Origin: Pirellulales bacterium
Lineage (GTDB): Bacteria; Planctomycetota; Planctomycetia; Pirellulales; Thermoguttaceae
Length of the DNA: 64,000 bases
NCBI GenBank assembly: GCA_016931995.1
Contig: JAFGDS010000025.1
Location: forward strand, 1-64,000
Reading direction: 5' to 3'
In this document: positions 1 to 64,000 of the stretch, one piece after another
Position numbering within the stretch: the stretch's first letter is position 1
Layout: each line of letters starts with the position of its first letter
Position numbers and translations under genes: made by a program
The notes under the pieces: model-generated
Database searches by the model: none
Told to the model about the DNA's origin: nothing
The model's input: the letters and a program-made list of their open reading frames with translations, nothing else

Positions 1-42
1 GCTGTGCCACAGGGCGGTTTAGACGAGGGTTCTGAGAGGGCT

Positions 43-483
43 CTAGATCTGGATCAACCCCCGCAGGGCTTCCATTTCCTCCAGCGGAATGACGGGGCCC
101 TTGCCCGCGCCGGGGCAGTCCTCGCAGGTTCGCCGCCAGGCGTCGGGCGTGCGGATGTTCGACGGCCAGAAGGGCCACGAGCGACACTGACGCGGCCGGG
201 CCGCGTAGACCGTGCACCGTGCCGCGGCCGCGTCGAAAAGAACGCAATCGCCATTGGGCAGTTCTTGCAGACTCCGCCGCCGTCCGACGTGGTGGACATA
301 AGCCCGCTCGAAGATCTCGACGTCCATGTCCAGCGCGGCCGCGATGGCCTCGACCTCGGCCTGATTGACCCACACGTAGCCCGGGTCGCCCGTGCAACAC
401 TGCCCGCAACCCGTGCACGCGAAGGCAAGCCCCTCGCGATACCAGGGCTGGCCAGACGAAGGATCCGAAGGCGTCTTGTTCAT
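43..483 (-). CDS. YkgJ-type cysteine-cluster protein
   Basis: A 146-residue protein with the CxxCxxCC cluster (C23, C26, C29, C30) typical of the YkgJ/UPF0153 family, followed by further cysteines at 80, 90, 100, 120 and 123. The family is thought to bind iron or zinc; its biochemical role is not settled. The start codon comes directly after the stop of the upstream FAD/Fe-S dehydrogenase gene with no spacer, so the two are almost certainly co-transcribed. Genes of this family often sit next to redox enzymes, which suggests (inference) a metal-cluster or maturation role for the neighbour. Confidence 0.85.
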   Translation of the reverse strand: MNKTPSDPSSGQPWYREGLAFACTGCGQCCTGDPGYVWVNQAEVEAIAAALDMDVEIFERAYVHHVGRRRSLQELPNGDCVLFDAAAARCTVYAARPRQCRSWPFWPSNIRTPDAWRRTCEDCPGAGKGPVIPLEEMEALRGLIQI

Positions 484-3483
484 CTACGTCGCCAATCGTG
501 GGTGGCTGGGTGTGGTCAACAGGGCCTCGATCTCCGGCATGAGGCCGTACGCCAGGGCCAAGAGCTTGATCGGATGGACCGTCGGCTTCGTCGTGCCCTG
601 CTCCATCTGAAGCTTGCACGCGCTGCACTCCGTGGCGCCAAATTGGATGCCCGGATCGCGCAGCGCCGAAATCATCCGCCAGCCGACGCGCAGGCTCGTG
701 CGGTAGTTCTGCCGCTTCAGGCCGAACGTGCCGGCCATGCCCGAACAACCCGCGTCGATCGGCCGCACCGACAAGCCCGGAATGAGCCGCAAAAGACTCT
801 CGCCGGGCGAGCCGCGCCGAAGCGCCCTCAAGCGGCATGGCAGGTGGTAACCCACGGTGGCGTGGAGGGGCTTCAGGTCCAATTGCAGCTTGCCCCGCGC
901 GTGCATCGCCCAGAGATACCCGCAGGCCTCGCTCGTGTTTTGGGCAACCAACCGCGCGTCGTCGTCGTCGAGCACGAAGCCGTATTCCCGCACGAGCGTG
1001 TGGGCGGCGGCCGGCTCCGTGGACACCACGTGGTAACCCTGCCGCACGGCCTCGGCCAGCAGGGCCACGTTCCGCCGGGCCAACCGCCGGGCGACGTCCA
1101 GCGCCCCGGTGGCAAAGGCCGCGGTCCCGGCTGGCTTCTGGTCGGCCGGAACAAAGACGGTCACGCCATTGTGCTTCAGCACGGCCAAGAGCGCTTCGCC
1201 CAGTTGCGGATCGTGGTAATTGGCGTACGTATCCACGAAATAGGCGATCTTCTCGTCGCGATGGCGTCGCGGCTTGGTCAGACGCCGCTTCACGGCGCGC
1301 CGCAGGAAGCTGCACGCGGCCACCCGCGGAAGCTTCCGCCCTTGGGCAATGCCGAGCGTCTTTTCCAGCAACCATCGCATTTGCCGGTTACCCAACGCCC
1401 AATTGGCCAACCCGGGCGACCAACTCCCCACGCGGGAGAGCACGTCGAGATGGACCATCACCGCGTCGCCCAGCGAGAGCCCCTTGCCGGCCACGAAGGC
1501 CCCTTTGCTTTCCGTCATCAGCCGCGGGACGTCCACCCGCGCCGGGCACTCCTCGACGCACATGTGGCAATGGAAACACAAATCGGCGACCCGCCGGAAC
1601 TCGTCCGACGTGAGCCTCGCCAGTTCCATCTGGCCGGAAAGGACGGCGCGGATGAGGTTCGCCTTCGCCCGGGGCGACGACTCCTCCGCCGGAAGGATGC
1701 GAAACAGCGGGCACATCCGCTCGGCGGGCGATTGCGTCCGGCAGTCCCCGCAGCCGTTGCAGGCCGCCGCCGCGTCGACCACGCGGGCAGGCTCCCAATT
1801 CAATTGCAACTCCACCAGGTCGCGCAAGGGAGCAACCGCCTCGCCTTCGGTGACTTCCACGCCAGCCGTCTCGGGTCCGACCGGCTCCGGCCGAGGAAGC
1901 GCCGGACGAAGATCCTCGACGAGCTGATCCGGCGGACCGCCAACGATCTTGCCCGGGTTGAGGATGTTCCGCGGGTCGAAGATCCGTTTGACCTCCTCGA
2001 ACACGTCCGCCAGCGGGCCGTACTGCTTGCGGACGAACGGGGTGCGGCTCAGCCCACAGCCGTGCTCGCCACTGACGGTGCCCCCGCGGCGCAGAACCTC
2101 GTCGTACAGTTCCTCGGCCAGGCGGCGCATGACGTCCACCTGCCCCGAGTCCGTCGGATCGAGGAACGGCTGCAGATGCAATCCGCCCTGGATCGCGTGG
2201 CACGAAAGAGAAAACGTTATCTGGTGCCGTTTGAAGATATTTTGGACCTCGACGATGAACTCGGGCAGGATAGCCGGCGCGACGGCGACGTCTTCGACCA
2301 CGGGCACCGGCCGGCTGCCGCCCTCGAACCGGCCGACGACCGGCTGAATCCGCGAGGCGAGTTGCCAGAAGAGCGCCGCGTCGCCCGGCTCCACGGCCTG
2401 CCTCGCGCCAAAGGCCAGCCGGCGCTTGTGTCGGACGTCGTCCACCAACCCCTGTAACTTGGCGCGCACGTCGGACTCCCGATCGCCGTCGTGTTCCACA
2501 ACGAGCACGGCCTCGGCTTCCCGTGGAATCAACTCGTCGAACCGCGGATCGGCCTCGCACGCCAGGCTCAGACACCGCCGGTCCAAAAGATCGCACGCGC
2601 AAGGGTCGTGCGGCAAGACGTCGAGCACGGCCCGCGAGGCCCGCTCCAACGTGTCGAACAGCAGCAGCGTCACTCCCCGCGCGGCCGGCAGCGGCTGCGT
2701 CGCCACGGTCGCCTCGACGAACAGCCCAAGCGTCCCTTCCGAACCGGTCAAGAGCCGGGCGAGATGGAAATGCTCGTCGGTCAGAATCCCGTCCAGATGG
2801 TAGCCGCAGCGGTTGATGGGGCTTTGCGATCGCCCAGCTTCGATCGCCTTGCGATGGGCCCGCGCCACCGCGACGAGCCGATCGATCAGGTCGCGTTTCG
2901 CCGGATCCGGATCCGTGCTGGCGCCCTGGTCGAGCGGCTCGCGGCCGGCCTCGATGAGACGCCCATCGGCCAGGACCACGTGCATCCGCCGCACGTGCTG
3001 CCCGGCGGAACCGTACTTGGGCCAGCGGCTGCCGGCGGCGTCGATGGCAATCATGCCGCCCAGCGTGGTGACGGCGGCGTTGGCCGGATCGGGGCCAAAG
3101 TGGCGCCCCGTTCGGCGCAACTGCGCGTTGAGCCGTTCGATCGCCGTGCCCGGCTGGGCGCAAACCGTCTCGCTGGTGACCGCCAAAACGCGGTGCAAAT
3201 AAGTCGAGAAATCGACAACCAGCCCGGGCCCCAGCGACTCGCCGGCCGAGCCGGAGCCGGCGCCCCGGGCGTGCAGCGGCAGGCCCTTGTCGGCGGCGTA
3301 TTGAACGGTGGCCACCACGTCGGCGGTGGTTCGAGGCCGGACCACGCCCAGCGGGCGGATCTGATAAATGCTTCCGTCGCTGGCGTAGAGCTGTCGGAAG
3401 ATCTCATCGCAGCGAACGTCGCCGGCGACCAGCCCTCGCAGATCCTCCTGAATCCGCTCGCGTTGATGGTCGAGCTGTTCCAT
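484..3483 (-). CDS. FAD-binding and Fe-S oxidoreductase (YdiJ/GlcD-GlpC fusion type)
   Basis: A 999-residue fusion. The N-terminal half is a GlcD-like FAD-binding domain (about residues 45-270, with a HARGAGSGSAGES-type flavin loop), then the FAD-linked oxidase C-terminal domain with an EHGCGLSR motif near residue 490. The second half is GlpC-like: two 4Fe-4S motifs (CNGCGDC and CFHCHMCVEECP, about residues 570-680) and cysteine-rich segments ending in DAGCSGMAG, where many relatives have CCG. The length is close to E. coli YdiJ, a D-2-hydroxyglutarate dehydrogenase. It probably oxidises a D-2-hydroxy acid and passes electrons through Fe-S clusters to the membrane; the substrate (glycolate, D-lactate or D-2-hydroxyglutarate) cannot be read from sequence. 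It starts 9 bp after the folE stop. Confidence 0.87.
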   Translation of the reverse strand: MEQLDHQRERIQEDLRGLVAGDVRCDEIFRQLYASDGSIYQIRPLGVVRPRTTADVVATVQYAADKGLPLHARGAGSGSAGESLGPGLVVDFSTYLHRVLAVTSETVCAQPGTAIERLNAQLRRTGRHFGPDPANAAVTTLGGMIAIDAAGSRWPKYGSAGQHVRRMHVVLADGRLIEAGREPLDQGASTDPDPAKRDLIDRLVAVARAHRKAIEAGRSQSPINRCGYHLDGILTDEHFHLARLLTGSEGTLGLFVEATVATQPLPAARGVTLLLFDTLERASRAVLDVLPHDPCACDLLDRRCLSLACEADPRFDELIPREAEAVLVVEHDGDRESDVRAKLQGLVDDVRHKRRLAFGARQAVEPGDAALFWQLASRIQPVVGRFEGGSRPVPVVEDVAVAPAILPEFIVEVQNIFKRHQITFSLSCHAIQGGLHLQPFLDPTDSGQVDVMRRLAEELYDEVLRRGGTVSGEHGCGLSRTPFVRKQYGPLADVFEEVKRIFDPRNILNPGKIVGGPPDQLVEDLRPALPRPEPVGPETAGVEVTEGEAVAPLRDLVELQLNWEPARVVDAAAACNGCGDCRTQSPAERMCPLFRILPAEESSPRAKANLIRAVLSGQMELARLTSDEFRRVADLCFHCHMCVEECPARVDVPRLMTESKGAFVAGKGLSLGDAVMVHLDVLSRVGSWSPGLANWALGNRQMRWLLEKTLGIAQGRKLPRVAACSFLRRAVKRRLTKPRRHRDEKIAYFVDTYANYHDPQLGEALLAVLKHNGVTVFVPADQKPAGTAAFATGALDVARRLARRNVALLAEAVRQGYHVVSTEPAAAHTLVREYGFVLDDDDARLVAQNTSEACGYLWAMHARGKLQLDLKPLHATVGYHLPCRLRALRRGSPGESLLRLIPGLSVRPIDAGCSGMAGTFGLKRQNYRTSLRVGWRMISALRDPGIQFGATECSACKLQMEQGTTKPTVHPIKLLALAYGLMPEIEALLTTPSHPRLAT

Positions 3484-3492
3484 GGACCTCGC

Positions 3493-4206
3493 TTACGTGA
3501 TTCCCGCCCTGGATCGGTCGCCGAAGATCAGCGTCATGATCTCCGCGCGCGTCGAGAGCTTCCGCCGGAAGGCGCCTTTGACGGCCGACGTGACGCACAC
3601 GGCTCCCGGCTTGCGCACGCCGCGAACCACCATGCACGTGTGCACGGCCTCGATCACCACGGCCACGCCCTTGGCCTGCAACTCCTCAATCAGCAGGTTC
3701 GCGATCGTTTCGGTCATCCGCTCCTGCACCTGGGGCCGCCGGGCAACGACCTCGACCACCCGGGCGAGCTTGCTCAACCCCACCACCCGCCCGTCCGGCA
3801 AATATCCAATGTGCGCCTTCCCCATGAACGGCAGCATGTGGTGCTCGCACGTGCTGTTGAAGCTGATGTCGCGCACCAGCACGATCTCGTCGTACTTCTC
3901 CGTGAAGAACTTGCGGAGGTGAACGCGAGGGTCCTCGTGCAACCCGGCGAAAAGCTCGGCGTACATCCGGGCCATGCGCATCGGCGTTTCGCGCAAGCCC
4001 TCGCGATCCGGATCCTCGCCCACCGCGGCGAGGATCTCGCGAACCGCCCTTTCGATCCGCGGAAGATCCACGACCGACCCCGCCGGCCCCTCGTGCTCCG
4101 GTTTCACGTCGCCGATCGGCGCGGAGCGCTCCCGCGGCGCGGGAGACGACTCCTCCGTACCCGACGTTTCCCCGTCTCTCGGCGCATGCATCGGAGGCTC
4201 GTTCAT
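3493..4206 (-). CDS. folE: GTP cyclohydrolase I
   Basis: Converts GTP to 7,8-dihydroneopterin triphosphate, the first step of tetrahydrofolate/pterin synthesis. The 237-residue protein has the family signature [10 protein letters not shown] and the expected zinc ligands C120, H123 and C191, with the same spacing as in E. coli FolE. The frame stays open further upstream, but that extension is only translated repeat sequence (HWRSQWH peptides), so I place the start at MNEPPMHAP. Residues 1-45 are polar and probably disordered. It is first in a minus-strand group with the FAD/Fe-S dehydrogenase and cysteine-cluster genes; I see no functional link beyond co-transcription. Confidence 0.95.
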
Positions 4207-4240
4207 GCAAAATCCCTGTCGGCGGCGAACGCGGCGCGCG

Positions 4241-4349
4241 TGCCACTGGCTCCTTGTGTGCCACTGGCTCCGCCAGTGCGTTTGTGTGCCACTGGCTCCG
4301 CCAGTGCGCGAACACAATGCCCCCGCGGCACTGGCAAAGCCAGTGGCAC
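4241..4349. repeat. Family A palindromic repeats (four copies)
   Basis: Four copies, one of them only a half, of a hairpin unit close to GCCACTGGCTCCGCCAGTGC: arms CACTGGC/GCCAGTG around a 3-4 base loop. The last copy is in the opposite orientation (GCACTGGCAAAGCCAGTGGC). They fill the folE upstream region. Related copies occur near 9.65, 18.33, 22.7, 25.7, 31.5, 55.85 and 60.1 kb. Confidence 0.9.
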
Positions 4350-4455
4350 TCTTCGCGGCCACCAGCGCACCATGATTCATCGTAGGGGGGGCGGCGCGCC
4401 CCGTCAAGCGGTGGGCAAGGGGGACAAGTCACCCGCCACGTTGACGACGTCAGAC

Positions 4456-4532
4456 ACCACTGCTGGCTCGTCCAGCAGTGTGAGACACGACTTCGCAATG
4501 AAAAGGCACTGCTGGACAAGCCAGCAGTGGCA
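4456..4532. repeat. Family B palindromic repeat pair
   Basis: Two copies of a second hairpin unit, near CACTGCTGGCTTGTCCAGCA, in inverted orientation about 25 bp apart. An equivalent pair with the same arrangement lies at 6061-6136. The spacer between copies differs in the two places. Confidence 0.85.
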
Positions 4533-4601
4533 CCCGGCTGCTCTTCACGCCCTTCGTTCCTCAGGGCGCGCCACCCACCGATAACGACGCGGCGCCGGCA
4601 C

Positions 4602-4630
4602 TTGACAGAACGCATCGGCGGTGCGAGAAT
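4602..4630 (+). promoter_or_regulatory. Sigma70-like promoter for nth-dcd
   Basis: A perfect TTGACA (-35) at 4602-4607 is followed after 17 bp by GAGAAT (4625-4630; four of six matches to TATAAT). Initiation would fall near 4637, about 70 nt before the nth start. Prediction by consensus only. Confidence 0.55.
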
Positions 4631-4708
4631 GGCTCCCTCTACTGGGGATGGATGGGCTTTTCGTACCGGCCGGCTCGCGCCCGGCATTCGCACCTGTCCG
4701 GGACCCGC

Positions 4709-5362
4709 ATGGCCGTGACTGCCCAAGGCCGAACGCACGCCGCCCAAATCGTCCGGCAACTCGCTCGCGCCTACCCCGACGCCACCTGCTCGCTCGATTT
4801 CCGCACGCCGCTGGAGCTGCTCGTGGCCACGATCCTTTCGGCCCAATGCACCGACCAGCGGGTCAACAAAGTGACGCCCGGCCTGTTCAAAAAGTACCCC
4901 TCGGCCGCCGACTACGCCACGGCGCCCATCGCGGCCCTCGAACGCGACGTCCAGAGCACCGGCTTCTTCCGCAACAAGGCCAAGAACATCCAGGGCTGCT
5001 GCCGCGCGCTGGTCGAACAGTACGACGGCCAGGTCCCCCGGGACATCGACGCCCTCGTGGCCCTGCCCGGCATCGGCCGAAAAACCGCCAACGTCATTCT
5101 GGGCACGGCCTTTGGGATCGCCTCGGGCGTGGTCGTCGATACGCACGTCGGGCGGCTAAGCCGGCGGATGGGGCTCACCGACCAAAAGGATCCCGTCCGC
5201 GTCGAGCAGGATCTGATGGCGCGAATTCCCCAGAAGGAGTGGGTCGTCTTCAGTCACCGCATGATCCGCCTGGGACGCGACTACTGCACCGCCCGAAAAC
5301 CCAAGTGCGACGTCTGCCCTCTCGCCGACGCGTGTCCTCGAATCGGAGTCGAGACCCTTTAG
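4709..5362 (+). CDS. nth: Endonuclease III
   Basis: DNA glycosylase/AP lyase of base-excision repair that removes oxidised pyrimidines. The 217-residue protein has the helix-hairpin-helix with catalytic lysine (LPGIGRKTANVI), the catalytic-aspartate segment VDTHVGRLSRR, and a complete C-terminal 4Fe-4S loop with C-x6-C-x2-C-x5-C spacing. I chose the ATG at 4709 because translation from the upstream ATG (4652) adds 19 residues that do not belong to the fold. dcd starts 2 bp after the stop, so the two form an operon concerned with DNA integrity and the nucleotide pool. Confidence 0.95.
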   Translation: MAVTAQGRTHAAQIVRQLARAYPDATCSLDFRTPLELLVATILSAQCTDQRVNKVTPGLFKKYPSAADYATAPIAALERDVQSTGFFRNKAKNIQGCCRALVEQYDGQVPRDIDALVALPGIGRKTANVILGTAFGIASGVVVDTHVGRLSRRMGLTDQKDPVRVEQDLMARIPQKEWVVFSHRMIRLGRDYCTARKPKCDVCPLADACPRIGVETL

Positions 5363-5364
5363 CC

Positions 5365-5943
5365 ATGATTCTATCCGGGCAAGAGATCCAGGCGCGGCTG
5401 GGCGGCGACATCATCATTGACCCGTTTGACCCCGCGCGGCTCAATCCCAACAGCTACAACCTTGCGCTTTACGGCGAGTTGATGGTCTACGAAGAGGTTG
5501 TGCTGGACATGCGCAAGCCCAGCCGGGTTCGGCGGATCCTGATTCCGCCGGAAGGGTTGGTGCTGCATCCCGGCCAGCTCTACCTGGGTCGAACCGTCGA
5601 ACGGACGGAAACCCACAAGCTCGTCCCGATGATCGAGGGCCGCTCCTCCGTCGGGCGGCTGGGACTGTTCGTCCACGTCACCGCGGGCTTCGGCGACGTG
5701 GGGTTCCGCGGGTATTGGACCCTCGAGATGTTCGCCGTGGGGCCCATCCGGATCTACGCCGGCGTGCCCATCTGCCAGATCTTCTACCACGACATCCGCG
5801 GTCCCATCGCCGAGTACGTAAGCCGGAAATACCAGGACAACACGGATATTCAGCCCAGTTTGCTGTTCACCGAACTCGATCCCGACCGGACCAGCGACCC
5901 GCAGAGGACCTTTCCGTTCGGCATCGAGCGGCCCGGCGGATAA
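5365..5943 (+). CDS. dcd: dCTP deaminase
   Basis: A 192-residue trimeric deaminase/dUTPase-fold enzyme that converts dCTP to dUTP (bifunctional relatives go to dUMP) and so feeds thymidylate synthesis. It shows the EGRSSVGRLGLFVHVTAGF motif and GFRGYWTLEM, which carries the catalytic glutamate. Full length for the family. The ATG is 2 bp after the nth stop. The frame is open far upstream, but that part is the nth gene read in another frame. Confidence 0.95.
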   Translation: MILSGQEIQARLGGDIIIDPFDPARLNPNSYNLALYGELMVYEEVVLDMRKPSRVRRILIPPEGLVLHPGQLYLGRTVERTETHKLVPMIEGRSSVGRLGLFVHVTAGFGDVGFRGYWTLEMFAVGPIRIYAGVPICQIFYHDIRGPIAEYVSRKYQDNTDIQPSLLFTELDPDRTSDPQRTFPFGIERPGG

Positions 5944-5982
5944 AAGAAGCGGGTTTGGAGGGATTTTGACGCCACCATCGCG

Positions 5983-6046
5983 GTCATTCTGAGCGAAGCG
6001 AAGAATCTCGTCCGTCGGCCAGATCCTTCGCTTCGCTCAGGATGAC
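5983..6046. repeat. Family C inverted repeat pair
   Basis: Left arm 5983-6010 and right arm 6021-6046 are near-complementary copies of a unit containing CTTCGCTTCGCTCAGGATGA, separated by about 10 bp. Together they would form a long hairpin downstream of dcd. This unit is widely seen in GC-rich bacterial genomes, where its translation gives peptides such as HPERSEGS. Other copies are near 18.2, 18.5, 25.95, 47.6, 55.8 and 63.2 kb. Confidence 0.9.
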
Positions 6047-6060
6047 GGGGGCCAGAGGGT

Positions 6061-6136
6061 GCCACTGCTGGCTTGTCCAGCAGTGTGGAAACGAATTTTC
6101 CGGCAAGATCGCACTGCTGGATAAGCCAGCAGTGGC
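6061..6136. repeat. Family B palindromic repeat pair
   Basis: Two inverted copies of the CACTGCTGG/CCAGCAGTG hairpin (6062-6086 and 6111-6135), the same arrangement as at 4456-4532. They lie 15 bp after the family C pair and just upstream of the promoter at 6165, so 5944-6164 holds repeats and no gene. Confidence 0.88.
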
Positions 6137-6164
6137 GCCCCGCGGGAACTCGTTCCCCCGTGTA

Positions 6165-6193
6165 TTGACAACCCCGGGGCCAGCCGTTCTACT
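6165..6193 (+). promoter_or_regulatory. Sigma70-like promoter for the DUF4380 gene
   Basis: A perfect TTGACA at 6165-6170, a 17-bp spacer, then TCTACT at 6188-6193 (four of six matches). It would start a transcript near 6200, about 65 nt before the chosen start codon. Confidence 0.55.
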
Positions 6194-6266
6194 TTCGGAA
6201 AGTCCCGCGGCAGGATATTTCGGCTTTTGCACTCAACCAACGCGTGGAATGGGAGGGTCGCGAACA

Positions 6267-7304
6267 ATGCGCAACTCAGTTCTCTGGTGGACGGCCCTGG
6301 CGGCCGTGGTGATGATGGCATCCTTCGCAACGTCGCAAGCCGGCGCCGCCGGCCCCAAGATTGAAACCGTCAAGTACGGCGGCTGGGACAACTGCCTCCG
6401 CGTCGCCAACGACGCCGTCGAGTTGATCCTCACGACCGACGTCGGCCCGCGGGTGATCCGCTACGGATTCGTTGGCAAGGAGAACGAGTTCTTCGAGGAC
6501 CCGGAGCAGATGGGCAAGACGGACTCCGAGGAATGGCTGGCCTTCGGCGGACACCGCCTGTGGCTGGCTCCCGAGGCGAAGCCCCGCTCCTATCATCCGG
6601 ACAGCAAAAAAGTCGAGGCCGTCCGCCGCGGCAACACCGTGCGGCTGATCCAGCCCATCGAGACCGACAACGGCATGCAAAAGGAGATCGAGATCACGCT
6701 CGATCCGACCGACTCGCACGTGACCCTCGTCCACAAGCTCGTCAACCGCAACCTCTGGGACGTCGAGGTCGCGCCCTGGACGCTCACGGTAATGGCGCCC
6801 GGCGGCAAGGCCATCTTCCCGCAGGAACCGTACTCGCCGCACCCCGACATCCCCGACACGCCGGGTCAGGTGATCGACAAGCGGTTCTATCTGCCCGTGC
6901 GGACCCTCGTGCTCTGGTCCTACACCAACCTGGCCGATCCCCGCTGGGTGTTCACGCGGAAGTACATCGTCCTGAACCAGGACCCCAAGGCCACGAATCC
7001 GCAGAAGATCGGTCTGAGCAACAGCCAAAACTGGGGCGCGTACCTCCGCGGCGGGCACCTGTACGTCAAAAAGGTCGTGCGCCAGGAAGGCGCGACCTAT
7101 CCGGACCACGGCTGCTCGTACGAGACGTTCACCAACGCGGCGATGCTCGAGCTGGAGGGTCTTGGCCCCATGGCCAAGCTCCCGCCGGAAGGCTCGACGA
7201 CCTTCCGCGAGGACTGGTACCTGTTCGACAAAGTCCAAGCCGACAACACGGACGCCAGCATCGACGCCAGCGTGCTGCCGAAGGTGCTGTCGGTTTTGAA
7301 GTAA
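6267..7304 (+). CDS. Secreted DUF4380-like (mutarotase-fold) protein
   Basis: A 345-residue protein with a Sec signal peptide (MRNSVLWW, hydrophobic core, ATSQAGA-type cleavage near residue 28). The segment VELILTTDVGPRVIRYGFVG followed by a GGHRLW motif resembles DUF4380/aldose-epimerase-like proteins common in planctomycetes, which have the galactose-mutarotase beta-sandwich fold. Function is unknown; carbohydrate binding or epimerisation is plausible. I prefer the ATG at 6267, preceded by GGGAGG, over the in-frame ATG at 6249. It is monocistronic: its own promoter upstream, a terminator downstream. Confidence 0.75.
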   Translation: MRNSVLWWTALAAVVMMASFATSQAGAAGPKIETVKYGGWDNCLRVANDAVELILTTDVGPRVIRYGFVGKENEFFEDPEQMGKTDSEEWLAFGGHRLWLAPEAKPRSYHPDSKKVEAVRRGNTVRLIQPIETDNGMQKEIEITLDPTDSHVTLVHKLVNRNLWDVEVAPWTLTVMAPGGKAIFPQEPYSPHPDIPDTPGQVIDKRFYLPVRTLVLWSYTNLADPRWVFTRKYIVLNQDPKATNPQKIGLSNSQNWGAYLRGGHLYVKKVVRQEGATYPDHGCSYETFTNAAMLELEGLGPMAKLPPEGSTTFREDWYLFDKVQADNTDASIDASVLPKVLSVLK

Positions 7305-7317
7305 ACCCGAGATTTGC

Positions 7318-7367
7318 CCGCTCGCGGCGGTTGCCAGTCAAGTGCGAAGCCGCGAGCGGCCTTTTTT
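7318..7367 (+). terminator. Rho-independent terminator
   Basis: Perfect 11-bp stem CCGCTCGCGGC (7318-7328) with GCCGCGAGCGG (7349-7359), then a CTTTTTT run, 14 bp after the DUF4380 stop codon. The right arm lies in a GCGAAGCCGC(A/G)AGCGGC element that recurs near 20955 and 52801. Confidence 0.85.
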
Positions 7368-7368
7368 A

Positions 7369-7470
7369 GGTCGGAGGTCGGAACTCGGAAGTCGGAAGAT
7401 TGTGACGCAAACTGACTGTTATCCCCGAGTCCCTAATCCCTGATCCCCAATCCCTTTATCCCCAACCCCT
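7369..7470. repeat. Low-complexity heptamer-like repeats (families E and D)
   Basis: 7369-7399 is a degenerate run of GGTCGGA units, and 7421-7470 a run of ATCCCCA/GTCCCTA-like units. The same two types, in the opposite order and much longer for D, occur at 52562-52917. They fill the space before the symporter start, where no clear ribosome binding site is visible. Confidence 0.75.
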
Positions 7471-7480
7471 CGCGAAACTC

Positions 7481-9319
7481 ATGTTTGAACCGATTCTCGG
7501 CGCCGCCGACGCGGCCTTGAATGTCAAACAGCTCGGCGTCACCCTGACCTGGGTGGACACGACGATCATCGTCCTGTACTTCGTCCTGGTGTTGGGGATC
7601 GGTTTCTATCTGAAGCGGTTCGCCGAGACGGGCGAGGACTTCTTCCTCGCCGGGCGCGGGATGACGGCCTGGGTCGCGGGCCTCGCGTTCATCTCGACCA
7701 ACCTGGGCTCGCAAGAGACCCTCGGCTACTCCAGCAGCACCTATCAGCACGGCATGTTGATGAACCATGCCTACTGGATCGGGGCCATTCCGGCCATCAT
7801 CTTCCTTTCGCTGGTGATGATGCCCTTTTACCATATCTGCCGCACGCACTCCGTGCCCGGTTATCTGAAGCTGCGTTACGGCGAGGCCCCGCGCTGCCTG
7901 TCGGGCATCTCGTTCCTGTTCCTGACGCTCTTCATGAGCGGGATCAATATGTTCGGCATGGCCATCGTGATGAAGGTCATCCTGGGCTGGGACCTGAATT
8001 TCAGCATCTGGGTTTCCTCGATCACCGTCGCGCTCTACGTGGCGGCCGGCGGCCTGCTCTCGGCCATCTTCAACGAAGTGCTCCAGTTCTTCCTCATTTG
8101 GTTCGGGTTCCTGATGGTGCCGGTCGTCGGCCTGATCGAGACGGGCGGCTGGGACGGGATGGTCAAGCGGATCCAGGAGAACGTCGCCACGATCCATCCG
8201 GATATCCCCGCCAAGGCCGCCGACTACATTTCGATGTGGGGAGGCATGGGAGACGCGGCGACCAACCCGGCCGGAATGCACTGGGCGGCCATCGTGCTAG
8301 GCTGGGGACTGGCGATCTCGTTTGGCTATTGGACCACCGACTTCCTCGTCGTCCAGCGAGTGCTCTCGGCCAAGGACCTGGCCAGCGCCCAGAACGGGAC
8401 AATCATCGGCGGCTTCTTCAAGATGTTCGTTCCGATCATTGTGATTCTGCCCGGGCTGTTGGCTCTGGCCGTGCTGGAGGAGCCCCTCTTGGGAGAGAAC
8501 GACCCGAAAGTCGTCTCAGGAGATGCATACAGTTACAACTGCGTACTCCCGCTGCTGCTGACGCGCTACTGCGGCCCCGGCCTCTTGGGCCTGGGCGTGA
8601 CGTCGCTGATTGCAGGGTTCATGGCCGGTATGGCTGGAAACGTGAGCGCGTTCGCCACGGTCTGGACCTACGACGTCTATCGCCCGCTCATCAACCGCAA
8701 CGCTAGCGACAAGCACTACGTCTTCATGGGCCGCGTGTGCTCGCTGTTGGGCATCTTCATCAGCATCGGCGGGGCCTACGTGTGTCTCCATTTCGCGACA
8801 ATCATGTCGCTCTCGCAATTGCTGTTCGTGATGTTCATCGTGCCCTTGTTCGTGCCCGTCATCCTGGGCATGTTCTGGAAGCGGGCCACCGCGCCGGCCG
8901 CCTTCCTCGGATTGCTGGCTGGAACGCTGGTTTGCCTCGGTATGTACCTGTTCGTCCACTGGTTCCCGGCCGATCCCGAAGTCTATAAGACGTGGTTCCC
9001 GAAGGACTACAATGACCTGGGCGTGTGGAACATAGACAAAATGAATCCGCAGCACCTCTGGTACCTCACGTTCTCCGAGCAGACCAAGGACATCCCGGCC
9101 AATGTCTGGATGGCCGTGTGGACCTTTGCCGTGACGGTGATCGTGGTTGTGGGCGTGAGCCTGTTCACGACGCCGAAGCCCGTCGCGGAACTCAAAAACC
9201 TCTGCTTCGGCGAGACGGATATTCCCTCGCAGGCCCACCTGCCGCTCTACAAAAAGCCAGCCCTCTGGGGCTTCGTGCTCCTGGCCGTGTGTGTCGCGTT
9301 GAACATCATCTTCTGGTAA
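7481..9319 (+). CDS. Sodium:solute symporter (SSS family)
   Basis: A 612-residue polytopic membrane protein with about 14-15 hydrophobic segments. GEDFFLAGRGMTAWVAGLAFISTNLGS is the SSS/SGLT hallmark region (cited here in overlapping short pieces: EDFFLAGR and AGLAFISTNLGS). It imports a small solute with sodium; relatives in the SGLT branch carry sugars, but the substrate cannot be assigned. A 77-residue membrane protein follows 16 bp later and is probably co-translated. The start is the first ATG in the frame and has no clear Shine-Dalgarno sequence. Confidence 0.9.
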   Translation: MFEPILGAADAALNVKQLGVTLTWVDTTIIVLYFVLVLGIGFYLKRFAETGEDFFLAGRGMTAWVAGLAFISTNLGSQETLGYSSSTYQHGMLMNHAYWIGAIPAIIFLSLVMMPFYHICRTHSVPGYLKLRYGEAPRCLSGISFLFLTLFMSGINMFGMAIVMKVILGWDLNFSIWVSSITVALYVAAGGLLSAIFNEVLQFFLIWFGFLMVPVVGLIETGGWDGMVKRIQENVATIHPDIPAKAADYISMWGGMGDAATNPAGMHWAAIVLGWGLAISFGYWTTDFLVVQRVLSAKDLASAQNGTIIGGFFKMFVPIIVILPGLLALAVLEEPLLGENDPKVVSGDAYSYNCVLPLLLTRYCGPGLLGLGVTSLIAGFMAGMAGNVSAFATVWTYDVYRPLINRNASDKHYVFMGRVCSLLGIFISIGGAYVCLHFATIMSLSQLLFVMFIVPLFVPVILGMFWKRATAPAAFLGLLAGTLVCLGMYLFVHWFPADPEVYKTWFPKDYNDLGVWNIDKMNPQHLWYLTFSEQTKDIPANVWMAVWTFAVTVIVVVGVSLFTTPKPVAELKNLCFGETDIPSQAHLPLYKKPALWGFVLLAVCVALNIIFW

Positions 9320-9335
9320 GAAAATGGAATAATCG

Positions 9336-9569
9336 ATGAGTGACAAACCTCAACACACCATCACGATCTGGTTTTTCGTGGGGGCCCTGTTCGCCGTGTA
9401 CGGCGTGCTGATCCTGGGCTGCGGCGTCTGGGGGCTGTTCTATCCGCCCGAGGGCATCGTCCTCTACGAGAAGCTGCACGTCGATCTGTGGTGGGGCGCG
9501 TTCCTCACCATCTTCGGCGCGTTCTACACGTACCGCTTCTGGCCCACCAAGACGCAAAGCGGCGAGTGA
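9336..9569 (+). CDS. Small two-TM protein, possible symporter partner
   Basis: A 77-residue protein with two hydrophobic helices (about residues 9-35 and 49-68) and polar ends. No recognised domain. It lies 16 bp downstream of the SSS symporter, same strand. Several SSS carriers have a small two-helix partner encoded beside them (for example ActP with a DUF485 protein, PanF with YhdT), so by analogy this may be an accessory subunit; this is inference from position and topology only. It is not obviously a DUF485 member. Confidence 0.7.
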   Translation: MSDKPQHTITIWFFVGALFAVYGVLILGCGVWGLFYPPEGIVLYEKLHVDLWWGAFLTIFGAFYTYRFWPTKTQSGE

Positions 9570-9586
9570 AGTCTTTCGCGGTGTGG

Positions 9587-9641
9587 GGCACCGCCGCCCT
9601 CGGCGGTGTCGGTGTGGCACCGCCGCCCTCGGCGGTGTCGG
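9587..9641. repeat. Tandem GC-rich hairpin repeat (two copies)
   Basis: Two tandem copies, 9587-9612 and 9616-9641, of a unit with CACCGCCGCCCTCGGCGGTG at its core; each can fold (CACCGCCG with CGGCGGTG). They come directly after the small membrane protein gene and may act as a stop or processing hairpin. Confidence 0.8.
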
Positions 9642-9652
9642 CGTTGCCGTGT

Positions 9653-9717
9653 GTGCCACTGGCTTTGCCAGTGCTTTTCCTTCCTGATCCCCCGGGCACT
9701 GGCGAAGCCAGTGGTAC
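9653..9717. repeat. Family A repeat pair
   Basis: Two copies of the CACTGGC/GCCAGTG hairpin in inverted orientation (about 9653-9674 and 9695-9717), directly after the tandem hairpins. With them they fill much of the 296-bp gap before pntA. Confidence 0.88.
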
Positions 9718-9775
9718 CCCCGCCACGCTTCCGGGGCGGCCTCGACCCACGATCGGGCGATACTCTTCTCCCCCC

Positions 9776-9804
9776 TTGCACACGCCGGGAGCGTGTGTTG
9801 AAAT
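9776..9804 (+). promoter_or_regulatory. Candidate promoter of the pnt operon
   Basis: TTGCAC (9776-9781), 17-bp spacer, TGAAAT (9799-9804); both boxes match four or five of six consensus bases. Placed about 60 nt before the pntA start. Weak evidence by itself. Confidence 0.35.
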
Positions 9805-9865
9805 GGCATTTTCGGCGGCCGATTGCGACCGCGCCGCCCCCGTTTTGCGCAGGAGACGTGAAGAG

Positions 9866-11026
9866 ATGATCATCGGGGTCCCCAAGGAGATTCTGGAGAA
9901 GGAACAACGCGTGGCCGCCATCCCCGAAACGGTGGCAAAATACGTCCAAATGGGGTTCGAAGTCCTCGTCCAATCCACCGCCGGCGACGGGATCTCCCAG
10001 CCCGACGAGGCCTACGCCCAGGCCGGGGCCAAGATCGTCCAGGACGCGCAAGAGCTGTTCGACAAGGCCGACGTGATCCTCAAGGTGAAGCAGCCCTGCC
10101 AGAACAAAAACACCGGAAAACACGAAGTCGAGATGATGCACGAGGGCACTATCCTGCTCACGTTCCTGCACCCGGCCGCGCCCGGCCATCGCGACATGGT
10201 CCTCCTGCTTCGCGACCGCAATATCACCGCCTTCACGATGGACGGCATCCCCCGGATCCCCCGCGCGCAGCGGATGGACGCCCTGACCTCGATGAGCACC
10301 GTGACCGGCTACAAGTCCGTCCTCATGGCGGCCAACGCCTTCCCGAAATTCGTCCCCCTGATCGGCACGGCGATCGGCGCCACCAAGGCGGCCAAGTTCC
10401 TCATGGTCGGCGCGGGCGTGGTCGGCTTGCAGGCGATCGCCACCGCCAAACGGCTCGGCGGATCGATCCAGGCGGTGGACATCAGCGCCGACGCCCGGAA
10501 GGGCGCCGACAGCCTGGGCGCCAAGGTCGCCGGCTTCGACGTTCCGCCCGAGGTGGCCATGGGCGAGGGCGGCTACGCCAAGGCCCTGCCGGACGATTGG
10601 CTCCAAAAGGAGCGCGAGGCCCTCGCCCCGCTCGTGGCCGAGGCCGACATCGTGGTCCTCAGCGCGTTGGTTCCCGGCGAGGTCGCGCCAGTGCTCATCA
10701 CCGACGAGATGCTCTCCGGCATGAGGCCCGGCTCGGTCATCGTCGACGTGTCCGTCGATCAGGGCGGCAACTGCGCCGCGACGCAGCCTGGCCGCGAGGC
10801 CGTCAAACACGGCGTCACGATCATCGGCTACTGGAACATCCCCGGCTCCATGCCGGTCCACGCCAGTTGGCTCTACGCCAACAACATGCTGCACTACGTC
10901 GAGAACCTCTTCAAAAAGGGGCTCGACACGCTCGACATGGACGACGAGATTTCCAAGAGTTCCCTGGTAACCCACCAAGGCAAGCTGGTCCACAAGGGCG
11001 CGCTGAAGTGCATGGGCGCGGTTTGA
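9866..11026 (+). CDS. pntAA: NAD(P) transhydrogenase alpha-1 subunit (soluble dI)
   Basis: A 386-residue NAD(H)-binding domain I of proton-translocating transhydrogenase, which couples hydride transfer between NADH and NADP+ to the proton motive force. It starts MIIGVPKEI and has the Rossmann segment KFLMVGAGVVGLQAIATAKR and the related alanine-dehydrogenase-like core. The frame is open from 9488, but AGGAGA at 9851 sets the start at 9866. The three-gene layout (separate alpha-1, alpha-2, beta) is the Rhodospirillum rubrum type, not the fused E. coli PntA. Confidence 0.93.
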   Translation: MIIGVPKEILEKEQRVAAIPETVAKYVQMGFEVLVQSTAGDGISQPDEAYAQAGAKIVQDAQELFDKADVILKVKQPCQNKNTGKHEVEMMHEGTILLTFLHPAAPGHRDMVLLLRDRNITAFTMDGIPRIPRAQRMDALTSMSTVTGYKSVLMAANAFPKFVPLIGTAIGATKAAKFLMVGAGVVGLQAIATAKRLGGSIQAVDISADARKGADSLGAKVAGFDVPPEVAMGEGGYAKALPDDWLQKEREALAPLVAEADIVVLSALVPGEVAPVLITDEMLSGMRPGSVIVDVSVDQGGNCAATQPGREAVKHGVTIIGYWNIPGSMPVHASWLYANNMLHYVENLFKKGLDTLDMDDEISKSSLVTHQGKLVHKGALKCMGAV

Positions 11027-11078
11027 CCGCGGACAACCCGCCGCGCGGTCCCGCGCGCGTCCCTCGCGAGGTGTAACT

Positions 11079-11369
11079 ATGCGCGACGTCCTGTTGATGG
11101 TCGGCGTTTTCGCGTTTTCCTTCATCGTTGGGTATATCCTGATCCTCAGGATCCCCCCGCGGCTGCACACGCCGCTGATGTCGATGACCAACGCGGTCTC
11201 CGCCGTGACGATCCTCGGCGCGCTCATGCTGTTCGCCGTCGAGATGACGACCATGGAGAGAACCATCGGCCTGGCGGCCGTCGCGCTGGCCTCCTTCAAC
11301 CTCGTCGGAGGTTTCGCCGTCACGGACCGCATGTTGAAATTCTTCCGAAAGAAGCGGGCCCATGACTAA
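11079..11369 (+). CDS. pntAB: NAD(P) transhydrogenase alpha-2 subunit (membrane)
   Basis: A 96-residue protein with three hydrophobic helices, equal to the C-terminal membrane part of E. coli PntA. GAGGTG precedes the ATG. It overlaps the beta-subunit gene by 8 bp, which suggests translational coupling within the pnt operon. Confidence 0.9.
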   Translation: MRDVLLMVGVFAFSFIVGYILILRIPPRLHTPLMSMTNAVSAVTILGALMLFAVEMTTMERTIGLAAVALASFNLVGGFAVTDRMLKFFRKKRAHD

Positions 11370-12810
11370 CGGCTGGGAGCTGATTATCGACGTTGCCGTC
11401 GTGGCGATGCTCATCGTGGGCGTCGGGCTGTTCCGCACGCCGGACCGGGCCCGCTGGGGAAATCTCACCGCCGTGGCCGCCCTGGCCTGCGCCCTGGCCG
11501 CCGTGTTGTATCGCTATCCCGTCCTCAGCCCCGGCTGGGTCCTCGCGGCGTTCGCCCTGGGTTCGTTGGCCGGCTGGGGCGTGGCCATGCGGGCCGACAT
11601 GCTCCAAATCCCCACGATGATCGCCTTCCAACACGGCGCCGGCGGCCTGGCCGCGTGTCTTGTGTCCTACGTCGAGCTGACCCGGCACGCGACGGCGCTT
11701 ACCGCCGTCGCCGTCGGGGCCGGCATCATCGCGCTGATCCTCGGCGCCGCCACGTTCAGCGCCAGCATGGTCGCCAGCGGGAAGCTCGCCCGGCTGCTCC
11801 GCCAAACGCCCACCGTCCTCCCCCAGCACGACGGCGTCCTGGCCGGCGTGAGCCTCTCGGCCGTTGCCTGCGGATTGATCGCCGGAATCCTGGGCGGATC
11901 GGCCGCCCACGGCGCCCTGCTCGGCGCGATGGTTCTCTCAATCCTGGTGGGCGTCGTCTTCGCCGTCCGCGTCGGCGGCGCCGACATGCCGGTGCTCATT
12001 TCCTTTCTCAACGCGGCCTCGGGCCTGTGCGCGGCCCTGTGCGGCATCATCATCCAGGACCGCCTGCTGATCGCCTGCGGCGCCACCGTCGCCGCCTCCG
12101 GTTCCATTCTCACGCACGCCATGTGCAAGGCCATGAACCGCGGACTGCGCAACGTGTTCCTCGGGGCCTCCGGCGCGCCGGCCGCCGCGGCGACCATACA
12201 TGCAAAGACAGGTCCCCCGCCGGAAGACGCCCCGGCCGATGCCCCGCCCACGCTCGAAGCGCCCGCGGCCGAAAAACCGCCCGTGGATGGATTTCCCCGG
12301 GCGATCCAGGTCGCCCGCGAGGCGCAATCCGTCATTATCATACCCGGCTACGGCATGGCGCTGGCCCACGCGCAGGGCGAAACGGTCCAATTCGCCAACC
12401 GGCTCGCGCGGTTGGGCAAAAAGGTGCGTTTCGTGGTCCACCCGATCGCCGGCCGCATGCCCGGCCACATGCACGTCTTGCTGGCCGAGGCCGAGGTCGA
12501 CTCCGACACGCTCTTCGAGATGGACGAGATCAACCCGGAGTTCAAGGAAACCGACCTTGCCGTGGTCATCGGCGCGTGCGACGTGGTGAATCCGGCCGCC
12601 GCGCTGGTCGAAAACACGCCCATCTCCGGAATGCCCATCCTCCTGGCCGAACAGGCCAAACACGTGATCGTCTGCAATCTGGACGATCGGCCCGGATACT
12701 CGGGCGTGGACAACCCGCTGTACACCAACCCCAACACGATTCTCTTGCTCGGCGACGCGAAGGCCAGCGTCCAACGTCTACTCGAAGCCTTGAATGGAGA
12801 GACAACGTAG
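11362..12810 (+). CDS. pntB: NAD(P) transhydrogenase beta subunit
   Basis: A 482-residue subunit with membrane domain II (about residues 1-265, eight to nine helices) and the NADP(H)-binding domain III at the C-terminus. Domain III motifs are intact: VIIIPGYGMALAHAQ, HPIAGRMPGHM, VIGACDVVNPAA and GYSGVDNPLY. Residues about 270-310 are a proline/alanine-rich linker. With pntAA and pntAB it completes a functional-looking transhydrogenase that would supply NADPH. Confidence 0.93.
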   Translation: MTNGWELIIDVAVVAMLIVGVGLFRTPDRARWGNLTAVAALACALAAVLYRYPVLSPGWVLAAFALGSLAGWGVAMRADMLQIPTMIAFQHGAGGLAACLVSYVELTRHATALTAVAVGAGIIALILGAATFSASMVASGKLARLLRQTPTVLPQHDGVLAGVSLSAVACGLIAGILGGSAAHGALLGAMVLSILVGVVFAVRVGGADMPVLISFLNAASGLCAALCGIIIQDRLLIACGATVAASGSILTHAMCKAMNRGLRNVFLGASGAPAAAATIHAKTGPPPEDAPADAPPTLEAPAAEKPPVDGFPRAIQVAREAQSVIIIPGYGMALAHAQGETVQFANRLARLGKKVRFVVHPIAGRMPGHMHVLLAEAEVDSDTLFEMDEINPEFKETDLAVVIGACDVVNPAAALVENTPISGMPILLAEQAKHVIVCNLDDRPGYSGVDNPLYTNPNTILLLGDAKASVQRLLEALNGETT

Positions 12811-12903
12811 CCCTAAAAACAACCACGCCCCCATCCGCGCGGGGCGCGCCCCGTTTCGCGTTCGTTCCCACCTTACCCCACTTGCCCCTCGGGAGATGCT
12901 GCA

Positions 12904-14934
12904 ATGAAAACCCGCGACATTCTCTGGTCGCTGGCCCTGGTCGTCTTGGCGACGACCGCGGGCTGGGCCAATCCCATCACGCTCGAATCGCTTCTGAACG
13001 AAATGACCGACCGGACCGCCGTGGCCCGGTTTCCCGAGCCGGCGTACACGTGCCGGCAGGCCAGCAGCTACGACCAGGCGTCGAAGGCGGCCGACCAGCC
13101 CGGCTGGTTCGCCAACAACGACCGCTCCTTCTTCGTCCGCCAGGAGACCAACGACGGCCGCGAGGAATGGGTCCTCATGGACGTCGAAGGCCCCGGGGCA
13201 ATCGTCCGGTTCTGGGTGACCGCGCCGGCGTACAAGGGCACGATCCGCGTGTATCTCGACGGATCGGACGAGCCGGCCATCACCGCCCGCGTGGACGAAC
13301 TGGTCGGCGGCGCGGCCCTGGTCGGCCCGCCGCTTTCCGAGGAGCGGGCCCGCGGCCGCGATCTGTACCTGCCCATTCCCTACGCCAAGCACTGCAAGGT
13401 GACCTTCGACCGGCCCAATTTCCACAAGACCAAAAAGGGCGAGGACCTGCTGTACTACCAGATCAACTACCGCGCCTACGCCCCTGGCACGGAAGTCGAG
13501 AGCTTCTCGATGGAGCGGCTCGCCGCGGCCAAGGCGAAGGTGGACCAGCTCCAGAAGGACCTGCTCGAGCCGACGAAGCTCCGCATGCCCAACAACTCGG
13601 CGGTCTCGGAGAACACCGAGCGGATCGAGCCGGGCGATAGCTTCAACTACATGCCGGCCTCCGATTCCGCGCCCAAGCCCGGCGCGGTGTACTGCCTGTC
13701 CGTCAAACTCGACGCGGAAGACGTCACCCAGGCGCTCCGCTCGACCGTGCTCGTGATGGAGTTCGACGGCGAGCAAACCGTGTGGTGCCCGGTGGGCGAT
13801 TTCTTCGGCGGCGGCGTGGGCGTCAACCCCTTCCGCGGCTGGTACCGCGTGGTCAAAAAAGACGGGACGATGCTCTGCTACTGGGTCATGCCTTATGAAG
13901 AGTCGTGCAAGATCCGCCTGGAGAATCTGGGCAAGCAGCCCGTCACCGGCACGGTGGGCGTCTGGCGCGGCCCGTGGAAGTGGGACGACCGCTCGATGCA
14001 CTTCCACGCCACGTGGCGCCAGGAGCGCAACATCAAGACGGCCAACGGCGGCCGCGCCGCGATCGACTGGAACTACGTCGTCGCCGAAGGGCAGGGCGTC
14101 TTCGTGGGCGATACGCTCACGCTCCTCAATCGCGACCCCGCGTGGTGGGGCGAGGGCGACGAGAAGATCTATGTCGACGGCGAGAGCTTCCCCTCGCACT
14201 TCGGCACGGGCACGGAAGACTACTACGGCTACGCCTGGTGCACGCCCGCGTTCTTCCAGGCCCCGTTCCACGCCCAGCCCCGCGCCGAAGGGCCCAATAA
14301 CTTCGGCAACGTGACCAACACGCGGGTGCGGCTTTTGGACGGGATCCCGTTCACCAAGTCGCTGCGGTTCGACATGGAAGTGTGGCACTGGCGCAAGACC
14401 GAGGTGGACTACGCCGCGACGACCTACTGGTACGGCCGGCCCGGCGCCACGGCCAACCACGCCCCGGCGCCCGACGAAGCCACCCAGCCGGTCCAGTATC
14501 GCACGCCCGTCACGATCCCCGGCTTCACGCTCCAGGGCATGCCGCCGGGTCAGGTGGAGCTGCAGAACCTGACCGATCACGGGGCCGGTAAGTGGGACAA
14601 CGACGACCAGCTTTGGTGGACCCGCGCCAAGCCCGGCGACCGGCTCACGCTCGTCGTCCCCGTCGAGAAAGACGGAACCTACCGCATCGACGCCCTGATG
14701 ACCAAGGCCCGCGACTACGCCATCGTTCAGTATTATTTGGACGGCAAGCGGCTCGGCGACCGGATCGACCTCTTCGATCCGCACGTCGTGCCGACCGGCC
14801 CGGTCACACTAGGCCAGGCAAAGCTGGCCGCCGGCCCACACCAACTCGCCGTCGAGATCGTTGGGGCCAACCCCGAGGCCGTGAAACAATACATGTTCGG
14901 CCTGGACCGCGTGGCCCTCGTGCCGGTGGAGTAG
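12904..14934 (+). CDS. DUF2961/GH172-like secreted protein, copy 1
   Basis: A 676-residue protein with a signal peptide (MKTRDILWSLALVVLATTAG). The DUF2961 domain, now glycoside hydrolase family 172, is clear: VEGPGAIVRFWV, LYLPIPYAKHCKVTF, WCPVGDFFGGGVG and WWGEGDEKIYVDGE followed by FGTGTEDYYGYAW. E417 and E438 lie 21 residues apart, the spacing I recall for the catalytic pair of the characterised alpha-fructofuranosidase of this family. The C-terminal part (about 510-676) is an extra beta-sandwich-like region. Probable role: periplasmic or surface glycan hydrolysis. Paired with a paralogue 32 bp downstream. Confidence 0.87.
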   Translation: MKTRDILWSLALVVLATTAGWANPITLESLLNEMTDRTAVARFPEPAYTCRQASSYDQASKAADQPGWFANNDRSFFVRQETNDGREEWVLMDVEGPGAIVRFWVTAPAYKGTIRVYLDGSDEPAITARVDELVGGAALVGPPLSEERARGRDLYLPIPYAKHCKVTFDRPNFHKTKKGEDLLYYQINYRAYAPGTEVESFSMERLAAAKAKVDQLQKDLLEPTKLRMPNNSAVSENTERIEPGDSFNYMPASDSAPKPGAVYCLSVKLDAEDVTQALRSTVLVMEFDGEQTVWCPVGDFFGGGVGVNPFRGWYRVVKKDGTMLCYWVMPYEESCKIRLENLGKQPVTGTVGVWRGPWKWDDRSMHFHATWRQERNIKTANGGRAAIDWNYVVAEGQGVFVGDTLTLLNRDPAWWGEGDEKIYVDGESFPSHFGTGTEDYYGYAWCTPAFFQAPFHAQPRAEGPNNFGNVTNTRVRLLDGIPFTKSLRFDMEVWHWRKTEVDYAATTYWYGRPGATANHAPAPDEATQPVQYRTPVTIPGFTLQGMPPGQVELQNLTDHGAGKWDNDDQLWWTRAKPGDRLTLVVPVEKDGTYRIDALMTKARDYAIVQYYLDGKRLGDRIDLFDPHVVPTGPVTLGQAKLAAGPHQLAVEIVGANPEAVKQYMFGLDRVALVPVE

Positions 14935-14966
14935 TTCGATTGGACCCCCGTAACAAGGAGACCGTT

Positions 14967-17000
14967 ATGAGACGTTCGTATCGCGTTATGTTGACGGCGG
15001 CGGTCGCCCTGGCGGCCGCGGCGTGGACGCTCTCCGCGTCCGCCCAGGAGACGTTGACCTACAAGGACCTGCTGGGCCGCTACACCGACATGGCCCACCT
15101 GTCCGTTCTGCCCGCCAAGGGCGAAACCTGCAAACAGTGGTCCAGTTGGGACCGCGCGAGCAAGTACGACGAAGCCACCGGCAAGTACATCGCGTGGGAC
15201 GCCAACGGCGACGGCCACCACATGATCCGCTTCGAGGGCGACTATCAGGTCATGGCCGAAATGAAAGGCCCAGGCTGCATCTGGCGGTCCTGGTCGGCCT
15301 TGGCGCAGCAGGGCAAGGTGAAGATCTTCATCGACGGCGCGGAAGTACCGGTCGTCGATATGCCCTTCGTCCACTACTTCGACGGCAAGCACGCCCCGTT
15401 CGCCTACCCCATGCTCTCCTACGATCTGAACGACCAGGGCTGCAAGGGCTTTGACCTGTACATGCCCATCCCCTATCGGAAGTCGTGCAAGATCGTCGCC
15501 GAGAAGGACTGGGGCGCGTACTACCAGTTCGTGTACACCACGTTCCCCGAGGGCACGAAGGTGCCCAGCTTCAGCAAGGAGCTGGTCGAGGAAAACGCCG
15601 AGGCGGTCCAGGCCCTCAACGATTACTTCCAGGATAAGTTGGGCTCCGATCCCGTGCCCGATCGGCCGGGCCAGGAGACGTTCCGCGAGACCGTGCAGAT
15701 CCTCTCCGGCGACGTGGCCAAGGTGCTCGAACTCGAAGGTCCCCAGGCGATCACGGCCATCCGCGTCTCCTCGCCCCGCGGCACGCGCGAGCAGGAAATG
15801 GCCGCCGCGCGGAAGCTTGTCCTGCGGATCACCTGGGACGGCCAGAAAGAGCCGGCCGTGTGGTGCCCCCTGGGCGACTTCTTCGGCACGGCCCCGGGCA
15901 TCAACCACTACAAGTCGTTCGCGACCGGCATGACCGAGGGCGAAGGCGCCTACGCCCTCTGGTACATGCCCTTCGCCAAAAGCGCGAAGGTCGAGATCCT
16001 CAACGAAGACGACCTGGACCACGAGCTGTTCGTCGAGATCAGCCACGCGCCGCTCGGGCGGCCCTTCGAGGGCTTGGGCCACTTCCACGCCAAGTGGCAC
16101 CGCGACGTCTTCCCCCTGCCCGCCGACCGCTGGCCCGACTGGGTCATGCTCCGCACCCAGGGCCGCGGCCGCTTCTGCGGCGTCATGCTGCACGTGTGGA
16201 ATCCGATGGGCGGATGGTGGGGCGAGGGCGACGAGAAGTTCTTCGTCGACGGCGAGAAGTACCCCTCCACCTTCGGCACCGGCAGCGAGGACTACTTCGG
16301 CTACGCCTGGTGCGATCCGAACCTGTTCCAGCGGCCGTTCCACTGCCAGACGATGGACGAGCGCAACGCCGGACACCAGTCCGTCCTGCGCTGGCACGTC
16401 GCCGACGCCATCCCGTTCCAAACCTCCTTCGAGGGCTGCATCGAAAAGTACTACACCAACAAAGACCGCGGCACGCTCTACGCCCTGGTCGCCTGCTGGT
16501 ATCTCGATCCAGAGGGCGTCGATCCCTTCGGGCCCGTGCCCGTGGAGGAGCGACACGGCTACTACGTCACCCCGCCCCTGGTGGCCGGCGGGTTCACCGT
16601 CGTGAACCGGACCGGCGGAGGCGTCGAGACGCAGGTTCTCGACGCCTTCGGCAAGGAGAAATGGAAGGGCGGCGACCACCTCTGGTGGATCGGCGCCAAG
16701 CAGGGCGACAAGCTCGACCTCGTGCTGCCGGTCAAAACCGACGGCCCTTGCAAGCTCAGTGTCGTCCTCACCAAGGCCCCCGACTACGGCATCGTGCGGA
16801 TGTACCTGGACGGGAAGAAGATCGGCGAGCCGATCGACCTCTTCAACGAAACGGTCGATCCCACCGAGCCCCTCCCGCTGGGCACGCACGACCTGAAGCA
16901 GGGCGACCACAAAATCACCGTCGAAATCGTCGGCATCAACCCGAAATCGACGAATACCCTGTTCGGCCTGGACTACTTCCTTTTCGAGCCGGTGAAGTAG
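14967..17000 (+). CDS. DUF2961/GH172-like secreted protein, copy 2
   Basis: A 677-residue paralogue of the preceding gene, with its own signal peptide (cleavage near ASAQE, residue 27) and AAGGAG Shine-Dalgarno at 14955-14960. It keeps MKGPGCIWRSW, DLYMPIPYRKSCKI, WCPLGDFFGTAPG and WWGEGDEKFFVDGE, then FGTGSEDYFGYAW, with E420 and E441 as the likely catalytic pair. The two copies clearly differ outside these motifs, so they may act on different glycosides or linkages. The C-terminus again carries a DKLDLVLPVKTDGP-type accessory module. Confidence 0.87.
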   Translation: MRRSYRVMLTAAVALAAAAWTLSASAQETLTYKDLLGRYTDMAHLSVLPAKGETCKQWSSWDRASKYDEATGKYIAWDANGDGHHMIRFEGDYQVMAEMKGPGCIWRSWSALAQQGKVKIFIDGAEVPVVDMPFVHYFDGKHAPFAYPMLSYDLNDQGCKGFDLYMPIPYRKSCKIVAEKDWGAYYQFVYTTFPEGTKVPSFSKELVEENAEAVQALNDYFQDKLGSDPVPDRPGQETFRETVQILSGDVAKVLELEGPQAITAIRVSSPRGTREQEMAAARKLVLRITWDGQKEPAVWCPLGDFFGTAPGINHYKSFATGMTEGEGAYALWYMPFAKSAKVEILNEDDLDHELFVEISHAPLGRPFEGLGHFHAKWHRDVFPLPADRWPDWVMLRTQGRGRFCGVMLHVWNPMGGWWGEGDEKFFVDGEKYPSTFGTGSEDYFGYAWCDPNLFQRPFHCQTMDERNAGHQSVLRWHVADAIPFQTSFEGCIEKYYTNKDRGTLYALVACWYLDPEGVDPFGPVPVEERHGYYVTPPLVAGGFTVVNRTGGGVETQVLDAFGKEKWKGGDHLWWIGAKQGDKLDLVLPVKTDGPCKLSVVLTKAPDYGIVRMYLDGKKIGEPIDLFNETVDPTEPLPLGTHDLKQGDHKITVEIVGINPKSTNTLFGLDYFLFEPVK

Positions 17001-17122
17001 AACCAACCGGAAACGCTTTTTATACGTGTTCCACAAAAATGCGGCGGGCGCCATGGCCACGCTCGCGTGGCCATGCGCCCGTTTGTCGTCAAGATACATG
17101 TCCACGACAAAGAGGACGCGCC

Positions 17123-18145
17123 ATGATTGACGGGAAGCTCGGGGTGGCCATCCACGGCGCCGGCGACGTCGCCCACGCTCATGCGCGAAGCTGGAAAAAG
17201 AACCCCCAAGTCCAGATCGTCTCGATCAGCAGCCGCACCCGCGCCAGCGCCGAGCGCCTGGCCCAAAATGTCGGCCTGGATTGCGAGATCCGCGACGACT
17301 ACGACCAGGTGCTCGCCGATCCGCGCGTGGATATCGTCAATCTGAGCGGGCCCAACGACGTCCACGCCCGGCAGGGTATCGCCGCCGCCCAGGCCGGCAA
17401 GCACGTCCTGATCGAGAAGCCGATGGCCCTCTCCATGGACGAAAACCGCGCCCTTCGCGACGCGGTCGCCCGCGCGGGCGTCAAAAGCGTCGTCAGCTTC
17501 GTGCTGCGGTGGAATCCGCTGTTCGAGATCATCAAACGGCAGTTGGCCGCCGGCACGATCGGCGAGATCCTCCATGCCGAGGTGGACTACTGGCACGGCA
17601 TCGGCCCCGGCCGGCGTCAGTTCGAGTGGTTCCGCCGCCGCGACGCCGCCGGCAGCGCCATGCTCCTGGCCGGCTGTCACGCCGTGGACGCCCTGCGGTG
17701 GTTCGTCGCCGACGAGGTCGTCGAGCTGTCGGCGATGGGCAACAACATGAAGGGGCACTACGAGTACGACGCCAACGTGGTGGTCGCCATGCGTTTTCAG
17801 GGCGGCGCGATCGCCAAAGCCTCCGTGCTCCTGGACGCCGTGATGCCCTACACGTTCAACATCGACCTGGCCGGCACGCAAGGCACGATCCGCGAGAACC
17901 GGCTCTGGGCGCCGGCGTCGTTTCCCGGTCAGACAGGCTGGGCCGTCGTGCCCACCATCCTGCCCGACAGCGGCGACGTGCACCACCATCCCTTCGACGC
18001 CCAAATCAACCACTTCGTCGAGTGCATCCTCGCGGGCCGCGAGTCCCATTGCAACGTGGCCGACGCCTTCCACACCCACGAACTGTGCCTCGCCATCGAC
18101 GAATCCCTCCGCCAAGGCGGCCAACGCGTCCGACTGCCGCTGTAA
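17123..18145 (+). CDS. Gfo/Idh/MocA family oxidoreductase
   Basis: A 340-residue NAD(P)-dependent sugar or inositol oxidoreductase. It has the Rossmann loop IHGAGDVAHAHA, the conserved LIEKPMAL motif and the C-terminal alpha/beta domain with a GCHAVDALRW segment. No signal peptide, so cytoplasmic. It lies 122 bp downstream of the second GH172-like gene and probably belongs to the same sugar-degradation locus. Substrate and cofactor preference cannot be deduced. Confidence 0.9.
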   Translation: MIDGKLGVAIHGAGDVAHAHARSWKKNPQVQIVSISSRTRASAERLAQNVGLDCEIRDDYDQVLADPRVDIVNLSGPNDVHARQGIAAAQAGKHVLIEKPMALSMDENRALRDAVARAGVKSVVSFVLRWNPLFEIIKRQLAAGTIGEILHAEVDYWHGIGPGRRQFEWFRRRDAAGSAMLLAGCHAVDALRWFVADEVVELSAMGNNMKGHYEYDANVVVAMRFQGGAIAKASVLLDAVMPYTFNIDLAGTQGTIRENRLWAPASFPGQTGWAVVPTILPDSGDVHHHPFDAQINHFVECILAGRESHCNVADAFHTHELCLAIDESLRQGGQRVRLPL

Positions 18146-18627
18146 GACCTGTTCCAAAATGCTCATCATCCCAACACGTCATCCTGAGCACAGCGCACGT
18201 CATCCTGAGCACAGCGAAGGATCTCGCTGACCCCATGGGAATCGTGGCACATCCGACTTCGGGGTGCGCCCGTTGAATACTGAACCAACGACGCGTTCAT
18301 TCAGTGGCCCCATGGCCCCCGTGCCTTCGCACACTGGCAAAGCCAGTGGCACACCGTCGGTCCTTCCTGCCCCGTCACCAGCACCATTGGACACCGGAGC
18401 CATGCCTCAAATAATCCCGGGGGTTCGGGGGCAGCGCCCCCGGGGATTTTGGAGCCGGGTGAATTGGGTTGGAGATGCTTCGCTTCGTTCAGCATGACGA
18501 TCTGGAGCCGGGGTAGCACAACCTCGTTCCTGTCGGGAATATTCCCCTCCCCGCGAGCATCTGGTAGATTGGGGGGATGGGAGAGACTGTCCCCGCGCCT
18601 CATCCACCAGAGAGAAGGAGTGACGCC
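18146..18627. repeat. Gap of mixed repeats (families C, A, I)
   Basis: A 482-bp stretch with no credible gene. It holds two tandem half-copies of family C (18177-18226), one family A hairpin (18329-18353), a family I segment starting CCATTGGACACCGGAGCCAT at 18384 and shared with 45160-45193, a strong hairpin GGGGGC-AGC-GCCCCC (18427-18441), and another degenerate family C copy (18474-18499). Short frames here only translate the repeats. A GAAGGAG motif just before 18628 serves the next gene. Confidence 0.8.
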
Positions 18628-19845
18628 ATGCGAAGACTCCGCCTTTCGGTTCTACTTGCCTGCGCCGCGATTGCCGCGGTCCTACCCGGCTGCGTCGAAT
18701 TGGACGGCCAGCGATTGAGCTGGCGCTACGACGCGGCCAAGGATGAACTCGTCATCCTGCTCCACTACGACGGCGTGCATGACTCGGGAAGCGACCAGCA
18801 CGGCGAGGGCGCAAAGCAGCTCCCCGAATTCGTCCTCGCCGGCGACGTCATGTTCCTCGACTGGCCGTTCCACTTTCAGCGGGAGAAAATCCGCCAGGCG
18901 GCCGAGAATCCTATTTTCGTAACCGACAACCGACCGCTCGCTCGCGTCCTCCTCAAGTGCAAGACCGAGCCGATCGGCTACTACCGCGAGCCCGACGGCA
19001 AGCTCGGCGCGGCCCAGCGGATCGTGATCCCCAATGCCAAGGCGTTCGTCGCCGCGGTCAACGTCTATCTCAACGGCACGATCTCCCAGGCGAACGACGC
19101 CACGTACCCCCGCACGGCAAAGCGGATGCGAGAGGCCGCCCGGCAGGGTCATCAATGGCTCGCGCTTGACGGGCAGTCCTTCCGCATCACGCTGCCGGTG
19201 CACCGGGGTGAATGGGAGTTGATGAAAGGCCAGAGTCTCGCGGAGTTGATCGACGAGATCGTCGAGACCTCGACCGATCGCTCGGACGACGAGCGCTCGG
19301 ACATTGGCAAACGGCTGATGCGACTGAGCCTGGAGCTTCTCGCGTCCGCGCCGCTGTCGTTGGTGGACAAGGGCGACCAGATCGAAATCACGTTGGGGCG
19401 GACCGATTCGCCCAGCACGCTGCGTCTGGCCATTCGCGACGAGTACGAGCCCAGCCTCGAATCCGTGCTCGCGGACGCGGTGAAGACCGACCTGGACGCC
19501 GCGCTGGCCGACGCCCTGCTGGACGAAAACGTCAAGCCCTCCGAGGCAATCGCGTCGCTGATCGCTTTCGGCCCGCCCGAGGAACAAGTCCGCGCCTTGC
19601 TGGCCGTGATCGACGACGCCGAGTCCGCGCGGCGCGACGCCGCCGTGGTGAAGCTCAACGCCTGGGCCGCGCGGTGGAACAAAGAGCAGGGCGTGCCCGA
19701 GGCGCCGACCGGTCTAGACCGCCAAGAGCCCGACCCGACCGGCTGGAAGGCCTGGTACGCGGCGATGAAGCGTTATCCCCTGCCGGAAACGCCGTCGCCG
19801 CCGGTGGAGAAGACCACCGAGGAGACGCAACCCAGCCCGCCATGA
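18628..19845 (+). CDS. Predicted lipoprotein of unknown function
   Basis: A 405-residue protein whose N-terminus, MRRLRLSVLLACAAIAAVL, ends in an LPGC lipobox (cysteine at residue 22), so it is probably a lipid-anchored envelope protein. The rest is soluble and rich in charged residues; the C-terminal 50 residues are proline-rich. I recognise no domain. The start at 18628 is supported by GAAGGAG and by the lipobox position. Its stop overlaps the next start (ATGA), so it is translationally coupled to the UroD-like gene, but a functional link is unclear. Confidence 0.7.
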   Translation: MRRLRLSVLLACAAIAAVLPGCVELDGQRLSWRYDAAKDELVILLHYDGVHDSGSDQHGEGAKQLPEFVLAGDVMFLDWPFHFQREKIRQAAENPIFVTDNRPLARVLLKCKTEPIGYYREPDGKLGAAQRIVIPNAKAFVAAVNVYLNGTISQANDATYPRTAKRMREAARQGHQWLALDGQSFRITLPVHRGEWELMKGQSLAELIDEIVETSTDRSDDERSDIGKRLMRLSLELLASAPLSLVDKGDQIEITLGRTDSPSTLRLAIRDEYEPSLESVLADAVKTDLDAALADALLDENVKPSEAIASLIAFGPPEEQVRALLAVIDDAESARRDAAVVKLNAWAARWNKEQGVPEAPTGLDRQEPDPTGWKAWYAAMKRYPLPETPSPPVEKTTEETQPSPP

Positions 19846-20930
19846 TGTTGCTGTCCCACAAACCCAACGCGGCCGACGCGATCGCGCGGCTGCGGACGCT
19901 CTACGCCCGCCAGGCGGGCGATCGGATCTTCGCGCGGATGCACGTGCCCAGCCCCGCGCTGGCCGAGTTCGGCCGGCGGCACGTCTCCGGCTACTGCGAG
20001 GCCCCGAATCTCGACGAGCGGATCGCCTTTTGGGACCGGCTGCTGGCCGAGCAGGCCGTGCTGGAGGACGACTCGATCCCCGCGGCCTATCTCACGGAGA
20101 TGGACCAGGGGCTCTACGGAGCGCTGGTGGATGGCGAGGTTCGGTTCCAGTGCGACGCCGAGACGGGTTGGGTCTCGTCGATGGTCGTGCCCATCTTGAA
20201 AGACTGGTCCGGCTTCGACGCCTTGCGGATCGATCCCACCCACCCGTGGATGGCCCGCTACACCGCCCAGCTCGACCTGTTCCTCGCCCGCGCGGCCGGG
20301 CGGTTCGGCATCAGCCACTTCATCCTCATCGACGCCTTGAACTTCGTCTTCGAACTGTTGGGAGCGACCGAGACATATCTCAGCGCCGAGACGCATCCCG
20401 ACATGCTCCGCCGGGCGATCGACTTCGCGTTCGATTTGAACGTGATGGTGCAGGACGCGTTTTTCGCGCGAGACGTGCTCGTCGACGGCGGCACGTCGAG
20501 CGACAAAGGCGTATGGATCCCCGGCCGCGTGGTCTCGGAAAGCATCGACCCCTACCACATGACCTCGGTGGCGTTTTTCGAGCAGTGGGGCCGCGAGCCG
20601 GTCGAGCGGATCCTCGGCCGATACGACGGCGGCGTGCTGCACGTCCACGCCAACGGGCGGCGCCTTTGCGAGGCGGCCGCCAGCGTGCGGGGAGTCCAGG
20701 CCATCGCGATGTTCAACGACCGGGGGCTTCCCCGGGCGATCGACGTCGTGGACGACCTCCGCACGCGCACGGCCGACGTGCCCCTGCTCGTCACGGCCGA
20801 CTATCCCACGTTCGCCGAGAAGCTTGCCCACCGCGCCCTTCCCGGCGGGATCATTTACGACGTTCACGACGTGCCCGACGCCGACACGGCCAACCGCCTC
20901 ATGGAGCAAATCCGCGCGTATCGCATTTGA
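19842..20930 (+). CDS. UroD-superfamily-like protein
   Basis: A 362-residue cytoplasmic protein. Its general layout (a DFAFDLNVMVQDAFF helix, GVLHVHANGRRL, then GVQAIAMFNDRG near the C-terminus) resembles uroporphyrinogen decarboxylase/MtaA-type TIM barrels, which are abundant in planctomycetes and mostly uncharacterised. It is not a standard HemE: the N-terminal substrate-binding signature is absent. Corrinoid methyl transfer or an unrelated activity are both possible. The start overlaps the lipoprotein stop by 4 bp (ATGA). Confidence 0.6.
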   Translation: MMLLSHKPNAADAIARLRTLYARQAGDRIFARMHVPSPALAEFGRRHVSGYCEAPNLDERIAFWDRLLAEQAVLEDDSIPAAYLTEMDQGLYGALVDGEVRFQCDAETGWVSSMVVPILKDWSGFDALRIDPTHPWMARYTAQLDLFLARAAGRFGISHFILIDALNFVFELLGATETYLSAETHPDMLRRAIDFAFDLNVMVQDAFFARDVLVDGGTSSDKGVWIPGRVVSESIDPYHMTSVAFFEQWGREPVERILGRYDGGVLHVHANGRRLCEAAASVRGVQAIAMFNDRGLPRAIDVVDDLRTRTADVPLLVTADYPTFAEKLAHRALPGGIIYDVHDVPDADTANRLMEQIRAYRI

Positions 20931-21074
20931 GCCGGCCGCGCCGGCGCCCCCTTGCGAAGCCGCAAGCGGCTTGTTGGTTACCCGACAACAACCTGTTGGA
21001 GGACGCGCCACATTATCGCACGTGCAACTGCTATTCCTCCCTTTTTCGTTCAACCCATCCGGAGACCACAAGCC

Positions 21075-22640
21075 ATGACTCACGTCCCACGCTCGGCATG
21101 TCGCGGAATCGTTGTCTTGGCCCTGCTTCTCGTCGCGATTCCGACCCTACCCAAAACGGTATTCGGCGCGGACGAGGCCCCGAAGCCGCGCTACAACGTC
21201 CTGTTCATCGCCGTGGACGACCTCCGGCCGCAACTCGGCTGCTACGGCGACGCGTCCATCCAGAGTCCCCACATCGACCGGCTTGCCCAACGCGGAATCG
21301 TGTTCTCGCGAGCCTATTGCCAACAGGCGGTGTGCAACGCCTCGAGGGCGTCGCTCTTGACTGGCCTTCGGCCCGACACGACGCGCATCTACGACCTGAG
21401 CACGCACTTCCGCGCGAACATCCCCGACGTCGTCACCCTGCCCGAACACTTCAAAAAACACGGCTACCACACCCAAGGACTCAGCAAGATCTACCACGGA
21501 GGGCTGGACGATCCCAAGTCCTGGAGCGTGCCCCACTGGATGCCCAAGGCCCAAACGCACTTCGACAAGGAGATTCGTAGGCGGATTCAAGAGACGATCC
21601 GCGAACTGGAGAGCCAGGGCATCGCCACGCAAAAGCGCCCACTCGAGACCGACCCCGCCACGGGCACGGTCCTGCGGCTCTCCGGCCGGCGGACGGTCCA
21701 CGGACCCGCGTGGGAAGCGCCCGATGTGGCGGACAACCTCCTCCACGATGGGCAAACCACCGATCGGGCCGTCAAGCTGTTGGAAAAGCTCAACAAGCGG
21801 GACAAGCCGTTCTTCCTGGCCGTGGGCTACATCCGCCCGCACCTGCCGTTCGTCGCGCCGCGGCGCTACTTCGATCTCTATCCACCGGCAAGCGAGATGC
21901 CCCTTGCCCGCAACCCCTTCCCGCCCCGCGACGTCCCCAAGGTGGCCCTGTACGACTCGCTCGAGCTGCGCGGCTACACCGACGTGCCCGACAGCGGGCC
22001 CATCCCCGAGGAAACCCGGCGGAATCTCCTCCGGGCGTATCGGGCATCGACCAGCTTCATCGACGCGCAGGTGGGGCGGCTCCTCGATGAACTCGATAAA
22101 CAAGGCATCGCCGACCGCACCGTGGTCGTGCTCTGGGGCGACCATGGCTGGCACCTCGGCGAGCACGACATCTGGGGCAAGATGACCAATTTCGAGATCG
22201 CCACGCGCGTGCCCCTGATCCTGAGCGCCCCCGGTCGGAAACACCCCGGCGCCCGGACCGACGCCCTCGCGGAATTCGTCGATATCTACCCGACATTGTG
22301 CGAACTCTGCGATCTGCCGATCCCCGAAAACCTGGAAGGCGCGAGCCTCGCGCCCGTGATGAACGAACCCGCCCGGCCGTGGAAAAAAGCCGCCTTCAGC
22401 CAATACCCCCGCGCCGGCGCCCGCATGGGCCACACGATGCGGACCGATCGCTATCGCTACACGGAGTGGCGCCGCGGCGACAAGATCGTCGCCCGGGAGC
22501 TGTACGACTACCAGACCGACCCGGAAGGCAACGTCAACGTCGCCCGCGACCCCGACAACAAGGAACTCGTCGCCGGACTGAGCCGCCAACTGGCTGCCGG
22601 CTGGCGCGGCGCGTTGCCGGAGGGGCGCGAGGCAAAGTGA
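21075..22640 (+). CDS. Sulfatase (iduronate-2-sulfatase-like)
   Basis: A 521-residue protein with a signal peptide (core GIVVLALLLVAIP, cleavage near residue 31) and the alkaline-phosphatase-superfamily fold: metal site NVLFIAVDDLRPQLGCYG, LLTGLRPDTTRIYDL, and VLWGDHGWHLGEHDIWGK. The activation motif is C87-N-A-S-R91, that is CxAxR in place of the usual CxPxR. C87 should be converted to formylglycine. It probably desulfates a carbohydrate such as algal or mucin glycans. The chosen start leaves a normal signal peptide; frames further upstream add nothing. Confidence 0.9.
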   Translation: MTHVPRSACRGIVVLALLLVAIPTLPKTVFGADEAPKPRYNVLFIAVDDLRPQLGCYGDASIQSPHIDRLAQRGIVFSRAYCQQAVCNASRASLLTGLRPDTTRIYDLSTHFRANIPDVVTLPEHFKKHGYHTQGLSKIYHGGLDDPKSWSVPHWMPKAQTHFDKEIRRRIQETIRELESQGIATQKRPLETDPATGTVLRLSGRRTVHGPAWEAPDVADNLLHDGQTTDRAVKLLEKLNKRDKPFFLAVGYIRPHLPFVAPRRYFDLYPPASEMPLARNPFPPRDVPKVALYDSLELRGYTDVPDSGPIPEETRRNLLRAYRASTSFIDAQVGRLLDELDKQGIADRTVVVLWGDHGWHLGEHDIWGKMTNFEIATRVPLILSAPGRKHPGARTDALAEFVDIYPTLCELCDLPIPENLEGASLAPVMNEPARPWKKAAFSQYPRAGARMGHTMRTDRYRYTEWRRGDKIVARELYDYQTDPEGNVNVARDPDNKELVAGLSRQLAAGWRGALPEGREAK

Positions 22641-22654
22641 GGCTTGGCCACAAC

Positions 22655-22796
22655 GTGCGCCACTGGCTCCGAGCGGGCGCCACTGGCTGTGACGTGTGCC
22701 ACTGGCCGTGCCAGTGTCTCGCGACGGTCGTGTGTCTGCACTGGCGTAGCCAGTGGCACTCGCGCCATTCCCCCGCACTGACGTAGCCCGTGACAC
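22655..22796. repeat. Family A repeat cluster
   Basis: At least four full or half copies of the CACTGGC/GCCAGTG hairpin in both orientations, some diverged (GCACTGACGTAGCCCGTGAC). They lie between the convergent sulfatase and mlaD genes, where they could stop transcription from both sides. No terminator with a T-run is visible. Confidence 0.85.
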
Positions 22797-22818
22797 TCCG
22801 TCGCCCGGCCGCGGGCGC

Positions 22819-23931
22819 CTACCGCCAGCCGGTGGGCGGCACGCCCTTCGTGCCCGCGCCCGGCTGCACGGCGTCGCGCAGCACCGCCCCGGGGTGCCGA
22901 GCAAGCTTGTCGGAGATAATCCGCACGTCGTCCACGATCGGCCGCAAGCGGCTGCTCAAATCGTCCATTCTCCGAGCGGTCCGGCTGAGGTTGTTGTAGA
23001 GTTCCTCGTCGTTAAGCAATTTGCCCAACGACCCCTGATTGTTCTCGACCGACGCGGTGAACGTGTCCAGTCGGCCCATCACGCTGTTCAGCCGCGCGAT
23101 GCTCTCGTTCATCTGCTCGACCATCTTCACGCCGTTGTCGCCCAGCGGCTCGGTGAATCGCTTGACGTTTTCGAGGTTGTCGTCCACCAGGCCCATCGTG
23201 CGGTTCATGCTCTCCATGGTCTGGCGAAGGTCCGCGATCGTGTTGCGGGCGTCCTCGAACATCCGCGGGACCTGCCGGACCTGCTCCTTGAGCTGGTCGC
23301 GATACTCGGGATCGTCCAGAAGGTCGTTAGTGAATTCGACGGTGTTGCGGACCATCTTGAGCGTGGCGTTCGCCTCGTCGATGATCTCGGTGATCTGCCG
23401 CTCGTTCTTGTCGAGCATCGTGCCCACCTTCCGGACCACCTCGCCCAAGTCGCGGCTAGTATCGGACACGGAGTTAATCGCGCCGGACAGGCTGTGTTGC
23501 AGCTCGCCGACGACCTGGATTGGATCGGCGGCCATGTCGCCGCGGATCGCCGAGCCGGGCTGAATCGACGCCTCGGACGCCTGCTTGCCCGGCGGAAGCT
23601 TGAAGCGGATCTCCGCGTCGCCCAAGAGCGTGCTCTGCACCTCGCACTTTTCGTTCTTGGCCAAACGCACGCCTTCGTGGATGCCCGCCGTCACGCGCAC
23701 GCCCCCTTCGGAAAGCAGCTTCACGTCGGTCACGCGGCCGATCAGGATGCCGCTCTTGCGGACCGGCGTGTTCTTCGTCACGCTCGGCGCGTCGGCAAAA
23801 TCGATGTAAAGCGTGTACGTCCGCTGAAACAACGTGGGCCGGTTGCCCAACAGAAGTATCAGTATCGCGGCGATGAGGAAGGTCGAGAGGACCATCACGC
23901 CGACGCGGCGCTTGATCGCGTTTTCATCCAT
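22819..23931 (-). CDS. mlaD: MCE/MlaD family lipid-transport protein
   Basis: A 370-residue protein with one N-terminal transmembrane helix (about residues 10-30), an MCE domain (about 37-125, with KSGILIGRVTDVKLL) and a long C-terminal region rich in heptad-like helices. It is the substrate-binding component of a lipid ABC transporter acting between the two membranes. The start overlaps the end of the ATPase gene by 8 bp. No mlaB, mlaC or mlaA homologue is seen nearby. Confidence 0.9.
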   Translation of the reverse strand: MDENAIKRRVGVMVLSTFLIAAILILLLGNRPTLFQRTYTLYIDFADAPSVTKNTPVRKSGILIGRVTDVKLLSEGGVRVTAGIHEGVRLAKNEKCEVQSTLLGDAEIRFKLPPGKQASEASIQPGSAIRGDMAADPIQVVGELQHSLSGAINSVSDTSRDLGEVVRKVGTMLDKNERQITEIIDEANATLKMVRNTVEFTNDLLDDPEYRDQLKEQVRQVPRMFEDARNTIADLRQTMESMNRTMGLVDDNLENVKRFTEPLGDNGVKMVEQMNESIARLNSVMGRLDTFTASVENNQGSLGKLLNDEELYNNLSRTARRMDDLSSRLRPIVDDVRIISDKLARHPGAVLRDAVQPGAGTKGVPPTGWR

Positions 23932-24769
23932 CGTATTGGTTCCCGTTGCCTTGGCGCATCTCCATCAGCCGTTCGCGGGCTTCGCCCCGGACAAACTGCG
24001 CGACGCGCGGATCGGCCGCGTCCTCGATGTCCTCGGGCCGGCCGTCGTAGAGCACCTGCGGCTCGTCCCGCCCCAACCGACCGGCCGGATACAGCATCAC
24101 CACCCGGTCGGCCACCTTCCGCGCCGTCCGCATGTCGTGCGTCACGATGATGCTCGTCACCGGGTGCTTCCGGCGCGTGCCGAGCATGAGCTCGTTGATC
24201 ACGTCGCTCATGATCGGGTCCAAGCCGGTCGTCGGCTCGTCGTAGAGCATCAGCTCCGGCTCGAGCACCAGCGCCCGGGCCAACCCCACGCGCTTGCGCA
24301 TCCCGCCGGAAAGCTCCGCCGGACGCTTCCCCAACACGCTCTCCGACAATCCCACCTCGGCCAGCCTGGCCAGCACGGTCCGCCGGACTTCGTCGTCGGG
24401 CAGCGCGCGATGTTGCCGCAACGGAAAAGCCACGTTCTGCGCCACCGTCATGCTGTCGAACAACGCCGCCTGCTGGAAAAGGAAACCAAAACGGATCCGC
24501 TGGTGGGCCAACTCCCGCTCGTCGAGCCGCGCCAGGTTCTTGTCGTCGAAGTACACGGACCCCTCCGTCGGCGTCAACAGGCCGATAATCGCCTTCAACA
24601 GCACCGTCTTCCCGCAGCCGCTCTCCCCAATCACCGCCACGGTCTGCCCGCGGTGGATCGTCAGATTGATTCCCCGGAGCACGCGATTCCGCGCGAACTC
24701 CACCCCCAGCCCTTCGATTTGCACGAGCGGCTGTCCGCGGAATTCAGTCTGAGTGCGCGTGCTCACCAT
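23924..24769 (-). CDS. mlaF: Mla-type ABC transporter ATPase
   Basis: A 281-residue ATP-binding subunit with Walker A GESGCGKT, signature LSGGMRKRVGLARAL, Walker B LMLYDEPTTGLDP and switch histidine in IIVTHDM. It drives phospholipid transport with the MlaE permease and MlaD. I start it at MVSTRTQTEF (24769), 2 bp after the permease stop; the open frame upstream overlaps the permease gene. Confidence 0.93.
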   Translation of the reverse strand: MVSTRTQTEFRGQPLVQIEGLGVEFARNRVLRGINLTIHRGQTVAVIGESGCGKTVLLKAIIGLLTPTEGSVYFDDKNLARLDERELAHQRIRFGFLFQQAALFDSMTVAQNVAFPLRQHRALPDDEVRRTVLARLAEVGLSESVLGKRPAELSGGMRKRVGLARALVLEPELMLYDEPTTGLDPIMSDVINELMLGTRRKHPVTSIIVTHDMRTARKVADRVVMLYPAGRLGRDEPQVLYDGRPEDIEDAADPRVAQFVRGEARERLMEMRQGNGNQYDG

Positions 24770-24771
24770 GG

Positions 24772-25650
24772 TTAAAACAGCTTGGGCGCCTCGGGCCAAA
24801 TCGCGAAGTAGATCGAGTCGAGCACGATGCCCAGCAATAGGTCGATCAGCAGGATGGCGACAAACGAAAAGACGAACGCCGACGTGGCCGCCCGGCCCAC
24901 CCCCTCCGCGCCGGGGTCACAGTGGAACCCGCGGTGGCAGCCGATCAGGGCGATGGCCGCGCCGAAAAACAGGCTCTTGAACACACCGACGAAAAGATCG
25001 AAGTTGCCGACGAAGTCCTGCGAGTTCTGCAGGTAGTGGTGGCTGTCGATCCCCAGCAGGCAGATGCTGAACACCGCCGCCCCGACGATGCCCATGAAGT
25101 CCGCCATCAACGTCAGCGCCGGGATCAGCAGCAAACAAGCAAGGAACCGGGGCACCACGAGGTAGTGGATGGGGTTGGCGCCCATGCTGGCCAGCGCGTC
25201 GATCTGCTCCGTCACCCGCATCGTGCCCAACTCGGCCGCCATCGCGCTACCCACCCGGCCGGCCAGCATCGTCGCCGCCAGCACGGGCCCCAGCTCCCGC
25301 ACGAGCGACATGTTGATCACGGCCCCCATCCGCGTCTCCATCCCCACCATCCGGAACTGGGCAAAACTCTGCACCGCCAAAACCATGCCGATGAACGTGC
25401 CGGTCAGGGCCACCACGGGCAGACTTAACACGCCAATCTGGTACATGCAGGGGATGAGCGTGCCGCGCCGCGGCAACCGGGTGGAAAGCCACCGGAACAT
25501 CCGCCACGCAAATAGCGAAAAACTGCCCGCCTCCGTGAAACTGTCCACCACGACCGCCCCAAGATCGACAATCCGCCGATCGATCGCCGCCAACAGCCCC
25601 CTGGGCTCGGACGACGCCGGCAAGATCGGGATGTCGGATTGGGTGGCCAT
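24772..25650 (-). CDS. mlaE: MlaE-type permease
   Basis: A 292-residue permease with five to six hydrophobic helices and the family core PVVALTGTFIGMVLAVQSF and LVRELGPVLAATMLAGRVGS. It is first of three genes on the minus strand (mlaE-mlaF-mlaD), which together probably keep outer-membrane lipid asymmetry. The frame is open further upstream, but that part only translates a repeat; MATQSDIPIL is the natural start. Confidence 0.92.
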   Translation of the reverse strand: MATQSDIPILPASSEPRGLLAAIDRRIVDLGAVVVDSFTEAGSFSLFAWRMFRWLSTRLPRRGTLIPCMYQIGVLSLPVVALTGTFIGMVLAVQSFAQFRMVGMETRMGAVINMSLVRELGPVLAATMLAGRVGSAMAAELGTMRVTEQIDALASMGANPIHYLVVPRFLACLLLIPALTLMADFMGIVGAAVFSICLLGIDSHHYLQNSQDFVGNFDLFVGVFKSLFFGAAIALIGCHRGFHCDPGAEGVGRAATSAFVFSFVAILLIDLLLGIVLDSIYFAIWPEAPKLF

Positions 25651-25692
25651 GGGATCGAAGTCTGTCCTTGGCTTCTCGGTGGCACGTCTGAG

Positions 25693-26043
25693 CGCCACGG
25701 GCTCCGCCAGTGCCGCTGGGTGCCAGTGCCGCAACGCACGCACGGGCGGATCGAAGCGGCACACGCTGGCCCTCGGTTGCCGGCCACGACGGCCCGCCGG
25801 GGCGCGGCGGCACACAACCTATTCTTCGTCGCTCCAAGTCTACGGCTTGAGCCGGCTTTGCGGGTTCGAGCGATTAAGTAGACTGGGTAGTCTGAATCGA
25901 TAGCGACAGTCCAACGGCCTCGGTTTCGCCGTCGTGCTGAGCGAAGCGGGACATCTCAAGTTCTTCTGTCAAAAAGAGATCCTTCGCTTCGCTCAGGATG
26001 ACGAACGCTGCGCTCGGGATGACGAACGCTGTGATCAGGATGA
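25693..26043. repeat. Repeat-filled gap (families A and C)
   Basis: The region between the divergent mlaE and FG-GAP genes contains one degenerate family A copy (25693-25730), then a family C copy (25931-25957) and a complex inverted family C array (25976-26043) in which the CAGGATGACGAACGCTG segment recurs. No gene is supported here. The two promoters expected for the divergent genes are not recognisable. Confidence 0.8.
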
Positions 26044-26215
26044 AGAGCAGTCCCGGCAACTGAATCCCCCATAAGTATCAAAACCGGCAACGCCGGCCGT
26101 CTAGTGCATGAGCCGGAAAGATTGGCAGAAGATATCGTTTTTAGGGGTCGATCTATTTGTACGGATTCTATGGGCATCCCGCCCATGGTCGGTCCCTACC
26201 CACACGAGGTATGCC

Positions 26216-29200
26216 ATGTGGCTTCCACTCGCTTGCCGTTGGCCCTCCGCCCGAACCACCCGCCGGTCGACGGTTTCTGCCCGCCGACTGGCCGCCGAGC
26301 CGCTTGAGCAGCGGACCCTGCTGGCCGTAAGCGATATTCCCAACCCCTTCGGCATGGCCCCGGGGGTGACGTACGACGTCGGCGACAATTCGGTCTCGAT
26401 CACCGCGGCGGACGTCAACGGCGACGGCTTCGTCGACCTGGCCGTCGCCAACGTCGGTGGCAACACGGTCTCCCTGATGCTGGGCCGCGGCGACGGCGCC
26501 TTCCACACACCGACAACCCATACCGTCGGCACGAGTCCCGAAAAGGTCATCATTGCCGACGCCAACGGCGACGGCCGACTCGACCTGCTCACGGCAAACC
26601 GAGGCGATAACACGATCTCCGTCCTGCTGCGCAACGCCAACGGCACGTACGCGACCCAGGTGAAATACGCCACCGGCCTGGCGCCCGAGTCGCTCGACGT
26701 CGCCGACCTGAACGCCGACACCTATCCCGACCTGGTCGTGGCCAACACGGGCGAACGGACCATTTCCGTCTACTTCGGCGTACCGGCCGGAACATTCGGC
26801 ACGCCGGTGCAATACGACGTGGACCTCAATCCGGCCGACGTGACCCTGCGCGACGTGAACAACGACACGTTCCCCGATGTCGTGACCGCCAACCGCGGCA
26901 ACGCGACCGCCTCCGTGTGGTTGAACAACCACCACGGCATCCTCGCCGGACGAGTGGACTACGCCATGGGCAACGGGGCCGCCTCCGTGGACCTCGGCGA
27001 CCTGGACGGCGACGGCGACCTCGATCTCGTCGTGGCCAACCGGTACGACAGCACGATCTCCGTCCGGTTGGGCAACGGCACCGGCGCGTTCGCCGCCCAG
27101 GCGGCCTATGCAACCAGCGGATGGCCCTCCTCCGTCTTCCTCGGCGATATCAACGGCGACGGCATCCCCGACGCCGTGACGGCCAACGAAGCCGGCGACA
27201 ACATCTCCATTCTCCGCGGCAAGGGCGATGGGACCTTCGGCGACGCCGTGAACTACCCCGTCGGCGACTACGCCGCCAGCGTCGTCCTGGCCGACTTCAA
27301 CGCCGACGGCATGATGGACGCCGCCACGGCCGACCGGTTTGACGACACCGTCTCCATCGTGCTGGGAAACCAGCGCTACCTGCCCCCCGTGGACTACGCC
27401 ACCGGAGCGAGCCCATCGGACACCGCCCTGGGCGACGTCGACAACGACGGTATCCTCGACCTCGTCGCGGTCAACGCCATGGCAAACACCGCTTCAATTC
27501 GTCTGGGCATCGGCGACGGCACGTTCGGCGCGCAGACGACCGTCGCCACCGGGAGCTACCCCCAGTCGGTCGTCCTGGGCGACGTCAACAACGACGGCAA
27601 CCTCGACATCGCCACGGGCAATTTCGGCGACCACGGCGTGTCCATTCTCCTGGGCGACGGCGCCGGCGGGTTCACCCCAGCCGCGCCGATCACGACCGTC
27701 GGCCGCTGGCTCAGCGACGTCCGGCTCGCTCTGCTCAACGGCGACGCCAATCTCGACCTGATCGTGGTCAATCAGCGAGACAACACCATCACGGCCGCCC
27801 TGGGCGACGGCACGGGGGCGTTCCTCGTCTCCGGCACGTTCGCCGTGAATCTCAACCCAACCAGCGCCGCTCTGGGCGACTACAACGGCGACGGCCGACT
27901 CGACGTCGTGGTCGACAGCCAGCGGAACAACGAAGTGGCCCTGCTCCTGGGCCACGGCGACGGCACGTTCGACGACAAGCTCAGTTACTCCGTGGGCGGC
28001 AACTCGTATTACATCGCCAGTGGCGACGTGAACGGCGACGGCCGACTCGACGTCGTCACGGCCAACGCCGAGACCCTCACGATCGCCGCCATCCTCGGCA
28101 ACGGCGACGGCACGTTCGAGAAAGACGCGTCCAACAACGTCATCGTCCACAAAAGCACCACGCTCTACAAACCCTTCACCCTCGCCCTGGCCGATCTCGA
28201 CGGCGACGCCGTCCTCGACGTCTTGGCCGCCAACCCCCGCAACAACGCCGCAAGCGCGCTTTTGGGCATCGGCGACGGAACCTTCGGCACGCAAGACGGC
28301 GGGCAGAGAGCGTATGCCGCCGGCGCCTACGCGTGCGGACCGTCCATCGGCGATCTGGACGGCAACGGCGTCCTCGACCTCGTCGTCGCCAACCGCGACG
28401 ACCAGGACGTCTCCGTCCTCTTGGCCAACGGCTACCTCGGCACGATCGAAGCCCGCGCGCTGAACCACGTCGATCCCACCGGCGGCGCGCGCTGGTACGC
28501 CGCGACCATGTCCGTCGACGGCTTCCTCACGCTCGAAGCGACCTACGGCGCCGGCGACGCGCAGATCCGACTTTACGACGAGACGGGAACGACCCTGCTG
28601 GCCACGTCCGTCGCCGGCGGCGGCGGTCAGCGACTTGAGTATGCCACCACCGCGGGAACCACCTACGCGTTCGTTCTGACCGGCACGGCCACCGACGTGT
28701 TCCTCGAGGCCACCAGCGACACCGTCGTCGCCGCCCCGGGCCCGCCACCCCCCTCCAAAACACCTCGCGGCGACACCGCGAACGAAAACCCCGTCCCGCC
28801 CGACGTGCTCCTGGTCGGCACTCCGGGCGACGACCTGCTCGAAATCATTGCCGGCGCGACGCAACACTGGGTCCGGCTCAACGGCGTCGTCCAAACCTTC
28901 GACCCGGCCGCGATCGGCGCGTTCTCGTTCGATGGGCAGGACGGGAACGACCGCGTTGTGGTCAAAGGCGCCGCCGGCGACGATGTGGCCGTGCTCTTCC
29001 CAACCTCCGGCAGCATCACGGCCGACAACTTCGCCGCGCGTTGGATCAACGTCGAATCCACCCGCCTCATCGGCAACGGCGGCGCCGACGAGGCGACGTT
29101 CCACGATTCACCCGGCGATGACCGGTTCGTGGCCACGCCGGTCAAATCCGTCTTCCACGGCGACGGCTACTACAACCGCGTGGACGGCTACGCCTTCGTG

Positions 29201-29713
29201 CATGGCCGCTCGGACAATGGCGGCGCCGACCGCGCCTTCCTTTACGACTCCGACGGCGACGAGACCTTCACCAGCACGCCGACCTCCGCCCGAATGCAAG
29301 GACCCTCGCACGACATCCTCGTCGAGGCGTTCCCAACCGTGGCCGCCTACGCCAAGGCCGGCGGACGCGACACCGCCGTGCTCGCCGGCTCCGACGGTAA
29401 CGACAAGCTCGTCTCCACGCCCGCCTACGCCAAGCTGACCGGCGCCGGCTACGTCGTGACCGCGGTCGCCTTCGACGCCTACGAAGCCCAAGGCCAAGGC
29501 GGCGCCGACCGCGCCTACCTCTACGACTCCGCGCTGGACGACTATCTGGTCGCCGGCGGCAACTCGGCCAAGCTATCCAACGCCGACTGGTCGATCGCCG
29601 TGTACGATTTCGCCTTCGTTCAGGCTGTTTCCCGATCCGGCGGCAACGACACGAAGACCGTGGCCGCGCTCGACTTCGTCCTCAAGACGACCGGTCCCTG
29701 GTTCGACGTTTGA
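26216..29713 (+). CDS. Large secreted FG-GAP/VCBS repeat protein (LEPR-XLL-like start)
   Basis: An 1165-residue protein. The basic N-terminus ending in EPLEQRTLLAV resembles the LEPR-XLL motif found at the start of many planctomycete exported proteins. I count 14 consecutive repeats of about 47 residues with a D-[LVI]-N-G-D-G-type calcium loop (GDVNGDGRLDVVTAN and similar), enough for two seven-bladed propellers. The C-terminal part has four repeats of a second type (GADRAFLYDSDGDETF and variants). No dockerin or sortase signal. Probable extracellular adhesion or binding role. ATG at 26216 has a GAGG upstream. The last 32 bp overlap the convergent DUF885 gene. Confidence 0.85.
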   Translation: MWLPLACRWPSARTTRRSTVSARRLAAEPLEQRTLLAVSDIPNPFGMAPGVTYDVGDNSVSITAADVNGDGFVDLAVANVGGNTVSLMLGRGDGAFHTPTTHTVGTSPEKVIIADANGDGRLDLLTANRGDNTISVLLRNANGTYATQVKYATGLAPESLDVADLNADTYPDLVVANTGERTISVYFGVPAGTFGTPVQYDVDLNPADVTLRDVNNDTFPDVVTANRGNATASVWLNNHHGILAGRVDYAMGNGAASVDLGDLDGDGDLDLVVANRYDSTISVRLGNGTGAFAAQAAYATSGWPSSVFLGDINGDGIPDAVTANEAGDNISILRGKGDGTFGDAVNYPVGDYAASVVLADFNADGMMDAATADRFDDTVSIVLGNQRYLPPVDYATGASPSDTALGDVDNDGILDLVAVNAMANTASIRLGIGDGTFGAQTTVATGSYPQSVVLGDVNNDGNLDIATGNFGDHGVSILLGDGAGGFTPAAPITTVGRWLSDVRLALLNGDANLDLIVVNQRDNTITAALGDGTGAFLVSGTFAVNLNPTSAALGDYNGDGRLDVVVDSQRNNEVALLLGHGDGTFDDKLSYSVGGNSYYIASGDVNGDGRLDVVTANAETLTIAAILGNGDGTFEKDASNNVIVHKSTTLYKPFTLALADLDGDAVLDVLAANPRNNAASALLGIGDGTFGTQDGGQRAYAAGAYACGPSIGDLDGNGVLDLVVANRDDQDVSVLLANGYLGTIEARALNHVDPTGGARWYAATMSVDGFLTLEATYGAGDAQIRLYDETGTTLLATSVAGGGGQRLEYATTAGTTYAFVLTGTATDVFLEATSDTVVAAPGPPPPSKTPRGDTANENPVPPDVLLVGTPGDDLLEIIAGATQHWVRLNGVVQTFDPAAIGAFSFDGQDGNDRVVVKGAAGDDVAVLFPTSGSITADNFAARWINVESTRLIGNGGADEATFHDSPGDDRFVATPVKSVFHGDGYYNRVDGYAFVHGRSDNGGADRAFLYDSDGDETFTSTPTSARMQGPSHDILVEAFPTVAAYAKAGGRDTAVLAGSDGNDKLVSTPAYAKLTGAGYVVTAVAFDAYEAQGQGGADRAYLYDSALDDYLVAGGNSAKLSNADWSIAVYDFAFVQAVSRSGGNDTKTVAALDFVLKTTGPWFDV

Positions 29714-31478
29714 CGCCTGGGATGGGCTCGTTCAGAAGAAGCGCCCGGACGTGCTGGACCGGCGGGGCCCCAAACGACAGAACCCGGTCGTGGTACGTCT
29801 TCAACGTGAATCGGTCGCCCCAGGCGGCCTCCGCCTCGCGGCGCAGCCGGGCGTGCTCCATGTAGCCGACGAAGTACGTTGACAACTGCGCCGACGTGAG
29901 CTGCGCGCGGACCCACTTGCCGGCCGCCTCGCTCTCTTCCTGGAACGTGTCCTCGACCATCAACCGCATGGCCTCCTCGCGCGTCATGCCGTCGACGTGG
30001 ACGCCCTGATCCAACAGGGCGTTGGCGATCGAACGCAGCCGCCACTTGAGCATGCCCAGCTCGAACAGCGGATCGCCGTCCAGGTAACCCTCCTGGCACA
30101 TCATCTCCTCGGTGTACATCGCCCAACCCTCGATGTACACGCCCGAGCCCAATAGCGCCCGCAGACGCCCCGGACACCGGTTGGCGTGCGCCCTTTGCAC
30201 GAAATGGCCCGGCATCGCCTCGTGGATCGTCAACTCGTGGATCGATCGCGAGTTGTACTCCCGCAGGAAGGACTTCACCTGTTGGTCGGTCCACTCCTCC
30301 GGCAGCGGCGCCACGGCGAAGAACGTCTTCTGTCCCACGTCCAAAGGTCCCGGACCGTCGCAATACGCCACGGCCACGCCTTGCTTGAACTTGGGCATGA
30401 GGATCACTTCCACCGGGTCGGGCGGAATGGTCACGAGATCCTTGCGGCGGACGAACTCCGTCGCGGTTTCCAGGGCCTTGCGCGCAGCCGCGACCACCTC
30501 GTCCCGCGCCGGAACGTCCTCGTATCCGATCTCCAGACACGCCTGGATGATCTCCTGCTGCCGCGCCTTCGAGGGCTTGGTCGGAACGTCGGCCTCTGGG
30601 TGTCGCTTCTTGTGGATGCCCGCGGCAATCTCGTACATCCGCCCGCGCACCCGATCGAGTTCCGCCCGCGCGATCCGGCCGATGTCCTCGCGCGACAGCG
30701 GCGCCTCCAGCGCGAAGGCGAGCTTGCGGTCGAACCGCTCGCGTCCCAGGCGAAAGTCGCCCTTTGCGGCCGGCACGAGCGTCGATTCCAGCCACGTCTG
30801 ATGCGTTTCGACGGCCCGCCGCGCCGCGGCAATCGCGTCGGCCAGCTTCGCCCGCTGGGCCGCTGGAAGCGAATCCAACCGCGGTTCGACCATCTCCTCG
30901 ATCACAGTCAACACGCCGCAGTTCTGCTTCACGGCCGTCTCGGCGTGGATCCTCGGCACCCGCGCCGGGTCGAGCGTCGCGCGAACCTGCTCGAACAGCC
31001 GCGGAAACTCCGCCAAACGATCGGCCACGCGCGCCAGGCGAGTTTCCTCCGGCGCGAAATCGCGCGCCACCAGGCCATACACCGCGTCGCCGGCCAACTC
31101 CGTGTAGCCGAGCGGGTCCCATGCCCATTCCTGAAGCGACTCCATGCGCCAAAGCGAGCCCTCCAGCGCGTGCCGCAACATCGCGAGGTCCACCTGGTCC
31201 AACCGCCCGAGTTGGTTTGGATCGATAGCCTCAAGCTCGCCGAGCATCTCCCGGCAAAACGCCGCCACCCGCGCGCGAGCCTCCGGACTGACCTGATCCA
31301 GTTGGCCGTCGAAACGGTGGTCGCCCAACTGCGTCGCCCCGACCGGCGAAAAGGCCGGCCACTCGTCCACGTAGCGCTCCGCCAGCCGCGCGAAACGCGC
31401 GTCCGCCGCGGAATCGGCTCGAACCACCGAACACGTAACGGCGATCAACAAGCTCAGTGGGATGAAGAAACGAAACAT
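29682..31478 (-). CDS. DUF885 family protein, secreted
   Basis: A 598-residue protein with a signal peptide (MFRFFIPLSLLIAVTCSVVR). It carries HEAMPGHF, the HExxxGH zinc-binding motif of the DUF885 family, followed by the IEGWAMYTEEM segment with another likely metal ligand. The family is usually regarded as metallopeptidase-like. AGGAGA 7 bp upstream supports the start. Its 3' end overlaps the FG-GAP gene on the opposite strand by 32 bp, so both genes lack room for separate terminators. Confidence 0.85.
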   Translation of the reverse strand: MFRFFIPLSLLIAVTCSVVRADSAADARFARLAERYVDEWPAFSPVGATQLGDHRFDGQLDQVSPEARARVAAFCREMLGELEAIDPNQLGRLDQVDLAMLRHALEGSLWRMESLQEWAWDPLGYTELAGDAVYGLVARDFAPEETRLARVADRLAEFPRLFEQVRATLDPARVPRIHAETAVKQNCGVLTVIEEMVEPRLDSLPAAQRAKLADAIAAARRAVETHQTWLESTLVPAAKGDFRLGRERFDRKLAFALEAPLSREDIGRIARAELDRVRGRMYEIAAGIHKKRHPEADVPTKPSKARQQEIIQACLEIGYEDVPARDEVVAAARKALETATEFVRRKDLVTIPPDPVEVILMPKFKQGVAVAYCDGPGPLDVGQKTFFAVAPLPEEWTDQQVKSFLREYNSRSIHELTIHEAMPGHFVQRAHANRCPGRLRALLGSGVYIEGWAMYTEEMMCQEGYLDGDPLFELGMLKWRLRSIANALLDQGVHVDGMTREEAMRLMVEDTFQEESEAAGKWVRAQLTSAQLSTYFVGYMEHARLRREAEAAWGDRFTLKTYHDRVLSFGAPPVQHVRALLLNEPIPGVKRRTRDRSS

Positions 31479-31504
31479 GAGCGTCTCCTGTTACTCGTGC
31501 TTGA

Positions 31505-31568
31505 GTGCCACTGGCTCCGCCAGTACCGAACAACACCGCGACCTCCGCGCTGGCAAAGCCAGTGGCAC
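31505..31568. repeat. Family A inverted repeat pair
   Basis: Two copies of the CACTGGC/GCCAGTG hairpin (31505-31525 and 31547-31568) in opposite orientation, in the 99-bp gap between transaldolase and the DUF885 gene (same strand). Confidence 0.88.
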
Positions 31569-31577
31569 ACACCGCGT

Positions 31578-32627
31578 TTACGATCTTCTCGCGCGATGTT
31601 CGGCGATGAGCTTCAGGAGCGCCTCTTGAGGGTCGGTGAACTTCTTGACCCCCTCCTCCATCAAAACGCGCTCGAGCCGATCGAGATCCACCTTCTCGTC
31701 AATCTCCGCGAGCACGTCGGCCGGAGGCATCTTGTCGACCTGCCGGGCAAACTCCAGATCGCTCTTCCGCACCGCGTCGTTCGTCGCCGGCGGATTGGTC
31801 TGGATGTCGCTGCCGGCCAGCGCCACGACGTACTTCCAGGGCGCGTCCCCCGGCTTCTTCGTGCCCGTGCTGGCAAACACAATCTCCTGCGCGAGCGGCA
31901 GCTCCTTCTGTTGCCAGAACGCCTGATTGTCGCGCCAAATCCGCTTGGCGATGACAATGCCCACTTCGCCCTGCGCGGCCTCCGAGAGTCCCGGCACGCG
32001 GGCCTCCGTGTACACGTCGATCCGCGAGATGAAGATGCTGTAAACGCTCTTGAACTGGTCCAGCCGGCCGCGCCGCTGGGCGCCCCGCCAGACCGCCTCC
32101 CGAGCCGCCCGATACTGACGCGGCGTGAAAATGAGCGTCACGTTGACCGTCACGCCCGAGGCGACCATCTCCGGAAGCGCCGCAAGCCCCGCCGGGGTGG
32201 CCGGCACCTTGATCATGCGGTTTTCGTGGCCGCTCGACCAGTGCCGGGCAAGCTCGACGTAGCGCGCCACCCGCTCGTCGTGCGGCGGGCCGGCGCCGGG
32301 CTTCTCGAGCAACGGATCGAGCTCGAAGCTGACGTAGCCGTCGTCGCCCCCGCTGGCCCGCCACACCGGCGCAAGCACCTCCTGCGACTCGCGCACCAGC
32401 CCGTCCGTCAGCCGCCAGGCAATCGCCTCGTCGTCGAGCCCTTCGGCCAGAAGCCGCGCGATCCGGTCGTCGAACCGGCCAGTCTTGATCAGGTCGGCCA
32501 CGATCACCGGATTCGACGTCGCGCCGGTCGCCCCCCACTGGCGATTGAGCCGCATTAACTCCGGATCGACCGAATCGAGCCAAAGCCGCGTTCCGCAGGC
32601 GACCAAGGATTCCAACGGCGTGGTCAT
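31578..32627 (-). CDS. tal: Transaldolase
   Basis: A 349-residue class I aldolase-fold enzyme that exchanges a three-carbon dihydroxyacetone unit between sugar phosphates in the non-oxidative pentose phosphate pathway. Visible motifs are [19 protein letters not shown] and the catalytic-lysine segment [12 protein letters not shown]. The start at 32627 has a strong GGAGGGG upstream. Length is intermediate between the short and long transaldolase groups. It stands alone with no pathway neighbour. Confidence 0.9.
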
Positions 32628-32996
32628 CGTGTTCTCCCCTCCATGATCTCGGATTCCCGGAAAACCTCCCCTTGCGAGGAGTATGACGGGTCGCTTCACC
32701 CCAAGGAAAGAGTATACGGCCGGTGCGGGCGAAGTCCATGGCGATCCATGCCCCCATCTCACCCCGAATGAGGGGTATGGTGGTGCGGTTTGGGCCACCG
32801 CGCGAATCAACTTGCAGTTGTCGTCAAACCAGGATCACCCTCAACACAACCCTCTTCCGGGGGAAATAATGTAAATTGTCTCTCACCAATTTCGGCAATC
32901 GGACATACAATGCAAGCATTGATTATTACAAATACTTGTGCGGCATGATGTTAGAACAAGTCGCGAATGGTGTCACAGTGCTATTGTTTCATATCG
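32628..32996. other. AT-rich leader region between tal and fic
   Basis: About 370 bp without a gene. The first 150 bp are ordinary GC-rich sequence upstream of tal. From about 32820 the sequence turns clearly AT-rich (AATGTAAATTG, ATTGATTATTACAAATACTT), and this continues into fic. This change of composition marks one likely edge of an acquired segment. I see no direct repeats or tRNA remnant at the edge. Confidence 0.6.
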
Positions 32997-33028
32997 ACAT
33001 TGACAACAATCTGTCAATGTGCTATCAA
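32997..33028 (+). promoter_or_regulatory. Palindromic operator overlapping the fic promoter
   Basis: A perfect 9-bp inverted repeat ACATTGACA-N6-TGTCAATGT (32997-33020) contains a consensus -35 TTGACA (33000-33005). After 17 bp follows TATCAA (33023-33028; four of six matches). A dimeric regulator bound here would cover the -35 box and spacer, so repression is the simple prediction. Start of transcription would be near 33035. Confidence 0.7.
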
Positions 33029-33069
33029 TCATAAAAGGAATTGATAGATATTATCGAGCACTGATCGCC

Positions 33070-34572
33070 ATGCGCATTCCGAAATCCCCTCCTGACCTGA
33101 CGGAGATCCTCCGAGGCGATGGCATCGCAACCTTGCTTGCAAGGCTAGCAGACGCCGATGTGGTCGATTTTGTCCGCAGATCCAACGATGGCTACCTTCA
33201 CTGGCACAAGCTGCGCTATCACCCACTTCCCAATGGATTGGACGCCGACACGAGTTGGGCGGCGGTTGCGCTGAGCCGCATCCAGCACTTTGAGGCACTT
33301 CCTATTTGTTTCAAGAGTCTCGATTCCCACTTGAGATACTGGAATCCTCCCCAACACCAGTATTGGCTTCATCAGATTGATCAACAAGCCGGCGGATCGC
33401 TCGGAAGCCATTCAATCCATGTTGGTGGAGACCGTGATCGTTATCTCATCAACTCCCTCATGGAAGAGGCGATCGCATCGAGTCAGCTGGAAGGAGCAGC
33501 CACAACTCGTCAGGCAGCGAAGAAGATGCTAAGGGAGGGAAGAAGGCCAAAAAACAAGGCGGAGCGGATGATCCTCAACAACTATCAAGCGATCCACAGA
33601 ATCCGCGATTGTGTGAATGATCGGCTCTCGGTCGCACTCCTGAAGGAATTGCACTCAATCCTCACCGTTGACACCCTCGATGATTCCTCTTCGGCAGGCC
33701 GTTTCCGAAAACCTGGAGACGTCATCGTCGTCGAAGACGCATACACGCATGATGTTCTTCACACTCCGCCGTCAGCGGAATCACTTGATTTGCGCATCGA
33801 GGAGATTTGCGAATTCGCAAACAACCGGTCAAAGCCGTTCATTCATCCAGTTATCAAGGCGATTATCCTGCATTTTGCCATCGGGTACGTGCATCCTTTC
33901 GAGGATGGTAACGGCCGGACAGCGCGAGCCGTATTCTACTGGTACATGCTCAAACACGGGTATTGGCTGTTTGAGTTTCTGCCGATTTCACGACTGTTTG
34001 TTCGGGCTCCGGCAAAGTATGTCAGAGCATATCTATACACCGAAAGCGACGGCGGTGACGTTACGTACTTCATCCACTACAATCTTCACGTGATCATTCG
34101 CGCGATCAGGGAGCTTCAGGAATACTTATCGAGACAGCAGGCGAGGATTTCCGAGGCAGCGAGGTTGTTAAGAGGCAAACCCGACCTGAATCATCGCCAA
34201 AAAGCGTTGATCTCCCACGCACTGGGGCATCCCGACTGCATCTACACGATTCAAGAACATCGGAGCTCACACGGTGTCTGCTACGCAACGGCGCGAGCGG
34301 ACTTGCTTGAACTGGTTGAAAACGGCTATCTCGCTCTTGTCGGCAGGAAGAACAAACTGCGGTTTTCCCCACATGAAGAGCTATTGCCGCAACTTCGGAA
34401 AGCACTTGCCTCGATCTCAGAACCAATGTCCAAGGCTGAGCCTCCACCTCAGCTCGCGGTCACTCGCGCGCAACCGCGCGAGACACCATCCTCGGGCGCC
34501 ACCGACGCGTTGTCGTCGGACTCTCAGAACGAACAACTGCAACAGTTGCCCTTGTTCCGTAACGGCACCTGA
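33070..34572 (+). CDS. Fic family AMPylase-like protein with C-terminal wHTH
   Basis: A 500-residue protein. The Fic core is intact: HPFEDGNGRTAR at 275-286 with catalytic H275. An inhibitory helix SSQLEG (S137 and E141, the S/TxxxE motif) precedes it, so this is a class II, self-inhibited Fic enzyme that would transfer AMP (or another phosphate group) to target proteins. Residues about 375-450 look like a winged helix, suggesting autoregulation at the palindrome just upstream. I start it at MRIPKSPPDL, the usual family N-terminus; a GTG at 33019 lies inside the palindrome. The gene is AT-richer than its neighbours. Confidence 0.87.
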   Translation: MRIPKSPPDLTEILRGDGIATLLARLADADVVDFVRRSNDGYLHWHKLRYHPLPNGLDADTSWAAVALSRIQHFEALPICFKSLDSHLRYWNPPQHQYWLHQIDQQAGGSLGSHSIHVGGDRDRYLINSLMEEAIASSQLEGAATTRQAAKKMLREGRRPKNKAERMILNNYQAIHRIRDCVNDRLSVALLKELHSILTVDTLDDSSSAGRFRKPGDVIVVEDAYTHDVLHTPPSAESLDLRIEEICEFANNRSKPFIHPVIKAIILHFAIGYVHPFEDGNGRTARAVFYWYMLKHGYWLFEFLPISRLFVRAPAKYVRAYLYTESDGGDVTYFIHYNLHVIIRAIRELQEYLSRQQARISEAARLLRGKPDLNHRQKALISHALGHPDCIYTIQEHRSSHGVCYATARADLLELVENGYLALVGRKNKLRFSPHEELLPQLRKALASISEPMSKAEPPPQLAVTRAQPRETPSSGATDALSSDSQNEQLQQLPLFRNGT

Positions 34573-34814
34573 CGCCATCCATTTGCGACAAATCGGGTGG
34601 CCAAGATGCGCCTTCCTACTCCCAATGCGGCATTTCTAGGGATTTCGCCTCTTTCCCGAACCCAGGAGACCCATGTGCCCCCCACGAGGTGGCGACTTCC
34701 TTCCGGCAACATAATACGCAGACTCTTCCCCAATGTCATGGTCTTCAAGAGGGGCGATCCGTCGAACGATTGGCTGAGCGACTCTCGACCCTGGTGAACC
34801 GGAAAGCTGGTGCC

Positions 34815-34820
34815 TATAAT
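34815..34820 (+). promoter_or_regulatory. Candidate -10 box of guaA
   Basis: A perfect TATAAT ending 28 bp before the GTG I take as the guaA start. The -35 region is weak (TGGTGA, 17 bp upstream). It would give a leader of only about 20 nt that still contains GAGGAG. The rest of 34573-34848 shows nothing recognisable. Confidence 0.45.
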
Positions 34821-34848
34821 GCGAGGTTTCCCATTGAGGAGCGCGAGC

Positions 34849-36399
34849 GTGGGTAGGATCGCGGACGAGAAGGTTCTGGTTCTGGATTTCGGCTCGCAAT
34901 ACGCCCAACTCATCGCACGGCGGGTGCGACAGCAGCGCGTCTACTGCGAAATCGTCCGCCACGACATCGCCGCCGCGCGGATCAAGGAGCTGGCCCCGCG
35001 GGGGATCATCCTCTCCGGCGGACCCGCCAGCGTGTACGCCCCCCAATCGCCCAAGTGCGACCCGGGCATCTTCCAGCTCGACGTGCCCATGCTCGGTATC
35101 TGCTACGGCATGCAACTGGCCTGCGAAGCGCTGGGCGGTCGCGTCGCCCACGCGCCGTCGCGCGAATACGGCCGGGCGACGTGCCGCGTGACCAGCGACA
35201 ACGACCTCTTCGCCGACGTCCCGCGCGAGACTCGCGTGTGGATGAGCCACGGCGACCAGGTGACCGACGTCCCCGACGCCTTTGTCCCCCTCGCCCAAAC
35301 CGACACCTGCCCCTTCGCCGCCGTCCGGCATCGACATCGGCCCATTTACGGGCTGCAATTCCACCCCGAGGTGACCCACACGCCCGAGGGCAACGCCATC
35401 CTCGGTAACTTCCTCTTCCGCGTGTGCCGCTGCTCGGGCTCGTGGCGCCTGGGCGATTTCGCCGACGAAACGATCGAAACCGTTCGCCGCCGCGTCGGCC
35501 CTAGTCGCGTCATTTGCGGGCTGTCCGGCGGCGTGGATTCCGCCGTGGTCGCCGCCCTCTTGGCCCGGGCGATCGGGCCGCAACTCTCGTGCATCCTCGT
35601 GGACAACGGCCTTTTGCGCCAGGGCGAGGCGGAATCCGTCATCCGCGAGTTCTCCGACCATTTCAAGACCGATCTGCACGTCGTCCAGGCCCAGGACCGG
35701 TTCCTCGCCGCCCTGGTCGGCCAGATCAACCCGCAGGACAAACGACGCCGGATCGGACACGTCTTCATCGAGTGCTTCGCCGACGAGGCCGCCAAGATCG
35801 ACGACGCCCGATTCCTCGCCCAGGGCACGCTCTACCCCGATGTGATCGAAAGCGGCGGCTCGCGCGACGGACCGGCCGCCACCATCAAGCTCCACCACAA
35901 CGTCGGCGGCCTGCCCGAGGACCTCTCCTTCCAACTGATCGAGCCGCTTCGCGATCTGTTCAAGGACGAAGTCCGCCAATTGGGCCTCCAGTTGGGTCTG
36001 CCCGAGGAGATCGTTTGGCGCCATCCCTTCCCCGGCCCGGGGCTGGCCGTGCGGTGCCTGGGCGAGGTCACCCGCCAGCGGCTGGAGGTCCTCCGCCAGG
36101 CCGACGCCATCGTCGTCGAGGAAATCAAGGCGGCCGGGTTGTATCGCAGCACCGCGCAGTCGTTCGCCGTCCTGCTGCCCGTCCAAAGCGTCGGCGTGAT
36201 GGGCGACTCGCGCACGTACGAAGACGTCGTCGCGGTTCGCTCCATCGACAGCGAGGACTTCATGACCGCCGACTGGAGCCACCTCCCCTACGAACTCCTG
36301 GCCCGCGTCTCCACGCGGATCATCAACGAAGTGGCCGGCGTCAACCGCGTTGTCTACGACGTCAGCTCGAAGCCGCCGGCCACGATCGAATGGGAGTAA
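34849..36399 (+). CDS. guaA: GMP synthase (glutamine-hydrolysing)
   Basis: Converts XMP to GMP with glutamine and ATP. The 516-residue protein has a class I amidotransferase domain (catalytic cysteine in [10 protein letters not shown], then LQFHPEV) and an ATP-PPase domain ([12 protein letters not shown]-loop) followed by the GuaA dimerisation domain ending in PPATIEWE. The GTG at 34849 has GAGGAG 7 bp upstream and gives [18 protein letters not shown]. Alternative starts at 34810 (GTG) and 34819 (ATG) overlap the -10 box and have no Shine-Dalgarno sequence. Confidence 0.93.
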
Positions 36400-36774
36400 C
36401 CCCCCCCAACGCGCCTCCGGACGAACCCGTCGCCGAAAAATCGGCCGCCGTGGGAATCGTTAGGCGCCCCGAGATGACCCCCAGGACACATCTGGATCCG
36501 GCCAAATCCCCACCCTCCGAGGGGATCGGGAATACCGCTTGGATCGACTCTGACGTCCCCCTGGCCGCGATTTCCCCCAAATAAACCCTCTCTCGGGGTA
36601 TTGTTGGAGCATCCCTGCCGCCTCCAACGCCGCCGGGCAACCGCCGGCTTTCTTGACCGACAAACGCTTTCGGGACCGTCCGGGTACTATCTTTTCCCAG
36701 AGGTTCTCCCACCGCCGGCGCCCTCGCGCGCCGACGGGGCACGGGGGCAAAACACACTCGCCGAGGTGACGGGC
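36400..36774. other. Gap between guaA and the signalling cluster
   Basis: 375 bp without a supported gene. It is less GC-rich near the end and contains two pyrimidine-purine symmetric stretches (CCCACCCTCCGAGGGG and CCCTCTCTCGGGG) that could form short hairpins, and a TACTAT at 36685 that might be a -10 box, though without a convincing -35. I see no repeat family here. Confidence 0.4.
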
Positions 36775-37650
36775 ATGACACCGGTTCCCCTGCTACGCGA
36801 CGGCACGCCCTTGACGCTCGATAAGGCCGTGCAGCGGGTTGATGAAATCTCCACGCTACCCCACATCGCCCTGCGCGTGATGGAGGTCGCCAGCGACGAA
36901 AACTCCGACGCCGTCGACCTGAAGGAAGTCATGGAGGGCGACGCCGCCCTGAGCGCCCGCGTGCTCCGCGTCGTCAACTCCTCCGCCTTCGCCACCCGCA
37001 CCCAAATCACCAACCTCCAACAAGCCATCGCCTACCTCGGGCTGAAACAGATCCGCAATCTGGCCATGACCGCCAGCGTGAGCGAGCTGTTCGCCAAGGA
37101 CGAAGCCATCGGGCCGTACCGCCGCTCCGCCCTCTGGCGGCATCTCGTCTCGGTCGGCATTTGCTCGCGCCTGATCGCCATGCGCCGAAAAATCCACAAC
37201 TTCGAGGACGCCTTCCTCGCCGGCCTCCTGCACGACATCGGCGTCGTTCTCGAAGACCAGCATTTCCACGAAGCGTTTCGCGAAACCATCCACTCGCTCG
37301 ATGGAAGCCGAACTCTCGCGCAGACGGAACGCGAGCAGTTGAACTTCGACCACACCACCCTGGGCGAGAAAGTGGCGCAGACCTGGGGATTCCCCGAAAT
37401 CGTCACGGCCACCATCCGCCATCATCACGCCTCGATGAATTATCGAGGCAACGACATCAACATCGTCCGCAGCGTGGAGGTGGCCAATCTCATCTGCACG
37501 CTCAAGGGCATCCCCTCGGTCGGCGTGAAACTCGTGAAGTTCTCCCAGCCCGCCCTGGCCGGCCTGGGATTGACCAAAGAGGATATCGCCGTCCTGGCCA
37601 ACGACCTCGACAACGAATTGACCATGAACGCAAGCCTGTTCCAGATGTGA
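36775..37650 (+). CDS. HDOD domain protein
   Basis: A 291-residue cytoplasmic protein made of one HDOD domain (about residues 18-215, with LSARVLRVVNSSAF, YLGLKQIRNLA and AGLLHDIG) and a helical tail. HDOD proteins relate to HD phosphohydrolases and usually act as signalling outputs without proven catalysis. It opens a cluster of six signalling genes; the next gene starts 50 bp later. Confidence 0.9.
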   Translation: MTPVPLLRDGTPLTLDKAVQRVDEISTLPHIALRVMEVASDENSDAVDLKEVMEGDAALSARVLRVVNSSAFATRTQITNLQQAIAYLGLKQIRNLAMTASVSELFAKDEAIGPYRRSALWRHLVSVGICSRLIAMRRKIHNFEDAFLAGLLHDIGVVLEDQHFHEAFRETIHSLDGSRTLAQTEREQLNFDHTTLGEKVAQTWGFPEIVTATIRHHHASMNYRGNDINIVRSVEVANLICTLKGIPSVGVKLVKFSQPALAGLGLTKEDIAVLANDLDNELTMNASLFQM

Positions 37651-37700
37651 TCGCCGCCGCGGGGCCGGCAAAACGAACGGCCAAAAAGCGGGAGCACGTA

Positions 37701-39857
37701 ATGACCATGCCGTTGGGCGACATCTCCGATTTGCTTCGGGCCATCGACGCCGCCGAAGGCGTGGCCGAGCCCACGGCGCCGATCGAACAGGTCCTTCGCG
37801 ACTGGGAGCCCGTCCTCGCCCTGGCCGCCGATCAGGAAGGACGAATCCTGTTCCGCCAAACCTTCGACGCGCGACGTCCCTCCCTCTCCGCCGAGGCGCT
37901 CGCCGCGCGACTCATCGAGGGACTCGACGGAAAACGCGCATGCGCCCTCGACGTCCGCGGCGCCGCCGCGGCGCAGTTGGCCCTGGGCGCCCGGCTCTCC
38001 GGCGCGGCGTCCGCCGTCTTTGTCGGAGCGCTCATGCGCGCGCCGCTGCGGTGCCTGCCTCCCGTCACCGAAGGCCAAACCGCCATGACCCTGTGCGGAG
38101 CCCTCGCCTGGGCGGTCGGCCACAACGAATCGCGAAACGCCGAATTGCACACCCGCATCCGACACCTCTCCGACGAACAGGAAACCCTGCGCCTCTCGCA
38201 TGCCGAGGCGATCACCACCGCCATCGAGGAACGCGAACGGCGCCTCCGCGAGCAACAGGAGCACATGGCCCGGATCCAAGCCGTCATGATGATGGCCGCC
38301 GAGGGAATCATCACGGTCGATCAGGACGGCATGATCGAGTCCTTCAACGAGGCCGCCGGCGAAATCTTCCAATATGCCCCCGCCGAGGCCATCGGTGGAA
38401 GCTTTACCCAACTGATCCCCCGCCCCCCCGATCTCGACGCCGAAGGCTGCTGGATCGCCGCCCTCACCGCCGATCGCGCCGGCGCGGCCGGGCGCGGCCG
38501 CGAGGTGATCGGCCGACGCCGCGACGGAACCGAGTTCCCCCTCGACCTCGGCGTCAGCGAAGTGCTCATCGACCAGCGGCGCATCTTCACCGCCATCGTC
38601 CGCGACATCACCGAACGAAAAAGAGCCGAACAACGACTGCGGCGGCTGCACCTCCAGAACGAAATGATCCTCAACTCCGCCGGCGAAGGCATCCTCGGCG
38701 TCGACCGGCAGGGGAGCGTCATCTTCGCCAACCCCGCCGCCGCCCGAATGCTCGGCTGGGACCCCGCCGGCCTTCCAGGCCGACCACTACACGCGACCAT
38801 GCACCACTCGCGCGCCGACGGGTCGCCCTTCCCCGCCGAGGGGTGCCCCGTCTGCCAACCCCTGACCGACGCCGGCCACACGCAACGCGGCGAGGCCACG
38901 CTCTGGCGAAAAAACGGGACGAGCTTTCCCGCCGAGTTCGTCAGCGCCCCCATCCGCGAAGGCGGCCGCACCACCGGCGCCGTCGTGACCTTCCGCGACA
39001 TCTCCGAACAACGCATGCTCGAAGCCCAGCTCCGCCAAGCGCAAAAACTCGAGTCCATCGGGCAATTGGCCGCCGGCATCGCCCACGAAATCAACACGCC
39101 CACCCAATACATCGGCGACAACACGCGGTTCGTCCAGGACGCCTTCCGCGACATCCAACGCGTGCTCGACGCCTGCCGCGCCCTGGTCGACGCGGCCGCG
39201 CGCGGCAACGATCCGAAACCCGAAATCGAAACCCTCGCCGCCCGGCTCGACCAGGCCGACCTGGACTACCTCGCCGGCGAGATCCCCCACGCCATCGAGC
39301 AGTCGCTCGAAGGCGTCGAGCGCGTCGCGAAGATCGTGCATTCCATGAAGGAATTCTCCCATCCCGGCGTGGAGGAAAAACAGCCCTTCGACATCAACCG
39401 CGCCATCGAAAGCACGACCACCGTCTCGCGCAACGAGTGGAAATACGTGGCCGACCTCGTGACCGACCTCGACCCCGACCTTCCCCTCGTGCAATGCCTG
39501 CCCGGCGACCTCAACCAGGTGATCCTGAACCTCATCGTCAACGCCGCGCACGCCATCCAGGACGCCCTGACCAAGACCGGACAACCGAAGGGCACCATCA
39601 CCATCACCACGCGCCGCGACGGCGACTGGGTCGAGATCCGCGTCGCCGACACGGGGACGGGCGTTCCCGAGGCGATCCGGGGCAAGCTGTTCGATCCGTT
39701 CTTCACCACCAAACAAGTCGGCCGCGGCACCGGTCAAGGACTCGCCATCGCGCATTCCGTCGTCACCGAAAAACACGGTGGTACCATCTCCTTCGAAACA
39801 CAGGTCGGCCGAGGCACGACCTTCATCATTCGACTTCCCATCTTGCCGGGCGCCTGA
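37701..39857 (+). CDS. PAS-PAS sensor histidine kinase
   Basis: A 718-residue soluble kinase. Residues 1-150 are unrecognised, 150-195 a predicted coiled coil (AEAITTAIEERERRLREQQE), then two PAS domains (about 195-305 and 315-450). The phosphoacceptor is H462 in GIAHEINTPTQYIGD, and the ATPase domain has NAAHAIQDAL, VADTGTGVP and GTGQGLAIAHSVV. No transmembrane segment, so the signal is internal. GGGAG precedes the ATG. It closely resembles the second kinase of the cluster from the phosphoacceptor to the end, suggesting duplication. Confidence 0.9.
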   Translation: MTMPLGDISDLLRAIDAAEGVAEPTAPIEQVLRDWEPVLALAADQEGRILFRQTFDARRPSLSAEALAARLIEGLDGKRACALDVRGAAAAQLALGARLSGAASAVFVGALMRAPLRCLPPVTEGQTAMTLCGALAWAVGHNESRNAELHTRIRHLSDEQETLRLSHAEAITTAIEERERRLREQQEHMARIQAVMMMAAEGIITVDQDGMIESFNEAAGEIFQYAPAEAIGGSFTQLIPRPPDLDAEGCWIAALTADRAGAAGRGREVIGRRRDGTEFPLDLGVSEVLIDQRRIFTAIVRDITERKRAEQRLRRLHLQNEMILNSAGEGILGVDRQGSVIFANPAAARMLGWDPAGLPGRPLHATMHHSRADGSPFPAEGCPVCQPLTDAGHTQRGEATLWRKNGTSFPAEFVSAPIREGGRTTGAVVTFRDISEQRMLEAQLRQAQKLESIGQLAAGIAHEINTPTQYIGDNTRFVQDAFRDIQRVLDACRALVDAAARGNDPKPEIETLAARLDQADLDYLAGEIPHAIEQSLEGVERVAKIVHSMKEFSHPGVEEKQPFDINRAIESTTTVSRNEWKYVADLVTDLDPDLPLVQCLPGDLNQVILNLIVNAAHAIQDALTKTGQPKGTITITTRRDGDWVEIRVADTGTGVPEAIRGKLFDPFFTTKQVGRGTGQGLAIAHSVVTEKHGGTISFETQVGRGTTFIIRLPILPGA

Positions 39858-39879
39858 TCGAGTCAAGGGGGCAGCAACG

Positions 39880-41091
39880 TTGAAAAAACACGTCCTGTTT
39901 GTCGACGACGAACGCAAGGTCCTCGAAGGCCTCCGACGCATGTTGCGCGGGCTGCGCCACGAATGGGACATGACCTTCGTCGAAAGCGGCGCCCAGGCCC
40001 TGGACCATCTCGCCCAGTCGCCCTGCGACGTCGTCGTCTCCGACATGCGCATGCCCGGCATGGACGGCTCCCAGCTCCTCCGCGAGGTCATGAATCGCCA
40101 TCCCGCCACCGTGCGGATGGTGTTGTCCGGCCAGTGCGACCGTCATAGCGTTCTCACGGCGGTGGGGCCCACCCACCAATTCCTCACGAAGCCGTGCGAC
40201 TCCGAGGTCATCAAGTCCACCGTCGCTCGCGCGTGCCGCCTGCGCGATCACGTCACGGACGAGCACGTGCGGCGGACCGCCACGTGCGTGCAGTCGCTCG
40301 CCAGCCCGGCGACCGCCTGCCGACGGCTCGTCGAGGAGCTGGAGAAGCCCGCCCCGGCTCTCGACGAGGTCGGCGCGCTCATTGCGGGCAACGTGGCCAT
40401 GAGCGCCAAGGCGCTCCAGTTGGTCAACTCCGGCTTCTTCGGCACGCCCCAGCGCGTGACCGACCCAAGGCGCGCCGCGCACCTTCTGGGTCCCGAGACG
40501 CTGCGGGACCTCGCCACGACCGACGGCATGTTGAGCGCGTGCGTGTCCGACGACGAGGGCGAGCGACACCTCGAACGGTTTCTTCGGCACTCTCGGGCGG
40601 TCGCCCGCGCCGCGCGGAAAATTGTCGAGTGCCAAACGGACGATCCACGGGTCGCTCAAGACGCCTATCTGGCGGGCTTGCTGCACGACGTGGGGATCCT
40701 CGTTCTCTCGCAGGAGGCCCCGCGGCAATACATCGACGCGCTGGCGTTGGCCCGCCGGGAAGGCATAACCCTTCGCGAAGCCGAACGACGCGCCTTCCAC
40801 GCGTGCCGCGACGACGTCGGCGCCTACCTCATGGGACTCTGGGGGTTGCCCAATCCCATCGTCACCACCATCGCCCATCACCTTCACCCGCTCAACTCGC
40901 CCGAAAGGGCGTTCGGCCCGCTGGCCGCCGTGCATGCGGCCAATGCCTTCGCCGAGGCGGACGAGGACCCGCCCCCCGGCGTCCCCGAGCCGCTTGACGC
41001 GGAATACATCGAGCAAATCGGTTGCGCCGGACGCCTGGACGCCTGGCGCGACGCCTGCCGGGAGCTTGAGCCCCAAGGAGTATCCCCATGA
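39880..41091 (+). CDS. Response regulator with HDOD output
   Basis: A 403-residue protein: receiver domain (residues 1-125, phospho-acceptor D55, K in LTKPCD) joined to an HDOD domain (about 155-370, with LVNSGFFGTPQRV and AGLLHDVG). I use a TTG start at 39880 because it gives a complete receiver (MKKHVLFVDDERKVLEGL) and has AGGGGG upstream; ATG starts upstream belong to the kinase. The stop overlaps the next start (ATGA). Confidence 0.9.
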   Translation: MKKHVLFVDDERKVLEGLRRMLRGLRHEWDMTFVESGAQALDHLAQSPCDVVVSDMRMPGMDGSQLLREVMNRHPATVRMVLSGQCDRHSVLTAVGPTHQFLTKPCDSEVIKSTVARACRLRDHVTDEHVRRTATCVQSLASPATACRRLVEELEKPAPALDEVGALIAGNVAMSAKALQLVNSGFFGTPQRVTDPRRAAHLLGPETLRDLATTDGMLSACVSDDEGERHLERFLRHSRAVARAARKIVECQTDDPRVAQDAYLAGLLHDVGILVLSQEAPRQYIDALALARREGITLREAERRAFHACRDDVGAYLMGLWGLPNPIVTTIAHHLHPLNSPERAFGPLAAVHAANAFAEADEDPPPGVPEPLDAEYIEQIGCAGRLDAWRDACRELEPQGVSP

Positions 41092-42272
41092 ACGACCGCA
41101 TCCTTTGCGTGGATGACGATCCCAACGTCCTGCAAGCCTACGAGCGGGCCCTGCGCAAGCAGTTCCGCATCGAGCCCGCCCTGGGCGGCGAGGAAGCGCT
41201 CGCCGCGATTCGCGAGCAGGGCCCGTACGCCGTCATCGTCGCCGACATGCGCATGCCCGGCATGAACGGCGTCGAGCTCCTCGCCAAGGTCAAGGAAATC
41301 GCCCCCGACACGGTCCGGATGATGCTCACCGGCAACGCCGATCAGCAAACGGCCCTCGAGGCGGTGAACCAGGGGCAGATCTTCCGCTTCATGAACAAGC
41401 CCTGCCCGCCCGAGGTGTTTGCCGCGGCGCTGGCCGCCGCCCTCAAGCAACACCACCTCATCACGGCCGAGCGGGAGCTGCTCTCCAAAACCCTAAGCGG
41501 CAGCGTCAAGGTGCTCACCGACGTGCTTTCCCTGGTTTCCCCCACGGCCTTTGGCCGGGCAGCCCGGGTGCGACGGCTGGTGCATCACCTGGTTAACAAC
41601 CTGGGCATGGACGAGACGTGGCAAGTCGAGATCGCGGCGATGCTCTCCCAAGTGGGCTGCGTCGCCGTGTCCGAGGAATCCATCGAGAAAATCTATCGCG
41701 GCGAGGACGTCTCGCGCGCGGAAATGGCCGCGTTCGAAAACCATCCCAAGGTCGGCGCCGACCTGATCCGGCACATCCCCCGGCTCGAGCCGGTCGCCGA
41801 AATGATCGCCTACCAACAAAAACGCTACGACGGCAAGGGCCTCCCGGACGACGGCGCGTCCGGTCCCCAGATCCCCTTGGGCGGGCGCATCCTCAAGTTG
41901 ATTCTCGATTTTGACACGCTCACCTCGAACGGCTTGGGCGACGACATGGCCCTGGCGGAGATCAACGACCGCCGCGGCTGGTACGACCCCGTCCTGGTCA
42001 AGGGCCTCCGCGAGGCCCTGCGCATCGGCGAGGCACACGTCGTCCGACGCGTGAGGGCGTCCGAACTGATCGACGGCCTCGTCCTTGCCGACGATATCCG
42101 ATCCATCAACGGAACGCTCCTGTGCGCGCGCGGACAAGAGGTCACCTCCTCCATGCGCGCCCGCCTGAGAACCTACGTCGCCAACGTCGGCGTCCAAGAT
42201 CAAATCAAGGTGTTCGTGCCGCTGGAATTGGCCCAACAGGGCTACGCGGCGCCCAAGGATACCCGCTATTAA
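41088..42272 (+). CDS. Response regulator with degenerate HD-GYP output
   Basis: A 394-residue protein: receiver (residues 1-125, D53) plus an HD-GYP-like domain in which the metal ligands are lost. HD is replaced by S187-Q188 (AAMLSQVG), HHE by QQK and GYP by GLP (QQKRYDGKGLP, about 243-253), so c-di-GMP phosphodiesterase activity is unlikely. The C-terminal 70 residues form an extra region. Translationally coupled to the HDOD regulator by an ATGA overlap. More likely a binding or scaffold output than an enzyme. Confidence 0.87.
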   Translation: MNDRILCVDDDPNVLQAYERALRKQFRIEPALGGEEALAAIREQGPYAVIVADMRMPGMNGVELLAKVKEIAPDTVRMMLTGNADQQTALEAVNQGQIFRFMNKPCPPEVFAAALAAALKQHHLITAERELLSKTLSGSVKVLTDVLSLVSPTAFGRAARVRRLVHHLVNNLGMDETWQVEIAAMLSQVGCVAVSEESIEKIYRGEDVSRAEMAAFENHPKVGADLIRHIPRLEPVAEMIAYQQKRYDGKGLPDDGASGPQIPLGGRILKLILDFDTLTSNGLGDDMALAEINDRRGWYDPVLVKGLREALRIGEAHVVRRVRASELIDGLVLADDIRSINGTLLCARGQEVTSSMRARLRTYVANVGVQDQIKVFVPLELAQQGYAAPKDTRY

Positions 42273-42340
42273 CCGCGATGACCCCGCGCCGCGCGAAAAG
42301 CCGCCCGCGTCGCGAACCAACCGATCCCAACAGACCGGCC

Positions 42341-44407
42341 ATGACCCCTTCCGCCCGCATCCTCTACATGGAAGACGATCAGGCCCTTGCCCGGCTCATT
42401 CGAGCCCGGCTCGGCAAGGCCGGCTACCACGTGGACGTCGCCCCCGACGGCCAACGCGGACTGGAGGACTACGCGGCCGGCAGGCACGACCTCTTGCTGG
42501 TGGATCAATCCATGCCGGGGCTCGACGGGCTCGGCGTCGTCCGCGCCCTGGCCGCCCAGGGCGAACTCCCCCCCACCATCATCGTCACCGGCACCGGCGA
42601 TGAAGCCACCGCCGTCGAAGCCATGCGCCTGGGCGTCAGCGACTACGTCATCAAGGACCTCGCCGGCGGCTACCTCCAAGTGCTCCCCCTGGCCATCGGC
42701 CGCGCCCTGGAACGCGCGCGGCTGCGCGAACAGAAGCTCGAGGCCGAGAAGGCCCTCCAGCGGCGCACCCAACAGCTCGACGAACGCGTGCGCGAACTCG
42801 ACTGCCTTCGCGCCGTCTCCCGGCTGTTGGAGGACGTGGATACGCCGGTCTCGCAGCTTCTGGACGCCGTGCTCGCGCTCATTGGGCCGGCCTGGCAACA
42901 CCCCGACGTCACCTGCGCCCGAATCACCCTCGACGACGTCCCCCAACAGACAGGCAACTTCCGCGAGACCCCCTGGATGCTCCGCGCGCCCATCGTGGTC
43001 GACGGCCGGCTGACCGGCGCCCTGGACGTCGGCTACCTCGAACCCCGACCCGACGTGGACGAAGGACCCTTCACCAAGGAAGAGCATCTTCTGCTGGGCA
43101 ACATCGCCGACCATCTCGGCCGGGTGCTCCAGCGCCGCCGCGCCCAGGCCGAGATCCGCAATCTCAAACAACAAATCGAATTCGTCCTCGGGGCCACGAA
43201 AACCGGCCTGCGCGTCGTCGACGCCGATCGTCGCGTCCGCTACGTCGACCCCGCTTGGCAAACCGTCTACGGCGACCCCTCCGGAAAAACCTACGCCGAA
43301 TACTTCGGCGAGGAAGACGCGGCGGACCTGGAGTCGCGCTTCGCCGAGGCCATGGCCACCCGCCGACCCGTCGTCACCACCGCCACGCTCCCCCGCGAGG
43401 ACAACCGGCCCGTCCAACGAACCGCGATCCCCTTCCGCGACGACGAGGGCTGGATGCTCGCCGAGGTCGTCGTCGACATCAGCGAACGACGCCGCATGGA
43501 AGAAGAGCTGGCCCAGTCCCAAAAACTCGAGGCCATCGGCCAGCTCGCCGCCGGGATCGCCCACGAAATCAATACCCCCATCCAATACATCGGCGACAAC
43601 ACCCGATTCCTGCAAGAGGCCTTCTCCGACCTGATGAACGTGCTCGCCGGCGCCGGCGAACTGGTCGCCGCCGCCCGCGCCGGCCATAAACTCGATCGAG
43701 CGCTGGACGACGTCGATGCCCGACGCAAGGAAGCCGACGTCGAGTACCTCGCCGAGGAAATCCCCCGCGCCATCGAGCAATCCCTCGAAGGCGTGAATCG
43801 CGTGGCCCACATCGTCCGCGCCATGAAGGAATTCTCCCACCCCGGCGGAAATCAGAAACAAGCGGTCGATTTGAATAAAGCCATCGAAAACACCCTGACG
43901 ATCTCCCGCAATGAATGGAAATACGTGGCCGAGCTGGTCACCGACTTCGACCCCGATCTCCCGCTTGTGCCCGCCCTGCTGGGAAGCCTCAACCAAGCCT
44001 TCCTCAATCTCGTGATGAACGCCGCCCAGGCCATCGCCGCCACGGTCGGCGAGGACGGAAGCCCAAAGGGCATCCTCTCCGTGACCACCCGCCGCGACGG
44101 CGATTGGGCCGAAATCCGCGTCCGCGACACCGGCTGCGGCATCCCCCGCGATATCCGCGAACGCGTGTTCAATCCGTTCTTCACCACGAAAGCAGTCGGC
44201 AAAGGCACCGGACAGGGGCTCGCCATCGCCCGCTCCGTCGTCGTCGAGGAGCACGGCGGGTCGATCGCCTTCGAGTCCGAGGTCGGACGCGGAACCACCT
44301 TCCTCGTCCGCCTCCCCCTGGCCCCGCGAGCCTCGAACCCGTCCAAAAACCAACCCCTACTGTCGGCAACCACCCCCGTTGCCCCCTCCTCGGAGAACAC
44401 CCCATGA
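42341..44407 (+). CDS. Receiver-GAF-PAS hybrid histidine kinase
   Basis: A 688-residue protein: receiver (1-125, D55), a coiled-coil linker, a GAF-like domain (about 140-275), a PAS domain (about 285-395), phosphoacceptor H408 in GIAHEINTPIQYIGD and an ATPase domain (NAAQAIAATVG, RDTGCGIP, GTGQGLAIARSVV). The N-terminal receiver suggests that an upstream kinase of the cluster phosphorylates it. The ATG at 42341 gives a compact start; an in-frame ATG at 42278 would add a basic 21-residue tail. The stop overlaps the next start (ATGA). Confidence 0.88.
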   Translation: MTPSARILYMEDDQALARLIRARLGKAGYHVDVAPDGQRGLEDYAAGRHDLLLVDQSMPGLDGLGVVRALAAQGELPPTIIVTGTGDEATAVEAMRLGVSDYVIKDLAGGYLQVLPLAIGRALERARLREQKLEAEKALQRRTQQLDERVRELDCLRAVSRLLEDVDTPVSQLLDAVLALIGPAWQHPDVTCARITLDDVPQQTGNFRETPWMLRAPIVVDGRLTGALDVGYLEPRPDVDEGPFTKEEHLLLGNIADHLGRVLQRRRAQAEIRNLKQQIEFVLGATKTGLRVVDADRRVRYVDPAWQTVYGDPSGKTYAEYFGEEDAADLESRFAEAMATRRPVVTTATLPREDNRPVQRTAIPFRDDEGWMLAEVVVDISERRRMEEELAQSQKLEAIGQLAAGIAHEINTPIQYIGDNTRFLQEAFSDLMNVLAGAGELVAAARAGHKLDRALDDVDARRKEADVEYLAEEIPRAIEQSLEGVNRVAHIVRAMKEFSHPGGNQKQAVDLNKAIENTLTISRNEWKYVAELVTDFDPDLPLVPALLGSLNQAFLNLVMNAAQAIAATVGEDGSPKGILSVTTRRDGDWAEIRVRDTGCGIPRDIRERVFNPFFTTKAVGKGTGQGLAIARSVVVEEHGGSIAFESEVGRGTTFLVRLPLAPRASNPSKNQPLLSATTPVAPSSENTP

Positions 44408-44793
44408 ACCCCATTGTCCTTCTGGTCGACGACGACGAAAACGTCCTGCATGGACTCTCCCGGGTGCTCCGCAACCAACCCTACCACCTCTTCACCGCCC
44501 GCTCCGGCGACGAGGCCATCCACGTCCTCAAGACCCATGTCGTCGACGTCATCGTCGCCGACGACCAAATGCCAGGCATGTCCGGCAGCGATCTCCTCGC
44601 CTGGGTGGCCGAACACTGCTCCGAGGTCCGGCGGATCGTCCTGACCGGCCACGCCACCGCCGCCACCGCCATCCGCGCCATCAACGAAGGCGCCGTCTTC
44701 CGCTTCTTCACCAAACCCTGCGACGAAGTCGAGCTGGCCATCGCCATCCGCGAGGCCCTCGAACAACGACAGGCCGAGGCCCGCGCCACCTGA
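44404..44793 (+). CDS. Single-domain response regulator
   Basis: A 129-residue receiver with VLLVDDDENVLHGL, D53 as phospho-acceptor, T in VLTGHA and K in FTKPCD. It has no output domain, so it may act as a phosphate shuttle or sink as CheY/Spo0F-type proteins do. It is close in sequence to the receivers of the two HD-type regulators upstream. Start codon overlaps the kinase stop (ATGA). Confidence 0.92.
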   Translation: MNPIVLLVDDDENVLHGLSRVLRNQPYHLFTARSGDEAIHVLKTHVVDVIVADDQMPGMSGSDLLAWVAEHCSEVRRIVLTGHATAATAIRAINEGAVFRFFTKPCDEVELAIAIREALEQRQAEARAT

Positions 44794-45326
44794 CGGAACA
44801 GGGCATCCCGCTGCGGGACGCGTTTCGGGAGACTATCCCCTTCGACCCGGGCGGCCCCCCGCGCGCAACGGGGGGCTGGTACAGTCGGACGAAACCGCGT
44901 ATATAGGTAAGATGGTTCATCCGACACAAGAATGCGCAGGGACTCTGCCCCCGCGCCCCCGGGATTTTCACAGGCATAACTCCGGTGTCCAATAACACTT
45001 GCGACGGGACGGCGATTGCCCGTACTCTTGGGATGTGGGAGAAGCGGGGTCAGGCTCTGCACCATGCAACTTGACAAGAGACATCCGGACCTACGGCAGG
45101 CTCATGGCCCATCCAGCCCCCAACTGCCGAGGTGGCTGGGGACCGTATCGCTTCCGTGTCCATTGGACACCGGAGCCATGCCTCAAAAAATCCTGCGGCG
45201 CAGCCGCACCGGCATCACGACTCGTGGTCGCGTACCCTTCCGTCGAATGAGCCGGAAAGGTTGTATCGCGCGCCATCCAAATAGAGCAGTCCGAAATGCC
45301 CTCAACTTGGCAGTAAAGGGGCCATC
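44794..45326. repeat. Gap with family I repeats
   Basis: 533 bp without a supported gene. 45160-45193 repeats the CCATTGGACACCGGAGCCATGCCTCAAA segment of 18384-18420 (given here as a location; core CCATTGGACACCGGAGCCAT). An inverted, shorter version (ACTCCGGTGTCCAATAA) lies at 44979-44995 next to a GCCCCCGGGATTTT tract that is also next to the 18.4 kb copy. The short open frames here are translated repeats. Confidence 0.7.
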
Positions 45327-47510
<2,184 letters not shown>

Positions 47511-47537
47511 CGGTCGTTTGAGAATACGAAGGGAAGA

Positions 47538-47778
47538 AACCGCAAATAAATCGCGGATGAACGCAGATACGAGTCTTTTTTGTCAATACGAGTCATTCCG
47601 AGCAATTCCAGTCATTCTGAGCGCAGCGAAGAATCTCGTAGCGCATTACCCGCAAGACGACTTCATACGAGATCCTTCGCTTCGCTCAGGATGACAGGAG
47701 ACTCACCGTTTGGCTGTCCTTTCCCCAATGCCCGTTTCCTCGACAATCATCTGCGTTTATCCGCGTTCATCCGCGGTT
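47538..47778. repeat. Families G and C between hydB and hydA
   Basis: The 314-bp space inside the hyd locus holds a family G inverted pair (47538-47568 and 47749-47778; core ATCTGCGTTTATCCGCGTTC) enclosing a family C inverted pair (47591-47640 and 47669-47695). Thus one palindrome pair is nested inside another. No gene. Confidence 0.88.
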
Positions 47779-47824
47779 CCTTCCCCCGTATTCCCCTTGA
47801 ATCCAAACACCTCCGCGTGTTGAT

Positions 47825-49585
47825 ATGGCCAAAAAGAAAAAAATCAACCTCACCATCGACGATACGCCCATCTCGGTCGATGAGGGCACGACCATCATGC
47901 GGGCGGCCGAAAAGCTCGGAATCGACATCCCCCGGCTGTGCTACCATCCGGAACTCAGCCTCGCCGGCTCGTGCCGCGTGTGCATCGTCGATGTGAAGGG
48001 CATGGGCTACTTCATGACCGCGTGCAGCGTCGCCGTGTGGGAGGGCATGGAAGTCCAGACCAACTCCCCCGAAATCCGCCAGGCCCGCCGCGATATCGTC
48101 GAACTCCTCCTGGACAATCATCCCCAGGACTGCCAAACCTGCGAACGCGACGGACGCTGCGAGCTGCAAAACCTCGCCTATTCGATGGGCGTCCGCACCC
48201 GACTCTTCGAGGGCCGGCGCAAGGAATTCCCCATCGAGGCCACCAGCCATTCCGTCGTCCGCAACCCGGAGAAGTGCATCCTCTGCGGCCGGTGCGTCCG
48301 CGTCTGCGCCGAGATCCAGGGCGTGTACAACTTGAGCCAGCACGGCCGCGGGTTCAACACCGTCGTCGGCCCCGCCCACCTGGGCAATATGGACGACTCG
48401 GTCTGCATCCAGTGCGGCCAGTGCATCAACGCCTGCCCCACCGCCGCCCTGCTCGAAAAACCCAGCACCGACGCCGTCTGGCGGGCGCTGGCCGATCCCG
48501 AGCTGCACGTCGTCGTGCAGACCGCTCCGTCCATCCGCGCGGCCATCGGCGAGGGCTTCGACATGCCGCCCGGCACGCCCGCCACCGGACGCATGATCAC
48601 CGCCCTGCGGCGCCTCGGGTTCGACGCCGTCTTCGACACCAACTTTGGCGCCGACCTGACCATCGTCGAGGAAGCCCACGAATTCCTCACGCGGCTCAAG
48701 GAAGGCCCCCTGCCGATGATCACCTCCTGCTCGCCCGGCTGGATCAGCTTCATGGAGCGGTTCTACCCCGAGCTGATCCCCCACGCCTCGACCTGCCGCT
48801 CGCCGATGAGCATGTTGTCGGTGCTGTCGAAGACCTACTACGCCGAGAAGCTCGGGCTCGATGCGTCGAAAATCTTCACGGTGGCCGTGATGCCCTGCGT
48901 GGCGAAGAAGTACGAAGCCGCCCGGCCGGAACACGCCGACGTGCTCGAACGCCCCTACACCGACGCCGTGCTGACCACCCGCGAGCTGATCTGGATGATC
49001 AAGTGCTACGGCATCAGCCTGGCCACGCTGCCGGAGGGCGAGTTCGACGCGCCGTTGGGCCTCTCCAGCGGCGCCGGCGACATCTTCGGCTCGACCGGCG
49101 GCGTGATGGAGGCCACGCTCCGCGCCGCCAGCAAGCTCATCACCGGCAAGCCCGGCTATCGGGTCGAGTTCACCGAGGTCCGCGCGGTCGAAGGGCTCCG
49201 CGAGCTGTACGTGGCCGTCGGGCCGCAGAACATCCACGTGGGCGTGGCCAACGGCCTGCAAAACGCCAAAACGCTCTTGGACAAGGTCGTCCGCGGCGAG
49301 GAGGAGTTCCACGTGATCGAGGTCATGGCGTGCCCCGGCGGCTGCATCGGCGGCGGGGGCCAGCCCTATCCGCCTCCCGGCGTCGAGATCCTCGATCCCG
49401 ACCTCCTGCGCAAGCGGGCCGAGGCGCTCTACGCGATCGACCACGACAAGAAGCTCCGCGAGTCGTACGACAACCCGGCCATCTCGGAGCTTTACGACAC
49501 GTACCTGGACGAGCCCGGCTCGGCCAAGGCCCACAAGCTGCTCCACACCCACTACGCGCCCAAGCTCCCGCGAGGCATCCGATGA
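47825..49585 (+). CDS. hydA: [FeFe]-hydrogenase catalytic subunit
   Basis: A 586-residue group A [FeFe]-hydrogenase producing or consuming H2. N-terminus: 2Fe-2S ferredoxin (C39, C50, C53, C67), His/Cys 4Fe-4S site (H99, C103, C106, C112) and two 4Fe-4S clusters (C151-C161, C194-C204). H-cluster motifs: L1 TSCSPGW (C302), L2 MPCVAKK (C358), L3 MACPGGCIGG (C503, C507). A Fe_hyd_SSU tail follows. L1 has Ser303 where many enzymes have a second Cys; this is a known variant. hydC overlaps the stop by 4 bp. The maturases HydEFG are outside the window. Confidence 0.96.
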   Translation: MAKKKKINLTIDDTPISVDEGTTIMRAAEKLGIDIPRLCYHPELSLAGSCRVCIVDVKGMGYFMTACSVAVWEGMEVQTNSPEIRQARRDIVELLLDNHPQDCQTCERDGRCELQNLAYSMGVRTRLFEGRRKEFPIEATSHSVVRNPEKCILCGRCVRVCAEIQGVYNLSQHGRGFNTVVGPAHLGNMDDSVCIQCGQCINACPTAALLEKPSTDAVWRALADPELHVVVQTAPSIRAAIGEGFDMPPGTPATGRMITALRRLGFDAVFDTNFGADLTIVEEAHEFLTRLKEGPLPMITSCSPGWISFMERFYPELIPHASTCRSPMSMLSVLSKTYYAEKLGLDASKIFTVAVMPCVAKKYEAARPEHADVLERPYTDAVLTTRELIWMIKCYGISLATLPEGEFDAPLGLSSGAGDIFGSTGGVMEATLRAASKLITGKPGYRVEFTEVRAVEGLRELYVAVGPQNIHVGVANGLQNAKTLLDKVVRGEEEFHVIEVMACPGGCIGGGGQPYPPPGVEILDPDLLRKRAEALYAIDHDKKLRESYDNPAISELYDTYLDEPGSAKAHKLLHTHYAPKLPRGIR

Positions 49586-50118
49586 GCACGACGCCCGACG
49601 TCCACCAGCAGGTCGAAGCCCAAAGCCGCGAGATCCTCGGCGAGGACATCGTCGCCTACATCGAGCAGTGCCACGCGGACCCCGAGCCGTCGGGCAAGCT
49701 GATCGCCGTGCTGCATCGCGTCCAGGCGAAATTCGGCTACCTGGCCCCCGCCCATCTCGACGCGGTCTCGCAGCTCCTGCGCGTGCCGGCCGCCAAAGTG
49801 TCCGGCGTGGCCAGCTTCTACCACTTCTTCCGCTTGACGCCTCGCGGCCGCCACGTTATCAACCTGTGCCTGGGCACGGCCTGCTACGTGAAAGGCGCGG
49901 ACCAGATCGCCCAGAAGCTCCGCGACGAGCTAGGCATCACCTTCGGCGAGACCAGCCCCGACGGCATGTTCTCCCTCGAAGCCACCCGCTGCCTCGGCAC
50001 CTGCGGCCTGGCCCCGGTCATGATAGTCGACGCCGACGTCCACGCCGAAGTCACCCCCGACCAAGTCCCCCTCATCCTCGAACGCTACATTCGCGAAGCC
50101 CGCAAAGAGCGGGCGTAA
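49582..50118 (+). CDS. hydC: [FeFe]-hydrogenase NuoE-like subunit
   Basis: A 178-residue thioredoxin-like 2Fe-2S subunit with the four cysteine ligands in CLGTACYVKGA and ATRCLGTCGLAPV. It transfers electrons between the flavin subunit and the hydrogenase. ATGA overlap with hydA shows tight coupling. Together with the two upstream genes it gives a full HydABC set, probably bifurcating between NAD(P)H and ferredoxin, although whether it bifurcates cannot be proven from sequence. Confidence 0.93.
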   Translation: MSTTPDVHQQVEAQSREILGEDIVAYIEQCHADPEPSGKLIAVLHRVQAKFGYLAPAHLDAVSQLLRVPAAKVSGVASFYHFFRLTPRGRHVINLCLGTACYVKGADQIAQKLRDELGITFGETSPDGMFSLEATRCLGTCGLAPVMIVDADVHAEVTPDQVPLILERYIREARKERA

Positions 50119-50124
50119 ACCATC

Positions 50125-50148
50125 CCCTCTCCCGCAAACGGGAGAGGG
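50125..50148 (+). repeat. Family H hairpin after hydC
   Basis: A perfect 10-bp stem CCCTCTCCCG-CAAA-CGGGAGAGGG (50125-50148), followed by TGAGGGTGAGGGG. The same element is found in very many bacterial genomes. There is no T-run, but its position 6 bp after hydC suggests a terminator or mRNA end-protection role. Confidence 0.85.
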
Positions 50149-50228
50149 TGAGGGTGAGGGGAGGCGGGGGCGAGGCTCGGGGGATCGGGCGGGGTAGCGG
50201 GAATCGGCGCACTGAACGGTTTTCGCCG

Positions 50229-52385
50229 TCATCCGCATCGGCGGTAGACCTTCTGGCCAACATGAAGACTCGACCGCTGCAGTGTCGTCTTGATGCCCAC
50301 TCTGCAGGGCCCCACCGCATTTGCCACGGGATTTTGCCCAACCTGCAGCGATTCGACGGCCTCCTCGTGATACTGTTCCCCGAGGCGAACTCCAAGGGTG
50401 TCACCGAAATTGATCGTTTCGCCGGCGCGAAGTTCGACGTCCATGACAGAAAGCTGCCCGAAGAAATGCGCCAGAATCCCAATTTCGCGGTATACGGGTG
50501 GAGTCGAACCTTGTCGACCAGGAGCAAACAAGAGACATCTGACTTTCTCAACATCCCATCCAAGTTCCTTCACCCCTTGAACAAGAAGACGCAGATCTGC
50601 CGCTGTGATCAGGGTGAGTCCATGCTGTTCGGCAATAATCCTCGCGTCATCCGGGACGGCATTCTCTACGGACCGCAATGCAAACGGCCTGTCTTTCTGG
50701 TGGTTGATGATACAGAGCGCTGAACAGTCGCCCTTCTGGTGCCGTTCAGACTCGGCCAACCGTGAGACTACGTTCCAGACTGCGCAGGACTCGACCAAGC
50801 TATCGCACTCGAAACAGAACACCACTGCATGGCGTTCTTTGTACCTGATATGATATCGCTCGTGAACTGTCGGAGAGTCCTCAGGTTCGGGTGGTGCATC
50901 CTCGTATTCGACGCCAAGCCAGTCGAAGCTCATTAGCGCAAACAATTCAATATCAGATCCCTTCCCCTCCAATAACGCGAGGTATTGCGAACGCAACATC
51001 GCTCCAACATGCTTGCCGCCCTGCTTGTCTGGCAACACCACAACGCCCACATCGCTGTACTCAACAGCATATCTTGGAATATGTTGACCTCGCATCGCTT
51101 CGAAGAGCGCATAGTATTCGGATTCGTCTTTTGCCCTTCCTTCCGTCCACGACAACCAGTCGTACAACCATGTCATGGTTTCAATGGCGCGAAGCATCGG
51201 GCCACGCGAATGGACGTCCACTCGAAGTCCCTCATGGACTATTTTGTGCCGCAGTTTTCGGACCTTTTCAAGCTCAGACTTCAATCGAATACCATTGATA
51301 TAGGGAATGGGACTGAGAATTGGTCCTGGTATGCGCGTAACGCTGATTCTCTCATAGTCCGCCACGCGTTTGTCGAAGCTATTCCGCGTCTCTGACAGCC
51401 GATCTTGGATCTGCTGTTTCGTCCAGCCTTTGTCACCAAGGAGTCTTGAGATCTGCGCCTCCAACGCAACCTCGATTGCTGTTACGGCAAAGCGGACTGC
51501 ATCGTCAAGATGCCCTCGATAGTAGAGGCTGCGCGCATTCAAGACCTCCAACATGCCGGGTTCAGCAATGGTCTCGAGTTGTGACGAGAGTGTCTCCGGA
51601 GTTACAGTCTGAATCGGCCGTTGTTCACCTTCGCTGACCCCGCGAAGCATTGGATACCAGTCTCGATCCCAATAAGGCATCAACGATATCCGCACAACTC
51701 TATCGTCGTGTTTTACGAACCATACAGGCACGTCCCATTGGCTAACTTGAAAGGCGAAGGGGTCACGGGACGTAATCCGATAAGCTGCAATCATGTTGTT
51801 CAAGAACGGAATATGAGCGTAGGCCAAAGACTGAAGATACTCGTCAGATCGGTTGACACGCCTGACCGCCCATGACTCCTGCTGTGAAGCATCGGCTGGC
51901 TCCAGCAACGCGAGAACCGCGTCCTCTATTACCTCCGGTCGGAAGACGACCATCGTTCTCGTGAAACGCTGAATTGGCGCTCTGGATGAGGCAACGAGTC
52001 GTGGAGGATCTTCGCCACCCGCCAGCTCGTCACTCGGTCCAACAAAGATGACGTTGCGCTGGGAATTGAAAAAGAACGGGCCGTCATAGACGGTCATGTA
52101 TCGTCCTCTTATGCCTGCCGAAATCGTCGCACCATTATGGGTAACCTTAATCTCACAATCGGGGACCATGACCCAAAAAGGCAATTCAACCATCAATTGG
52201 ATAGGAATAGACCGCCCCTTCCAGAACGCCGACTCCTCAGCGGCCGCTGCTTCAATCTCTTTTTGCCAGTCTTCCTCAGAGATGAGTGACATAGGACCTC
52301 TTCCCAACGCGAACACTCGCGGCGGACCGCTCATCTCGGTAGGAATACCGCTTTCCCGCAATCGACGCCGGCTAGTTGGCTCCAT
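50229..52385 (-). CDS. HEPN-like / nuclease-like / EF-Tu-barrel multidomain protein
   Basis: A 718-residue protein with no known name. Residues 1-275 are unrecognised. Residues about 276-415 are helical with the RX4H signature (R379-H-K-I-V-H384) typical of HEPN ribonucleases. Residues about 505-605 look like a restriction-endonuclease-fold region (VVFCFECDSL, CIINHQKDRPFALRS), but ECD stands where ExK is expected. Residues about 630-716 resemble the second domain of EF-Tu (GDTLGVRL, VESLQVGQNPV, VGIKT). The gene is AT-richer than its surroundings. GGAAGAGG upstream supports 52385; 52292 is a second good start. Role in defence or stress is inference. Confidence 0.7.
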   Translation of the reverse strand: MEPTSRRRLRESGIPTEMSGPPRVFALGRGPMSLISEEDWQKEIEAAAAEESAFWKGRSIPIQLMVELPFWVMVPDCEIKVTHNGATISAGIRGRYMTVYDGPFFFNSQRNVIFVGPSDELAGGEDPPRLVASSRAPIQRFTRTMVVFRPEVIEDAVLALLEPADASQQESWAVRRVNRSDEYLQSLAYAHIPFLNNMIAAYRITSRDPFAFQVSQWDVPVWFVKHDDRVVRISLMPYWDRDWYPMLRGVSEGEQRPIQTVTPETLSSQLETIAEPGMLEVLNARSLYYRGHLDDAVRFAVTAIEVALEAQISRLLGDKGWTKQQIQDRLSETRNSFDKRVADYERISVTRIPGPILSPIPYINGIRLKSELEKVRKLRHKIVHEGLRVDVHSRGPMLRAIETMTWLYDWLSWTEGRAKDESEYYALFEAMRGQHIPRYAVEYSDVGVVVLPDKQGGKHVGAMLRSQYLALLEGKGSDIELFALMSFDWLGVEYEDAPPEPEDSPTVHERYHIRYKERHAVVFCFECDSLVESCAVWNVVSRLAESERHQKGDCSALCIINHQKDRPFALRSVENAVPDDARIIAEQHGLTLITAADLRLLVQGVKELGWDVEKVRCLLFAPGRQGSTPPVYREIGILAHFFGQLSVMDVELRAGETINFGDTLGVRLGEQYHEEAVESLQVGQNPVANAVGPCRVGIKTTLQRSSLHVGQKVYRRCG

Positions 52386-52561
52386 GAATGCACCTCTTCC
52401 AGGTACCTGAGACACCATCAGTCGATCGAGGCTACCGGGCGAACGGCGCCGTGGGGCGGCAAGCCCCGGAGGACGTCAATCTCCAACGGGCAGGATAGCC
52501 GGCGGGCGAACGGCGAGGCAAGGCCGTCGGAAAGCGGAAAGCCGAAAGCGGCTCGATCCCG

Positions 52562-52917
52562 GATCTCAAATCTCAAATCCCCAGCCCCCAGCCCCCAATC
52601 CCCAGTCCCAATCCCCAATCCCCAATCCCCAATCCCCGATCCCCGCGCCCCGATCCCCGCGCCCCGATCCCCGATCCCCGATCCCCGATCCCCGATCCCC
52701 GAGCCCCGAGTCCCGAGTCCCGAGTCCCGAGTCCCCGCGCCGCGGCGCTCCCCAATGTCCCGTCGCGCCACCCTGCCGCGCAAGCCGACCTCGGCGCCCG
52801 GCGAAGCCGCAAGCGGCGCCCTTCCGCTTCCCGCTCTCCGCTTCCCGCCCTTCCGCTTTCCGCTTTCCGTTTTCCGACCTCCCACCTCCGACCTCCGACC
52901 TCCGACCTCCGACTTCC
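52562..52917. repeat. Long low-complexity repeats (families D and E)
   Basis: 52562-52737 is an array of about two dozen heptamer-like units (ATCCCCA, ATCCCCG, GTCCCGA variants), with changes spreading in blocks, as expected of local unit expansion. 52821-52917 is a run of TTCCGCT and CCTCCGA units. Shorter relatives are at 7369-7470. Not a CRISPR: there are no spacers. Strand slippage is likely. The parts of 52386-53058 outside the repeats hold nothing recognisable except the promoter below. Confidence 0.85.
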
Positions 52918-52963
52918 CCGCGGCCGCGTCCCCAATCTCGGCGCGCCGGCGGCGAAGTTGCTC

Positions 52964-52991
52964 TTGTCAAATGGACCCGGAGTGATACATT
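52964..52991 (+). promoter_or_regulatory. Candidate promoter of the methyltransferase/ATP-grasp gene
   Basis: TTGTCA (52964-52969; five of six), 16-bp spacer, TACATT (52986-52991; four of six). Located about 68 bp before the start codon at 53059. Confidence 0.4.
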
Positions 52992-53058
52992 TCACGTGAT
53001 TAACCTCGCGCGGCTGCGGGAGCGGCTGCCACACTTTATATGTTGTGGGATTCTCACG

Positions 53059-55125
53059 ATGAGCACTTCCGGAACGACCACCAGGACGCAGGGACCGCAC
53101 TCGTCGAACGGCTCGTCGAAGCGACAGGCCGCCAATGGCAGCAGCCGCACGATCGGCCCGGTCCACGACCTGGAACGCCACCTTCCCCAGGATTGGTGGC
53201 GGAGGCTCTTCAACTCGATCTATTTGAAGACCGACGGCGACGTGGTCGAGAACGACGCGAACACCCGCCGCGAGGTCGAGCTTCTGGTTCGCTCGGTGGG
53301 GTTGGAACCCAACGATAGAATTCTGGACCTCTGCTGCGGCCAGGGACGCCACTCCCTCGAACTCGCCCGGCAGGGATTCCAGCACGTCACCGGCGTCGAT
53401 CGATCCCGATACCTCGTCCGCCTCGCCCGCCGCAGGGCGAAGAGCCAGGGCCTCTCCGTGGCCTTCCACGAGGGCGACGCCCGGCGGTTCCGCCTTCCGG
53501 CCAATAGCTTCCACTGCGTCGCCCTGATGGGCAACTCCTTCGGCTACTTCGAGCGGGAGGAGGACGACCGCCGCGTGCTCGAGTCGATCAAGCGGGTGCT
53601 CCGCTCCAGCGGCACGCTCGCCCTGGACCTCGTCGACGGCGACTGGATGCGGACCCACTTCGAGCCGCGAAGCTGGGAGTGGATCGACCAGAACCACCTC
53701 GTCTGCCGCGAGCGCTCCGTCTCCGCCGACGGCACCCGCATGATCTCCCGCGAAGTCGTCGTCCACTGCGAGCGGGGGGTTATCGTCGACCAGTTCTACG
53801 CCGAGCGGCTCTACGCGAAGCAGCAGATCTGCGACCTCCTGGAGCAGGTCGGCTTCCGGGCGATCCGCGACCATGGGGCCCTGTTGGCCGAGTCCGTCCG
53901 CAACCAGGACCTCGGCATGATGGCCCACCGCATGTTCTTGACCGCCCAGGCGCCCGTCCGGACGGTTGCCGTCGCCAAGAGCGCCCCGCCGTTTCCCGAG
54001 GTCACCGTCCTGCTGGGCGACCCCCGCCTGCCCGACGGCGTGAAGCGCGGCGGCCAGTTCAACCCCGAGGACTTCGAGACGATCGAGCGGATGAAGCGGG
54101 CGCTGCCCGAGATGCCCGAGTACCGCTTCCGCTTCCTCGACAACCATGCCTCGCTGATCGCCGACCTGCGGTCCAACCCGCCGCAGTTCGTGCTGAACCT
54201 GTGCGACGAAGGCTACGACAACGACGCCTTCCAGGAGCTGCACGTCCCGGCGATCCTCGAGATGCTGAACATCCCCTACAGCGGGGCCGGACCCGCGTGC
54301 CTCGGCTTCTGCTACAACAAGGCCTTCGTCCGGGCGATTGCCCGCGCGATCGACGTGCCCACGCCGCTGGAAACCTACTTCGACCCCGACGACCAGTCGG
54401 CCACGCTCCCGTCCGTCTTCCCCGCGCTGGTGAAGCCGAATTACGGCGACAGCAGCCTGGGCATCACCAAGGACGCCGTCGTCCACACGCCCGAGCAGCT
54501 CATCCAGTATCTGGACAAGCTCCGCAACGAGCTGCCCGGCCGGCCCGTGCTCATCCAGGAATTCCTCTCCGGGGCCGAGTACAGCGTGGGCATCGTCGGC
54601 AATCCGGGCTCGGGATACCACGTCCTGCCCGTGCTCGAGGTGGACTACAGCGGCCTGGACGAGGGCCTGCCCTGGATCCTCGGCTACGAGTCGAAGTGGG
54701 ACCCCACCTCGCCCTACTGGACCCAAATCAAGTACCAAGAGGCGGATCTCCACGAGGAACAGAAGCGCCGGCTCATCGACCGCTCCATCCTGCTGTTCGA
54801 GCGGCTGGAGTGCCGCGACTACGCCCGATTCGACTTCCGCGCGGACGCCTCGGGCAAGATCAAGCTGCTCGAGGCCAACCCGAACCCCGGCTGGTGCTGG
54901 GACGGCAAATTCAACTACATGGCCGGCTTCGAGGGCCTCCGCTACGCCGACCTCCTGCGGATGATCATCTCCGCCGCCCAGGACCGCATCACCGCGCGGC
55001 AAAACGGCCACGGCAACGGTAACGGTAACGGTAACGGCCACGCCAACACCAATGGCAACGGCCACGCCACGAAGCCCCAACCGGCGCAACAGCCGGCCGA
55101 GCCGGCCACCTGCGCTGCGCCGTAG
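53059..55125 (+). CDS. Methyltransferase/ATP-grasp ligase fusion
   Basis: A 688-residue two-domain enzyme. Residues about 40-300 are a class I SAM methyltransferase (motif I ILDLCCGQGRHSLELARQG, D90). Residues about 310-645 are an ATP-grasp domain like D-Ala-D-Ala ligase (FPALVKPNYGDSSLGI, VLIQEFLSGAEYSVGIV, metal-binding LLEANPNPGWCWDG). The tail from 649 is a low-complexity Asn/Gly/His run. The two halves probably modify the same small molecule or peptide in sequence. Candidates are peptidoglycan-like dipeptides or a peptide-type natural product; none can be proven. No biosynthetic cluster surrounds it. Confidence 0.82.
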   Translation: MSTSGTTTRTQGPHSSNGSSKRQAANGSSRTIGPVHDLERHLPQDWWRRLFNSIYLKTDGDVVENDANTRREVELLVRSVGLEPNDRILDLCCGQGRHSLELARQGFQHVTGVDRSRYLVRLARRRAKSQGLSVAFHEGDARRFRLPANSFHCVALMGNSFGYFEREEDDRRVLESIKRVLRSSGTLALDLVDGDWMRTHFEPRSWEWIDQNHLVCRERSVSADGTRMISREVVVHCERGVIVDQFYAERLYAKQQICDLLEQVGFRAIRDHGALLAESVRNQDLGMMAHRMFLTAQAPVRTVAVAKSAPPFPEVTVLLGDPRLPDGVKRGGQFNPEDFETIERMKRALPEMPEYRFRFLDNHASLIADLRSNPPQFVLNLCDEGYDNDAFQELHVPAILEMLNIPYSGAGPACLGFCYNKAFVRAIARAIDVPTPLETYFDPDDQSATLPSVFPALVKPNYGDSSLGITKDAVVHTPEQLIQYLDKLRNELPGRPVLIQEFLSGAEYSVGIVGNPGSGYHVLPVLEVDYSGLDEGLPWILGYESKWDPTSPYWTQIKYQEADLHEEQKRRLIDRSILLFERLECRDYARFDFRADASGKIKLLEANPNPGWCWDGKFNYMAGFEGLRYADLLRMIISAAQDRITARQNGHGNGNGNGNGHANTNGNGHATKPQPAQQPAEPATCAAP

Positions 55126-55404
55126 CCGGGCGGCCCAGCCTGATACCCCCTTCCTCCCCTCGACCGAGGGATGAGAACGTCGTTTTTTTGCGCGGGTCGA
55201 ACTGGTCATTCGCCCGACAAGCGGTTAAGATAACTAGTGGAGAGGGCACGCCCGGTTCATTCGCTCGCGCGTCGAAAGTCTGTCGTCCGAACCGGGCGGA
55301 TTGGCGTACGCGGACAGAAAGGAGCGTCGGAAGACAGAACGGATCGAAGAGGCCTCGTCAGAACGTCCCAGCTCGTCTTTTTGGGCACGAGGAGGGCGTG
55401 TGCG

Positions 55405-55758
55405 ATGTCGATCCGCGTGACCTGTCCCAATGGACACCAGTTGCGGGTGAAGGACGCCTGCGCCGGCAAGACCGGCCTTTGCCCCGTGTGCAAGGCCAAA
55501 GTCCACGTGCCCGACCCCAACGGTTCCATGTCCGAGGACGACATCATCAGCGTCCTGGGCCCTCACGAACCGGGCAATGGCTCGCACCTCTCCGCCGCGG
55601 CCGGCGAAAGTCGCTCCTCGATCGGCTCGCGATCGGGCATCCGCGAGGGCGCCAGCCCTCCCAAAAAAAGCTGCAACAATTGCAACCGCGAAATCGCCGC
55701 CGGCACCCACATCTGCCCCTTCTGCCGTACCTACATCGCCAATCTGAGCGATCTGTAG
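55405..55758 (+). CDS. Small protein with two zinc-ribbon motifs
   Basis: A 117-residue protein with MSIRVTCPNGHQLRVKD, an N-terminus common in planctomycetes. Residues 7-29 form one ribbon (CPNGHQ with CPVCK), and residues 90-108 a second pair (CNNCNREI with CPFCRTYI). The middle is Ser/Gly-rich and probably flexible. The GAGGAGG before the ATG is strong. Function unknown; protein or nucleic-acid binding is plausible. Confidence 0.8.
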   Translation: MSIRVTCPNGHQLRVKDACAGKTGLCPVCKAKVHVPDPNGSMSEDDIISVLGPHEPGNGSHLSAAAGESRSSIGSRSGIREGASPPKKSCNNCNREIAAGTHICPFCRTYIANLSDL

Positions 55759-55806
55759 GCGCGAGCCCCCTGCCCGCGACGCCAGACACGTCCTCCTGAG
55801 CAATTT

Positions 55807-55982
55807 GTCATCCTGAGCGTAGCGAAGGATCTCGTCGGCCGTCGCGGCGTGCCACCTGCTTCGCCAGTGCCCGTTTTCTCGCCAACCCCCGGCCATTGTG
55901 CGGCCAAAGGAGAAGCCGGCATCTGGAAATCGCCCTAAGTCGTTTTCTCCCAAGGAGATCCGTCGCTGCGATCAGGATGACT
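55807..55982. repeat. Families C and A between Zn-ribbon and phoH
   Basis: A family C copy at 55807-55835, a diverged family A copy at 55849-55871, and a worn family C copy at 55953-55982. The rest of the 379-bp gap (55759-56137) shows a TATAGT at 56070, a possible -10 box for phoH, and no gene. Confidence 0.78.
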
Positions 55983-56137
55983 GAAACAGGGCGAGTGGGA
56001 GGGGGTAGGACCGTCGGTTCATTCGCACCCCCCCAAAGACGGTTCCGTTTCGCCGGGGTAGGGTTCAGGTATAGTAGAGATATGTTTGGAGACTTCAAAG
56101 GTTGGTCGCGGCGGTCGGCAGGCCGGCGCGGTGCGGC

Positions 56138-57085
56138 ATGACCAAAACCACCCTCTCCGTGGTCAGCTCCAAGACGCTCTTGGCGGTGTTCGGCGCATGC
56201 GATCGGCACGTGCGTAAGCTTCGCGAGTCGCTGGGCGTGGGCATTTTCGCCTCGGACGGCGAGATCCGCATCGAAGGCGACGCCGACGCGGTCGCCCGCG
56301 CGACCGCCGTGCTCGAGCGGCTCCAGGCCCAGGCCACCCGCCACGGCGACGTGGCCGCGGAGGACGTCGAGCGGATCCTCGCGGAGGCGACCTCCGGCGA
56401 GCTGGGGTCGCCGACGGCGCCGATCGCCGTGGCCTCCGGCCGCGAGGTCCGCCCACGCACGGCCGGTCAGGCGCGGTACGTCGAGGCGATCCGCAAAAAC
56501 GAGTTGATTCTCTGCGCGGGTCCGGCCGGTACCGGCAAAACCTATCTCGCCGTGGCCATGGCCGTCGCCGCCCTGCGCGAGGAGCGGGTCCGCAAAATCG
56601 TGCTCGTGCGGCCCGCCGTCGAGGCCGGCGAAAGCCTCGGCTTCCTCCCCGGCGACCTGCTGGCCAAGATCAACCCCTATCTCCGACCTTTGATGGACGC
56701 CTTGCGCGAAATGATGGACTACGACGTGGTGAAGCGCTATCAGGAGGAAGACGTCATCGAGGTGATTCCCTTGGCGTACATGCGGGGACGCACGCTCAAC
56801 GACGCCTTCATGATTCTCGACGAGGCGCAGAACACCACGATCTCGCAGATGAAGATGTTTTTGACGCGGATGGGCAATCGGTCGAAAATCGTCGTGTCCG
56901 GCGACACCACCCAGGTGGACCTGCCCTCCGGCACGCGCAGCGGCCTGGTCGACGGCCTCGCGCGGTTGCGCGGCATTCACGGCGTCGCCGCCGTCCGTCT
57001 CACCGGCGCGGACATCGTGCGCCATCCGCTCGTGCAGCAAATCGTCGTCGCCTACGACGGCCAACCCACCAAGAAAAAACACTGA
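56138..57085 (+). CDS. phoH: PhoH-like ATPase
   Basis: A 315-residue P-loop ATPase of the PhoH/YbeZ type. An N-terminal small domain (about 1-95) precedes the core with Walker A GPAGTGKTYLA, Walker B FMILDEAQN and RMGNRSKIVVSGD. In many bacteria it acts with YbeY in RNA metabolism; both genes are present here. The ATG at 56138 is preferred to the GTG at 56102. First gene of the phoH-pgpH-ybeY-CNNM group, which is conserved across many phyla. Confidence 0.93.
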   Translation: MTKTTLSVVSSKTLLAVFGACDRHVRKLRESLGVGIFASDGEIRIEGDADAVARATAVLERLQAQATRHGDVAAEDVERILAEATSGELGSPTAPIAVASGREVRPRTAGQARYVEAIRKNELILCAGPAGTGKTYLAVAMAVAALREERVRKIVLVRPAVEAGESLGFLPGDLLAKINPYLRPLMDALREMMDYDVVKRYQEEDVIEVIPLAYMRGRTLNDAFMILDEAQNTTISQMKMFLTRMGNRSKIVVSGDTTQVDLPSGTRSGLVDGLARLRGIHGVAAVRLTGADIVRHPLVQQIVVAYDGQPTKKKH

Positions 57086-57167
57086 CCGAGTTCTTTCAAA
57101 CGGACAATCCACGAGGGCGCCGTTCCGCGTCGCGCAACCTGCAAGCGGAAATGTTCCCTTCGATTCC

Positions 57168-59423
57168 ATGGCTGCCAGCGGTCCAAGAAGAACGCGATCG
57201 GAACGTGTCGCCGCGTTGGGGCTTCCACCCGGCGCGCTGGAGCGGACGGTGCGGGCGTTGGGCCGCCGCGACGTGCTCGCGCGCCTGGGGCTCGGGCTGG
57301 CCGCGTGCGTCGTCCTCTGCCTGGTCATCCGCGCTTGGTCGCCACCGTTTCCCTACCGCAAGGACTTCACGCCTCAACGCGACATCGTTGCCCGCGTCGC
57401 GTTCCGCGTCCCCGATCCCAACGCGTGGGAGCAAGCCAAGGAGCGGGCGATGCTCGAAACGCCGGGCATTTACGAGCAAAACCCGCAAGCGCTCATTCAA
57501 CTTCGCGCGGAGCTGCAAAACAGCCTCCTCGAGCTGGTCGCCGCCGAAACCTTCGAACAAGTCGATCGGGATCTCTGGGCGGCTTTCAACCCGCCCCAAG
57601 CGACCGACGCGCCGCCGCCCGATCCGAAAAAAGAAGCCGAAGCGTTCCTGGCCTTCCGGCAGGAAGTGGCCGGCGAACGGAACCTCGCCCGCATCGAAAA
57701 AGCCGTGGCTTCGGCGCTGGTCTACCACGAGCGGCACGGCCTCCTGACGAAACCCCACGAGGGCGGCAACCAAAAGGAAATCGAGGTCTACCAAACGGAC
57801 CAGCCCACCGCCCTGGAGCGAATCCCCTTGCCCGACGTCCTGATCGGCGACGGCGCGGGCATCCGCCGGCACCTCGCCTCGCAGCTCGGTTCCGACGCCC
57901 TGGCCGGCCGGCTGTTCAACTGGCTTCAACCCCGGCTGGTCTCCACCAGCACGCTCGTCTTCGACAAGGCGCGAACCAACGAAGCCCAGGCGGCCGCGGC
58001 CGCCAACGTCCCCGAGGTGTTTGTCCCCTTCGCCGTGGGGCAAACACTGGCCAAGGCAGACGCCCCTCTCGGCCCCGAGCAGCTTCGCCTGCTTCGCCGC
58101 GAGTACGACATCGTGGAAGGCCAGCGGCCGCTCGGACAAAAGACGCTCCGCGCCGCCGGAATGATGGTTGTCCTGCTGGTCCTCTTTGGCTTCTGCGTGC
58201 TCTACTTCCGACGCCGCGAACGCGAGCTGGCCGGCCGCTGGCGGCGGCTGGGCCTCATGGCCGCGCTGGCCGTATTGACCGTGGCGGTCTCCCGCTGGGC
58301 CGCCCACACCGACTGGCCCGCCGAAATCGTCCCGCTCTTGCTCTTCGGCCAAATCCTCGCCATCGCCTACCACCAAGAACTCGCCCTGCTTCTGTCGGGC
58401 GCCGTCAGCGCGGTGCTCGCGCTCGGGCTGGGATTGGGGCTCGGAGAAATCATCGTCTTGCTCGGGGTCACCGCCACCGCCGTGCTCCAACTCGAGCACG
58501 TCCGCAGCCGAAGCAAACTCATCTACGTCGGAGTCTACAGCGGACTGGTGGCCATGGCGCTGACGGTCGCCGTGGCGCTGGTCGTGGGACAACCCTTCTC
58601 CTGGGTCGTTCTCGAGGCCGCCGTCCGCAACGGCGGCTTCACCCTCGCCGCCGGGTTCCTCATGACCGGATTGCTGCCGCTGGTGGAGCGGATGTTCGGC
58701 GTGCTGACCGACATCAGCCTCCTCGAATTGGGCGACGTCGCCCATCCACTCCTCCAGGAACTCGTCCGCCGCGCCCCCAGCACCTACAACCACTCCATCA
58801 CCGTCGGCTCGATCGCCGAGGCCGCGGCCAACGCCATCGGCGCGCGGGGCCTTCTGGTCCGCGTGGGGGCCTACTTCCACGACATCGGTAAAATGCTCAA
58901 ACCCGGTTACTTCATCGAAAACCAGGGCGATCAGGCCAACCGACACGAAGCCCTCGTGCCCGCCATGAGCACGCTGGTCATCATCGCCCACATCAAGGAT
59001 GGAGCCAATCTCGCCCGGCAACACCACCTGCCCGAGCCCATCGTCGACTTCATCTCCCAACACCACGGCACGACGCTGGTGGGATACTTCTTCGAACGGG
59101 CAAAGCAGTCGCGGACCGATCCAACGACGACGGTGGACGAGAGCACGTATCGCTATCCCGGACCCAGGCCGCAAACCAAAGAGGCCGCCGTGATGATGCT
59201 GGCCGACGCGGTCGAAAGCGCCAGCCGCACGCTCGTCGATCCGACGCCGGCGCGCATCGACAGCCTCGTCCGCGAAATCGCCGAGCGCCGGCTCGACGAC
59301 GGACAATTCGACGAGAGCGGCCTGACGCTGCGGGAGCTGCGAACCATCGAGGACAGCATGGTCAAATCCGTGACGGCCATTTACCACGGCCGCGTCAAAT
59401 ACCCCGATCAACGCACCGCCTAG
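57168..59423 (+). CDS. pgpH: 7TM-HD family phosphohydrolase (PgpH type)
   Basis: A 751-residue membrane protein. A single helix (about residues 40-55) leads to an extracytoplasmic domain (about 60-330), followed by seven transmembrane helices (about 335-530) and a cytoplasmic HD domain with NHSITVGSIAEAAA, YFHDIGKM and ISQHHGT. Characterised PgpH proteins hydrolyse cyclic di-AMP. The HD metal ligands look intact, so activity is likely; cyclic di-AMP signalling in this organism is inferred. Confidence 0.9.
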   Translation: MAASGPRRTRSERVAALGLPPGALERTVRALGRRDVLARLGLGLAACVVLCLVIRAWSPPFPYRKDFTPQRDIVARVAFRVPDPNAWEQAKERAMLETPGIYEQNPQALIQLRAELQNSLLELVAAETFEQVDRDLWAAFNPPQATDAPPPDPKKEAEAFLAFRQEVAGERNLARIEKAVASALVYHERHGLLTKPHEGGNQKEIEVYQTDQPTALERIPLPDVLIGDGAGIRRHLASQLGSDALAGRLFNWLQPRLVSTSTLVFDKARTNEAQAAAAANVPEVFVPFAVGQTLAKADAPLGPEQLRLLRREYDIVEGQRPLGQKTLRAAGMMVVLLVLFGFCVLYFRRRERELAGRWRRLGLMAALAVLTVAVSRWAAHTDWPAEIVPLLLFGQILAIAYHQELALLLSGAVSAVLALGLGLGLGEIIVLLGVTATAVLQLEHVRSRSKLIYVGVYSGLVAMALTVAVALVVGQPFSWVVLEAAVRNGGFTLAAGFLMTGLLPLVERMFGVLTDISLLELGDVAHPLLQELVRRAPSTYNHSITVGSIAEAAANAIGARGLLVRVGAYFHDIGKMLKPGYFIENQGDQANRHEALVPAMSTLVIIAHIKDGANLARQHHLPEPIVDFISQHHGTTLVGYFFERAKQSRTDPTTTVDESTYRYPGPRPQTKEAAVMMLADAVESASRTLVDPTPARIDSLVREIAERRLDDGQFDESGLTLRELRTIEDSMVKSVTAIYHGRVKYPDQRTA

Positions 59424-59437
59424 CCCGTTTTTCGCCC

Positions 59438-59483
59438 GGGGGACTGTCGCCATTTTCGCAGAGCGAAAATGGGACTGTCCCCC
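59438..59483. repeat. Family J hairpin repeat
   Basis: An inverted repeat: ATTTTCGC-AGA-GCGAAAAT at the centre, flanked by GGGGGACTG and CAGTCCCCC arms with one mismatched region. This element is known from other planctomycete genomes, where it translates into ALRKWGQSP-like peptides. It fills the 92-bp gap between pgpH and ybeY. Confidence 0.85.
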
Positions 59484-59515
59484 TTGGACGCCCTGATCCC
59501 ATTTCCGCCCATTCC

Positions 59516-59968
59516 ATGGCTGCTCGCCCCGCCTTTGCCATCCAGTTCGCCAACGAGCAAACCATCCTGCCGGTGGACAAAATCCGTCTTCGCCGGGCCG
59601 TGCGCGGAATCCTCAAGGACGCGGCGCTGGCCCAGGCCCAGGTGAGCGTGGCCATCGTCGACGACCCGGCCATCCACCGGCTCAATCGCGAATACCTCCG
59701 CCACGACTACCCCACCGACGTGCTCAGCTTCGTGCTCGAACGGGAGGACGACCGCCTCGAAGGCCAAATCGTCGCCAGCGCCGAAACCGCCCTGGCCGCC
59801 GCCGGGCGTTACGGCTGGGCCCCGGAGGACGAGTTGCTCCTTTACGTGATTCACGGTACGCTACACCTGGTGGGCGTGGAGGACGAAACCCCGGCCCAGC
59901 GCGCCCGGATGCGCCGCCGCGAGGCCGAATCCCTCGCCCGGTTCGGCCTCGAAGCCCCCTGGCGATAA
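59516..59968 (+). CDS. ybeY: Endoribonuclease YbeY
   Basis: A 150-residue metal-dependent RNase involved in 16S rRNA 3'-end maturation and ribosome quality control. It has DYPTDVLSF and the zinc motif HGTLHLVGVED. The canonical motif ends in a third histidine (H-x3-H-x5-H); here that position is Asp. An acidic ligand could still bind zinc, and this substitution is, as I remember, frequent in planctomycetes. Close to phoH and pgpH, its usual partners. Confidence 0.92.
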   Translation: MAARPAFAIQFANEQTILPVDKIRLRRAVRGILKDAALAQAQVSVAIVDDPAIHRLNREYLRHDYPTDVLSFVLEREDDRLEGQIVASAETALAAAGRYGWAPEDELLLYVIHGTLHLVGVEDETPAQRARMRRREAESLARFGLEAPWR

Positions 59969-60320
59969 GAAGACGATAAGAAGACAGAGTAGGGAGTTCA
60001 CCACGCAGACACGGAGAGCACGGAGAACAATGATGGTGTGCCACTGGCTCTGCCAGTGCAACCGTGTGCCACCGGCTTTGCCGTGTGTCACTGGCTCCGC
60101 CAGTGCAAGACGTGACTCAGTTCGGGCACTGGCGGAGCCCGTGGCACGCGTCCCGAGCCAGCGGGACGGCTACCACAACCACGAATCAACCACCGTCTCC
60201 GTGGCCTCCGTGTCTCCGTGGTGGTATCCCGTCCGTGTCCGTGCCGTTGAACGTTAGCGGTGACGATCGCAAACAGCAGTGGGAGTCATCTCCAAGTCTC
60301 CCAGGAGGATTTCCGATCCC
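59969..60320. repeat. Repeat-filled gap (families A and F)
   Basis: 352 bp before the CNNM gene: a family F unit with GCAGACACGGAGAGCACGGAG at 59998-60030, three to four family A hairpins (60037-60147), and an inverted family F unit (60191-60224; CTCCGTGGCCTCCGTGTCTC). The family F pair therefore encloses the family A cluster, like the nesting at 47.6 kb. No gene is supported. Confidence 0.85.
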
Positions 60321-61622
60321 GTGAGCCACGATGCCGCGGTGTTTTGGCTGGCCGTGTTGGGACTGATCGCCACGTGCGTGGCGGCCGTCGCCGCGCGGTC
60401 GCTCGCTAGCTTTTCGCGTCACGATCTCGAGGAAATCTGCAATCGCCGCGGGGCCAAACGGCGCTTAAGCGCCATCCTTCGCCGCCACGAACAAGTCGGC
60501 CTGGCCGCCGAAACCGTGCAGGTCATCGCCACGGCGATCGTCATCCTCGCCGGCGCCTTCTGGACCTGGCGGCTGGCGCCGCACGCGCCCGACTCCCCCC
60601 ACGACTGGTCCCTCCTCGCCGCCAGCGTCGTGGTCGGCGCGGCGCTGCTCATGGCGGTGGAGATCTGGATCCCCTGGGCAGTGGCGCGGCTTTGGGCCAC
60701 TGGCGTGGTCTACGTCACGTGGCCCCTCTGGCAGGCGGCGGCGACAATTCTGACTCCAGCGATGTTCGGCGCGCGGTTCGTCGACGGTTTCTTGCGCCGG
60801 TTGGCGGGCCGCACGCCCGAGCCGCTCGACGAAGAAACGTTCGAGGACGAGATCCGCACCATCGTGACCGAAGGACACCGCGAAGGGCTCCTCGAGGAGG
60901 ACGCCCGCGAAATGATCGAGGGCGTGATCGAGCTGGGCGACGTGGACGTGTCCGAGATCATGACGCCGCGGACCGACATGGTGTCCATCCCCGTCTCGCT
61001 CTCCTGGCGGGAGATGCTCGATTTCGTGATCGGGCAGGGCCACACGCGGATCCCCGCGCACGATAAAAACCGCGACGACGTCGTCGGCGTGCTCTTCGTG
61101 AAGGACCTGTTGCCCGAGCTGGCCAAGGACCACGCCGACGGACCGCAGCCCTGGACGCCGCTTCTGCGCGATCCGTATTTCGTGCCCGAAACAAAGCCCA
61201 TCGACGTTCTGCTCCAGGAATTCCAGCGCACCCGCCACCACATGGCCATCGTCCTGGACGAATACGGCGGCGTGTCGGGTCTGGTCACCCTCGAGGACGT
61301 TCTCGAGGAAATAGTCGGCGAGATCACCGACGAATACGACAAGGACCTGGTCGACGGGATCAAACCGCTGGGAAAGGGAGCGGCCGAGGTGCTCGGCGGC
61401 GTCCACATTGACGAAGTAAACGAACGGCTGGGGTTGGCCCTGCCCGACGGGGGCGACTTCGACACCATCGCCGGATTGGTCTTCAGCGGTCTGGGCCACG
61501 TGCCGCAAGTGGGCGAGGAGCTGCAACAAAACAACGTCCGTCTCCGCGTCCTGGAAGCCACGCGCCGCCGCATCCTCCGCGTCCGGATCGAATCGGTCGA
61601 CCCGAATCACCATGAGCCCTGA
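60321..61622 (+). CDS. CNNM/CorC-like membrane protein with CBS domains
   Basis: A 433-residue protein. The N-terminal third has three to four hydrophobic segments (about 5-30, 75-95, 105-150), then two CBS domains (about 205-330; MTPRTDMVSI, DEYGGVSGLVTLEDVL) and a CorC/HlyC C-terminal domain. The family includes magnesium/cobalt efflux proteins; transport has not been shown for most members. The GTG at 60321 is preferred because AGGAGG at 60303 precedes it, and the GTG at 60279 has none. The stop overlaps the DUF58 gene start by 11 bp. Confidence 0.87.
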   Translation: MSHDAAVFWLAVLGLIATCVAAVAARSLASFSRHDLEEICNRRGAKRRLSAILRRHEQVGLAAETVQVIATAIVILAGAFWTWRLAPHAPDSPHDWSLLAASVVVGAALLMAVEIWIPWAVARLWATGVVYVTWPLWQAAATILTPAMFGARFVDGFLRRLAGRTPEPLDEETFEDEIRTIVTEGHREGLLEEDAREMIEGVIELGDVDVSEIMTPRTDMVSIPVSLSWREMLDFVIGQGHTRIPAHDKNRDDVVGVLFVKDLLPELAKDHADGPQPWTPLLRDPYFVPETKPIDVLLQEFQRTRHHMAIVLDEYGGVSGLVTLEDVLEEIVGEITDEYDKDLVDGIKPLGKGAAEVLGGVHIDEVNERLGLALPDGGDFDTIAGLVFSGLGHVPQVGEELQQNNVRLRVLEATRRRILRVRIESVDPNHHEP

Positions 61623-62511
61623 CGCCGGATACCGATTCCTCGAACCGTCTGCCCTCGCCCGGGTCAAAAACCTCGCGATGGTCGCCCGCGGCGTCGTCGA
61701 GGGCTTCATCTCCGGCCTGCACGCCAGCCCTTACAAGGGCTTCAGCGTCGAGTTCGCCGAGCACCGCGAATACGCCGCCGGCGACGATCCGCGCCACCTC
61801 GACTACCGCATGTTGGCCCGCACCGACCGCCTCTACGTCAAACAATACGAGGAAGAAACCAACATGCGCGTCCAGATCCTCCTGGACACCAGCGGCTCGA
61901 TGGGCTACCGCCACGCAAGCCAAATCACGAAGCTCGAATACGGATCCTACCTGGCGGCGATTCTGGCGTATCTGATGACGCGACAACAGGACCTGGTCGG
62001 CCTGACCACCTTCGACGTCGAGATCGGCCTGGACCTGGCCGCCGGAAGCTCGCCGCGCCATCTGGGCGAAATGATGCGCCGGCTGGAGCGGCTCGCGCCC
62101 GGCCGCGCGACCAACGTCGCCGGCACCCTGCACCGCCTGGCCAACCGCTTCAAACGCCGCTGCCTCGTCGTCCTCATCAGCGACCTGTACGACGAGCCCG
62201 ACGACGTCCTCCGCGCGTTGCACCACTTCCGCCACCGCCGCCACGAGGTAATCCTCTTCCACGTCCTCGACAAGGCCGAGCTCGACTTCCCCTTCCGCGA
62301 GGTCGCCGCCTTCCGCGACCTCGAAACCGGCGAGCGAATCCAGGTCGATCCCGCCTTCGTCCGCAAGACCTACCTCGCGGAAATCGAGGCGTTCGTCGAC
62401 GTATATCGCCGCGCGTGCGCCGAGGCGGGCATCGACTACGTGATGACCGATACCAGCGTCCCCTACGACTTCATGCTCTCCCGCTACCTCGCCAAACGCA
62501 ACCGGCCATGA
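61612..62511 (+). CDS. DUF58 (VWA-like) protein
   Basis: A 299-residue cytoplasmic protein with the DUF58 core: FSVEFAEHREYAAGDDPRHLDYRMLAR, which I cite as two parts (FSVEFAEHREYAAGDD and RHLDYRMLAR), and a VWA-type DTSGSMG metal-site motif. DUF58 genes usually follow a moxR AAA-ATPase gene and precede bat genes. No moxR is seen in the window, but the BatA-like gene follows by an ATGA overlap. Exact function unknown; a role in envelope stress is typical of the group. Confidence 0.9.
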   Translation: MSPDAGYRFLEPSALARVKNLAMVARGVVEGFISGLHASPYKGFSVEFAEHREYAAGDDPRHLDYRMLARTDRLYVKQYEEETNMRVQILLDTSGSMGYRHASQITKLEYGSYLAAILAYLMTRQQDLVGLTTFDVEIGLDLAAGSSPRHLGEMMRRLERLAPGRATNVAGTLHRLANRFKRRCLVVLISDLYDEPDDVLRALHHFRHRRHEVILFHVLDKAELDFPFREVAAFRDLETGERIQVDPAFVRKTYLAEIEAFVDVYRRACAEAGIDYVMTDTSVPYDFMLSRYLAKRNRP

Positions 62512-64000
62512 CGTTTCTGGCTCCGCTCTTCCTGATCGGCGCGCTGGCCGGGATCATCCCCGTGCTCTTGCACCTGATGAACCGGCGGAAAGCCAAGGAG
62601 CTGCCCTTCGCCACGCTGCGATTCCTCCGCCGCGGCGTCGAAAAAACACGCCGACGCCGACGCGTCCAGGATTTGCTGCTGATGCTCCTCCGCGTCGCCG
62701 TGCTCGTGCTCATCGCCCTGGGCCTGGCGCGGCCGACCATCACCCGCCTCGGCGCGCTCTGGGGCCAATCCGGCTCCGCCGTCGCCATCGTCCTGGACAA
62801 CTCGGCCAGCATGGGCACAGTGGACCGCGACGTCGTCCGATTTGAAACCGCCCGCCGCGCCGCCGCCCAAGTCCTCGATCAGCTCGCCGACGGCGACCAG
62901 GTCGCCCTGCTCCTGACCGGCGGACCGCCCTTTCCCGAACAAGGCCGGCTCGACCGCGCCCACCAGCGCGTCCGCCAGACGCTGGCCGCCTGCCGCGCCA
63001 GCTACCAGCGAGCCGACCTGGCAACCGCGCTGGCGCACGCCCACAAGATCCTCGTCGAATGCGACGCGACGGATAAGCAGATCTACCTCATCAGCGACCT
63101 GCAAGCCGTGTCGTGGGAGACGGGCGTCGAGGGGCCAGGGGCGAGGGACCGGGGACGGGGGACGAGCGGCGGGATTCTTCGCTCCGCTCAGAATGACCGC
63201 GAGGTCGTTCAGAATAACGGGGACCAGGCGAATGAGACCGTAGACGACGAGGCCACTGCAATTCCGGTGATCGTCGTGGATTGCTACCGGACGCCCAAAC
63301 CCAACGCCGCCGTCCAGAGCGTGAAGCTCGATGCCCCGGCGCCCGTGCGGAACGTCCCCCTTCGGGCGACCGTCGAGCTTTTCGGCGCGGCCGCCACGCC
63401 GCAGCAGAGGCACGTCGATCTCTTTCTGGACGGCGCGAAAACCGCCACTAGCCCGGCCCTGGACGTTCCTCCCGGCGGCCGAGCCGCGCACGATTTCACG
63501 TTCTCGTTTCGTGAGAGCGGCCTGCATCAAGGCGAAGCCCGCCTGGTGGGCGAGGACGGCTCCGCCCTGGACGACCGCCGCTTCTTCGCCGTCTCCATCG
63601 ACCGCGGAATACCCGTCGCCCTGGTCAAGCCGCGCCAACACGAAATCGCCTATCTCGACGACGCGTTCTACCTCGAACGCGCGTTGGCCCCCGGCGCCTC
63701 CGGCGGCGGCGCGATCCGCCCCACCGTCCTCCTGGCCGACGACCTCGCCCGCGAACCGCTCGCGCCCTATCGCATCGTCTTCTGCGTGAATCTCCCAGCC
63801 TTGGACGCCGAAGCCGCGGCCAAACTGGCCGACTTCGTCGCCGGTGGAGGCAATCTCGTCTGGCTCTGCGGCGACAACGTCGACCCCGCGGCCTACAACC
63901 AAATGAACGACGCGGCCGGCGGGCGACTCCTGCCAGCTCCGCTCGTGGATCTTCGCGCGCCCGCGACGGACGCCGGTCGCGACAGTTGGCGCGTGGCCAA
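62508..64000 (+). CDS. BatA-like VWA membrane protein (3' end cut off)
   Basis: At least 497 residues, open to the window edge. The N-terminus is the BatA type (MTFLAPLFLIGALAGIIPVL, LHLMNRRKAKELPFATLRFL) with two membrane helices (about 5-25 and 57-77). A VWA domain follows with DNSASM and ISDLQAV. Between residues 208 and 244 lies a Gly/Arg-rich insertion that translates a family C repeat (SGGILRSAQNDREVVQNN); the frame is not broken. Conservation of the flanks suggests that the insertion is a loop. Coupled to DUF58 by ATGA. Confidence 0.88.
   Translation, partial: MTFLAPLFLIGALAGIIPVLLHLMNRRKAKELPFATLRFLRRGVEKTRRRRRVQDLLLMLLRVAVLVLIALGLARPTITRLGALWGQSGSAVAIVLDNSASMGTVDRDVVRFETARRAAAQVLDQLADGDQVALLLTGGPPFPEQGRLDRAHQRVRQTLAACRASYQRADLATALAHAHKILVECDATDKQIYLISDLQAVSWETGVEGPGARDRGRGTSGGILRSAQNDREVVQNNGDQANETVDDEATAIPVIVVDCYRTPKPNAAVQSVKLDAPAPVRNVPLRATVELFGAAATPQQRHVDLFLDGAKTATSPALDVPPGGRAAHDFTFSFRESGLHQGEARLVGEDGSALDDRRFFAVSIDRGIPVALVKPRQHEIAYLDDAFYLERALAPGASGGGAIRPTVLLADDLAREPLAPYRIVFCVNLPALDAEAAAKLADFVAGGGNLVWLCGDNVDPAAYNQMNDAAGGRLLPAPLVDLRAPATDAGRDSWRVA

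Follow-up and report, generated by a model that had tools for sequence, protein, structure and literature searches.

The BatA/VWA gene at the end of the 64,000-nucleotide stretch of planctomycete DNA analysed here (the window) carries, in frame, a short block of repeat DNA, and we put at roughly 80% the probability that dispersed repeat DNA entered this gene after the split from its nearest sampled relatives and survived there in a disordered linker. The insert (63130–63219) consists, in order, of a G-rich heptamer tract, a unit of the dispersed repeat family F1 and a half-unit tail, all in frame. The features concerned are:

62508..64000, + strand: BatA/VWA gene (758 aa; stop codon at contig position 64782–64784, outside the window)
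63120..63260, + strand: linker, residues 205–251 (47 aa), from the VWA domain to the next strand, its length differing among homologues
63130..63164, + strand: G-rich heptamer tract, about five units of GGGRCNN (regular expression)
63173..63197, + strand: F1 unit, 0 mismatches to the degenerate consensus GATYCTTCGCTNCGCTCAGRATGAC over all 25 positions, translated ILRSAQND
63198..63219, + strand: half-unit tail of F1, of a kind that also stands behind 18 other sampled F1 copies

The heptamer units of the tract are imperfect, and TRF, with its threshold lowered to 30, reports a weak array (63115–63164, period 7, unit GGGGGAC, 68% matches, score 35). The string GGATTCTTCGCTCCGCTCAG sits at 63172–63191 (+) and is one of seven matches in the window at up to three mismatches, shuffled sequence giving an expectation of 0.02. 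An earlier, sequence-only reading had assigned residues 208–244 to a tract followed by a dispersed repeat; this composition is borne out, but the repeat-derived residues run from about 208 to 238 with the tail (63198–63219) included. The same reading called the element palindromic, a term that suits the F1 family, chiefly its inverted pairs, better than the copy in the insert, as the unit and tail taken as a single strand (51 nt) fold no better than shuffles (z −0.15).

The protein has a BatA domain at residues 1–76, an N-terminal part that forms a membrane segment, and a VWA_2 domain at residues 92–197 (both Pfam), and a beta-rich region lies past the VWA domain. In an AlphaFold2 model built on a 16-row alignment, and modest overall (mean 73.0, pTM 0.39), residues 205–249 of the linker have pLDDT below 50, as do residues 1–4, 28–48, 75–86 and 491–497. 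The reading frame from the start at 62508 is open on either side of the insert and passes through it without a stop, as had been claimed; with the frame intact, we set aside the ideas that the insert is spliced out or bypassed in translation. By a home-made hexamer coding model trained on the organism's own genome, the in-frame score per codon is 0.65 over residues 1–204, 0.07 over 208–237 and 0.55 over 252–497, and scores as low as that of residues 208–237 are found in 2.6% of 10,463 thirty-codon windows from called genes. At its C-terminus (TTETRRPRR) the same protein overlaps a copy of another repeat, F5 (CACCACGGAGACACGGAG), at about 64754–64771 of the contig (G000:C52; L001:3747–3764), just past the window end.

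F1 is abundant in the 5.43-Mb genome to which the window belongs (G000), with 329 forward and 329 reverse matches (658) at up to three mismatches and 0 for the reversed control, and it is matched in 10 of the 30 genomes searched. Its units were placed relative to genes in a sample of 780,549 bases (41 pieces including the window, partly picked around hits) that holds 118 units and, by a home-made caller, 587 genes (86% coding). In agreement with the earlier claim that the repeat elsewhere lies between genes, 96 of the 118 units are intergenic; 8 are at gene edges and 14 are within called ORFs, and among these 14 only the unit at 63173–63197 has a coding score of at least 10 on each side. Random 25-mers fell within genes in 4017 of 5000 cases. 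The near absence of other F1 copies from genes counts against the insertion reading. The broader claim that such elements move or copy into coding DNA finds partial support: a second family, F7, sits inside genes of a related genome (G039), but F1 seldom does so (1/118 sampled). An inverted partner lies within 80 bp of 83 of the 118 units, and a half-unit tail within 60 bp of 19 (the insert's own counted). Folded, F1 forms 5 + 2 pairs with a 3-base loop and an internal loop, and the fold of a single unit is no better than that of shuffles; stem pair 4/20 is C-G in 77 units, G-C in 22, T-A in 15 and non-Watson–Crick in 4 (two of them T-G). Elsewhere in the window, and outside the finding itself, lie:

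5983..6046, no strand assigned: F1 inverted pair (single-stranded DNA fold −24.6 kcal/mol, z −7.67)
47611..47695, no strand assigned: F1 inverted pair
25978..26002, + strand: F1 unit with tail, overlapped by a short called ORF
55807..55831, − strand: F1 unit with tail

Long intergenic heptamer arrays were also seen in the window, at 52575–52735 and 7428–7469 (minus strand). Six families gave 402 hits in the G000 sample, and the candidates among them for a second mid-gene repeat were rejected: at L088:10525 the protein overlapping a match to F2 (GTGCCACTGGCNNNGCCAGTG), which we take to be GlgX-type, was read as native sequence, L083:6940 and L111:6518 appear to be over-extended at the N-terminus, and L099:9683 and L108 look like C-terminal read-through. 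Two proteins that by eye are PEP-CTERM-like (L108:10436–10606 and 12589–12636) terminate in translated F2 repeats, and a repeat containing GTTTCAATCCACGCCCTCGTGAAGAGGGCGAC, with 33 occurrences in the sampled G000 stretches, resembles a CRISPR array.

All 99 genomes searched, including the organism's own, give some match to the BatA/VWA protein; a contig scan with this protein alone found no relative, and one with alignment A1 found relatives. Neither P0001 nor the G058 methylase had a match in the PDB. We aligned 44 proteins, of which 29 (this one counted) are orthologue-like and 15 come from named records; L158 is partial and was dropped, and G058, in which the frame is broken, was treated separately. 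The named-record homologues are from planctomycete bins (38–64% identity), many labelled Pirellulales, Pirellulaceae, Thermoguttaceae or Thermogutta and others only Planctomycetaceae, Isosphaeraceae or Planctomycetota. Across the 44 proteins the linker varies from 9 to 99 aa, so that length alone proves little, and it is 47 aa here, 25 in the sister L011 and 24 in the next nearest, L024. The expectation of a gap of about 35 residues exactly at the insert was thus not borne out, the net gain over these two nearest homologues being 22–23 aa, and with linkers so variable an exact empty site is not definable for this gene. The same residues with normal codon variation, which would have marked them as native, were sought in the other 43 aligned homologues, none of them from the same genus, and were absent from all 43. 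This absence and the low coding score within the insert, high on both sides, argue for an insertion, as do the low pLDDT of the linker, the concentration of repeat hits in the linkers of the aligned loci and the F7 inserts of G039, both described below.

Of the 44 proteins, 7 (this gene counted) have recognisable repeats in their linkers, and G058 makes it 8 of 45; these repeats belong mostly to families other than F1. F7 (CCTCTCCCNNNGGGAGAGG) lies in the linkers of G030, G039 and G002, AACCCGAAGCGTCAGCGAGG occurs three times in that of G015, heptamers in that of G033, and heptamers together with GGGCACTTCAGTGCCC in those of G004 and G058; no repeat was recognised in the linkers of the 15 added named-record proteins. 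A short stretch of the G040 linker that is common to G004 and G058 was left out of this count, as was an F9 match in a gene of G002 (L232:10225) which, with two mismatches, looks like chance. The families are dispersed in their genomes to different degrees. F7 has 42 sites in G030, 308 in G039 and 133 in G002, and 17 of the 30 genomes searched contain it; the G015 repeat has 145 occurrences in G015 and is found in 11 of 30; TGGGCACTTCAGTGCCCA has 21 matches in G004 and 18 in G058 (both strands) and 0 in three other genomes searched. The heptamer family is poorly defined by its pattern, because the counts (G000 71, G004 64, G058 111, G033 34) stand beside high counts for the reversed control (39, 42, 46 and 29, respectively).

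Over the 44 loci, the linkers (4,155 bp) contain 17 repeat hits, a count that is biased upwards because several families were first recognised in linkers and that includes two heptamer matches overlapping F7 arms; the remaining gene sequence (93,327 bp) contains 2, both at the 3' end, and the sequence outside genes (87,600 bp) contains 7. When the presence of a repeat in the linker was mapped as a label on a tree made with the linker left out, 6 changes were needed, at least 5 of them forced by well-supported branches. Shuffled labels needed 6.6 changes on average, and 154 of 500 shuffles were as low as observed; the repeats are therefore scattered on the tree and do not form one inherited block. 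This scatter, the presence of several families in the linkers and the near absence of hits from the rest of the 44 genes are what one might expect if the linker were a preferred or selected site, to which repeats are targeted or in which length and charge are under selection, beyond mere tolerance. We regard this as unlikely, since the predicted disorder is enough to account for tolerance, some of the families were first recognised in these very linkers, and F7 is found in nine other sampled genes of G039 and so is not confined to the linker.

The G039 sample comprises 737,973 bases in 40 stretches (L195–L214 and L235–L254, not chosen at random) with 569 called genes, and it contains 38 F7 sites. 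Twenty of these are in genes with coding scores of at least 10 on both sides, 15 are intergenic, one is in a gene with one weak side and two are at edges; F1, with 30 sites in the same sample, has none inside genes. The 20 mid-gene sites fall in 10 genes, the BatA/VWA gene among them. In LysA there are 39 residues against 4 in the solved structure 1knw_A, and in AceE 44 against 7 in 1l8a_A; in GatB the aligned blocks join at 116–120 of 3h0l_B while the query continues from 123 to 151. MutS, identified by family models only, is also among the hosts. Linear extrapolation gives a rough figure of about 70 F7 host genes in G039. Smaller samples of other genomes also contain mid-gene F7 sites with strong flanks (G058 3/5, G040 4/11, G002 4/5), all four of those in G002 being in the BatA/VWA gene, and in G000 there is one such site in 13 (L098:1425, in a secretin_N-domain protein) with two more near a gene start. 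By eye, eight asymmetric in-gene F7 pairs have one orientation relative to the gene, with the GGGG arm first and a CCCTAACCC-like arm second, and two further pairs are symmetric (in-gene pairs at L197, L198, L212, L239, L240, L253 and L254). The G039 LysA gene (L212:6201–7634, −) has a second insert-like stretch with facing G-rich and C-rich heptamer tracts. F7 in G039 is the phenomenon of the Rickettsia palindromic elements outside the Rickettsiales, and the likeness to these elements drawn in the sequence-only reading is apt because F7 interrupts LysA, GatB and AceE in a related genome.

The heptamers raise the question of slippage, by which the tract might make the gene phase-variable. In G058 (L028) and G004 the distance from a conserved TGGAAY to the palindrome is 42 nt (6 heptamers) and 35 nt (5), respectively, and that from the palindrome to a conserved GCCGCTAAACAACAA is 112 and 55, each 1 modulo 3; since the downstream lengths are equal modulo 3, the difference of 7 nt alone splits the frames of G058. 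This one-heptamer change may reflect phase variation, mutation or an assembly error. Phase variation of the gene nevertheless seems to us improbable, as this is a single case in a metagenome bin, which could stem from gene decay or from an error in sequencing or assembly, and as the heptamer units in the window are imperfect and thus less prone to slippage.

Slippage in place also enters into the suggestion that the linker, as native coding sequence of low complexity, looks like a repeat only through such slippage or by chance. Homologous linkers are indeed variable and often of low complexity, and the heptamer tract, whose pattern has a high control count, could have arisen in this way, but the suggestion is very hard to reconcile with the F1 unit, which fits its consensus at 25 of 25 positions and whose window matches far exceed expectation, with the tail common to 18 other sampled copies, or with a coding score among the lowest 2.6% of windows. 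Misassembly at a repeat, a thought prompted by the presence of F1 within about 60 bases of the first base of contigs C32, C41, C44 and C50, is barely credible given that the flanks encode consecutive parts of one protein that can be aligned end to end with homologues, that the frame is kept and that other genomes have inserts in the same linker.

We therefore return to the entry of dispersed repeat DNA. Its origin from such a repeat is indicated by the identity and copy number of F1 and by the unit-plus-tail build shared with other copies. The heptamer tract, F1 unit and tail would have arrived in the gene after the lineage split from its nearest sampled relatives, probably as a copy from elsewhere, made through template switching or by some transposase that acts on hairpins. 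The gene would have survived because the linker is disordered, because the frame used is free of stops (4 of the 6 frames of F1 are open) and because the net change in length kept the frame. The product would then carry about 30 extra unstructured residues, presumably translated into the mature protein and most likely neutral. No transposase gene was linked to either F1 or F7: F1 did not lie nearer than about 1.1 kb to any of the seven Y1_Tnp loci of G000, and F1 and F7 were absent from the 12 Y1_Tnp loci examined among the 13 of G039. For F1 this tells against the insertion reading, as do the poor folding of the insert's own copy and the high reversed-control count of the heptamer pattern. 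F2 lies near four of the seven G000 loci (L068, L070, L072 and L073); in L068 and L073 it stands on either side of Y1_Tnp, an arrangement that resembles a REP/RAYT system.

It is chiefly in the obligate intracellular Rickettsiales that in-frame palindromic repeats in genes are known, and weak selection readily explains them there. This bacterial family, too, appears to have protein-coding palindromes resembling those of Rickettsia. The larger proposition, that this Pirellulales family has coding palindromes at a Rickettsia-like or larger scale (about 70 G039 genes, including central enzymes), together with unrelated families repeatedly entering one linker and phase variation by heptamer slippage, is doubtful as a whole. 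In-gene palindromes in planctomycete genomes of about 5 Mb provide many natural insertions for testing how protein arises from repeat DNA and whether this changes enzymes, and one linker entered separately by different families lets tolerance be weighed against targeting in a natural experiment. Within open-access full texts we found no paper with the element or peptide strings, and nothing in print on coding palindromes in Pirellulales, on F7, on these hosts or on the shared linker; for intragenic repeats in Planctomycetes, none of the papers listed besides PMC3733652 looked relevant by title and abstract. Intragenic REPs and RPEs are themselves already known, and published cases include loci shared by distinct RPE groups and a recB site with different REPs.

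Among known systems, the GTAG REPs with RAYT transposases are short dispersed palindromes that are intragenic in several species (PMC3733652); unlike them, neither F1 nor F7 lies close to a Y1_Tnp gene at any locus examined. The enterobacterial RU-1 to RU-3 are intergenic mobile MITE-like units of 103–168 bp that keep open frames inside genes (PMC2759123); the insert shares the open frame within a gene and differs from such units in size and host. The G-rich heptameric repeats GGGNATC of Xanthomonas and Nostoc have a period of 7 and are dispersed and mostly non-coding (PMC4692102); the tract here is alike in period and G-richness, whereas its unit is GGGRCNN and it lies within a gene. The CGTC-tagged REPs (PMC3733652) have 8–9-bp stems and 4–5-base loops, leave CGTC or one of its variants TGTC and CCTC unpaired at one end, occur predominantly as inverted dimers, include intragenic members (different REPs lie at about the same recB site in two Xanthomonas) and have no dedicated transposase. 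F1 resembles them in that inverted dimers predominate (83/118) and none of the seven Y1_Tnp genes of G000 is flanked, but its stem is of 5 + 2 pairs with a loop of 3. F1 has AT beside a GTC end, and CGTC is present in 65 of 112 sampled units, the base after TGAC being G in 65, T in 17, C in 16 and A in 14 (6 units at stretch ends excluded). The RPEs of Rickettsia and Wolbachia are palindromic repeats of 100–150 bp in frame within genes; RPE-4, RPE-6 and RPE-7 are rich in ATGAC, and different RPE groups occupy the same orthologue loci (PMC10969869 and PMC3767692, the last two points from PMC3767692). The insert differs from these in size (F1 25 bp and tail 22 bp, about 90 bp with the heptamer tract), in its planctomycete host and in the rarity of F1 inside genes; it shares with them the short motif ATGAC, at the end of the F1 unit, and above all insertion in frame within an ORF without destroying that frame.
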